In this document: piece by piece, positions 1 to 33,582 of the stretch | Position numbering within the stretch: the stretch's first letter is position 1 | Layout: every line of letters begins with the position of its first letter | Assembly: GCA_036381315.1 (NCBI GenBank) | Contig: DASVDB010000059.1 | Coordinates: forward strand, 1-33,582 | Direction of reading: 5' to 3' | DNA: 33,582 nt | From: Bacilli bacterium | Lineage (GTDB): Bacteria > Bacillota > Bacilli > Paenibacillales > KCTC-25726 | Translations under genes and position numbers: made by a program | Notes under the pieces: generated by a model | What the model was told of the DNA's origin: nothing | Seen by the model: only the letters and a program-made list of their open reading frames with translations | The model's database searches: none

Positions 1-488
1 AGCATGCAGGACAATTTTCCGTTTGCGGCGTAAAACTGAAACACAAAGTGGCACGGCGGCAACGCCATTTTGTCGATATCCGCCGGATTCCACGCGGTTA
101 CGAGATGGCGGCGGGAATCGGGATTTTGCTTGATCGCCTCGATTACGCGGCTGATTTGGTCGATTTTCCGCCCGTCCGGCGCTTCCCAGGCGCGCCATTG
201 TTTTCCGTATACCGGGCCGAGATCGCCGTTTTCGTCCGCCCATTCGTCCCAAATTGTCACGTTGTGGTCGTGCAAATACTGAATGTTCGTATCGCCGCGC
301 AAAAACCACAACATTTCGTGGAAGATGGAACGGACATGCATTTTTTTCGTCGTCAACAGCGGAAAGCCTTTGGCCAGGTCAAACCGCATTTGCCTGCCGA
401 ATACGGAAAGCGTGCCGGTGCCGGTGCGGTCCTCTTTTTTTGTCCCGTTTTCCAAAATATCCTGCAAAAGATCCAGATACGCTCTCAT
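1..488 (-). CDS. thyA: Thymidylate synthase, N-terminal part (runs off left edge)
   Basis: Makes dTMP from dUMP using methylene-tetrahydrofolate. About 162 residues are visible and the C-terminus lies beyond position 1. The start ([15 protein letters not shown] at 488) follows a GGGTGATGGG ribosome binding site. Visible ThyA signatures are [13 protein letters not shown] near residue 20, the [12 protein letters not shown] block, and the catalytic cysteine context [11 protein letters not shown] close to the edge. The sequence is intact as far as it can be read. It is the last visible gene of a minus-strand run that begins with ytxJ, 37 bases after the unrecognised gene upstream. dfrA often follows thyA in Bacillales but cannot be seen here. 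Identification is secure. Confidence 0.95.
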
Positions 489-525
489 CCCATCACCCGT
501 TAATTATTGTAAAATGAATTTGCGC

Positions 526-1035
526 TTACCGAAATACCGCAAACGACTGCAACACGACGTCCACAAGCGACGCGATATCCGCTATTTGCCGCTCGTCGAT
601 TTTGCGGGCAAAATCAAGCTCGATCGTATTGAAGTATACTCTTTTTCCGGTCGGATTATATGTAAAAGAGACGGTTTGCTTAATCGTCGGCCGCTCTTGC
701 CAAATGGCGTTAAGCCCCTCTTCGATGCGCCGGCAATCCGCCTCCACATCCTGAATTTCAGCGAGAAAACGTACCGTAAGCCGGCAGCCCGGCTCCGTAT
801 CGGCAATCGCCAGCATCTCCGCCGCCAAATCCGCCATATCGGCAAAGAGCTGTATTTCCGCCCGCACTTTGGCGTCCGCGGAAGCGGCAAATTGAATCGC
901 ATAGTTGCGGGCCATAACGGCGCTGTCGAGCATGTCTGAGCGGCTTGTTACGACAATGCTGCCGGCCAGATCGAGATCGTAAACCGCGCCTTCCAGCACG
1001 ACTTTCAAATTGTCAAAAACGGTCGGGTCAAACAT
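526..1035 (-). CDS. Hypothetical protein, 169 aa
   Basis: A soluble-looking protein of 169 residues that I do not recognise. It begins MFDPTVFDNLKVVLEGAVYD, has no signal peptide or membrane segment, and alternates acidic helical stretches (residues 50-110) with a more beta-like C-terminal half containing FTYNPTGKRVYFNTIELDF. It has no cysteine pairs or nucleotide-binding motif. The start codon lies four bases after the ytxJ stop, so the two are probably translationally coupled; its own ribosome binding site is weak. Reading frame length and codon use match the neighbours, so it is very likely a real gene. Confidence 0.75.
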   Translation of the reverse strand: MFDPTVFDNLKVVLEGAVYDLDLAGSIVVTSRSDMLDSAVMARNYAIQFAASADAKVRAEIQLFADMADLAAEMLAIADTEPGCRLTVRFLAEIQDVEADCRRIEEGLNAIWQERPTIKQTVSFTYNPTGKRVYFNTIELDFARKIDERQIADIASLVDVVLQSFAVFR

Positions 1036-1039
1036 TGCG

Positions 1040-1381
1040 TCACTGAAGCGCTTCTTGCAAATGCGCGGCTGTCACCTTACGATGCGATGCGTTCCAAACG
1101 GCTTTTTGCCGGTCAATCAAAATCGCCTGCGGCGATTCGTGCTTGATCTGCAAATCTTCCGCTATTTTATTCGACACCGGCCGCGACTGAATGACTTTAA
1201 CCAACAGATAATCAACGTCTTCGCGCGGATGATCGCTTAAATAACGCTCATATTCCTTAAAAGCGCCGGCGCTGATTTCACAACGTGTGCTATGTTTCAG
1301 AACAACGGCGGGACGTTCCTCGCTGTGCGCCAATACTTCTTCCCACTCGTCGATCGTTGTAATTTCTCGCCATTTCTTCAT
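1040..1381 (-). CDS. ytxJ: YtxJ/BrxC-type bacillithiol-system redox protein
   Basis: A 113-residue thioredoxin-fold protein of the YtxJ (BrxC) family, monothiol bacilliredoxins thought to remove bacillithiol from S-bacillithiolated proteins. The family's cysteine motif is usually TCPIS; here it reads TRCEISAGAF (residues 32-41), so the single cysteine and following Ile-Ser are kept while the preceding Thr is shifted by an Arg and the Pro is a Glu. The typical ending SPQAILIDRQKAVWNASH is present. The start follows an AAAGGAAGGG ribosome binding site. The gene leads a run that includes thyA. Confidence in the family is high; the exact substrate is inferred. Confidence 0.85.
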   Translation of the reverse strand: MKKWREITTIDEWEEVLAHSEERPAVVLKHSTRCEISAGAFKEYERYLSDHPREDVDYLLVKVIQSRPVSNKIAEDLQIKHESPQAILIDRQKAVWNASHRKVTAAHLQEALQ

Positions 1382-1467
1382 GCCAAATCCCTTCCTTTAG
1401 CTGAAATCTAAAACAATTTTATCATTTTCGCGTTTTAAGCGCCATCCCGCGTTTTATCCGGTTGTCC

Positions 1468-1875
1468 TTACGCTTTGCCATTGCCGCAACCGGCGGCGCG
1501 CAGCGGTTGCAGCGCAATTCCCCATGGAGTATAGTATTGTTCGGAAATGAGCGGAAAACGTCCGTATTTTTTCGCCAAAAGACGAAATTCGCCGGGTGCC
1601 AATTGGTACAACAGCAGTTTTTTCAGATGGTTTTGGCATAATAGAAGCTGCATGTCATCGGCAAATAAAACGCCATTTCGCCCGCATATCTCGCACTCTT
1701 TGCGGGCAAACATGCTTTTTAACGGACGCATTTCAGCCAAGCTAACTTCTCCGGCGGCGTACTGGATACGATGGCTGGCGCATAACAGCAGCAGAAAATG
1801 GCCGTCATCAACGATCGCGAGCTTGTCCGCCCCGCCAATACGACACGCTGCGTGGCTGCAATGGTACACCGGCAA
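1468..1875 (-). CDS. Small Cys/His-rich protein with duplicated metal-binding-like module
   Basis: A protein of about 135 residues that I cannot name. I start it at TTG 1875 because a strong GGAGGAGG lies seven bases upstream. The frame stays open to a GTG at 1998, but that extension would run through the terminator hairpin at 1944-1970. From TTG the sequence shows two similar modules: Cys6-x4-Cys11 ... Cys32-x2-His35, and Cys61-x2-Cys64 ... Cys80-x2-His83. The second pair of each module sits in a matching context (DDGHFLLLLCASH and DDMQLLLCQNH), so this looks like an internal duplication, each copy perhaps holding one zinc ion. The C-terminal 50 residues are basic and hydrophobic. It is not obviously co-transcribed with ytxJ. 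Confidence 0.7.
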   Translation of the reverse strand: MPVYHCSHAACRIGGADKLAIVDDGHFLLLLCASHRIQYAAGEVSLAEMRPLKSMFARKECEICGRNGVLFADDMQLLLCQNHLKKLLLYQLAPGEFRLLAKKYGRFPLISEQYYTPWGIALQPLRAAGCGNGKA

Positions 1876-1943
1876 TTCGCCTCCTCCGGTTTTTTTCCTA
1901 TAATACATTAGCCAAGCCGCAAAATCTGTCGCAGTGTGTCCCG

Positions 1944-1970
1944 ATAAAAAAACCGCCCCGAAAAAGGGGC
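1944..1970 (-). terminator. Intrinsic terminator after the YjcZ-like gene
   Basis: Read on the minus strand, a GCCCC/GGGGC stem (1966-1970 with 1955-1959) with a 6-base loop is followed by GG and seven Ts. It lies between the YjcZ-like gene and the Cys/His-rich gene and argues that the latter starts at 1875 rather than 1998. Confidence 0.75.
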
Positions 1971-2038
1971 AAGTTATCCGGGGCATATTTACTGGCACGG
2001 TTCGTCCCCGCTGAATATGATGCTGATACAGGCAAGCG

Positions 2039-2266
2039 TTATACGACGAAACGCGAGCGCAGGATAATCACCAACAAGATAAACAACACCAGCACCATCG
2101 CCGTATTGGTAAAGCCGACAGGGACGTGGCATACGACCGGCGCGGCGGCAACGGGGGCAGACACGTTGACATGATGATGCACATGCGCCGGTTCAACCGC
2201 CATCGGCTTATGAACGTGGATGGGCTGGACGTTTGGCATGTAAATATTAGGGCTTACATATTCCAT
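2039..2266 (-). CDS. YjcZ-like small hydrophobic sporulation peptide
   Basis: A 75-residue protein with a His/Pro/Val-rich N-terminal half (PIHVHKP, PAHVHHHVNV) and one C-terminal membrane helix, FTNTAMVLVLFILLVIIL. The last segment closely resembles the core of the YjcZ family of tiny sporulation proteins (FALIVVLFILLIIVG). Start chosen at ATG 2266 because AAGGAGG lies eight bases upstream; an upstream ATG at 2296 in the same frame lacks one. Plus-strand bases 2298-2305 read on the minus strand as CATAGACT, which fits the -10 of mother-cell sigma factors (CATANNNT), but no convincing -35 is seen. Function is inferred; the histidine-rich head is unusual for the family. Confidence 0.7.
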   Translation of the reverse strand: MEYVSPNIYMPNVQPIHVHKPMAVEPAHVHHHVNVSAPVAAAPVVCHVPVGFTNTAMVLVLFILLVIILRSRFVV

Positions 2267-2497
2267 ATCAAGCACCTCCTTAGATTGATACACCATCAGT
2301 CTATGGGGGGCTACCTACGAATTACACGGCGATAACCTAGCGTGTAAAAAATGGATGTTTACACCAATCCTTCGTCTGCTCCGGGAAATTGTTCCGGATT
2401 CATTGCGGTATTTTCCGCGGCGAAACCGGCAAGTTCCAAATTCGCCTGCCAATTGTGCAAAAAATGTGCTTGAAATCACGTTTATCCAATTCTTTTA

Positions 2498-2506
2498 TGC
2501 TATTAT
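2498..2506 (+). promoter_or_regulatory. Probable extended -10 promoter for the four-helix membrane protein
   Basis: TG-C-TATTAT at 2498-2506 is an extended -10 element about 63 bases before the start at 2569. The -35 region is poor. The rest of the 2267-2568 intergenic stretch is AT-rich and I see no other gene or terminator in it, apart from the possible sporulation -10 at 2298-2305 facing the other way. Confidence 0.4.
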
Positions 2507-2568
2507 AAAAATGCGTAAAATAAATAATGAAGGAATGCATATATTTTGCAGATACGGAGGATTGTCCC

Positions 2569-3003
2569 ATGTGGTATCAATTGCTGGTGTTCTTTCATGT
2601 GCTGAGTGTGATGCTGGCGCTCGGGCCGTTTTTTCTATTGATTCCACTTTTGCGCAAAATGAGGGTGGCTCAGTCAGAACAACTAATGCCGTATATTTCA
2701 ACTTTTCGTTTAGCCGTGCAGTTCTCCAGACATGGCGGCCATTTGCTCGTTTTAACCGGCGTCTTGCTCATTGCGTTTGGTCCGTGGACATGGAAAACAT
2801 CATGGGTGATCGTGACGGTTTTGATCATGTTCAGCTCGCTTTACTTCTTTGCCCGCGCTTTCTCCCCTATCTTAAAGGCGCTGCAGGAGCCCGGCCATGA
2901 CAGAAAGAAATTGGTCGCCAAATTGCGCAATGCTTTATACGGCTATATATTCATCATGTTGCTAATGATGTGGATTATGAAAAGCAAACCGGTGTTTTGG
3001 TAG
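2569..3003 (+). CDS. Four-helix integral membrane protein (DUF2269-like)
   Basis: A 144-residue protein with four predicted membrane helices (about residues 2-24, 50-70, 75-95 and 122-140). The start MWYQLLVFFHVLSVM is chosen at ATG 2569 because ACGGAGG lies seven bases upstream; the frame opens earlier at 2527 without a ribosome binding site. Histidines in helix 1 (FFHVLSV) and before helix 2 (SRHGGHLLVL) sit where haem-binding or CopD/DUF2269-like proteins place theirs, so that family is the best guess. No operon partner: the genes on either side are separately spaced. Function unknown. Confidence 0.6.
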   Translation: MWYQLLVFFHVLSVMLALGPFFLLIPLLRKMRVAQSEQLMPYISTFRLAVQFSRHGGHLLVLTGVLLIAFGPWTWKTSWVIVTVLIMFSSLYFFARAFSPILKALQEPGHDRKKLVAKLRNALYGYIFIMLLMMWIMKSKPVFW

Positions 3004-3140
3004 GCATGCCGTTTAACCGGCTTAACTGGCTTAACCGGCGACAATAATCGAAAATATTCAGCAAATTTTAGTTGGGATGAAACGTTTTGCTGCCGCCGAT
3101 TGTCTATATTAATAGATAATCAAGTTTGGGGGGACGCAAG

Positions 3141-3347
3141 ATGTTTGAACCATTGATTCGCCAAAAGCTTGTTGTCCAAATCTTCGATGCGGGCAACAAG
3201 CTTTTGGCAACCGGCGTGATAACCGGAATCAATGAACAAAAAGGTTTTTTGAAACTAAACCGCAAATTGCTGTTTCCGCTTCGCATCGTTGCAAAAATAC
3301 AAATATTGTCCGATAGATTGGCTGAACAGAAAAGCGCAGCGCTTTAA
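3141..3347 (+). CDS. Hypothetical small protein, 68 aa
   Basis: Starts MFEPLIRQKLVVQIFDAG at ATG 3141, preceded by TTTGGGGGGACGCAAG, a good ribosome binding site. The sequence alternates short hydrophobic strands with turns (QKLVVQIFDAGNKLLATGVITGINE) and could be a small beta-barrel of the Sm or SH3 sort, but I do not recognise a family. It is soluble, basic, and lacks cysteines. It converges on the end of the tad operon, whose last stop is 55 bases away on the other strand. Confidence 0.6.
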   Translation: MFEPLIRQKLVVQIFDAGNKLLATGVITGINEQKGFLKLNRKLLFPLRIVAKIQILSDRLAEQKSAAL

Positions 3348-3401
3348 CGGTATTGCCGGTATGCCTTTGCCTCGCGCCAGCGCACACTCGCGGAAGGGAG
3401 C

Positions 3402-4625
3402 TTACGCCTTGAACACCAGTTCTGCCTTAACAATCCGAATCACATCACCGGCGTGCAGCGTATAGGATTTGTAAGGCAGCAACTTTTCCCCGTTCAGGAA
3501 GCTCCCGTTGACTGAACCCAAATCTTTTACCGCATACGTTTGCCCCACCCGCTCAATTTCGCAGTGTGCTCTGGATATTCCAACAGAATCCAGCACGATC
3601 CCGGCGGAATCGCCTCGACCGATCAAAATCCGTTGCTTGAACAATTCATATGTAATGCTTTTCCCATCAAGCCGCAACTCCAATTTCGCCCCTTGTCGCC
3701 CGGCGGAAACCGCTTGCCCGGATCCCAGAAAAACGGTTGCCGGAGACGCCGGCGCAGATTTAAGCGGCTGACTGTCCAACGCGTCCGCCTGCCGCCGGCT
3801 TTTTTGCGCCCGCTTGAATAGCGGAGCATGCTTTAAAGCCAGATATCCGGCTTCGCCCGCAAGCAACGACACTCCCAGCGCGATATAAACTTTCGCTTCC
3901 GACGGCTCCGCAAGCGCCCAAATCCAGCTGAGCGCCGCCAATGCGAGCGGAATCGCGGCTAACGCCCATTTGCGCCGGATATTGGCGCCCTGTTCTATCT
4001 GTTTCCGTTCGGTTTCCCTGGGCAAATTTCGTTCTGCGATAGGCATAACGGACGCGCGGTCGACCATGGTGCGCAGCAGCGCACGAAATTCCGCCAACTG
4101 AAAAGAATCGCCGTTCAGCGCCTTCATGATCTCCTGGACGCCGTCGCCGTGCAATTCATCAACACTGGCCACCAAACCGGCAGCCAGCTGGCTCAGCCGT
4201 TCTTGCAGCGATTCCCGAAATACCGGGGATTTCATCGGCAAATAAACCAACCGTATATCCGTATAATCCCGATCCGTAAAAATGAGGTCGCCGCGCAAGC
4301 AGACATTGCCCTCATCCAACATATAGTTGCCGCATTCCGCAACGGCGCGGACGATTGCATACAAGACGCAGAAATATTGGCGAATCGTCAGGCGTTCATT
4401 TTTCAGCCGTTGCGCCAAAATCCGCTTGCCGGAGAAATGGTAATAAAACGTATACACAAAATCGCGTTCCTCCGCCGTTACGGGCAAAAAGCCGGGAATC
4501 TCGTTATAGTTGAGCATTTTGATCTGGATCGGCGAAACGTCGCTCTCCGTAATCCCCCTTTTCCCACGGACGGCAAGCGTCAAACCGGAGCGATCCGTAA
4601 AATCTACGGAAAATTGCGCAAACAT
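3402..4625 (-). CDS. FHA-domain membrane protein (DUF6382-like N-terminus), tad operon
   Basis: A 407-residue protein. Residues 1-190 match the pattern of the DUF6382 domain found with FHA in Bacillales and clostridia. Two membrane helices follow (about 220-238 and 245-263), then a Ser/Pro/Ala-rich linker, then a C-terminal FHA domain (330-405) with every expected motif: GR at 336-337, SRAH at 351-354 and NG at 373-374 within DLGSVNGSFLNG. FHA domains bind phosphothreonine, so this protein probably anchors a phosphorylated partner at the membrane. Its start overlaps the end region of the prepilin peptidase gene (GGAGGGATTTGAATG), so it is the last gene of the tad operon. The likely kinase partner is at the other end (13563-15203). 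The phosphopeptide partner is inferred. Confidence 0.85.
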   Translation of the reverse strand: MFAQFSVDFTDRSGLTLAVRGKRGITESDVSPIQIKMLNYNEIPGFLPVTAEERDFVYTFYYHFSGKRILAQRLKNERLTIRQYFCVLYAIVRAVAECGNYMLDEGNVCLRGDLIFTDRDYTDIRLVYLPMKSPVFRESLQERLSQLAAGLVASVDELHGDGVQEIMKALNGDSFQLAEFRALLRTMVDRASVMPIAERNLPRETERKQIEQGANIRRKWALAAIPLALAALSWIWALAEPSEAKVYIALGVSLLAGEAGYLALKHAPLFKRAQKSRRQADALDSQPLKSAPASPATVFLGSGQAVSAGRQGAKLELRLDGKSITYELFKQRILIGRGDSAGIVLDSVGISRAHCEIERVGQTYAVKDLGSVNGSFLNGEKLLPYKSYTLHAGDVIRIVKAELVFKA

Positions 4626-5141
4626 TCAAATCCCTCCCAAGTAAATGACGGCGGCCGGAAGCACGGCCAACATGAACGGGAACTTGACCATCTCTTTCTT
4701 GCTTGCCGGCAACGAAATGTTGCCTTCGCGCAGCACAAAAATGCGGGCAGCCAACCAAATAAGCGCGCGAATGCGATCGGCGAACAATTTACGGGCTGAC
4801 AAAATCACGATGCCAATGACGCCGGCGACCATAAGCGACATGACCAGGATATGCGCGACCGAAGCCGCGCCGGAAATGGCGCCGATTGCCGCAAACAGCT
4901 TAACGTCTCCCGCGCCCACGGCGCGAAGCGCATACAGGATAACAAGCAGCGCAAATCCGACAAGCATCCCGGCAACGGCAAACCATAGCCCCGCCCATGC
5001 CCGCGCCGTAACATTCAAGAGCAGCCCGACGCCGGCAAATCCGAGCGTCAAAACATTGGGGATCCTGTTTACGGCCATATCGAATATAAACGCGATCGCA
5101 AGCAACAGGAACAACGAGATATTGATAAGCAGCGCAACGAT
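4626..5141 (-). CDS. tadV: Prepilin peptidase TadV/CpaA (A24), possible ATC start
   Basis: An aspartic membrane peptidase that removes leader peptides from Flp pilin and pseudopilins. It has the two catalytic aspartates of the A24 family: FDMAVNRIPN and the GAGDVK motif. Helices follow in the usual CpaA order, with about 171 residues, typical for this short form. The first canonical start (TTG 5114) has no ribosome binding site and would cut into the first helix. A perfect GGAGGG lies seven bases before ATC 5141, in the same frame. The next junction downstream (peptidase to FHA gene) has the same GGAGGGATTT sequence followed by ATG. I therefore place the start at ATC 5141, as an unusual start codon, a mutated ATG, or a base error. 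If not, use TTG 5114. Confidence 0.85.
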   Translation of the reverse strand: MVALLINISLFLLLAIAFIFDMAVNRIPNVLTLGFAGVGLLLNVTARAWAGLWFAVAGMLVGFALLVILYALRAVGAGDVKLFAAIGAISGAASVAHILVMSLMVAGVIGIVILSARKLFADRIRALIWLAARIFVLREGNISLPASKKEMVKFPFMLAVLPAAVIYLGGI

Positions 5142-5142
5142 A

Positions 5143-5820
5143 TTAAATCCCTCCTATCCAGGTTCGTTCTTGCGCTCTGACGCGAAAGCGCAGCACTTGA
5201 CGAACAAACGGCACAGGAACGCGCCAGGCATATTCCACTTCGAGGCGAAAATCGGCGCGGCCGTCTTCCGCCAAATCGGGGATGGCAAAGTCCGTCAATG
5301 TAAAATGGCTTTGTTTGATCCATGTGTCTTTCATGCCGGGATCGGCATATTGCCAAATGAGCGGCAGAACAACAGGCTGAATGGCGCGCAAATAAGCCGC
5401 CTTGACCGATTGTTGGGCCTCTTTGCGCACCGTTTTCTCTGTCTCCAACATTTCGGCAACAGCTTCGGGAAGCCACGCCGCATAATCATCCGGGGCAGTT
5501 TCCGCCTGTTTTGCTTGCTCTTCGGCATGTTTGACGCGGTTCACAAGGTTGAGCGCCGCTTGCCCCGCTTTTGTTTGGGCGGCTTCCGCCGCAAGCAGCT
5601 TTGCGGGGTACAAATGGGTCGCGATCTGGGCCGCCGTTTCATGCACCGCCTCCGCAACAGCCGCATAGACGAGACAATATTGGATAAATGCAATGAGCGC
5701 AAGCATAAAGGCGATAAATAACGGAAGCGCAAGCGCCGCCTCGAGCGTGATGCTTGCGTCCGTCTGCCGCAATTTAGTAGGAATAAAAGATCGCGGTTTC
5801 ATACTCATACCTTTTTCCAT
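5143..5820 (-). CDS. TadE-like pseudopilin (second copy)
   Basis: A 225-residue protein with a short basic N-terminus, the TadE-type motif DASITLEAALALPLF (about residues 21-35) starting a single membrane helix to about residue 55, then an extracytoplasmic domain rich in Ala, Gln and Glu with coiled-coil character (70-130). Such proteins are minor pilins processed by the tad peptidase. It begins inside the 3' end of the TadG-like gene (47-base overlap). ATG 5820 is used because AAGGGTGA precedes it; ATGs at 5808 and 5802 are alternatives. Its stop (GGAGGGATTTAA) carries the ribosome binding site for the peptidase. Confidence 0.8.
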   Translation of the reverse strand: MEKGMSMKPRSFIPTKLRQTDASITLEAALALPLFIAFMLALIAFIQYCLVYAAVAEAVHETAAQIATHLYPAKLLAAEAAQTKAGQAALNLVNRVKHAEEQAKQAETAPDDYAAWLPEAVAEMLETEKTVRKEAQQSVKAAYLRAIQPVVLPLIWQYADPGMKDTWIKQSHFTLTDFAIPDLAEDGRADFRLEVEYAWRVPVPFVRQVLRFRVRAQERTWIGGI

Positions 5821-7879
5821 TCACCCTTCCATCGATTACGCCTGCCATCCCCAACAATTTGACGATGCCGGGTATAAACCACAGCGGCGTCGATGTTTTC
5901 GCTTTGCCCATCGCGTATGTTGCGAATTGCGTCAAGTCTTTTCCGGTATTCAACTGGATGAGCGCCATGATCCGGTGTATTTTCGCCGTTTCGCTGCCGA
6001 ACAGCATGAACAGGCGCAAATATTCCGAGTAAGACAATTTAAGCTGAGGAGCGCGAACAAACAACGCCACCTCCTCGCCACGCACCAAACGCTCCGTATC
6101 CTGATACGCCTTGCCCGCTCCTTCGACAATCGCTTGCAAAACAATGAGCCATGGAGAAATCGTTGCGGTGCCCGCTTTTTTTACATCCATCAGCGCTTCG
6201 ATTGTTCTGATGGCAAAACGCATACTGTAAATTTCCGCATAGACAGCGGCGTAATTTTTCTCGCAGCCGGCAAAGCCGTTCAGAATATATTCAATTTCCT
6301 GCGACTGAAGCCTATGTTTTGCCGGATCGGTCATGCCGGGCATCGGGGTGCCGGAAGCGGGCTCCAATCCGTATGTCCGGTAATTGAAATAGGAAAAGGT
6401 ATATTCATTCACGAATCCGGCATCGCGAAAATCGGCCGCAATATCCAATAAAGCGTGCAAAAACGAAAACGCGCCTTTGCCGTAAGCTTTCGGATCATTG
6501 CCAAAATCCGGCGCACGCTCATCCGCCGTCCCCCCGCCGTCATCGCCTGCTAAATAGTGCTGATAATGGCCAGCCAATTGTTCATACAATTGTTTGTCGG
6601 TTTCGCCGCACGAATGCCTAACCGATTGATCCTTCGCTTTTTCCAATTCCGCTTCGGCTTCTGTTTCTTTTTGTTTCGTTTTCTTTTCTGTTTCGTTACG
6701 ATTGGCTGCGCGTTTCTTCATTTCGGCCGACTTCATCTCTTGCCACGCATTGGCCAAATCCCGGCACTTGCCATTGGTTGAAAGCAGGCTTTCCGGCGAC
6801 GTATCCGCCATGCCGCTTTTTACCATTTGGTAAAAGCTGCCGAACGGGGATTGCAGCGAGCCGATTTCCGAACGGTATTTGTCAAAATAAGGATCGCCCA
6901 AAATTTCCAGCGAATCGGCAATCGACAATGCGCCGCCAAGCTCCGTATCGGCTTGCTCCTTTTTCCACTTTTGCGCCTGCGCCGCAATCTTTTGATCTTC
7001 GTCCTGCGCTTGATTGATCAGGGCGAAGATTTGATTCCCTTTCTCCATCAGTTCGTTTTTATCCGTTTCCACTTGGGCGCGGATTTGCGCGCGCAATTGC
7101 TCGCGGCGGCTGAACTTCCCAAGCGTGATGCTGATTTGCGCCATTTGCGCGGCTAGCGCCTGCGCCTCTTCCGGCGATTGGGGAACAATCCGCGACAGGC
7201 TGCGCAGATTTGCTTCCAACGAACTGCGGGAAACGCCGGCTAGTTGCTCGTTCAGCGCAATGAGTTCCGCCAACAGGGCTTCGTAATGCGCGCTTAATTG
7301 ATTCAGCCTAGCAACCATTCGCTGCGCTTCATCCCACGCGTCCGCCAACAAATCCTCGCGGCGATCGAAGTGCGCCTGCAGTTCGTCGCTCTCCTGCATG
7401 AACTCGTCCGCTTCCTGCGCCATTTTTTTCCCTTTGCCGAACTTGTCCGCAATATGGCGGGCAAACTCCACGGGAGCGCGGAATTTCATATTTTCCAATA
7501 CTTGATCCTTAAAAATAATTTTATTTCCAAGCGTGGAGTAGGAGCGAAACTGCACGGAATCGGCTGCCAGAAAAACGCCGGTGATGTTGGCCGAAGAAGC
7601 GGCTTCGCCGGAAAGATTCGCGGCGATTTCGCTTGTTAACAGCTCGGTGCGTTCCGCATTCGTTAATCCTTCGCCAAACAAGCCGTAGGTGCGCAATTCG
7701 CGGTCATAGGCGGAAAATACCGAGCGCATGCCGGCGATTAGCGCGGTATCCGCTTCTCTTTGCGCCAAGCGGATTCTGGCGTAATCGACAAAGACAGTCA
7801 CAAAAAGAAAGACAGCCGCCAGGATGATGCTCAAGTATATGGAGATCATCCCGTTTTCGCGAAAGAATAATCGCCGCAA
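5774..7879 (-). CDS. TadG-like pilus assembly protein (DUF5702-like), 701 aa
   Basis: A large protein with an N-terminal membrane anchor (FFRENGMISIYLSIILAAVFLFVTVF, about 5-30) of the TadG/TadE kind, followed by a long extracytoplasmic part. Residues 150-290 and 380-430 are highly charged and helical with heptad-like Leu/Ala spacing, including a Lys/Glu-rich run near 390-415, so coiled coils are likely. The C-terminal third (480-690) is more globular and includes hydrophobic helices. Length and layout resemble DUF5702-type proteins in Gram-positive tad loci. The start is TTG 7879 with AGGGTGATGG upstream; ATG 7849 is an alternative. It lies six bases after the first TadE-like gene. Confidence 0.75.
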   Translation of the reverse strand: MRRLFFRENGMISIYLSIILAAVFLFVTVFVDYARIRLAQREADTALIAGMRSVFSAYDRELRTYGLFGEGLTNAERTELLTSEIAANLSGEAASSANITGVFLAADSVQFRSYSTLGNKIIFKDQVLENMKFRAPVEFARHIADKFGKGKKMAQEADEFMQESDELQAHFDRREDLLADAWDEAQRMVARLNQLSAHYEALLAELIALNEQLAGVSRSSLEANLRSLSRIVPQSPEEAQALAAQMAQISITLGKFSRREQLRAQIRAQVETDKNELMEKGNQIFALINQAQDEDQKIAAQAQKWKKEQADTELGGALSIADSLEILGDPYFDKYRSEIGSLQSPFGSFYQMVKSGMADTSPESLLSTNGKCRDLANAWQEMKSAEMKKRAANRNETEKKTKQKETEAEAELEKAKDQSVRHSCGETDKQLYEQLAGHYQHYLAGDDGGGTADERAPDFGNDPKAYGKGAFSFLHALLDIAADFRDAGFVNEYTFSYFNYRTYGLEPASGTPMPGMTDPAKHRLQSQEIEYILNGFAGCEKNYAAVYAEIYSMRFAIRTIEALMDVKKAGTATISPWLIVLQAIVEGAGKAYQDTERLVRGEEVALFVRAPQLKLSYSEYLRLFMLFGSETAKIHRIMALIQLNTGKDLTQFATYAMGKAKTSTPLWFIPGIVKLLGMAGVIDGRVNGKRYEYETAIFYSY

Positions 7880-7885
7880 TCGCCA

Positions 7886-8956
7886 TCACCCTGCTTCTCC
7901 ATGAATCACGATAATAATGCCGTTTTTCTCCAACTTGCGGCGCAGCGGGCCGGACGGGCCAATCGTTTCATTTTTTTTGCTTTTAAAAAAATGCCAAACC
8001 GCGCCGTTAATTTTCCCTTCGCGCATTAATTCAAGGTCTTTCGCCAATTGCTTGCTTATATTGTCTTTCGTGTTTGCCTGATAGCCGTAAAACACTTCAT
8101 GCGCGATGCCGTCGCGATCAAGCGCGTCGACTTCCCGCCATTTCGTGCCTGCCGCATCGGTCGGAAACTTTTTTATGATACCGCCCACCAAATGCTGCAA
8201 GTACGCTCTCGCTTCATCATGCGAGCCGAATAGTAGTTCCCGCTCTCCGGCATCGCCCGCTTCTTCCTTGGCCGCTTCCTCTTTCGCCTGGTCAAGCGCC
8301 TGATCCGTTTGCTCGCGGGCAAACCACGCCTGCGCCACCGGCGCATAATTCCGCACGAGATCGACGTTGCGGACAAATTCGGCCGGTTCGGTTACGGAGG
8401 CGTTTGCCTCGGCGGCAACTTGCCGCCACCCGAGCCAATTCGCCAAAAATTCCGGCAAATAAAACGGCTCGCTTAGACGCACGGTGATGCTGCGGTTTAT
8501 CCATTGATTCATGTAAGATATTTGACCGTTGCCATTATCCGGGGTATCAACGGCGGCGCGGGACAGCTTTTTTTCGATCAGGCTTACGCCCTCGTTCATT
8601 TTTTTCGCATGGAAAAAGGTGACGGAAACAGGCTCGCAATGCCGCGCCAAACAGCCCGCCAAGCCGCTAGCGTTGTCTTCCAGCTGCCGCCAATACAAAC
8701 CGTCCCGGTTTCCCGGATTGTACGCGCCGGTGTGCAGCGACTTGTAGCTGTTGTCCCACGTATAAGCGAGCCGGCTTGCGGTTTGCGAGGCGGAAAAGTA
8801 CATCATCGCCTGCTTGTACAAGATTAGGCAAAAAAACAAAACGGCGATGATGGCGATCATAACGGTCGGAAAAATAAGCGAACTTTCCAGCGTAAAGCTG
8901 GCCTGCTCGCCCTGCCACCATGTTCGCAAAAAAGCCTTGCCGCGTGCGACCGTCAT
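7886..8956 (-). CDS. TadE-like pseudopilin (first copy), 356 aa
   Basis: A protein with a short cytoplasmic N-terminus, the processing-type motif EQASFTLESSLIFPTVM (about residues 17-33) opening one membrane helix, and an extracytoplasmic region of about 300 residues. Within that, residues 225-245 form an acidic Ala/Glu-rich helix (QAKEEAAKEEAGDAGE) and the last 15 residues are strongly hydrophobic (KNGIIIVIHGEAG). The start codon overlaps the pilin gene stop as ATGA, so the two are translationally coupled. It probably acts as a minor pilin or assembly factor. It is longer than typical TadE proteins. Confidence 0.78.
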   Translation of the reverse strand: MTVARGKAFLRTWWQGEQASFTLESSLIFPTVMIAIIAVLFFCLILYKQAMMYFSASQTASRLAYTWDNSYKSLHTGAYNPGNRDGLYWRQLEDNASGLAGCLARHCEPVSVTFFHAKKMNEGVSLIEKKLSRAAVDTPDNGNGQISYMNQWINRSITVRLSEPFYLPEFLANWLGWRQVAAEANASVTEPAEFVRNVDLVRNYAPVAQAWFAREQTDQALDQAKEEAAKEEAGDAGERELLFGSHDEARAYLQHLVGGIIKKFPTDAAGTKWREVDALDRDGIAHEVFYGYQANTKDNISKQLAKDLELMREGKINGAVWHFFKSKKNETIGPSGPLRRKLEKNGIIIVIHGEAG

Positions 8957-9180
8957 TCCGATGGCGAAGGCGCCGGCGAATTCGTAAGATCATTCAGAAA
9001 ATCGCCGTCGTTCAAATTTTGCGCCGATCCGTCCAGAAGCTTATGGATCCAAGTAAGTATCCACTTGCGAAAAATTATGGCGACCACGACAATGACCGCA
9101 ATAATCAAAATAATTTCCAGCGTCCCCGCGCCATCCTCGCTCTTCCAAAGCGTGCGTGCTTTTTGTTTTAGCTTGTTCAT
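8953..9180 (-). CDS. Flp1-like type IVb pilin
   Basis: The major pilin candidate, 75 residues. ATG 9180 is used because GGGAGGAAG precedes it. The leader is basic (MNKLKQKARTLWKSEDG), and cleavage after Gly17 would put Glu22 at mature position +5, as type IV prepilin peptidases require. The conserved helix GTLEIILIIAVIVVVAIIF follows, then an amphipathic stretch and a Ser/Pro/Asp-rich tail. This is the usual form of Flp1-type pilins in Firmicutes. Only one Flp gene is present in the operon. It sits between tadC and the first TadE-like gene. Confidence 0.88.
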   Translation of the reverse strand: MNKLKQKARTLWKSEDGAGTLEIILIIAVIVVVAIIFRKWILTWIHKLLDGSAQNLNDGDFLNDLTNSPAPSPSE

Positions 9181-9198
9181 ACCGCTTCCTCCCAAAAT

Positions 9199-10074
9199 TT
9201 ATTCTTTCAAAAGCATCAATGCCGGCGCAGCGACAACCATCATGACCGCCAAAAAGATAAACAAAAGCGGAAACACCATTTTGGCCGAAGCCTCCGCGCC
9301 CAGCGACCTGGCCACGTTTTTCCGTTTTTCCCAGCACTCCCGCGCCATTTCTTTCAGCCTGCCGGCCAACTCGTCGCCGCCGCGGCGATAGTTCATCACC
9401 ATGGCCATCGCAAACGCCGTTACCTCATGCACGCCGCAGCGGCGCGCAAATTGTTCCATTACATGCGGGAAGGGAAATTGATTAGCCAGTTCTTTTTTAA
9501 CCTGCACCAGTTCTTGAAACAGCCTGCTGTCCGGCTTGCGCCGCGCTAGCTCGGCACAGCGGATTAGCGCATGTTGGGGCTGTTCTCCGGCATTTACAAG
9601 CAGCACCAACGTAGTCAGCATTTCCGGAAGATCAATGAGCATCGAGCGTTTGATCGCTTTTGCTTTGGCGCCAAGTTCCCGCCATAATAAAACCGGCAGC
9701 ACCAGCAAAAACACCAAGCTAGTCTGGCTCAATTCGCCTGATTCGAAAAGCGCGGCGAGTCCCAACATCATCCAGTGCGCAAGAATTGACCATGCGGCCA
9801 CTTGCGCGATAAACAAATTCAGCATCATGCCCGCTTCCTGGTGGCGGCAGCGATAAACCGTCAACAAATGCGGGATTATTCTCGCGCTCAGAGACGGATA
9901 TCGCTTCAGCGGCTCCCATTTTTGCAGCAAATACAAATACGGCACCGAAAGCGCAGCCAGGCGGAAACGCTTTTTCTGCTCCGCCGCCAACGCCCTGACG
10001 TTTGCCGGAGCCAGGATGAACAATACGAGATACACCGCGGTTTCCACCGCCAACAAAACCGTTGGTTCATGCAT
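9199..10074 (-). CDS. tadC: TadC-like pilus platform protein (T2SS F domain)
   Basis: Inner-membrane platform protein that partners TadB, 291 residues from ATG 10074 (MHEPTVLLAVETAV). The frame is open further upstream but overlaps tadB; AAGGTG at the tadB stop serves as the ribosome binding site. An N-terminal helix (8-22) is followed by a soluble part, two helices near 95-150, the T2SSF core (about 155-260; MLIDLPEMLTTLVLLVNAGEQPQHAL, then AFAMAMVMNYRRGGDEL), and a C-terminal helix ending PLLFIFLAVMMVVAAPALMLLKE. Family membership is clear from motif and position. Confidence 0.85.
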   Translation of the reverse strand: MHEPTVLLAVETAVYLVLFILAPANVRALAAEQKKRFRLAALSVPYLYLLQKWEPLKRYPSLSARIIPHLLTVYRCRHQEAGMMLNLFIAQVAAWSILAHWMMLGLAALFESGELSQTSLVFLLVLPVLLWRELGAKAKAIKRSMLIDLPEMLTTLVLLVNAGEQPQHALIRCAELARRKPDSRLFQELVQVKKELANQFPFPHVMEQFARRCGVHEVTAFAMAMVMNYRRGGDELAGRLKEMARECWEKRKNVARSLGAEASAKMVFPLLFIFLAVMMVVAAPALMLLKE

Positions 10075-10082
10075 CGTTTCGT

Positions 10083-10925
10083 TCACACCTTGACGTTCAT
10101 AATGGTTCTTGCCAGCCAAACGCAACACGCCAAAATCAACAGCGCCGTCGTCATGATGATGCGGCCGGCGCCGGCGTATAGCGGCGCCGCGTAATCGGGC
10201 GATCCGTAGCAAATGGCCGCGATAACCGCAAACGGCACGACCGAAAGCGCATTTGCCTCAAACTTTTTTTGCGCTACCATGACGGCGATTTCCTGTTGAA
10301 TTTCGATTTTGTCACCGATGATATGGGATGTTCTGCGGATTACCTCGGACAAGTCCCCGCCCGACCGCTTGCAGCTCGCAAACACCTCGGCAAAATTCGT
10401 GATGTCGTCGATATGCGCCAGTTCGCTGAATTCCCGCATCGCTTGCTCGATCGGGACGCCATTTTCGATTTTGCGGCGAATGGCCGTAAGTTCGCCAATC
10501 ATAACCGATTGCCCGCCGCCATACAGCATGCTCAAATCCGTTATGGCGTCCGCAAGCGAATTTTCCACCGATTTGCCCGCGCCTAATGAAGTTGCGAGCG
10601 AATAAAGCGCCATCTTGAATTGCACAAGCAAATCCCGTTTTCGCTTGTCGATGACCGCCCGCTTGCACAGCCGCGGCGCCAGCAAGCCGCACAATGCCAG
10701 CAATCCTGCCGCAACGCCGTTTTTGTAAAACAGCATGCCGATAACGAAACAGGCGGCGCAGGCCAGGATCGCTACCGGCAGCTGATCGCGCAAGGAATAA
10801 CGATGCAGCTTTTCGATGCTTGGCGGCGGCAAGGCGCTTTTCGGCAACTTTCGCCGTTTCTCCGCCAACATCCATACCATGAAGGCGCCAACCCCAGCGG
10901 CTATAGCCCACAAAATCTCCATCAT
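10083..10925 (-). CDS. tadB: TadB-like pilus platform protein (T2SS F domain)
   Basis: 280 residues, starting MMEILWAIAAGVGAF at ATG 10925 with AAGGAGGAGACGC upstream, overlapping the tadA stop by four bases (ATGA). Helices at about 3-20 and 55-90, then the T2SSF domain with FKMALYSLATSLGAGKSVENSL and EFSELAHIDDITNFAEVFASCKRSGGDL, and C-terminal helices (215-275). With TadC it forms the membrane platform driven by the TadA ATPase. The order tadZ-tadA-tadB-tadC is the standard one. Confidence 0.88.
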   Translation of the reverse strand: MMEILWAIAAGVGAFMVWMLAEKRRKLPKSALPPPSIEKLHRYSLRDQLPVAILACAACFVIGMLFYKNGVAAGLLALCGLLAPRLCKRAVIDKRKRDLLVQFKMALYSLATSLGAGKSVENSLADAITDLSMLYGGGQSVMIGELTAIRRKIENGVPIEQAMREFSELAHIDDITNFAEVFASCKRSGGDLSEVIRRTSHIIGDKIEIQQEIAVMVAQKKFEANALSVVPFAVIAAICYGSPDYAAPLYAGAGRIIMTTALLILACCVWLARTIMNVKV

Positions 10926-12181
10926 GCGTCTCCTCCTTTTGCCCGCAACGGAAGCGGCAGATCGTGATCGGCAAAGCCCCCCATCACCAGTTTCAAGCGG
11001 CGCTGCAAGCGATTGCCCGTTGCGGCCAATTGCCCGATTACGGCTCCATCTTCCGTTTCGCCTTGTTCTTGAAAACGGTAGAGCGGATTCAGCTCGATTT
11101 CCCCGTTTGCAAACCTCACCAGCTCGCAAATCTCCATTACTTTTCGGCTGCGATCCCGCAAGCGCGACAGATGCACCATAATTTCCACCGCGGAGCTGAT
11201 TTGCCGGCGAATGACTTCCACAGGCAAATTGGCGCCGCTATAGACCATCGTTTCGATGCGGCTTAACATATCCTCCACCGAATTCGCATGCCCGGTCGAA
11301 ATGCTGCCATCGTGCCCGGTGTTCATCGCCTGCAGCATGTCCAAAGCTTCAGCGCCGCGCACCTCGCCAACAATTATGCGATTGGGCCGCATGCGGAGAG
11401 ACGCGCGAATCAACTCGCGAATCGTCACATTTCCTTTTCCTTCCGAATTCGCATTGCGCGTCTCCATTTTGACCAGATTCGGCACGGCGGTAATGTTCAG
11501 TTCGGCCGAATCTTCGATCGTAATAATCCGCTCGCCTTGCGGGATGCATTCGGCCAGCGCATTCAACAAAGTCGTTTTGCCGGAACCGGTCCCGCCGCTG
11601 ATGAAGATGTTGTAGCCGGCCCGCACGAGCAATTCCAGCACTTGCCCTGTTTCTTCCGATAACGTTCCTTTCGCTTGCAATTCCGCCAGCGTAAGCGGGC
11701 GCTCGGGAAATTTGCGGATGGTGAGCGTCGGGCCTTTCAGGGCAATCGGCGGCAGCACTACATGCACCCGGGAGCCGTCTTGCAATCTGGCGTCGACGAT
11801 TGGCGACGCTTCGTTGACCGCGCGGTTCACTTTGCCCACGATTAACTGGATGATATCTTCGAGCTTCTCCCTGCTTTCGAATGCAGCGGGGTATTTGTGG
11901 ATTTCCCCCGCTTTTTCGTAAAAGATTTCATCAAAATTGTTGACCATGATCTCCGTTACCGTTTTGTCGTCGACCAGCGCTTGCAACACATCGAGTCCGC
12001 GGAACGAGTTAAATAACCTTTCGGTCAATTGCCGCTTTTGCTCATAAGGGATATAATTCGCGGCCGATTGGGACAAAACGGCTTCCTCGATCCATTCGCG
12101 CAGGCGTTCATCGGGCAAGTCGTCGGCGTGTTTCAACCGCTCCCGCAATTGGTCGCGCAGTTTGCCATACACCTCATCCAT
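10922..12181 (-). CDS. tadA: TadA/CpaF secretion ATPase
   Basis: The motor of the pilus, a VirB11-like hexameric ATPase of 419 residues. The N-terminal domain (1-150) has the CpaF pattern FRGLDVLQALVDDKTVTEIMVN. The Walker A motif GGTGSGKTT is at 196-204, the Asp box TIEDSAEL near 221, the Walker B region RIIVGEVRGAEALDML near 268-283, and the His box STGHANS near 295-301. All catalytic residues are present. The ATG overlaps the tadZ stop by eight bases; GGAGGGGC about 11 bases upstream is its ribosome binding site. Confidence 0.95.
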   Translation of the reverse strand: MDEVYGKLRDQLRERLKHADDLPDERLREWIEEAVLSQSAANYIPYEQKRQLTERLFNSFRGLDVLQALVDDKTVTEIMVNNFDEIFYEKAGEIHKYPAAFESREKLEDIIQLIVGKVNRAVNEASPIVDARLQDGSRVHVVLPPIALKGPTLTIRKFPERPLTLAELQAKGTLSEETGQVLELLVRAGYNIFISGGTGSGKTTLLNALAECIPQGERIITIEDSAELNITAVPNLVKMETRNANSEGKGNVTIRELIRASLRMRPNRIIVGEVRGAEALDMLQAMNTGHDGSISTGHANSVEDMLSRIETMVYSGANLPVEVIRRQISSAVEIMVHLSRLRDRSRKVMEICELVRFANGEIELNPLYRFQEQGETEDGAVIGQLAATGNRLQRRLKLVMGGFADHDLPLPLRAKGGDA

Positions 12182-13307
12182 TGTGGCTCTGCCCCTCCTG
12201 TGCGTTTAGAACCGCGCGTTCCAGCGCGCGCAAATCGTTATCCGGAAACGCAAGCGGCTCGCCGCTTGGGGGCGTAACCGCACCGGGCGCGCGTTCCATT
12301 TCCGGCAATATGCATGGAAACGGCATTTTTCCTGGCAAGCTTATTTGCGGCGTGGCATCGTCCCGCTCCCCTCCTTTGGACCGGTTCAGCACAAACCGGA
12401 TTTTGGCGAACGCAGCCTCCATCTCCCCACCGGTGCGGAATAACTGCCGCAGTTGTTTTTCCGTTTTCCAGACGGATTGCGGATCGGGCGTCAGAAGCCA
12501 AACGACGCAATCTGCCGTTTTTAACGCGGCCTGCAGCGCCTGATGAAAAGCGCCGTCAATATCCGCCACCAAAAAATCCGTCGCGTTTGCGCCGGCGATC
12601 TGTTTAAAAAGGCAGCTTATATCATCTTCGTTCGCCTCCAGCCATTCATCGGAATGTTCGGGCGGGATGATTGCCTCGAAGCCAAACTCCGGGTGCCTGA
12701 TTTTGCGTTTTTCGATGATCTGATGCAACTGTGGATTTTGTTCCTTCAGATGATAAACCAGTTCTGACGGCTCATGATGCGGCGAACTATTCATGATCAC
12801 GGGGACGGCATGATGAAGTTCCATATTCAAATAAACAGCGCGCAAATGTTGCCGGGCAAACGACCTTGCGAGGTTAAACGCAACCGTAGTTTTGCCGCTG
12901 CCGCCCGACGGCGAATAAACCGCGACGATTTTTCCTTTACCCTTTCCTCCTTCCGCATCTTTCAACGTGTTTTCCGCGACCATTTCCAAAAGGTGCGTAA
13001 GCAGTTGACGCAGCGGACGATATTTGGCCACAGCCGGGACGTCCGCATGTTGCCGCATACGCTCGTTGTCCAAAAGCAGCACCAGGCGCCCGCACGCGGA
13101 TTCCGCATCGCTGTCGATTACCATCTCCGGCGCGACAAGCAGCAGATCGGCAGTCTCGCCGCTTAAAATAAACTGCCGGTACAAATGTTCGTCGGTAAAA
13201 CATTTAAGCGTAACTTTGTCCATGTACTCGGACGTGCGGACAAACCGCCCAAATGATGACAAATACGCCGCATCCCGGTCGCATACGACCAGTTTCACCC
13301 TGCCCAC
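12174..13307 (-). CDS. tadZ: TadZ/CpaE-like MinD-family localisation ATPase
   Basis: About 377 residues. Residues 4-105 look like an atypical receiver domain (VKLVVCDRDAAYLSSFGRF), and residues 120-365 form a MinD/ParA-type ATPase with the deviant Walker A SPSGGSGKTTVAFNLAR intact. TadZ/CpaE proteins place the pilus machine in the cell. Start: GTG 13307 has GAGGGGG seven bases upstream; GTG 13313 is also possible but too close to it. It follows the small peptide gene by 17 bases. The kinase gene upstream carries a second, degenerate CpaE-like domain. Confidence 0.87.
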   Translation of the reverse strand: MGRVKLVVCDRDAAYLSSFGRFVRTSEYMDKVTLKCFTDEHLYRQFILSGETADLLLVAPEMVIDSDAESACGRLVLLLDNERMRQHADVPAVAKYRPLRQLLTHLLEMVAENTLKDAEGGKGKGKIVAVYSPSGGSGKTTVAFNLARSFARQHLRAVYLNMELHHAVPVIMNSSPHHEPSELVYHLKEQNPQLHQIIEKRKIRHPEFGFEAIIPPEHSDEWLEANEDDISCLFKQIAGANATDFLVADIDGAFHQALQAALKTADCVVWLLTPDPQSVWKTEKQLRQLFRTGGEMEAAFAKIRFVLNRSKGGERDDATPQISLPGKMPFPCILPEMERAPGAVTPPSGEPLAFPDNDLRALERAVLNAQEGQSHNG

Positions 13308-13324
13308 AAACACGCCCCCTCGCG

Positions 13325-13423
13325 CTAATCGCTGAGCAATCTGGCTATACCGCTAACAATCAGCACCATTGCCGTTACAAAAACCGCCAGAAGCCACTTT
13401 TTCTCCATATTTGCAAAGTTCAT
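13325..13423 (-). CDS. 32-residue membrane peptide at the head of the tad operon
   Basis: A short frame starting MNFANMEKKWLLAV at ATG 13423 and ending ...ARLLSD at 13325. GGAAGGTG lies six bases upstream. It encodes a basic N-terminus and one membrane helix (about residues 10-28). It is the first coding region after the tad promoter and leader terminator and ends 17 bases before tadZ. It could be a small structural or regulatory peptide of the pilus machine, or a leader peptide whose translation affects the downstream genes. I know of no family. Codon use and the ribosome binding site favour a real gene. Confidence 0.6.
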   Translation of the reverse strand: MNFANMEKKWLLAVFVTAMVLIVSGIARLLSD

Positions 13424-13439
13424 CGCCCGCACCTTCCAA

Positions 13440-13480
13440 ATAAAAACCGCGGCATTAGCCCAAACAGGCTAAAACCGCGG
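13440..13480 (-). terminator. Strong hairpin terminator or attenuator in the tad leader
   Basis: On the minus strand CCGCGG (13475-13480) and TTAGCC (13467-13472) pair with GGCTAA (13455-13460) and CCGCGG (13447-13452); a 6-base loop closes the top and TTTTTATTT follows at once. This is a textbook intrinsic terminator. It lies about 40 bases after the predicted tad transcription start and 17 bases before the first small gene, so it could stop tad transcripts early as well as ending the kinase message. Confidence 0.8.
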
Positions 13481-13524
13481 TGCTTCCGCTTTTTGGATAT
13501 GCAAATTATGGTATACACACTATT

Positions 13525-13553
13525 ATTATAACGGTGATTGCACAATTTGGCAA
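13525..13553 (-). promoter_or_regulatory. Sigma-A promoter of the tad operon
   Basis: TTGCCA (13548-13553) and TATAAT (13525-13530) on the minus strand, separated by exactly 17 bases. The -35 is a 4/6 match and the -10 is perfect. Transcription should begin near 13518. The promoter lies only ten bases after the kinase stop codon, between that gene and the leader terminator. Confidence 0.75.
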
Positions 13554-13562
13554 TACCCGTTT

Positions 13563-15203
13563 TTAACGCCTTTGTTTAAATGCCAGCCAGCCCTTTTTCC
13601 GGCGCGATTTGCCGGCAAATGCTCCCGGCGCGAGCAAATCCACAAGCGGCGCGATTCCATGATCAAGCTTCTCCGCAATATGCGGCTGATCGTGCGGCAG
13701 CATGCCTTTGCGCATCGGCGCAAACAGTTCTCTTAGCGGTATTTCCGGAATCGAACAAAGCGGCGGAAACGGCAGAGACGCGATCCATTCCCGCCGGAAG
13801 CGGAAATCGACATCCCGGTTGGCCGCAATGAAGATGTTTTGTCCGTTCCATTTTTCCCGATTTATGAGCGCCAAATGTTCTCTGGTGTCGTTCCGGTTCA
13901 TTTTCCCGGGCACAGGCTCCGCGGCAAACACGACCGCTTCCGCAAATGCGAACAGTTCTTTTACCGCAGGCTTGCGCCAATGGTGGGACACATCGACGAG
14001 CAAAATCGGGGCGGCTATGCCATACAGCAGCATAAGCATGTGCTTGTCGGTCCATTCTTCCGCAAAGCCGGCCGGATTGGCCGGGTACCAATCCGTTCCG
14101 CCGTTTCGCCAATGCGCATAGGCGCCTTGTTGGCCCGTAAACACATCATCCGCCAAAAAGCGATACCCTTGCGGGGCATTCGCCTCTCCCGCCAATATGT
14201 AGTACAGCTCGGGTTCATTCAGCGGCGATTCAATTACCGCATGCGCCACTTTGCAGCGATGCAAAGCCCGCGCCAACGCAACGGTCAAAAAGGTCGACCC
14301 GGCGCCGGGATAAAGGGAAGCCAACAGCACCAGCTTTTTCTTCGTTTCGGCGCCGCCGGGCAGCTTGCACGCCGCAACGGACAACCCGGCGCGCTCGCGT
14401 TCCAGTAAATTTGCGAGAAGCGCTTTTACTTCCTCGGCGGATTGCAAACGTTCAGCCGGGTCGTCCCGCAGCAGCCGGTCGACCAACGCCGTTACATCTT
14501 CTTGCAAATCGTTGCGCTCTTCGGCAATCGGCTTTCGCGCCACGCTGTAATATTGGCCTTCCGTTAACGCATAATACAGCAGCGCTCCCAGCGAATACAG
14601 GTCGGCGCGTTCGTCGCTTTGCACATGCTCGAATAATTCCGGAGCGGCGAACCCGATTGTTCCGATTTGCAGCGTATCGGCGAGATGGTCCTGTTTGAAT
14701 TTGCGCGCAATGCCGAAATCGATCAGTCTTACGTTGCCGCGTTGATCGATGATGACGTTGGAAGGCTTCAGGTCGCGAAAAATGATGCGCTGTTCCGTGC
14801 CATGATGCAAATATTCCAGCAACTCGCACAACTGCCGCGCATATTCCAGCAATTCGCTTAACGGCAATTGCCATTTTCGCTTAAAGAGCAGCTGTTCCAG
14901 CGTGTCACCGGCAACATATTCCATGATCAAATAGGCTTTGCCGCTTTCGTCGGGCGGAAAATAATCGACGATATCGGGCAGGTGCGGATGGTTGAGCCGC
15001 ATCAGCATTTCCGCTTCGACCTGAAAAGCGCTTTTTCCTTCCGCCGTCCAATCGGTCGCTTTCACCGCCCGCTTTTTCCCGTTCAGCCTGATATCGGCGG
15101 CCAAATAAACCGCGCCCATCCCTCCTTTGCCAAGCGGCTTCATAATGCGGTAACGGTTTCCGATCAATTCTCCCGCCTGCAATAAGCCTGAATCCTGTTC
15201 CAT
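13563..15203 (-). CDS. Ser/Thr protein kinase fused to a degenerate CpaE/MinD-like domain
   Basis: 546 residues from ATG 15203 (MEQDSGLLQAGELIGNRY), with GAGGTG six bases upstream. Residues 17-270 are a Hanks-type kinase: glycine loop GKGGMGAVY (25-33), AVK lysine at 48, catalytic loop FRDLKPSN (142-149), DFG at 162-164, APE at 187-189. All catalytic residues are present. Residues 288-546 resemble a MinD/CpaE ATPase, but the P-loop reads LYPGAGSTFLTVALARAL (298-315), lacking the lysine of GGxGKT, so nucleotide binding is probably lost or altered. There is no membrane helix or PASTA repeat, unlike PrkC. It lies directly upstream of the tad operon on the same strand and probably phosphorylates a tad component read by the FHA protein (inferred). 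Confidence 0.9.
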   Translation of the reverse strand: MEQDSGLLQAGELIGNRYRIMKPLGKGGMGAVYLAADIRLNGKKRAVKATDWTAEGKSAFQVEAEMLMRLNHPHLPDIVDYFPPDESGKAYLIMEYVAGDTLEQLLFKRKWQLPLSELLEYARQLCELLEYLHHGTEQRIIFRDLKPSNVIIDQRGNVRLIDFGIARKFKQDHLADTLQIGTIGFAAPELFEHVQSDERADLYSLGALLYYALTEGQYYSVARKPIAEERNDLQEDVTALVDRLLRDDPAERLQSAEEVKALLANLLERERAGLSVAACKLPGGAETKKKLVLLASLYPGAGSTFLTVALARALHRCKVAHAVIESPLNEPELYYILAGEANAPQGYRFLADDVFTGQQGAYAHWRNGGTDWYPANPAGFAEEWTDKHMLMLLYGIAAPILLVDVSHHWRKPAVKELFAFAEAVVFAAEPVPGKMNRNDTREHLALINREKWNGQNIFIAANRDVDFRFRREWIASLPFPPLCSIPEIPLRELFAPMRKGMLPHDQPHIAEKLDHGIAPLVDLLAPGAFAGKSRRKKGWLAFKQRR

Positions 15204-15220
15204 TTGCATCACCTCACCGG

Positions 15221-15253
15221 TAAAAATAAAAAAACCTTTCCGCGCGGGAAAGG
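15221..15253 (-). terminator. Intrinsic terminator just before the kinase gene
   Basis: Minus strand CCTTTCC (15247-15253), five-base loop CGCGC, GGAAAGG (15235-15241), followed by seven Ts and then ATTTTT. It lies only about 18 bases before the kinase start codon, so transcripts from the leader promoter must pass it to express the kinase. This placement is typical of riboswitch or attenuator control. Confidence 0.8.
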
Positions 15254-15291
15254 CTGCTGGCAAACTGGCAAGTGCATTGTTTATCGATTGC

Positions 15292-15381
15292 GGTAAAATG
15301 CAGCCTGAACGCGCTACGGCATGAATTGTTTTGCCCGACCAAAAGCAATGAAACACTTTCGCCGTTCAGGTATGCTTTACC
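15292..15381 (-). ncRNA. Candidate structured cis-regulatory leader of the kinase gene
   Basis: Between the promoter and terminator, the minus-strand transcript can fold into a long nested structure. The outer stem is GGTAAA (15376-15381) with TTTACC (15292-15297), extended by GCA/TGC. The next is an 8-bp stem CCTGAACG (15363-15370) with CGTTCAGG (15304-15311). The apical arm is ATTG-TTTTG paired with CAAAA-CAAT (15325-15349) around a GTCGGG loop with one bulged C. I compared it mentally with the common Firmicutes riboswitch classes (c-di-GMP I and II, c-di-AMP, SAM, T-box, ZTP, preQ1, purine) and found none of their conserved cores. Class and ligand are unknown. Confidence 0.5.
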
Positions 15382-15391
15382 TTGATTGTTT

Positions 15392-15397
15392 ATTATA
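15392..15397 (-). promoter_or_regulatory. -10 element of the kinase leader
   Basis: A perfect TATAAT on the minus strand, about 190 bases before the kinase start and 11 bases before the structured leader. The -35 region is weak (TGGATT at 17 bases), but a CTGGA...TCCAG inverted repeat fills the spacer and may bind a regulator. The remaining part of the 15204-15577 gap is described by the entries around it. Confidence 0.45.
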
Positions 15398-15516
15398 CTG
15401 GAATTTCCGAAAAAATCCAGTCTTCTTTTTCGCTGATATTTTATCATAAATATAATGTGAAAAATATTATTGCCAACAACTGAGATTTATTGTATATTTA
15501 CTTTAATGTTGATCGG

Positions 15517-15529
15517 ATAACTAGGTTAT
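15517..15529 (+). promoter_or_regulatory. Palindromic operator candidate upstream of the sulfurtransferase
   Basis: ATAAC-TAG-GTTAT is a perfect 5-3-5 inverted repeat about 50 bases before the sulfurtransferase start. Flanking TCGGA and TCCGA can extend it with a bulge. It may be a repressor site (Rrf2/CymR-type regulators often control such genes), but no clear promoter elements could be assigned. Confidence 0.35.
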
Positions 15530-15577
15530 TGATTGTCCGAATCATCCATCTATTCCATTTCGAGGGAGGAATTTGCC

Positions 15578-16417
15578 ATGTCTGATTATGCCAAGAAAGA
15601 AATTCTCGTATCCACAGATTGGGTGGAGCAGCACAAACATGACAGCAACGTGCGCCTGGTAGAAGTGGACGTCGACACGAGCGCGTACGATTCCGGGCAT
15701 ATTGAAGGGGCCATTGCCTGGAACTGGACAACGCAATTGAACGACCAGGTCAGAAGAGATATCTTGAGCCGGGAGCAAGTGCAGGATCTGCTCGGCAAAT
15801 CGGGCATTTCCGCCGATACGACGATCGTGCTTTACGGCGACAACAATAACTGGTTTGCCGCTTACGCCTATTGGCAATTGAAAATCTTCGGGCATAACAA
15901 TGCCAAATTAATGAACGGCGGACGCAAAAAGTGGGAGTTGGAAGGCCGCAAATTGGTCAAAGACGTGCCAGCCGTCCAACCGGCAGTTTACCAGGCCAAA
16001 GAGGCCGACCTTTCCATCCGCGCGCGTCAGGCGGATGTATTCGCGGCGCTGCAAAAAAGCTCGGAAGTGCTGGTGGATGTGCGTTCTCCGCAGGAATTTT
16101 CGGGCGAAGTCATCGCCCCTCCGGGCATGACCGAAACCGCGCAACGCGGCGGGCATATTCCGGGCGCCGTGAACATTCCGTGGGCCAAAGCGGTCAATGA
16201 AGACGGCACCTTCAAGCTTCCCGACGATTTGCGGAAGTTATATGCGGATTCGGGAGTAACGCCCGACAAAGAAGTCATCGCCTATTGCCGGATTGGCGAA
16301 CGCTCCGCGCACACCTGGTTTGTTCTGCAAGAATTGCTTGGCTACAACAAAGTTCGCAACTACGATGGTTCCTGGACCGAATGGGGCAGCATGGTCGGCG
16401 TTCCCATCGAGCGATAA
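15578..16417 (+). CDS. Two-domain rhodanese sulfurtransferase
   Basis: Moves a sulfane sulfur from thiosulfate or 3-mercaptopyruvate to an acceptor such as cyanide or thiols. 279 residues with two rhodanese domains (about 8-125 and 150-275). The N-terminal copy is inactive: the cysteine position is replaced in YGDNNNWFAAY (about 86-96). The C-terminal copy has the active cysteine Cys237 in AYCRIGERSAHTWF and the CRIGERS loop, which by family comparison favours thiosulfate over mercaptopyruvate, though only assay can tell. Start at ATG 15578, with GGGAGGAATTTGCC upstream. A small unknown gene follows after 13 bases. Confidence 0.92.
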   Translation: MSDYAKKEILVSTDWVEQHKHDSNVRLVEVDVDTSAYDSGHIEGAIAWNWTTQLNDQVRRDILSREQVQDLLGKSGISADTTIVLYGDNNNWFAAYAYWQLKIFGHNNAKLMNGGRKKWELEGRKLVKDVPAVQPAVYQAKEADLSIRARQADVFAALQKSSEVLVDVRSPQEFSGEVIAPPGMTETAQRGGHIPGAVNIPWAKAVNEDGTFKLPDDLRKLYADSGVTPDKEVIAYCRIGERSAHTWFVLQELLGYNKVRNYDGSWTEWGSMVGVPIER

Positions 16418-16430
16418 GGCGGAAATTGCA

Positions 16431-16820
16431 ATGCAGACGCAAATCCAAGCCATCCAAGACGTAGCCATCGCCAAACAATTGTTTGCGGAAGTGTTTCAAG
16501 GCGAGAAAATAAACAAAATCCAGCTGTTTTTTCTGTCCGACGTATTAAAGCGATACCGGGAAAACGACGGATACAAAATTATCCGCACCGATACTTCCGG
16601 AAGATTGAGCAAAATTGGCGGATGGAGCCTGGACTTCGGCATTAGCGGCGAAAATGATTCCTTTATTCATGCCGCCGCGGAAACTGTTGTCGGGCGCATC
16701 CCCAAAAGCGAGCATGACCACTGGCTGTCTTATCTGGTCAGCCTGCCGGTCAGCGCCAATTATATAAAAGGGCTGGTTCGCCCGGGCTGCCTGGACGACG
16801 GTCCAATCCGCACATGGTAA
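16431..16820 (+). CDS. Hypothetical protein, 129 aa, downstream of the sulfurtransferase
   Basis: Begins MQTQIQAIQDVAIAKQLFAEVFQGEK at ATG 16431, with AAGGCGGAAA upstream, 13 bases after the sulfurtransferase stop; the terminator at 16826 ends both, so they form a two-gene operon. The protein is soluble, mixed alpha/beta, and has a single cysteine near its C-terminus (VRPGCLDDGPIRTW). I recognise no family. The motif GGWSLDFGISGENDSFIHAAAETVVGRIP in its middle looks structured and is a good search handle. A role in sulfur transfer is suggested only by position. Confidence 0.7.
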   Translation: MQTQIQAIQDVAIAKQLFAEVFQGEKINKIQLFFLSDVLKRYRENDGYKIIRTDTSGRLSKIGGWSLDFGISGENDSFIHAAAETVVGRIPKSEHDHWLSYLVSLPVSANYIKGLVRPGCLDDGPIRTW

Positions 16821-16825
16821 GACGA

Positions 16826-16857
16826 AACCGTCCGGAATAAACGCCGGACGGTTCTTT
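16826..16857 (+). terminator. Terminator of the sulfurtransferase operon
   Basis: AACCGTCCGG (16826-16835) pairs with CCGGACGGTT (16844-16853) around an 8-base loop, followed by a short CTTT. The stem is strong and the T-tract short. The 16858-17006 remainder is an AT-rich gap with no recognisable gene. Confidence 0.65.
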
Positions 16858-17006
16858 CACCAAAAGTGCATTTTTGCGCCATAATCGAAAAAAACCGATC
16901 TTTAAAAAAATTAACGTGTATTTGGGAGCTATATTCACGCCCCGAAATTGACGCGGGCTGCGTTTCGCACCAAGACGCACAATCAATTCCCCGTCGTTTT
17001 GCCTTT

Positions 17007-17774
17007 TTACGCCTGCACTTTAATCCACGGGCGGCCGTTGGACCATTCCACCGCAACAGGCACCTGGAACGTCCGGTATAACAACTCCGCCGTCAGCGTC
17101 TCTTCCTTCGGACCGGCGGCGACGACCCGCCCTTGTTCAATCAGCGCCACATGTGTAAAGAGCGGAATAATCTCTTCGATATGGTGCGTGACATACACCA
17201 ATTGCACGCCGCTGTTTTGCAGTTTGGCGATGCTGTCCAGCATGTTCTCGCGCTCGTACAAATCAAGTCCCGAGCAGGGCTCGTCCATGATGATCAACCG
17301 CGGGTTCGCCATCAGCGTGCGCGCGAGCATTACCTTTTTCCGTTCGCCTTGCGACAACGTGCCCAACGGCTGATTGCGCAAGTGGGCGAGGCGAAGCGTC
17401 GCCAATATCCGGTCGGCCTTGGTTATGACGTCATCCGGTATTTTCTGATAAATGCGCAAGTAAGCGTATTCGCCCGTCGCCACAATTTCCCATACCGGGT
17501 CATGCGCAGTGAATTTTTCAAAGAGCGATTGGCTGATATAGCCCAGGCTTTTCCGCACTTCGCGGACATCGCATTCGCCATACCGGTTGCCCAGCACCTC
17601 CACGCTCCCGCTGGACGGAAACTGATATCCGCACATCAATTCCAAAATCGTCGTTTTGCCTGAGCCGTTTTTGCCCAGAATCACCCAGTTCTCCTCGGGA
17701 CGCATCGTCAAATTGACATCGTCCAAAATATGCTGTTGTTCGCGCATAAAATGAATGTGTTGCAGCCGAATCAT
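17007..17774 (-). CDS. YlmA-like ABC transporter ATPase
   Basis: A stand-alone ABC ATPase of 255 residues, close in pattern to B. subtilis YlmA. Start at ATG 17774 (MIRLQHIHFM), with AAGGAGAGAGAGCC upstream. Walker A GKNGSGKTT at 34-42, Q-loop near YISQSLF, signature LSQGERKK at 140-147, Walker B LIIMDEP about 160-166, and H-loop YVTHHIEE. All nucleotide-binding residues are present. The C-terminal ~40 residues are an extension. No permease gene is nearby, so it may serve a distant transporter or act outside transport. It follows the cREC gene by 26 bases. Confidence 0.85.
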   Translation of the reverse strand: MIRLQHIHFMREQQHILDDVNLTMRPEENWVILGKNGSGKTTILELMCGYQFPSSGSVEVLGNRYGECDVREVRKSLGYISQSLFEKFTAHDPVWEIVATGEYAYLRIYQKIPDDVITKADRILATLRLAHLRNQPLGTLSQGERKKVMLARTLMANPRLIIMDEPCSGLDLYERENMLDSIAKLQNSGVQLVYVTHHIEEIIPLFTHVALIEQGRVVAAGPKEETLTAELLYRTFQVPVAVEWSNGRPWIKVQA

Positions 17775-17800
17775 GGCTCTCTCTCCTTGTGTAAGCGGCT

Positions 17801-18151
17801 TCATTGTTTGGCAGCGGCGGCTTGCGCGATTTGCGCAAGCAAATCATCCGGCACCGGATGGCAAAAAATTTGCGCGGTTGCGGGCACATGGCGCCGCAAC
17901 AAATCGTACATTCGCAATCTTCCTTGCATGTTGGAACTGTGTAAATAGATTTCATCCGCAAAACGGTTGCGGTCGATCATGGCCCGCACAACATCCGTTC
18001 CATCCGGCCGGCCTGGCCCCAGATCAAAATCCAGCGATACAATATGCATGTTGTCCGCTTCCAAAATAGCCAGAAATTCTTCCAACGATCGCGCCGCCAC
18101 AAATCCCGGCGGGACGCGCCGCATGTCGTCCAAAAAAACGTTGATCGCCAT
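17801..18151 (-). CDS. cREC receiver-like protein (cyclic-phosphate processing family)
   Basis: A 116-residue protein with a compact receiver-like fold. The start INVFLDDMRRVPPGFVAARSLEEFLAIL matches the family described as cyclic-phosphate processing receiver (cREC) domains, which keep the acidic pair (LDDMR) but replace usual phosphorelay features. A second acidic patch, VSLDFDLGPGRPDGTDVV, follows, then an HSSN segment in place of the usual Thr/Ser-Ala strand end. The proposed role of the family, nucleotide or RNA-end processing, is inferred from the literature. Start at 18151, with AAAGGAAGTGA directly upstream. It sits between the endonuclease IV gene and the ABC ATPase. Confidence 0.7.
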   Translation of the reverse strand: MAINVFLDDMRRVPPGFVAARSLEEFLAILEADNMHIVSLDFDLGPGRPDGTDVVRAMIDRNRFADEIYLHSSNMQGRLRMYDLLRRHVPATAQIFCHPVPDDLLAQIAQAAAAKQ

Positions 18152-18172
18152 TCACTTCCTTTTTTCCGGCAT

Positions 18173-19009
18173 CTATTCCGTGAGCAGCCTTCGGATAAAT
18201 GCGAATTCCTCGCGATGGTCGCAAGTATGATGGTTATCCGGCGTTTCCAAAATACACGGTACTTGCAGCCCGTCGAGATAGCGCAAACATGACCGCCAAC
18301 CGTCCGCGGGGATGCAACCTTTGCCGATCCGCGCATGCCTGTCGCGCAGCGAACCGCTTGGAAACAGCGAATCATTCAAATGAACGGCCCGCACATGCGC
18401 AAAAAATCCGAGGCGTTCTCCCCGCCTTGCCACCTCGTTCCAATTCGTTCCGGTCCATACGCCGCTGGCAAACAGATGGCACGTATCGAGGCAAAAGGCT
18501 ACTCTGTCGGGATTGGCGCAAAGCTTGCGGATTTGCATCATTTCTTCCGGCGTTGTCCCCATCGGCGTGCCGCCGCCGGCCTGATTTTCCAGAAGGATCA
18601 AGGTTTGTCCGCGGTGCGCCGATAACAACTCATTTAATAATTGTAGCGTATTTTTATAGCCTTGCAAAATGTCGCTACCCGCATATTTGCCAAAATGCAC
18701 AACAACGCCAAGCGACCCGCACGCTTCGGCAATCTCCAGATCATTGATGAGGGATGCCGCCATGGCGCGGCGGAAATCGGGATCGTCCGCGGCCGGATTG
18801 ACGGGATACGCGCTATGGGCAATCGAGAGCAAACGGTGTTCGCGGCAAAAAGAGCGGCATCTGGCCGCATCGCTTGCGTCAAAAACTTTTACGGCCAAAC
18901 TGCGCGGATTTTTCGGAAAGTACTGGTACGCCGTAAGGCCGTTGGCCGCCGCCGCGCATGCGGCGCCGTAATATCCGTTTCTGATGCTCAGATGATATCC
19001 CGCCAGCAA
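18173..19009 (-). CDS. nfo: Endonuclease IV-type AP endonuclease
   Basis: A TIM-barrel AP endonuclease of 278 residues; family members cut DNA 5' of abasic sites and remove 3' blocks using three zinc ions. Motifs typical of Nfo: HSAYPVN near residue 65, VVHFGKYAG about 104, LLENQAGGG about 139, LDTCHLFASG about 173, HLNDS about 212, DRHARIGKG about 223, ILETP about 252. The usual metal ligands (His, Glu, Asp, His) are seen in these motifs. Start TTG 19009, with GGGGGTG upstream. It follows mrfB by 52 bases on the same strand, which places a base-excision enzyme beside a crosslink-repair pair. Confidence 0.88.
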   Translation of the reverse strand: MLAGYHLSIRNGYYGAACAAAANGLTAYQYFPKNPRSLAVKVFDASDAARCRSFCREHRLLSIAHSAYPVNPAADDPDFRRAMAASLINDLEIAEACGSLGVVVHFGKYAGSDILQGYKNTLQLLNELLSAHRGQTLILLENQAGGGTPMGTTPEEMMQIRKLCANPDRVAFCLDTCHLFASGVWTGTNWNEVARRGERLGFFAHVRAVHLNDSLFPSGSLRDRHARIGKGCIPADGWRSCLRYLDGLQVPCILETPDNHHTCDHREEFAFIRRLLTE

Positions 19010-19061
19010 AATGGCGGCACCCCCCGTCTGATTTTGGCATGCTTGGCAAAAAAATTCCCGC

Positions 19062-20390
19062 TTACGGCCGGAATACCATTATTCCCGCCTGTTTTCGTTT
19101 TAACCGTGCGATCCGCCGCCGCAGGCCGTCCAGTTCCGTCTGCCGTTTGCCGCTAGGGCGGCTTAAACTCCGTTTGGCTTGGGCGAGCAGGAGCGCTTCT
19201 TCAGCAAATGACAGCGCAGCGTCGATATCTTTAGCCTCATGCTCATAATACTTCGCAAGCTCTATCCACGGATCGAGCGGCATCAACCGCCTGCCCTCCG
19301 CGGCGGACGCCTTGATCAACGCAAGCCACAGTTCGGAAGCAAGGCGCAAATCGCCCTTTCGCTTGAAATATAAGGCAAGCTGGGAAAGAAAAGGTTCGGA
19401 TTCCGCCGTACGGTTTACGGCGATTCGGCGCAAAAACTGCTCCGCCAAGCCCTTTCGGCCGTATTTGTCCAGCCAAACTCCGGCGCGGTACAGTTCATCG
19501 GCGCGCAAACGCTCGGGCGGCACATCTCCCGCAAGCAGGCGGGCAAAATGGTGCGCAAGCACGGACAACGTCAAAATATCCGATTCATTATGCGCAAAAA
19601 TTGGCTTCAGCAAGCTTTTATCGCCGCAGGCGAGAAAATGCGCGTAATAGGCGGGCGCAAGCGAACCGGGCAAATCGTCGGCGCGCGCAATGCCAAGCTG
19701 CGCTTCTTCCACTTTGCCCAAATTGCACGATTCCATCGTATGTTTCCAAAGGTTGCGGGATGGGTGCAGCAGATCAAGATGCGCCGTATGTCCGGCGGGC
19801 TTTGGCATGCGGTTTAGCACAAACCGGTTCAACAGCACGGGCCAGTCAAAGCTTTTGCCGTTGTAAGTGACAATCGTGGAAAATCCGCGCAAGCGGTCCG
19901 CCAAATAAAGCAAGAGCGCCGGCTCATCGGCGGGATTACGCAAGAACAGTTGCTCCACGACGAATGCGTCGTCACTTAGAAAACCTAAGCCGATCATAAA
20001 CGGCATATTGCCCGCGCCAACGCCTAATCCGGTCGTTTCCGTATCGAGAAAAAGCAGCCGCCGGCAGGCGACATCCGCATCATCTCCCGCCGCGTCATGG
20101 GCGAATGCCGCTTGCCGTGTACCGGAATTGCCGTCGCCAGAGGGACCGGCCGAAAGCAAATACGTTAGCGCATGCGCGGTTTCGGCCAACGCTCCAAGCG
20201 TGTACATGCCATGCCGGTAATCAAGGGGATAACGCCGCTTTCGCAAAACAAACGATCCGTTCGCATTCGCCATCATGCGCGCCGACAGCTTCGCCCAACC
20301 GTCATCCGCCGGTTCCGTCGCGGCTTGCGGCGTTTGTGCGGCGAACGAGGCGGACTTCATGCGCGCAAGTCTCTCCCGCAAATCGCTCAT
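19062..20390 (-). CDS. mrfB: MrfB/YprB RNase H-like exonuclease
   Basis: 442 residues from ATG 20390 (MSDLRERLARMK), overlapping the mrfA stop as ATGA. The N-terminal tail is followed by a DEDD exonuclease domain (about 110-290): LLFLDTETTGLG, TYNGKSFDWPVLLNRF, and NESDILTLSVLAHH carry the acidic residues. The C-terminal 130 residues are helical with TPR-like character (YYEHEAKDIDAALSFAEEALLL). In B. subtilis, YprB (MrfB) works with helicase YprA (MrfA) to repair mitomycin C damage independently of UvrABC. Here the two are fused in one operon and coupled. Function follows from the family. Confidence 0.88.
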   Translation of the reverse strand: MSDLRERLARMKSASFAAQTPQAATEPADDGWAKLSARMMANANGSFVLRKRRYPLDYRHGMYTLGALAETAHALTYLLSAGPSGDGNSGTRQAAFAHDAAGDDADVACRRLLFLDTETTGLGVGAGNMPFMIGLGFLSDDAFVVEQLFLRNPADEPALLLYLADRLRGFSTIVTYNGKSFDWPVLLNRFVLNRMPKPAGHTAHLDLLHPSRNLWKHTMESCNLGKVEEAQLGIARADDLPGSLAPAYYAHFLACGDKSLLKPIFAHNESDILTLSVLAHHFARLLAGDVPPERLRADELYRAGVWLDKYGRKGLAEQFLRRIAVNRTAESEPFLSQLALYFKRKGDLRLASELWLALIKASAAEGRRLMPLDPWIELAKYYEHEAKDIDAALSFAEEALLLAQAKRSLSRPSGKRQTELDGLRRRIARLKRKQAGIMVFRP

Positions 20391-22672
20391 GCCTGCACCG
20401 CCAACTGCGCAAGCAGCTCGAGCGCCTTCGCTTTGCCGAGCAGCCCCACTTCTTCGATCGGGCCGACGCATGCCGGGCAGCCGCTCAAACAGCCGCAGCC
20501 CTGAATGAGCGCCTTTGCCTGTTCGATCAATTCATCATGCAAGTCATACAGCCGCTCACTCAAGCCGACGCCGCCGGGGTACCGGTCATAGAAAAAAATC
20601 GTCGGACGCTTCGTGTGTACCGCTTTTACTTGCGGCACTACGCGGATATCGAGCGGATCGCACATCAAAAACAGCGGCGCGATGTGCACCATCACATTGG
20701 CCACGCCAAGCAGCGCCGCCTGCAAATCGTTGGCGCCGAATCGGGCCGCCGTTTCATCACATAAGGAAATCCAGTAGGAACTCGTGTGCAATTCTTCCTC
20801 CGGCAGATGGATCGGGCCGGAACCGATATTTTCGTGCGTTCGCAACCGGATCTTTTTAAATATTGTCGGTTTGGCGTTTACGGTCACATCACCAAAGAAG
20901 CGATCCGCGCCAAAACCCGCTTCCTCTTTGTCGATATGCAGCACTTTCAGCTGCACCGCCAAATTCGCATCGGTAAAATAGTCGACATCCACTTGCCGGA
21001 CGTACGCCTTTTTCTCCCCGTAATCCAGCTTCTCCACCTGATACTGCACACCTTCGTGAATATAAATCGCTTCCTCGTGAATCAGCGTCGGCGCGCTGAA
21101 CCGGTCGACCTCGCCGATCACCCTGTTCGCCTCGCTCACATCGATGATGACGAAATTTTCCTGCGCCGCGGAGCGCAACGAAATATTGTGCGCGGGAAAC
21201 GACTGGTCCATCCAGTACCAACGGCCGTCGCCCTTGTGCAGCACCCGCTCCTCGCTTAAAAAATCAAGGATGTCCGCCAAATTTTCTCCGCCGAACGTTT
21301 CTCCCGAAGCAAACGGCAATTCGTACGCGGCGCATTTGACATGGTCCAGCAATATCATCAGATTGTCCGGATGGATCAAGGCCCGCTCCGGCGTGCGCGT
21401 GAAAAAGTACTGCGGATTCTGAATAATATATTGATCCAGCGGATTGCTGCTCGCCACCAAAATGGTGAGCGAACTCTCCTGCCTGCGCCCCGCCCTGCCC
21501 GACTGCTGCCAGACGCTTGCGACAGAGCCGGGATAACCGTTCATAACGCAAGCCTGCAGCTGCCCGATGTCGATGCCCAGTTCCAAAGCGTTGGTGCTGA
21601 CCACTCCACGAATTTCACCGCTGCGCAAGCCATGCTCGATCTCGCGCCGCAGCTTGGGCAAATACCCGCCGCGATAACCGCGAATCGATTTTGCTCCCAA
21701 GTCCTTTTTGATCAAATCCTGCAAATAGGTAAGCAATATTTCCACCCGCACGCGGCTGCGCGCGAACACGATCGTCTGAATCCGGTTTTTGAGCAACAGC
21801 GCCGCCAGTTTCCGCGTCTCCAGCACGCTGCTTTTGCGAATGCCCAGCTGCCGATTGACGACCGGCGGGTTGTAAAACACAAAGTGTTTTTCGCCGGAGG
21901 GAGCGCCGTTGTTGTCCACCAGGACGATCGGTTCGCCGAGCAGTCTTTCCGCATGTTCCCGCGGATTTTCAATCGTCGCCGATGCGCAAATAAACAGCGG
22001 ATGCGAGCCGTAAAAGCGGCAAATGCGCTTGAGCCGGCGGATGACATTGGCAACATGGCTGCCGAACACGCCGCGGTAGGAGTGCAGCTCGTCGATTACG
22101 ACAAACTGCAGGTTTTCAAACAGTTTGACCCATTTCGTATGGTGCGGCAAAATGGCCGAATGCAGCATGTCGGGATTGGTGACGACGATGTGCCCCGCGT
22201 TCCTGATCGCCTGCCGCGCCGAAGGCGGCGTATCTCCATCGTATGTATGGGTTTTGATATCTTCATCAAGCAAATCGACAATATCTTGCAATTCCGCGAC
22301 TTGATCCTGCGCCAGCGCTTTCGTTGGAAACATGTACAGGGCCCGCGCGGACGGATTGGCCAAAATCCCGCTTAACACCGGCAAATTGTAGCATAGCGTT
22401 TTGCCCGATGCGGTAGGCGTAACGGCAACGATGTTGTGTCCTGCAGCGACCGCTTGGTAAGCTGTCGCCTGATGCGTGTACAATTGCTCGATGCCTTTTG
22501 CGCGCAAAGCTTCCCGCAGCTTTTCCGGCATGCCGTCCGGGAATTCCGCCATCCGCGCGGCCCTTGCGGGGATTGTCCGCCAATGCGTGACATTTTCCAT
22601 GATTTCCGGACTGTTTTTGATGACGGCCAACATTTCTTCCATTGATGACACTTTCCCGTTCAACCGGTTCAC
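20387..22672 (-). CDS. mrfA: MrfA/YprA DEXH helicase
   Basis: 761 residues from GTG 22672 (MNRLNGKVSSMEEM), eight bases after GGGAG; TTG 22693 and ATG 22642 are alternatives. A superfamily 2 helicase of the Hrq1/YprA type: HQATAYQAVAAGHNIVAVTPTASGKTL (Q region and Walker A), FPTKALAQDQ, DELH in VVIDELHSYRG, CASATI, then the second RecA domain with NALELGIDIGQL and QQSGRAGRRQ. A DUF1998 C-terminus carries the four-cysteine zinc cluster CGCLSGCPAC (about 738-747). It unwinds damaged DNA for MrfB. It heads an operon with mrfB, nfo and perhaps the two genes beyond. Its promoter carries a near-consensus SOS box. Confidence 0.93.
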   Translation of the reverse strand: MNRLNGKVSSMEEMLAVIKNSPEIMENVTHWRTIPARAARMAEFPDGMPEKLREALRAKGIEQLYTHQATAYQAVAAGHNIVAVTPTASGKTLCYNLPVLSGILANPSARALYMFPTKALAQDQVAELQDIVDLLDEDIKTHTYDGDTPPSARQAIRNAGHIVVTNPDMLHSAILPHHTKWVKLFENLQFVVIDELHSYRGVFGSHVANVIRRLKRICRFYGSHPLFICASATIENPREHAERLLGEPIVLVDNNGAPSGEKHFVFYNPPVVNRQLGIRKSSVLETRKLAALLLKNRIQTIVFARSRVRVEILLTYLQDLIKKDLGAKSIRGYRGGYLPKLRREIEHGLRSGEIRGVVSTNALELGIDIGQLQACVMNGYPGSVASVWQQSGRAGRRQESSLTILVASSNPLDQYIIQNPQYFFTRTPERALIHPDNLMILLDHVKCAAYELPFASGETFGGENLADILDFLSEERVLHKGDGRWYWMDQSFPAHNISLRSAAQENFVIIDVSEANRVIGEVDRFSAPTLIHEEAIYIHEGVQYQVEKLDYGEKKAYVRQVDVDYFTDANLAVQLKVLHIDKEEAGFGADRFFGDVTVNAKPTIFKKIRLRTHENIGSGPIHLPEEELHTSSYWISLCDETAARFGANDLQAALLGVANVMVHIAPLFLMCDPLDIRVVPQVKAVHTKRPTIFFYDRYPGGVGLSERLYDLHDELIEQAKALIQGCGCLSGCPACVGPIEEVGLLGKAKALELLAQLAVQA

Positions 22673-22707
22673 GTAACCATCTCCCTGCGGCAAATCGATC
22701 CATACTT

Positions 22708-22737
22708 ATTGTAGCAGAATATATGTTCGCACGGCAA
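22708..22737 (-). promoter_or_regulatory. mrfA promoter with an embedded SOS (LexA) box
   Basis: Minus strand TTGCCG (22732-22737), 18 bases, TACAAT (22708-22713). Between them, bases 22716-22729 read CGAACATATATTCT on the minus strand, a 12/14 match to the Bacillus SOS consensus CGAACATATGTTCG. A LexA dimer there would block RNA polymerase. Confidence 0.65.
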
Positions 22738-22750
22738 TTGCTTCCGTTAT

Positions 22751-22779
22751 GCATAATTGGCGAACTTAAGGTTATGTTA
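22751..22779 (+). promoter_or_regulatory. Possible forespore (sigma-G) promoter of tlp
   Basis: GCATA (22751-22755), 17 bases, TATGTTA (22773-22779), resembling the sigma-G pattern GNATR / CATNNTA with one mismatch in the -10. It precedes tlp by about 30 bases, and small acid-soluble protein genes are normally under sigma-G. Confidence 0.5.
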
Positions 22780-22811
22780 AGGAAGCGAAAACTAATTGAG
22801 GGGGGATATAT

Positions 22812-23042
22812 ATGGCCAAGCCGGACAACCGTTCCGACAACGTCGAAAAACTGCAAGAGATGGTGCAAAACACGATCGACAATCTGGAAGAAAGCGAAGC
22901 GTATTTGAACGAACACGGGGAAGATATTTCGGAAAACGAGCGGCAACATCTCTCTGTCAAAAACGAACACCGTAAAGAAAGCATCAAAGGCATGCGCCAG
23001 GAGATCAAGGACGAAGCCGCGCATCAGGAAACGAAAGGTTAA
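22812..23042 (+). CDS. tlp: Small acid-soluble spore protein Tlp
   Basis: A 76-residue, highly charged, cysteine-free protein with the Tlp signature MAKPDNRSDNVEKLQEMVQNTIDN at its N-terminus, helical throughout. Tlp proteins accumulate in the forespore and are degraded in germination. GAGGGGGGATATAT upstream is the ribosome binding site. It is transcribed divergently from mrfA, with which it shares a 139-base promoter region. Its presence is the best sign that the organism forms spores. Confidence 0.93.
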   Translation: MAKPDNRSDNVEKLQEMVQNTIDNLEESEAYLNEHGEDISENERQHLSVKNEHRKESIKGMRQEIKDEAAHQETKG

Positions 23043-23059
23043 GGATATCGGAAAAAATA

Positions 23060-23092
23060 GCCGTTTCCCCGCCAGATGATCGGGGAAACGGC
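23060..23092. terminator. 12-bp inverted repeat after tlp
   Basis: GCCGTTTCCCCG (23060-23071) pairs perfectly with CGGGGAAACGGC (23081-23092) around a 9-base loop. On the plus strand (tlp direction) only AAACTTG follows; on the minus strand TATTTTTTCC follows, so the terminator is better formed for transcripts coming from the right. It probably acts in both directions. Confidence 0.55.
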
Positions 23093-23278
23093 AAACTTGA
23101 CAGCAAAAACGCATGATTTCCGCATCTTCCACAACCGATACATATACGACTGCCGGCTATAGCCGGTATGTTCCTGTCAGTGGGGACTGTTAAAGCGAAA
23201 GCCCACGAAAATGCAATCTGTGTCTAAAGCCACCTAAAGCTAGCCGGCGGAAACTTGGCCGGTTTGTCGGCCTGCAGA

Positions 23279-23310
23279 TTTTAACGGACTTAGGTGAGCT
23301 TAATTTGCGC
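23279..23310 (-). repeat. Degenerate intergenic repeat copy R1
   Basis: Contains TTTTAACGGACTTAGGTGAG, the reverse-complement orientation of R3 and R4 (their shared core is TACGTCCGTTAG). It aligns with the reverse of R4 at about three quarters of positions with one gap. Confidence 0.5.
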
Positions 23311-23328
23311 AAATTGCCAACTTTTTGA

Positions 23329-23360
23329 TTCTAAAGGACGTGGGAGAGCCTATTCTTGCC
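23329..23360 (-). repeat. Degenerate intergenic repeat copy R2
   Basis: CTAAAGGACGTGGGAGAGCC lies in the same orientation as R1. Against the reverse of R4 it shares TAA-GGACGT and GAG-CTATT positions. Confidence 0.5.
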
Positions 23361-23387
23361 TTTCTCCCGATATTCGGGCATTGAAAC

Positions 23388-23420
23388 GGCGAATAGCCGC
23401 TGTAGCGTCCGTTAAAATTT
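23388..23420 (+). repeat. Degenerate intergenic repeat copy R3
   Basis: Contains CGAATAGCCGCTGTAGCGTC followed by CGTTAA. It matches R4 at 23 of 28 aligned positions, in the opposite orientation to R1 and R2. Confidence 0.6.
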
Positions 23421-23436
23421 TTGCCCAGCCTTTTTT

Positions 23437-23465
23437 CGGCAAATAGCCTCTGCTACGTCCGTTAG
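23437..23465 (+). repeat. Degenerate intergenic repeat copy R4
   Basis: Contains CAAATAGCCTCTGCTACGTC followed by CGTTAG. It is the best-preserved partner of R3. Together the four copies form a head-to-head arrangement able to fold as a large cruciform or hairpin. Confidence 0.6.
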
Positions 23466-23510
23466 CGCTGGGCGGTAGTAGAAAAAGCAGTACATGGCAA
23501 GGTACCGGCT

Positions 23511-23563
23511 AAAAAAAAGACCGATAAAGGGATTTGCACATCCCTTAGATCAGCCTTTTTTTT
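23511..23563. terminator. Bidirectional terminator after rnz
   Basis: An AAGGGAT/ATCCCTT stem with an outer GACCGAT/ATCAGCC partial stem, flanked by eight As on the left and eight Ts on the right. It can end rnz transcripts (minus) and any transcript reading in from tlp (plus). Confidence 0.8.
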
Positions 23564-23565
23564 CA

Positions 23566-24501
23566 TTATTCCGCATATTTTACGTTTGGTATTGGGAATG
23601 ACCAGAAATCGCGGGCGATGTGCGACTCGGCGAATATTTTTTTCGCTTCCGCAAGCAGCCGTTCTTCATCTTCCGGTTGGTACCGGGTACTGATATGCGT
23701 CATGATCAACGCCTTGGCTTTTGCTTCAAGCGCGGCGGTTGCCGCCTGCCCTACCGTGGAATGAAAATACTTGCGCGCCAAATCGCCCAAATCGCCCGCA
23801 AACGTGGCTTCGTGCACCAGCACGTCGGCATTTTCCCCCAACCGCACCGCATTTTCGCATGGTCTTGTGTCACCGAGCACCGTGACGATTCGCCCGGGAA
23901 TATCCGCGCTGACAAAATCTCGCGCATGAATCACCGTGCCGTCGTCCAAGGTGACGTTTTCCCCATGCTTGATTTTGCCCAAAATCGGTCCCGGCTTGAC
24001 GCCCAACGCCAACAGCTTTTCAACCTGCAGCCTGCCCGGTCTTGGCTTTTCCGTCACCCTGTAGCCGTAGCTATCGATACGATGTTCCAGCTTCAATGTT
24101 TCCACGATGAATTGCTGATCTTCGAACACGACGCCTTCGGCGATTTCATGGATAGCCAATTCGTAGGAAAGCTGCGCCTCACTCACCTTGAGAATCGTTT
24201 CGATTGCTTCGCGGATGCCCGGCGGCCCGTAAACATCCAAGCCGGATTCTCCGCCTTTATAGGAACGGCTGGTCAAAAGCCCGGGAATGCCGTAAAGATG
24301 GTCCCCGTGCAAATGCGTAACGAACAGCTTCTCCAGCCTGCCTAACTTCAGCGGAGAATGCAGCACCTGATGCTGCGTTCCTTCGCCGCAGTCGAACATC
24401 CAGAAAACGCCCCGTTCTTCCAGCAAACGCAAGGCGATCGAAGTCACATTTCGCGCTTTGGTGGGCGTTCCGGCGCCCGTTCCGAAAAAATACAATTCCA
24501 T
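23566..24501 (-). CDS. rnz: Ribonuclease Z
   Basis: Trims the 3' ends of tRNA precursors. A metallo-beta-lactamase fold protein of 311 residues, the normal length for the short form. The zinc motif HLHGDH is at 63-68, preceded by FDCGEGTQHQ (37-45). Further ligands are seen in VLGDTRPCENA and LVHEATF, and in the final histidine motif MTHISTRY. The flexible arm region (KPRPGRLQVEKLLALGVKPGP) lies near 153-173. Start at ATG 24501, with GGAGAAGGACC upstream. It follows metH by 23 bases, so it may be co-transcribed. All expected catalytic residues are present. Confidence 0.95.
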   Translation of the reverse strand: MELYFFGTGAGTPTKARNVTSIALRLLEERGVFWMFDCGEGTQHQVLHSPLKLGRLEKLFVTHLHGDHLYGIPGLLTSRSYKGGESGLDVYGPPGIREAIETILKVSEAQLSYELAIHEIAEGVVFEDQQFIVETLKLEHRIDSYGYRVTEKPRPGRLQVEKLLALGVKPGPILGKIKHGENVTLDDGTVIHARDFVSADIPGRIVTVLGDTRPCENAVRLGENADVLVHEATFAGDLGDLARKYFHSTVGQAATAALEAKAKALIMTHISTRYQPEDEERLLAEAKKIFAESHIARDFWSFPIPNVKYAE

Positions 24502-24524
24502 GGTCCTTCTCCAATGCTACGCAG

Positions 24525-27500
24525 TCATCCTACGTTAAAATATTGGCCCTGCGGATGGGCGAATACCATTGCCGAAACGGATGCTTCCGGCTCCATCATG
24601 AATCCGTCCGTCAATTCAATGCCGATATCTTCCGGATGCATCAAATCGAACAACAACCGCTGATCCTCAATATTCGGACATGCCGGATAGCCGAAGGATA
24701 CGCGAATGCCCTGATAGCGCGCCCCGAATCGTTGTTTCATCGTCATATCCGGCGGGTCCGGGAAGCCCCAAACATCCCGCATAATGTGGTGCACGCGTTC
24801 GGCAAACGCCTCCGCCGTTTCCAGGGCCAACGCCTGCAGCGCATGCGACCGCAAATAGTCGCCTTTTTGTTTCCACTCTTCCGCCAGTTGGCGAATGCCA
24901 TGTCCGGCGGTGGCGTTCATAAACCCGACATAGTCCATTACGCCGCTCTCCACCGATTTCAAAAAGTCGGCCAGGCACAGATACGGCGCTTTTTGCTGCC
25001 TGGGGAATGAGAACTTCTTCAATATTTTCCCGTGATCATCGGGATCGTATACGAAAATGTCGTTGCCTTGCGATTGCGCCGGGAAGAACCGGTACATGCC
25101 GCTCGGATTGATAATTTTGTTCCGGATAGCTTCATTCAATAATTCGTCGATGATCGCTTTTATTTCCAGCGCTTTCGGATCCTTTTGCGCAATCAGCTCT
25201 TCCACATTGCCGCGCACGCCAAGGTGATGGCCCATCAGCATCTGCAAGTTGATATAAGGAGCAATATGGCTGATCGGATAATTACGCAGCACATGGCGTT
25301 CAAAATCCGGCGGCACAAACACCGGCGCGTCCTGGGAAATTTCCGACCGCACGGCGCGGGTTAGTTCCGGCAATTCTTTTCCTTCCCTGCGGGCCGCCTT
25401 GGCAACGTCGGAGGCAATTCGCCCGCGCGTCTCCGCAATCAGCTGCTCCCGCTGTTCGGGGTCGGACAGTTTATTTGCCAGATCAAGCCCGCTCATGGCG
25501 TCTTTCGCATACAACACAACGCCGTCATATTCCGGCGCGATCCGCGTCCGCGTAAATTTGCTTGTTAGCGCCGCTCCGCCGACCAACAGCGGCACTTCGA
25601 CGCCCGCCGCTTTCAAATCCTGGGCGGTTACCAGCATTTGCTGCGCGGATTTGACCAGCAAACCGGATAGCCCGATCGCATCCGGATGTTCTTTGCGCAC
25701 CGCTTCTATCAACTGCTCCGGCGGCACCTTGATGCCGAGATTGACGATTTCAAAGCCGTTGTTCGCCAAGATGATTTCGACCAAATTTTTGCCGATATCA
25801 TGCACATCGCCTTTTACGGTCGCCAGCAAAATTTTCCCTTTGACGATCGCATCGCTTTTTTCCATGTGCGGTTCCAAATACGCCACCGCCGCTTTCATCG
25901 CCTCGGCGCTTTGCAGCACTTCCGCCACGATCAATTCGTTGTTGTTGAACAATCGGCCGACCTCGTCCATTCCGGCCATGAGCGGCCCGTTGATGATGTC
26001 AAGCGGCTTGTATTTGCCCAATGCTTCGTCCAGATCGGCATACAAACCTTCTTTTGTTCCTTCCACAATATAGGATGCCAGCCGTTCTTCCAGCGACAAA
26101 CTGGAAATTTCGTTTTGTTTCTCTTTCTTGCGGCCGCGGAAATAAGCTATGAAATCCGCCAAAGTCGCGTCGCTTGTCGAAAAAATCAACGCTTCCGCCA
26201 ACCGCCGTTCTTCTTCCGGGATCGATGCGTAACGTTCCAGTTTTTCGGTATTGACAATGGCATAATCAAGTCCGGCTTTCGTGCAGTGATACAGGAAAAC
26301 GGCGTTTAAAACTTCGCGTCCGACATCCGGAAGGCCAAAGGATACGTTGCTCAAGCCAAGTATCGTATGGCATTGCGGCAGCGCTTCTTTAATGAGCCTG
26401 ATGCCTTCGATCGTTTCTTTGGCCGAGCCGATGTACTGTTCGTCGCCTGTTCCCACGGGGAATACCAACGGATCGAAAATGATATCTTGCGGGTTCATTC
26501 CGTATTTGTTTACCAGCAAATCATACGAACGTTTAGCCACGGCAAGCTTGTCTTCGCGCGTAATGGCCTGGCCTTTTTCATCGATTGCACCGACCACCGC
26601 CGCCGCGCCGTAGCGATGGATCAAAGGAACGACCCGGGCGAATTTTTCCTCTCCGTCTTCCAGATTGATGGAATTGATGATTGCTTTTCCCTGCGAATAC
26701 TTCAGCCCGATTTCAATGACGTTGGCATCCGTCGAATCAAGCATCAACGGGACTTTTACCTTGTTGACGACTTGTTGCAAAAACTTGCTGACATCTTCCG
26801 CTTCGTTGCGGTCCGGGTCCTGCAGACAGACGTCGATTACATGCGCGCCGCTTTTTACTTGCGCGCGGGCGATTTCCGCCGCTTCTTCGAATTTGCCTTC
26901 GGCGATCAATCGCTTGAATTTGCGCGAGCCCAGCACATTCGTGCGCTCGCCGACCAGTAACGGGCGATTTTCCGGCTCGACAAACAACGTTTCGATGCCG
27001 GACACGGCCGGCGGATGCGCCCCGGTAATTTGCCGCGGCTTGTAGGATTGTAACGTCTTCGCCAACGCGCGAATATGATCCGGCGTCGTTCCACAGCACC
27101 CGCCGGCGATATTCAGCCAGCCCATTTCCGCAAAGCCGGCCATTTTTTGGGCGAGCGATTCGGGCGATTCATGATAATGGCCGTTTTCATCCGGCAATCC
27201 GGCGTTCGGATAGCAGCTGACAGCCGCCTGGCTTATGCCGGACAATGTGCGCAGATGGTCCTTCATAAACTCCGGTCCGGTCGCACAATTCAAACCGACG
27301 GAAATCGGCCGCAAATGCTCCAGGGAAATATAAAACGCATCGATTGTCTGACCGGCCAAAGTCGTTCCCATCGGCTCGATTGTGCCGGACAGCATGATCG
27401 GCAACTGTTTGCCGGTTGCGGCAAACGCTCTCGTTACGCCAACTCCCGCCGCCTTCACATTAAGCGTATCCTGCGACGTTTCAATTAACAGCGCATCGAC

Positions 27501-27965
27501 GCCGCCTTCAATCAACGCTTTGGCTTGCCCAAAGTAGCTTTCCGCCAGCTGGTCGAACGTGATTCCGCCCGTCACGGACAAGGTTTTCGTCGTGGGGCCC
27601 ATCGCGCCGGCTACATATCGCGGCCATTCGGGAGTGGAATAACGGTTTGCCGCGGCAACCGCCAGTTTGGCGGCTGCGAGCGTGATCTCATAGGCGCGCT
27701 CCTGCAAATTGTATTCCGCAAGCACCACCGAAGTGGAACCGAATGTATTGGTTTCAATAATATCCGCCCCCGCTTCGAGATACGCTTCATGAATGCCGCT
27801 TATCACGTCGGGGCGTGTCAGCACGAGCCACTCATTGCAGCCGTCGTACTGCTCGCCGCCGAAATCGGCGGGAACAAGTCCGGACTGCTGTATCATCGTT
27901 CCCATGGCGCCGTCCAGAATCAAAATTTTTTCCTTCAGGCGCTCGCGCAAGTCTGTTTTAGCCAT
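24525..27965 (-). CDS. metH: Cobalamin-dependent methionine synthase
   Basis: Transfers methyl from methyl-tetrahydrofolate to homocysteine via B12. 1146 residues, four modules in standard order: homocysteine-binding domain (1-310) with zinc ligands Cys227 (GLNCATG) and Cys290-Cys291 (GGCCGT); pterin-binding domain (about 330-590) opening GERTNVLGSRKF; cobalamin cap and binding (about 625-870) with DVHDIGKN at 720-727, in which His722 is the lower axial ligand; AdoMet reactivation domain (about 890-1146), with GYPACPNIEDQ near the end. It is slightly shorter than E. coli MetH. Start ATG 27965, with GGAGGAATAGAC upstream. It is complete. I see no SAM or cobalamin riboswitch in the 146 bases upstream. 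Confidence 0.96.
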   Translation of the reverse strand: MAKTDLRERLKEKILILDGAMGTMIQQSGLVPADFGGEQYDGCNEWLVLTRPDVISGIHEAYLEAGADIIETNTFGSTSVVLAEYNLQERAYEITLAAAKLAVAAANRYSTPEWPRYVAGAMGPTTKTLSVTGGITFDQLAESYFGQAKALIEGGVDALLIETSQDTLNVKAAGVGVTRAFAATGKQLPIMLSGTIEPMGTTLAGQTIDAFYISLEHLRPISVGLNCATGPEFMKDHLRTLSGISQAAVSCYPNAGLPDENGHYHESPESLAQKMAGFAEMGWLNIAGGCCGTTPDHIRALAKTLQSYKPRQITGAHPPAVSGIETLFVEPENRPLLVGERTNVLGSRKFKRLIAEGKFEEAAEIARAQVKSGAHVIDVCLQDPDRNEAEDVSKFLQQVVNKVKVPLMLDSTDANVIEIGLKYSQGKAIINSINLEDGEEKFARVVPLIHRYGAAAVVGAIDEKGQAITREDKLAVAKRSYDLLVNKYGMNPQDIIFDPLVFPVGTGDEQYIGSAKETIEGIRLIKEALPQCHTILGLSNVSFGLPDVGREVLNAVFLYHCTKAGLDYAIVNTEKLERYASIPEEERRLAEALIFSTSDATLADFIAYFRGRKKEKQNEISSLSLEERLASYIVEGTKEGLYADLDEALGKYKPLDIINGPLMAGMDEVGRLFNNNELIVAEVLQSAEAMKAAVAYLEPHMEKSDAIVKGKILLATVKGDVHDIGKNLVEIILANNGFEIVNLGIKVPPEQLIEAVRKEHPDAIGLSGLLVKSAQQMLVTAQDLKAAGVEVPLLVGGAALTSKFTRTRIAPEYDGVVLYAKDAMSGLDLANKLSDPEQREQLIAETRGRIASDVAKAARREGKELPELTRAVRSEISQDAPVFVPPDFERHVLRNYPISHIAPYINLQMLMGHHLGVRGNVEELIAQKDPKALEIKAIIDELLNEAIRNKIINPSGMYRFFPAQSQGNDIFVYDPDDHGKILKKFSFPRQQKAPYLCLADFLKSVESGVMDYVGFMNATAGHGIRQLAEEWKQKGDYLRSHALQALALETAEAFAERVHHIMRDVWGFPDPPDMTMKQRFGARYQGIRVSFGYPACPNIEDQRLLFDLMHPEDIGIELTDGFMMEPEASVSAMVFAHPQGQYFNVG

Positions 27966-28051
27966 GTCTATTCCTCCACTTCTAACCGAATGCTTATCTA
28001 TTCAGAATACCAAATCCGGCGGAATTAGAAAAGTAATTGCGCCGAACGGAA

Positions 28052-28094
28052 AATGAACCCGCAAACTCGCAGCCACGGGTTCAACGGGTTCATT
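28052..28094 (-). terminator. Inverted repeat downstream of the HAD gene
   Basis: AATGAACCCG (28085-28094 on the minus strand) pairs with CGGGTTCATT (28052-28061), with a 23-base loop that contains a smaller ACCCG/CGGGT pair. TTTTCC follows on the minus strand. It lies between the HAD gene stop and metH and probably separates their transcripts. Confidence 0.5.
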
Positions 28095-28111
28095 CGCAAC
28101 GCTTTATTGTT

Positions 28112-28906
28112 TTATGCAAGCTGTTCCAAAATATCGGCTAGTTTCAACAGCGAGTCGATTTCGAAGGCGGGTATAATATCGTCCGAACGCACGGAATTGC
28201 GCCGGTTAATCCAGACGCTTTTCAGCCCGACCGAATTTGCCCCGAGAATATCCGTCGTGAGCTTGTCGCCGACCATGATGCCTTCGTCCGCGGCAATTCC
28301 AAGCAGTTCCAAGGCATGAAGAAAGATCGCTTGCGCCGGTTTGCCCTGGCCGAAATTACCGGAAATCACAATATGATCAAAGTATTGCGCCAAACCGGGA
28401 ATGCTGCGAATTTTCTCCTCCTGCAAATCGGGCGCGCCGTTAGTCAGAAGCAGCAACTTGTATGTTCCCGCCAATTGGTTGAGCACCGGAAATGTTTCAT
28501 CGAAAACATACGGGCGGTTGCGTCTCTCCCGGGGAAACAATTCGGCCAACTCCGCCGCCAGCTTCGGGTCGCTAACGCCAACAGCCTGCAAGCCGCGTCT
28601 CCACGCTTCTCGCCGATAATGCGGCGCAAACCGCCGCAACAAATAAAAGTTTTCGTCCGAACCGCCCGAAAATGTCGCCCACAACGCTTCATACGGGTTT
28701 ATGCCGATTTGCTTCGTAAAGGGAAACGTTTCAAACGATTCGTACAATTCCCGGGCTTCCTTGCGCACCGCTTCCTCCAACCGCCCCGGATCAACCGCTT
28801 TTGCTTGTTGCGCTTTTAAGCACGTTGCGGCAAACGCTTCGGATACGCTGCGCTCATCCCATAAAAGCGTATCATCCAGATCAAACAACACGGCTTTGAT
28901 CGCCAT
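28112..28906 (-). CDS. HAD-superfamily phosphatase
   Basis: About 264 residues. The four HAD motifs are seen: motif I DLDDTLLWD with the nucleophile at its first Asp, motif II LLLTNG, motif III lysine in FGQGKPAQ, motif IV VGDKLTTDILGA. The cap is a four-helix C1-type insertion (about 15-100), which suggests a small phosphorylated substrate such as a nucleotide or sugar; I cannot be more exact. I use ATG 28906 with GGGGAAAGAT; ATG 28918 is possible. It begins shortly after the small membrane protein gene and is probably in its operon. Confidence 0.85.
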   Translation of the reverse strand: MAIKAVLFDLDDTLLWDERSVSEAFAATCLKAQQAKAVDPGRLEEAVRKEARELYESFETFPFTKQIGINPYEALWATFSGGSDENFYLLRRFAPHYRREAWRRGLQAVGVSDPKLAAELAELFPRERRNRPYVFDETFPVLNQLAGTYKLLLLTNGAPDLQEEKIRSIPGLAQYFDHIVISGNFGQGKPAQAIFLHALELLGIAADEGIMVGDKLTTDILGANSVGLKSVWINRRNSVRSDDIIPAFEIDSLLKLADILEQLA

Positions 28907-28924
28907 ATCTTTCCCCATCCCGAA

Positions 28925-29422
28925 TTAGTCCTCACGTTCGATCGTCACTGCATTGACTCTCGCAAACTCCTGCAATTTTTCCGCCATTTTATCAGTGTTG
29001 TAAAGCTGCAGCAAATGGGAGAACACCCATCTGCGCCGTTTCGCTTTCAATTCGACAATGACAAAACCTTTTTGCAGCGTAATTTTGTTGATTTCTTCGG
29101 CAGAAACGCTTTTGTTCGCACTCCATTTGCGCAGTGTCAGTTCTTTTCTGCCGATCTTTAAATAGGGGCGGCGCCACCAGAACAACAGCGCCAACAGCAA
29201 ATAGCTGGCTATCGTAACCCAATAGATGCTTGAGTTGGCGGAAGATACAAACGTGACGGCATAAAATACGTCAATCATGACAAAAACGATCGGCAGCATC
29301 CAGCTTCTGCCCATAAACTTCGTGCCGTCATCCGCCGAAATCGGTTTTTTCCCCGATTTTTCGCGCCGCTTATTGGCAATCTTCGTATTTCTGGAAACCA
29401 TTCGCTCCCATTTGCGGCTCAT
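28925..29422 (-). CDS. Small membrane protein with possible PH-like domain
   Basis: 165 residues. A basic N-terminus (KIANKRREKSGKKP), two adjacent membrane helices (about 42-60 and 65-82) and a cytoplasmic C-terminal half with strands of bacterial PH-like type (PYLKIGRKELTLRKW, INKITLQKGFVIVELKAKRRRW). The start overlaps the ynzC stop by four bases (ATGA), so the two are coupled. Unknown function; not a named family to me. Confidence 0.65.
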   Translation of the reverse strand: MSRKWERMVSRNTKIANKRREKSGKKPISADDGTKFMGRSWMLPIVFVMIDVFYAVTFVSSANSSIYWVTIASYLLLALLFWWRRPYLKIGRKELTLRKWSANKSVSAEEINKITLQKGFVIVELKAKRRRWVFSHLLQLYNTDKMAEKLQEFARVNAVTIERED

Positions 29423-29640
29423 TTGCTTCTTCTCCTTTGCTGAATCCGCTTGGCGTGGGCGGAATCCTGTTCATCCGCGAACCGGATGGAGTCCAATTGG
29501 GCTTTTACCGACCGTTTAAAACTTTCGATATAACGCCGCCGAAGCATATCGCGCTCGCTTGTTTCTTCCGGGGTCAAGCCGACCGATTTTTGTTTTCGCG
29601 CCAGTTCATTGATGCGCTCAACCATTTGGGCAAATTCCAT
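29419..29640 (-). CDS. ynzC: YnzC-type UPF0291/DUF896 protein
   Basis: 73 residues, a short helical hairpin protein. The family core MVERINELARKQKSVGLTPEE followed by RDMLRRRYIESFKRSV is present. In Bacillus, ynzC lies beside yneA and lexA and has been linked to the SOS region, and here lexA/yneA lies only 1.3 kb away. Ribosome binding site GGGAGGATGCCGC. Followed by the coupled small membrane gene. Confidence 0.9.
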   Translation of the reverse strand: MEFAQMVERINELARKQKSVGLTPEETSERDMLRRRYIESFKRSVKAQLDSIRFADEQDSAHAKRIQQRRRSK

Positions 29641-29743
29641 GCGGCATCCTCCCTGTAGTTACATGAATAACTTTGCCATTGCGTGCGCGGAATGTCAAGG
29701 GCGGCGCGATCGGACGAAACGGACGGGGCCGCAAGCGCCGGCG

Positions 29744-30652
29744 CTACAGTTCATCGGCAATGCCCAACAGGGCGATCCCGAAGATGACAGCCGCGATTAC
29801 CGCGTATTGCAGTTTGGTCAGCTTTTCCCTCAAAAATATGCGGGATAAAATCACCGAGAATATACTGTAAGAAGCGATCATCGGCGCGGCGATGATGGCG
29901 TTGTCGGCCATCGCGAACACATAAAAGAACTGCCCCGCCGTCTCCAGAACTGCCGCGCTCCCTTTGTCGCGTTCGCGGAAGACGTTGAAGGGGATTTTCT
30001 TGATGAATTTCAAATAAATGAACGCCGCCACAGCGCATATAAAGAACGTGTATTCGTAAGCGAGCAAAGCGGCGTCCTCGCTGATCAACTCAAGCTCATC
30101 CAGATATATTCCATCGGCAAACGTCCCCAGTCCGTCAAAGAGACAATAAAGAATCGGGAAAAAAATAGCGAGGAAACCGAATTGATATTTTTTGTTCATC
30201 AGCTTGTAATTCGCATTCAACACCTTGTTTTCAGCCTTTTTCTCCAATATGGCGAGACCGACTACGCCCAGCGAGATAATCGTAATCCCCAGAACTTCGA
30301 TCGTACGCAGGTGATGCGTGAAAAATATAAACAGCAAAATGGCCGTTACCGCGCCTGAAGAATTTTGCACAGGGGAGGAAATGGAAAGCTCCAGGTAACG
30401 CAAACCGACATAACCGATCGTCATCGATAATATGTAAAAGCCTGAAACAGGCAAATAGCGAAGCATATCGGCGGGGTTGAAGCTTAAGCCTAGGTACAAT
30501 AAATAAATTGTGGCATGAATGCCCATTACCAGGCCGACCATCACTACGATCTTGAGATGGCTTGTCCGATCATGTCTGTCGGAGCCCCGTTTATAAAATA
30601 AATCAGCCCCGCCCCAAGCGAAGGCTGTTAATAGAGCGAATAAAAACCACAT
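29744..30652 (-). CDS. DMT-superfamily (EamA-like) transporter
   Basis: 302 residues with about ten membrane helices in the DMT pattern, starting MWFLFALLTAFAWGGADLFY at ATG 30652, with AAGGAGAATGCATC upstream. The EamA halves are visible: the N-terminal (1-140) and C-terminal (165-300) regions each end with a motif of the REKLTKLQYAVIAAVIFGIALLGI type. Substrate is unknown. The 294-base gap upstream holds a possible -10 TATAAT at 30816-30821 (minus) with a weak -35, a short ACGGGA/TCCCGT hairpin, and the yneA terminator; no riboswitch was recognised. Confidence 0.8.
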   Translation of the reverse strand: MWFLFALLTAFAWGGADLFYKRGSDRHDRTSHLKIVVMVGLVMGIHATIYLLYLGLSFNPADMLRYLPVSGFYILSMTIGYVGLRYLELSISSPVQNSSGAVTAILLFIFFTHHLRTIEVLGITIISLGVVGLAILEKKAENKVLNANYKLMNKKYQFGFLAIFFPILYCLFDGLGTFADGIYLDELELISEDAALLAYEYTFFICAVAAFIYLKFIKKIPFNVFRERDKGSAAVLETAGQFFYVFAMADNAIIAAPMIASYSIFSVILSRIFLREKLTKLQYAVIAAVIFGIALLGIADEL

Positions 30653-30863
30653 GATGCATTCTCCTTGTCCAATAAATTGCCGACAATCATTCCCGAAAGT
30701 AGCTGTGGCAAGCAATTCGCATGCGACCCGACGGGAACACTCCCGTTTGACTGCTTCCGTTTGAAACATACCACGGTCCTGACTGACTGCCTTCTTGTGA
30801 ACGCGAGATATAATTATAGTATAATAGGCAAAATTTGAACAGGCTTCGCCGCGTCTCCAACAC

Positions 30864-30896
30864 AAAAAAACGATATGGCATTTCCGCCATACCGTT
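30864..30896 (-). terminator. Terminator of yneA
   Basis: Minus strand AACGGTATGGC (30886-30896), loop GGAAAT, GCCATATCGTT (30869-30879), followed by seven Ts in total. One G-T pair. A clear intrinsic terminator. Confidence 0.85.
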
Positions 30897-30946
30897 TCGT
30901 TGGCATATGTACGAAAGACCCAACCGCAAAAATGCGGTATCCGCCT

Positions 30947-31282
30947 TTATTGTTCGACAACCGAACCCGGAATCAACAGCCGGTCTCCCGCGTGAATGAT
31001 GCCCGTTTCCAGATGATTCACCCGTTTGATTTGCCATACGATTTTGCGAATATCCGTTCCGTCGGCGGCATACCGTTTGGCGATGGCCCAAATCGTATCG
31101 CCTTGTTTAACTGTTATAACGGGATTTTCCGCAACGGTATGTTCGTTTGCCGCAGACGCATCGGCAGCTCCCGAAGCATATGCGTTCACGATGGCTCCAA
31201 ATGCGAAACAAAACAGCATAACCGCGAGCAAAAATATAAACTTCGCCAACCCTATGTTTGCATTGCGCTTTTGTTGGTTCAT
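30947..31282 (-). CDS. yneA: YneA-like SOS-induced cell division inhibitor (LysM)
   Basis: 111 residues from ATG 31282 (MNQQKRNANIGLAKF). One N-terminal membrane helix (about 13-33, FIFLLAVMLFCFAFGAIV), a short extracytoplasmic linker, then a C-terminal LysM domain (about 54-105: ITVKQGDTIWAIAKRYAADGTD ... RLLIPG). Its divergent position beside lexA is the standard Bacillales arrangement, in which YneA blocks septation during DNA damage and is repressed by LexA. No strong ribosome binding site precedes ATG; GTG 31300 is an alternative. Confidence is high from context and domain. Confidence 0.85.
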   Translation of the reverse strand: MNQQKRNANIGLAKFIFLLAVMLFCFAFGAIVNAYASGAADASAANEHTVAENPVITVKQGDTIWAIAKRYAADGTDIRKIVWQIKRVNHLETGIIHAGDRLLIPGSVVEQ

Positions 31283-31372
31283 GCGCCGCAACGGTTTCAC
31301 CCGACCGGCGCCTTTAGCTTCATGCCTATTTTCGCCCAAATTCGCGTAATAAGTAACCAACCGCAACCACCC

Positions 31373-31386
31373 CAAACATTTGTTCT
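31373..31386. promoter_or_regulatory. SOS (LexA) box 1
   Basis: CAAACATTTGTTCT, 11/14 match to CGAACATATGTTCG. It lies just downstream of the yneA -10. Confidence 0.55.
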
Positions 31387-31392
31387 GTTCAT

Positions 31393-31421
31393 ACTGTAAC
31401 ACGAACGAATGTTTGTGTCAA
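31393..31421 (-). promoter_or_regulatory. yneA promoter
   Basis: Minus strand TTGACA (31416-31421, perfect -35), 17 bases, TACAGT (31393-31398). SOS box 2 fills the spacer, so LexA binding would block the promoter. Confidence 0.7.
31402..31415. promoter_or_regulatory. SOS (LexA) box 2
   Basis: CGAACGAATGTTTG, 11/14 to consensus; sits inside the yneA promoter spacer. Confidence 0.7.
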
Positions 31422-31430
31422 TGTTTTTTT

Positions 31431-31444
31431 CGAACGAATGTTTG
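31431..31444. promoter_or_regulatory. SOS (LexA) box 3
   Basis: CGAACGAATGTTTG, identical to box 2, 29 bases away, overlapping the lexA -35. Confidence 0.7.
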
Positions 31445-31470
31445 TACGAACGGTTATTCTGTGTTATACT
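31442..31470 (+). promoter_or_regulatory. lexA promoter
   Basis: TTGTAC (31442-31447), 17 bases, TATACT (31465-31470). SOS box 3 covers the -35, consistent with autorepression. Confidence 0.7.
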
Positions 31471-31507
31471 GCAATTATCCAAGTTCAGGAATTGGAGTGA
31501 TATGCAT

Positions 31508-32128
31508 ATGGCGAAATTATCGAACCGGCAAACTGCAATTTTGGAATTTATTAAAAATAATGTCAGAGAAAAAGGCTACCCGCCTTCCGTCCGGGAAATC
31601 GGCGAAGCCGTCGGATTGGCGTCGAGTTCGACCGTGCACGGCCATTTGGAACGCCTGGAAAAAAAAGGGTTGATTCGCCGCGATCCGACGAAACCGCGGG
31701 CGATTGAAATTACGGACGGCGACGATTCGGCATCGCATTACTCCTTCAATATCTCGCGCGTGCCGCTGGTCGGCAAAGTCACTGCCGGCGTCCCGATTAC
31801 GGCCACGGAAAATATCGAGGATTACTTTCCGCTACCCAGCCATTTTGTCGGAGATCACGAAACGTTTATGCTGCTCGTCCAGGGCGACAGCATGATCGAG
31901 GCCGGGATTCACGACGGGGATTATGTGATCGTCCGCCAGCAGCAGACCGCGAACAACGGCGAAATCGTCGTGGCCATGACGGAAGAGAATGAAGCTACGG
32001 TCAAACGTTTTTATAAAGAAAAGACGCATTTTCGCCTGCAACCGGAAAATTCCGCAATGGAGCCGATCATTTTGCAAAATGTGACCATTTTGGGAAAAGT
32101 AATCGGCCTGTTCAGAGACCTGCATTAA
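31508..32128 (+). CDS. lexA: LexA repressor
   Basis: 206 residues from ATG 31508 ([15 protein letters not shown]); ATG 31502 is two codons upstream. GGAG precedes by ten bases. Winged helix domain 1-70 ([31 protein letters not shown]), the Ala93-Gly94 self-cleavage site in KVTAGVP, catalytic Ser128 (GDSMIEAGI) and Lys166 (EATVKRF) are all present, so RecA-stimulated autocleavage is expected. Length and motif spacing match B. subtilis LexA closely. It represses itself and yneA via three boxes, and probably mrfA. Confidence 0.97.
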
Positions 32129-32167
32129 GATAATAAAAGCGATTTTACCAATTGCAAAGGGGCAATT

Positions 32168-33430
32168 ATGGCTAACGGTGAGAAATCCGTATCCGTCATA
32201 CACAACCGTGTGTTTCAGGTTATCATGATGTCGGGAATCATGTTGCAAATTGGCATCTGGGTGCGCAATTTCGCCATTCTCTTGTATGTCACCGATAAAA
32301 CCGACGGCAATGCGTTTGCCGTCTCCTTGATTTATCTCGCCGAATTTTTGCCGATATTTGTTTTTTCCTTTATCGGCGGCACTTTTGCCGATCGCTGGCG
32401 GCCCAAGCTGACGATCGTCTCGTGCGATTTTTTAAGCGCCTGTTCCGTGTTCGCGGTATTGCTCGCCCTCGTCTACGGTTCATGGAAAGCCGTATTTTTT
32501 GCCACGCTTATTTCCGCTATTTTGTCGCAGTTCTCGCAGCCTTCCGTCATGAAACTGTTCAAGCTGCATTTGCCGGACGAACAAACCCAAACGGCAATGT
32601 CCCTGTTTCAGACGATGTTTGCCGGTTTTATGGTGCTGGGCCCGATCCTGGGCACGTTTGTTTACCAGCAATTCGGCATCCATGTGGCAATCGGCACCAT
32701 GGGCGTCGCGTTTTTACTGTCCGCCGCCATTATGACGATGCTGCCGCACGAGGACAAATCCGCGAAACAGGTTGCCGGAACGTCCTTTCTACGCGAAATG
32801 TCTTCCGGCATCCGCTATGTTTTTTCCAGTAAAATATTGTCGCTGCTTGGAGTCGGATTTGTGATCGCCGGGTTAGCGCTCGGTTTGATTCAGCCGCTTC
32901 CGATTTTTTTGGTCACGGAAAGATTAAAGCTGCCGGAAACCGATTTGCAATGGCTAATTGGCGCCAGCGGATTCGCCATGATCCTTGGCGGCGTCGCAAG
33001 CATGTCTGCGGCCAAGCGGGTCGCACCGCATATTCTGCTGATGGTCGGCATGACGGTAAATGCGGTTTCGATCGCGGTATCCGGTTGGTCGTCCGCGTTA
33101 TGGCTGACGCTTGTCGCGCAATTTTGCAGCGGGTTTGTCTTCCCCGGCATACAAGTCGGCATCAACACGCTAATGTTGAAAAATTCCGCGGCCGAATACA
33201 TCGGGCGTGTCAACGGCATTCTCAATCCGCTGTTTATGGGCTCGCTCGTCGTTACGATGAGCATATCGGGACTGCTGAAAAACCAATTCTCGCTTGTTTC
33301 CATGTATGAAATCTCCGGCGCCCTATTTTTGCTGGGAGTCGTGCTGCTTTTGCCCATGCACAGGCTGATTCGGCAATCGGAAAAAACACAGGCAACCGCA
33401 ATGGTCAATAGCGAGATGCCTAGTAACTGA
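32168..33430 (+). CDS. MFS exporter (EntS/MFS_3-like)
   Basis: 420 residues with twelve likely membrane helices. The pattern RVFQVIMMSGIMLQIGIWVRNFAILLYV at the start, GGTFADRWRPKLTIV between helices 2 and 3 (motif A), and two six-helix halves joined by a charged loop near residue 195 (HEDKSAKQ) resemble the MFS_3 efflux family (EntS, MefA). Substrate unknown. Ribosome binding site AAAGGGGCAATT. It starts 39 bases after lexA; it may be read with lexA, since no terminator is seen between them. Confidence 0.85.
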   Translation: MANGEKSVSVIHNRVFQVIMMSGIMLQIGIWVRNFAILLYVTDKTDGNAFAVSLIYLAEFLPIFVFSFIGGTFADRWRPKLTIVSCDFLSACSVFAVLLALVYGSWKAVFFATLISAILSQFSQPSVMKLFKLHLPDEQTQTAMSLFQTMFAGFMVLGPILGTFVYQQFGIHVAIGTMGVAFLLSAAIMTMLPHEDKSAKQVAGTSFLREMSSGIRYVFSSKILSLLGVGFVIAGLALGLIQPLPIFLVTERLKLPETDLQWLIGASGFAMILGGVASMSAAKRVAPHILLMVGMTVNAVSIAVSGWSSALWLTLVAQFCSGFVFPGIQVGINTLMLKNSAAEYIGRVNGILNPLFMGSLVVTMSISGLLKNQFSLVSMYEISGALFLLGVVLLLPMHRLIRQSEKTQATAMVNSEMPSN

Positions 33431-33455
33431 ACTCCTGCCTTCAGATCTAAACATT

Positions 33456-33493
33456 CCTGTTAGTCCTAAGAAACGGACTTGGACAAAAACAGG
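33456..33493. repeat. Inverted repeat after the MFS gene
   Basis: CCTGTT-A-GTCC (33456-33466) pairs with GGAC-AAA-AACAGG (33481-33493), with 14 bases between. No T-tract follows, so it may be the end of a mobile element rather than a simple terminator. Confidence 0.45.
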
Positions 33494-33553
33494 AGCGCCT
33501 CGTATGATGGAGATGTAATGGGTCTCGGCCCTAATAATCCATCAGGAGGCGCT
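33494..33553 (+). promoter_or_regulatory. Hairpin that would hide a ribosome binding site
   Basis: AGCGCCTC (33494-33501) and GATGGA (33506-33511) pair with TCCATC (33538-33543) and GAGGCGCT (33546-33553). The AGGAGG ribosome binding site (33544-33549) lies in the 3' arm, so folding would block translation of the gene starting at 33558. Insertion sequences often use such shielding. Confidence 0.5.
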
Positions 33554-33557
33554 TAAC

Positions 33558-33582
33558 ATGAAGTTTACTCTAAAAAACATGA
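33558..33582 (+). CDS. First codons of a gene (possible transposase), cut by right edge
   Basis: ATG AAG TTT ACT CTA AAA AAC ATG (MKFTLKNM) starts eight bases after AGGAGG. The eight residues and the shielded ribosome binding site are compatible with an IS4-like transposase, but this is too short to be sure. Confidence 0.35.

Follow-up and report, generated by a model that had tools for sequence, protein, structure and literature searches.

The gene of a Ser/Thr protein kinase at the head of a Tad pilus locus is preceded by a leader which carries its own intrinsic terminator. This raises the question of what kind of signal decides whether transcription reaches the kinase gene. A preliminary description of this leader had reported a TATAAT, nested stems of 6+3, 8 and 9 bp and a terminator 18 nt upstream of the kinase ATG, and had proposed a leader controlled by a ligand or a protein. 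These parts are present in the sequence, and the MFE fold reproduces the same nested stems and the terminator. On the minus strand, GGTAAAGCA (15381-15373) pairs with TGCATTTTACC (15302-15292) in an outer helix of 6+3 bp, while CCTGAACG (15370-15363) and CGTTCAGG (15311-15304) form an inner helix of 8 bp. The kinase ATG at position 15203 is preceded by GAGGTG. No good -35 box accompanies the TATAAT, which is absent from the sites listed by the sigma-70 scan. Directly 5′ of it, an imperfect inverted repeat CTGGA...TCCAG was found (15398-15420, minus strand), which is a possible operator. All features of the window, i.e., the whole analyzed stretch of 33,582 nt, are listed in Table 1.

Table 1. 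Features of the kinase leader and the Tad locus in the window (R1, covariance model of the hairpin-terminator element).
Feature	Positions	Strand	Evidence
-10-like TATAAT of the kinase leader	15392..15397	-	sequence
AGGTA-AAGCA-TACCT mini-hairpin, 15 nt, probable divergent copy of the regulon element	15368..15382	-	sequence, sister-genus identity
5′ half of the long-range helix (GGTAAAGCA + CCTGAACG), mutually exclusive with the mini-hairpin	15363..15381	-	MFE fold
3′ half of the long-range helix (CGTTCAGG and TGCATTTTACC), interpreted as terminator-like arm, U tract weak	15292..15311	-	MFE fold
Strong intrinsic terminator 18 nt 5′ of the kinase ATG (stem of 9 bp, T7 tract)	15222..15255	-	sequence and fold
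Ser/Thr protein kinase (Pkinase, 546 aa), at the head of the Tad locus	13563..15203	-	Pfam
-10-like TATAAT of the canonical copy	13525..13530	-	sequence
Canonical element GCGG-AAGCA-CCGC before the Tad operon, between kinase and tadZ	13477..13489	-	R1 match 13438-13491, 41.6 bits (also a training sequence of R1)
Intrinsic terminator using the ACCGC arm of the canonical element	13440..13481	-	z -4.73
32-codon ORF MNFANMEKKWLLAVFVTAMVLIVSGIARLLSD, between Tad attenuator and tadZ	13325..13423	-	sequence
TadZ-like ATPase	12174..13313	-	Pfam
CpaF-like Tad pilus ATPase (T2SSE)	10922..12181	-	Pfam
TadB/TadC-like platform proteins, two overlapping T2SSF genes	9199..11129	-	Pfam
DUF6382-FHA protein, far end of the Tad gene run	3402..4625	-	Pfam

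The fold energy of the kinase leader is ordinary for its composition. The whole leader reaches -49.9 kcal/mol compared to -48.9 kcal/mol for shuffled sequences (z -0.24), and 78 of 200 shuffles were equally stable. Lower values were obtained for the nested domain alone (z -1.94, 8 of 200 shuffles) and for the terminator stem (z -1.57, 14 of 200 shuffles). A comparison with Rfam 15 gave no match over the leader, even at E<=5, and none in the window at family thresholds, in agreement with the earlier statement that no conserved core of a known riboswitch was seen. Among 61 genomes, no DNA relatives of the leader were found except short terminator-like scraps. The nested 15292-15381 fold is not kept in related leaders, and in the sister genus only an AAGCA hairpin and the terminator are retained. 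A riboswitch-type sensor made of the nested stems, as the anatomy had suggested, therefore finds no support, because the fold is missing in related leaders; a leader which bears a terminator and is controlled by a protein is still plausible.

Conservation and covariation were found in a smaller structure of 13-15 nt, and not in the 15292-15381 stems, for which they had been suggested as a check. In the kinase leader this mini-hairpin lies inside the nested fold, had not been named before, and starts 9-10 nt 3′ of the TATAAT. When the leader was shuffled with its dinucleotides preserved, 109 of 20000 sequences (~0.5%) contained a hairpin of at least 4 bp with a loop of the AAGCA class. The kinase leaders barely align with each other, yet the sister genus (L007) keeps the identical 15-mer GGTAAAGCATACCTG (hairpin GGTA-AAGCA-TACC) before the orthologous kinase gene. 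There, the hairpin adjoins a GCCTTTC terminator, which is homologous to the one in the window, and no arm is common to both. In the window, the terminator (15255-15222) lies downstream and does not use the arm of the mini-hairpin either; the whole mini-hairpin, loop and both arms, is absorbed by the GGTAAAGCA/TGCATTTTACC and CCTGAACG/CGTTCAGG helix. A comparable topology is seen in a named Paenibacillus record (NZ_CP013205.1, 87322-100269), where the hairpin GGGA-AAGCA-TCCC before the kinase gene is opposed by AAAGGGAAAGC/GCTTTCCC-T6, a terminator pairing the 5′ arm and the loop. In this record, the same kinase is followed by Tad-type genes, from which the order is taken to be Paenibacillales. 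It was deposited as a plasmid and may be a chromosome fragment, since housekeeping-type genes (ribonuclease Z, DNA repair) adjoin the kinase-Tad locus.

A hairpin of 4-7 bp with the loop AAG(C/A/T)A just 3′ of a promoter is present in the window at 15368-15382 and at 13477-13489. The latter is the canonical copy, in which the 3′ arm of the hairpin is at the same time part of the terminator stem (13440-13489). Its comparison with Rfam yielded sub-threshold chance matches only. Two further R1 matches in the window (1944-2011 and 9133-9168) resemble simple terminators and were rejected as elements. The Tad/Flp pilus locus downstream also encodes a TadE-like protein (Pfam). At a position equivalent to that of the 32-codon ORF, short membrane-type ORFs were observed in four related loci (L007, L014, L124, and L125). 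Relatives of the kinase were found in 182 of 200 genomes of the order, and a search of the contigs of the own genome returned distant kinases only.

Across the order, the element consists of a 4-7 bp hairpin with the loop AAGCA or AAGAA, here called AAGMA, between a promoter and an intrinsic terminator which uses bases of the hairpin. In kinase leaders of other genera it occurs as GCGG-AAGAA-CCGC, GCGG-AAGCA-CCGC, GACGG-AAGCA-CCGTC or CGGGA-AAGCA-TCCCG, and the 3′ arm of the hairpin, often together with loop bases, almost always doubles as the 5′ arm of the terminator. The orientation toward the gene and the overlap with the terminator are constant. The loop is nearly invariant apart from its fourth base, which varies between C, A and U. 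A gene-anchored search of 30 recA leaders, agnostic over all 1024 pentaloops, returned 22 with a hairpin and an arm-sharing terminator, with the loops AAGAA (15), AAGCA (6) and AAGTA (1); no loop outside this class was seen twice. The same loop-agnostic search of 90 kinase leaders gave AAGAA 21 times and AAGCA 7 times, the next loop being found twice. If candidates were chosen by loop and terminator only, irrespective of the stem, 79 of 296 were fully paired, compared to 7.3 expected. In a set of 53 distinct copies, two-sided changes occur at all four pairs (43 such cells vs. 11.5 in shuffled sequences). Since most of these copies were selected for having a stem, the percentage paired is not independent, and the better guide is the covariation score of 0.666, compared to 0.223 for shuffles and at most 0.21 in slid registers.

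In the own genome, the motif CGGAAGMACCG occurs nine times and its reversed control not at all. Six of the nine occurrences look coding, and the three intergenic ones precede tadZ, recA and an SLH operon. In one genus (L010, L012, L013 and similar), the -10 of the kinase promoter lies inside a long palindrome, CCCTCTTATAATCAAGGTAAATCTTACCTGATAAGGGGG, which might form the end of the methyltransferase gene upstream and also contain the RBS of the kinase gene; due to its different loop it was set apart from the AAGMA elements. An Rfam search of 20 related loci identified only a c-di-GMP-I riboswitch, which lies outside the element. This riboswitch (74.3 bits; L023:3459-3541 and L126:1860-1942, minus strand) is located ~300 nt 5′ of the AAGMA element before the kinase gene of one genome, a possible case of double control.

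The covariance model R1, which was trained on kinase and tadZ copies, gave 49 matches at E<=0.05 in 15 genomes, 44 of them before assignable gene types, the downstream genes being read by eye. These are tadZ (14, one of them, in G036, assigned by position only), SLH-domain proteins (8), kinase (7), recA (6), comEA (2), HRDC proteins (2), wHTH proteins (2), comM/YifB, a ComFA-like helicase and a SAF/CpaB-like protein; 23 of the 44 matches belong to gene types outside the training set. In addition, comEC (DUF4131) leaders carry the element with GAGG/CCTC and GGGG/CCCC stems. The recA copy sits between cinA and a LexA-box promoter, where the gene identities were partly read by eye. Many comEA leaders lack the element, including that of the own comEA. 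Beyond the order, R1 matches are few and in other contexts, some of them before unrelated genes. R1-like hairpin-terminators outside or beside the regulon were also observed in L231, L235, L233, and L243, those in L231 and L235 before genes which look like parts of mobile elements. The conserved hairpin of the leader is common to a regulon and not peculiar to the kinase gene. R1 does not detect the kinase leader of the window, so its membership rests on the hairpin, its position and one sister genus. On these grounds, it quite probably belongs to the AAGMA regulon as a divergent copy.

In Bacillus subtilis, the DNA-binding activator ComK controls the comE genes, recA, comF and the DNA-uptake pilus together. 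The gene set described here is similar, but its common signal is an RNA hairpin-terminator. ComK (PF06338) was found in none of the 61 genomes, with B. subtilis as positive control, and control by ComK was therefore rejected. ComGA was above the cut-off in none of the 61 genomes, while ComEA was present in 60. A study on P. polymyxa from 2021 listed comEA, comEC and tad genes, did not find comGB/comGC, proposed the Flp/Tad pilus as competence pilus and did not settle which condition is inducing (PMC8370563). Liberibacter crescens depends on Tad pili to take up DNA, and transformation of Micrococcus luteus requires tad-like genes (PMC8513845). The Tad pilus would serve DNA uptake here as in these species, for which no RNA element was found in the literature searched. 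Among open-licence papers, nothing was found on such an element, on competence attenuation or on the control of competence in Paenibacillus. The best reading of the gene context is that the element marks what appears to be a competence-like regulon in genomes without ComK.

The following regulation can be assumed for these leaders. RNA polymerase would start just 5′ of the element and produce the small hairpin with its AAG(C/A)A loop. By default, the bases of the hairpin would be captured by an alternative helix, which in canonical copies is the overlapping intrinsic terminator. In the kinase leader, which may work in the same way despite its divergence, it would be the long helix of GGTAAAGCA and TGCATTTTACC, followed by the strong terminator, so that transcription ends before the kinase gene. 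The terminator would be hindered once the AAGMA hairpin is held by a trans-acting factor, probably one that binds RNA, and the kinase, Tad pilus and other DNA-uptake genes could then be transcribed. The canonical hairpin and its terminator are mutually exclusive, because they have bases in common. With ~-4 to -5 kcal/mol the mini-hairpin is weak and the terminator (13440-13491, -27 kcal/mol) is strong, therefore the latter should win unaided and a factor which recognizes the loop is the simplest reading. We consider it reasonably probable that the kinase leader is a transcription attenuator of the order-wide regulon, in which the factor-held hairpin blocks the terminator; antitermination that depends on such a factor seems to be a somewhat better than even assumption for the mechanism as such. 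Candidates for the factor, as nucleic-acid-binding proteins, are uncharacterized HRDC-domain proteins with an HTH-like end, which are themselves in the regulon (L158:537-1541 and L161:502-1509). A gene near tex, encoding a basic N-terminus and a winged-helix C-terminus, carries its own AGTG-AAGCA-CACT element (L153:377-1177 and L157:406-1109). As regulator, this wHTH protein was rejected, since no full-length relative exists outside its group or in most other genomes. CsrA was considered because GCGGA contains GGA, and was dismissed as the GGTA and GGTG copies have no GGA at that place.

It could be argued that the canonical copies alone are real and that the kinase leader of the window is a common 5′ leader, its terminator being fixed and its hairpin a product of chance. 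This would agree with its z of -0.24, with its escape from R1 and with the missing arm-sharing terminator at 15382. Nevertheless, we regard it as unlikely, given how rarely such a hairpin appears in shuffles, its exact retention in the sister genus despite the poor alignment of the leaders, and the AAGMA element at the same place in many other genera. An attenuator is also preferred over a DNA operator for a repressor or activator. A palindrome just 3′ of a -10 box invites the latter reading, since inverted repeats are typical of operators, but here compensated changes occur freely in the arms and the asymmetric AAGMA between them is constant, which is the reverse of an operator pattern, and neither the orientation to the gene nor the overlap with the terminator changes. 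This makes an operator very unlikely.

For the nested 15292-15381 fold, the resemblance to a transcriptional riboswitch and the z of -1.94 for this domain would speak for a ligand-binding aptamer, which is nevertheless highly improbable since Rfam gave no match at two thresholds and the fold is lost even in the sister genus. In Bacillus velezensis, LoaP acts on the dfn and mln leaders of polyketide clusters, where a hairpin with a UNCG tetraloop before intrinsic terminators is needed for factor-dependent read-through (PMC12691694). A small leader hairpin 5′ of an intrinsic terminator is common to both cases, so that a LoaP-type NusG paralog or another processive antitermination system could read the AAGMA hairpin. 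However, the LoaP hairpin differs in its loop, stands apart from the terminator stem and does not belong to DNA-uptake genes, and LoaP (NF033641) was above the cut-off in 7 of 61 genomes, the own genome not among them, while the element is general. Since it is absent in most genomes, LoaP was ruled out as the general factor. Genomes which bear the element largely lack any NusG paralog, and a reader of this type is extremely improbable.

The factor-held hairpin also has parallels in other systems. RAT sequences of the BglG/SacY type, which control sugar use, are protein-stabilized hairpins overlapping and excluding a terminator, with an imperfect stem of ~29 nt and internal loops. The AAGMA hairpin is likewise proposed to exclude a terminator, but has a perfect stem of 4-7 bp and a pentaloop, and belongs to DNA-uptake genes. 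The boxB of lambda N antitermination combines a short stem with an A-rich pentaloop, the fourth base of which is extruded. The variable fourth base of AAGMA would fit such an extruded base, but the similarity is a likeness only and boxB does not overlap a terminator. ANTAR-controlled leaders contain two hexaloop hairpins overlapping the terminator, whereas the canonical copies here have a single hairpin with a pentaloop. Taken together, no match to an Rfam family, the LoaP leader, the ANTAR leader or the ComK regulon was obtained.

The common RNA signal before DNA-uptake genes, the Tad pilus and recA provides a regulon obtained without experiment; it may also yield a reporter for finding the inducing conditions, and its hairpin may serve as bait for the regulator. 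If the reading is true, it would be, to our knowledge, the first competence regulon governed at transcription termination. For the whole Paenibacillus-like order, we tentatively propose, at a little short of an even chance, that competence is switched by one RNA-binding antiterminator of AAGMA hairpins and not by a DNA-binding activator or a sigma factor. This would be a new kind of competence master control, comprising the genes of the Tad pilus, comEA, comEC, comF, comM, recA and the kinase.
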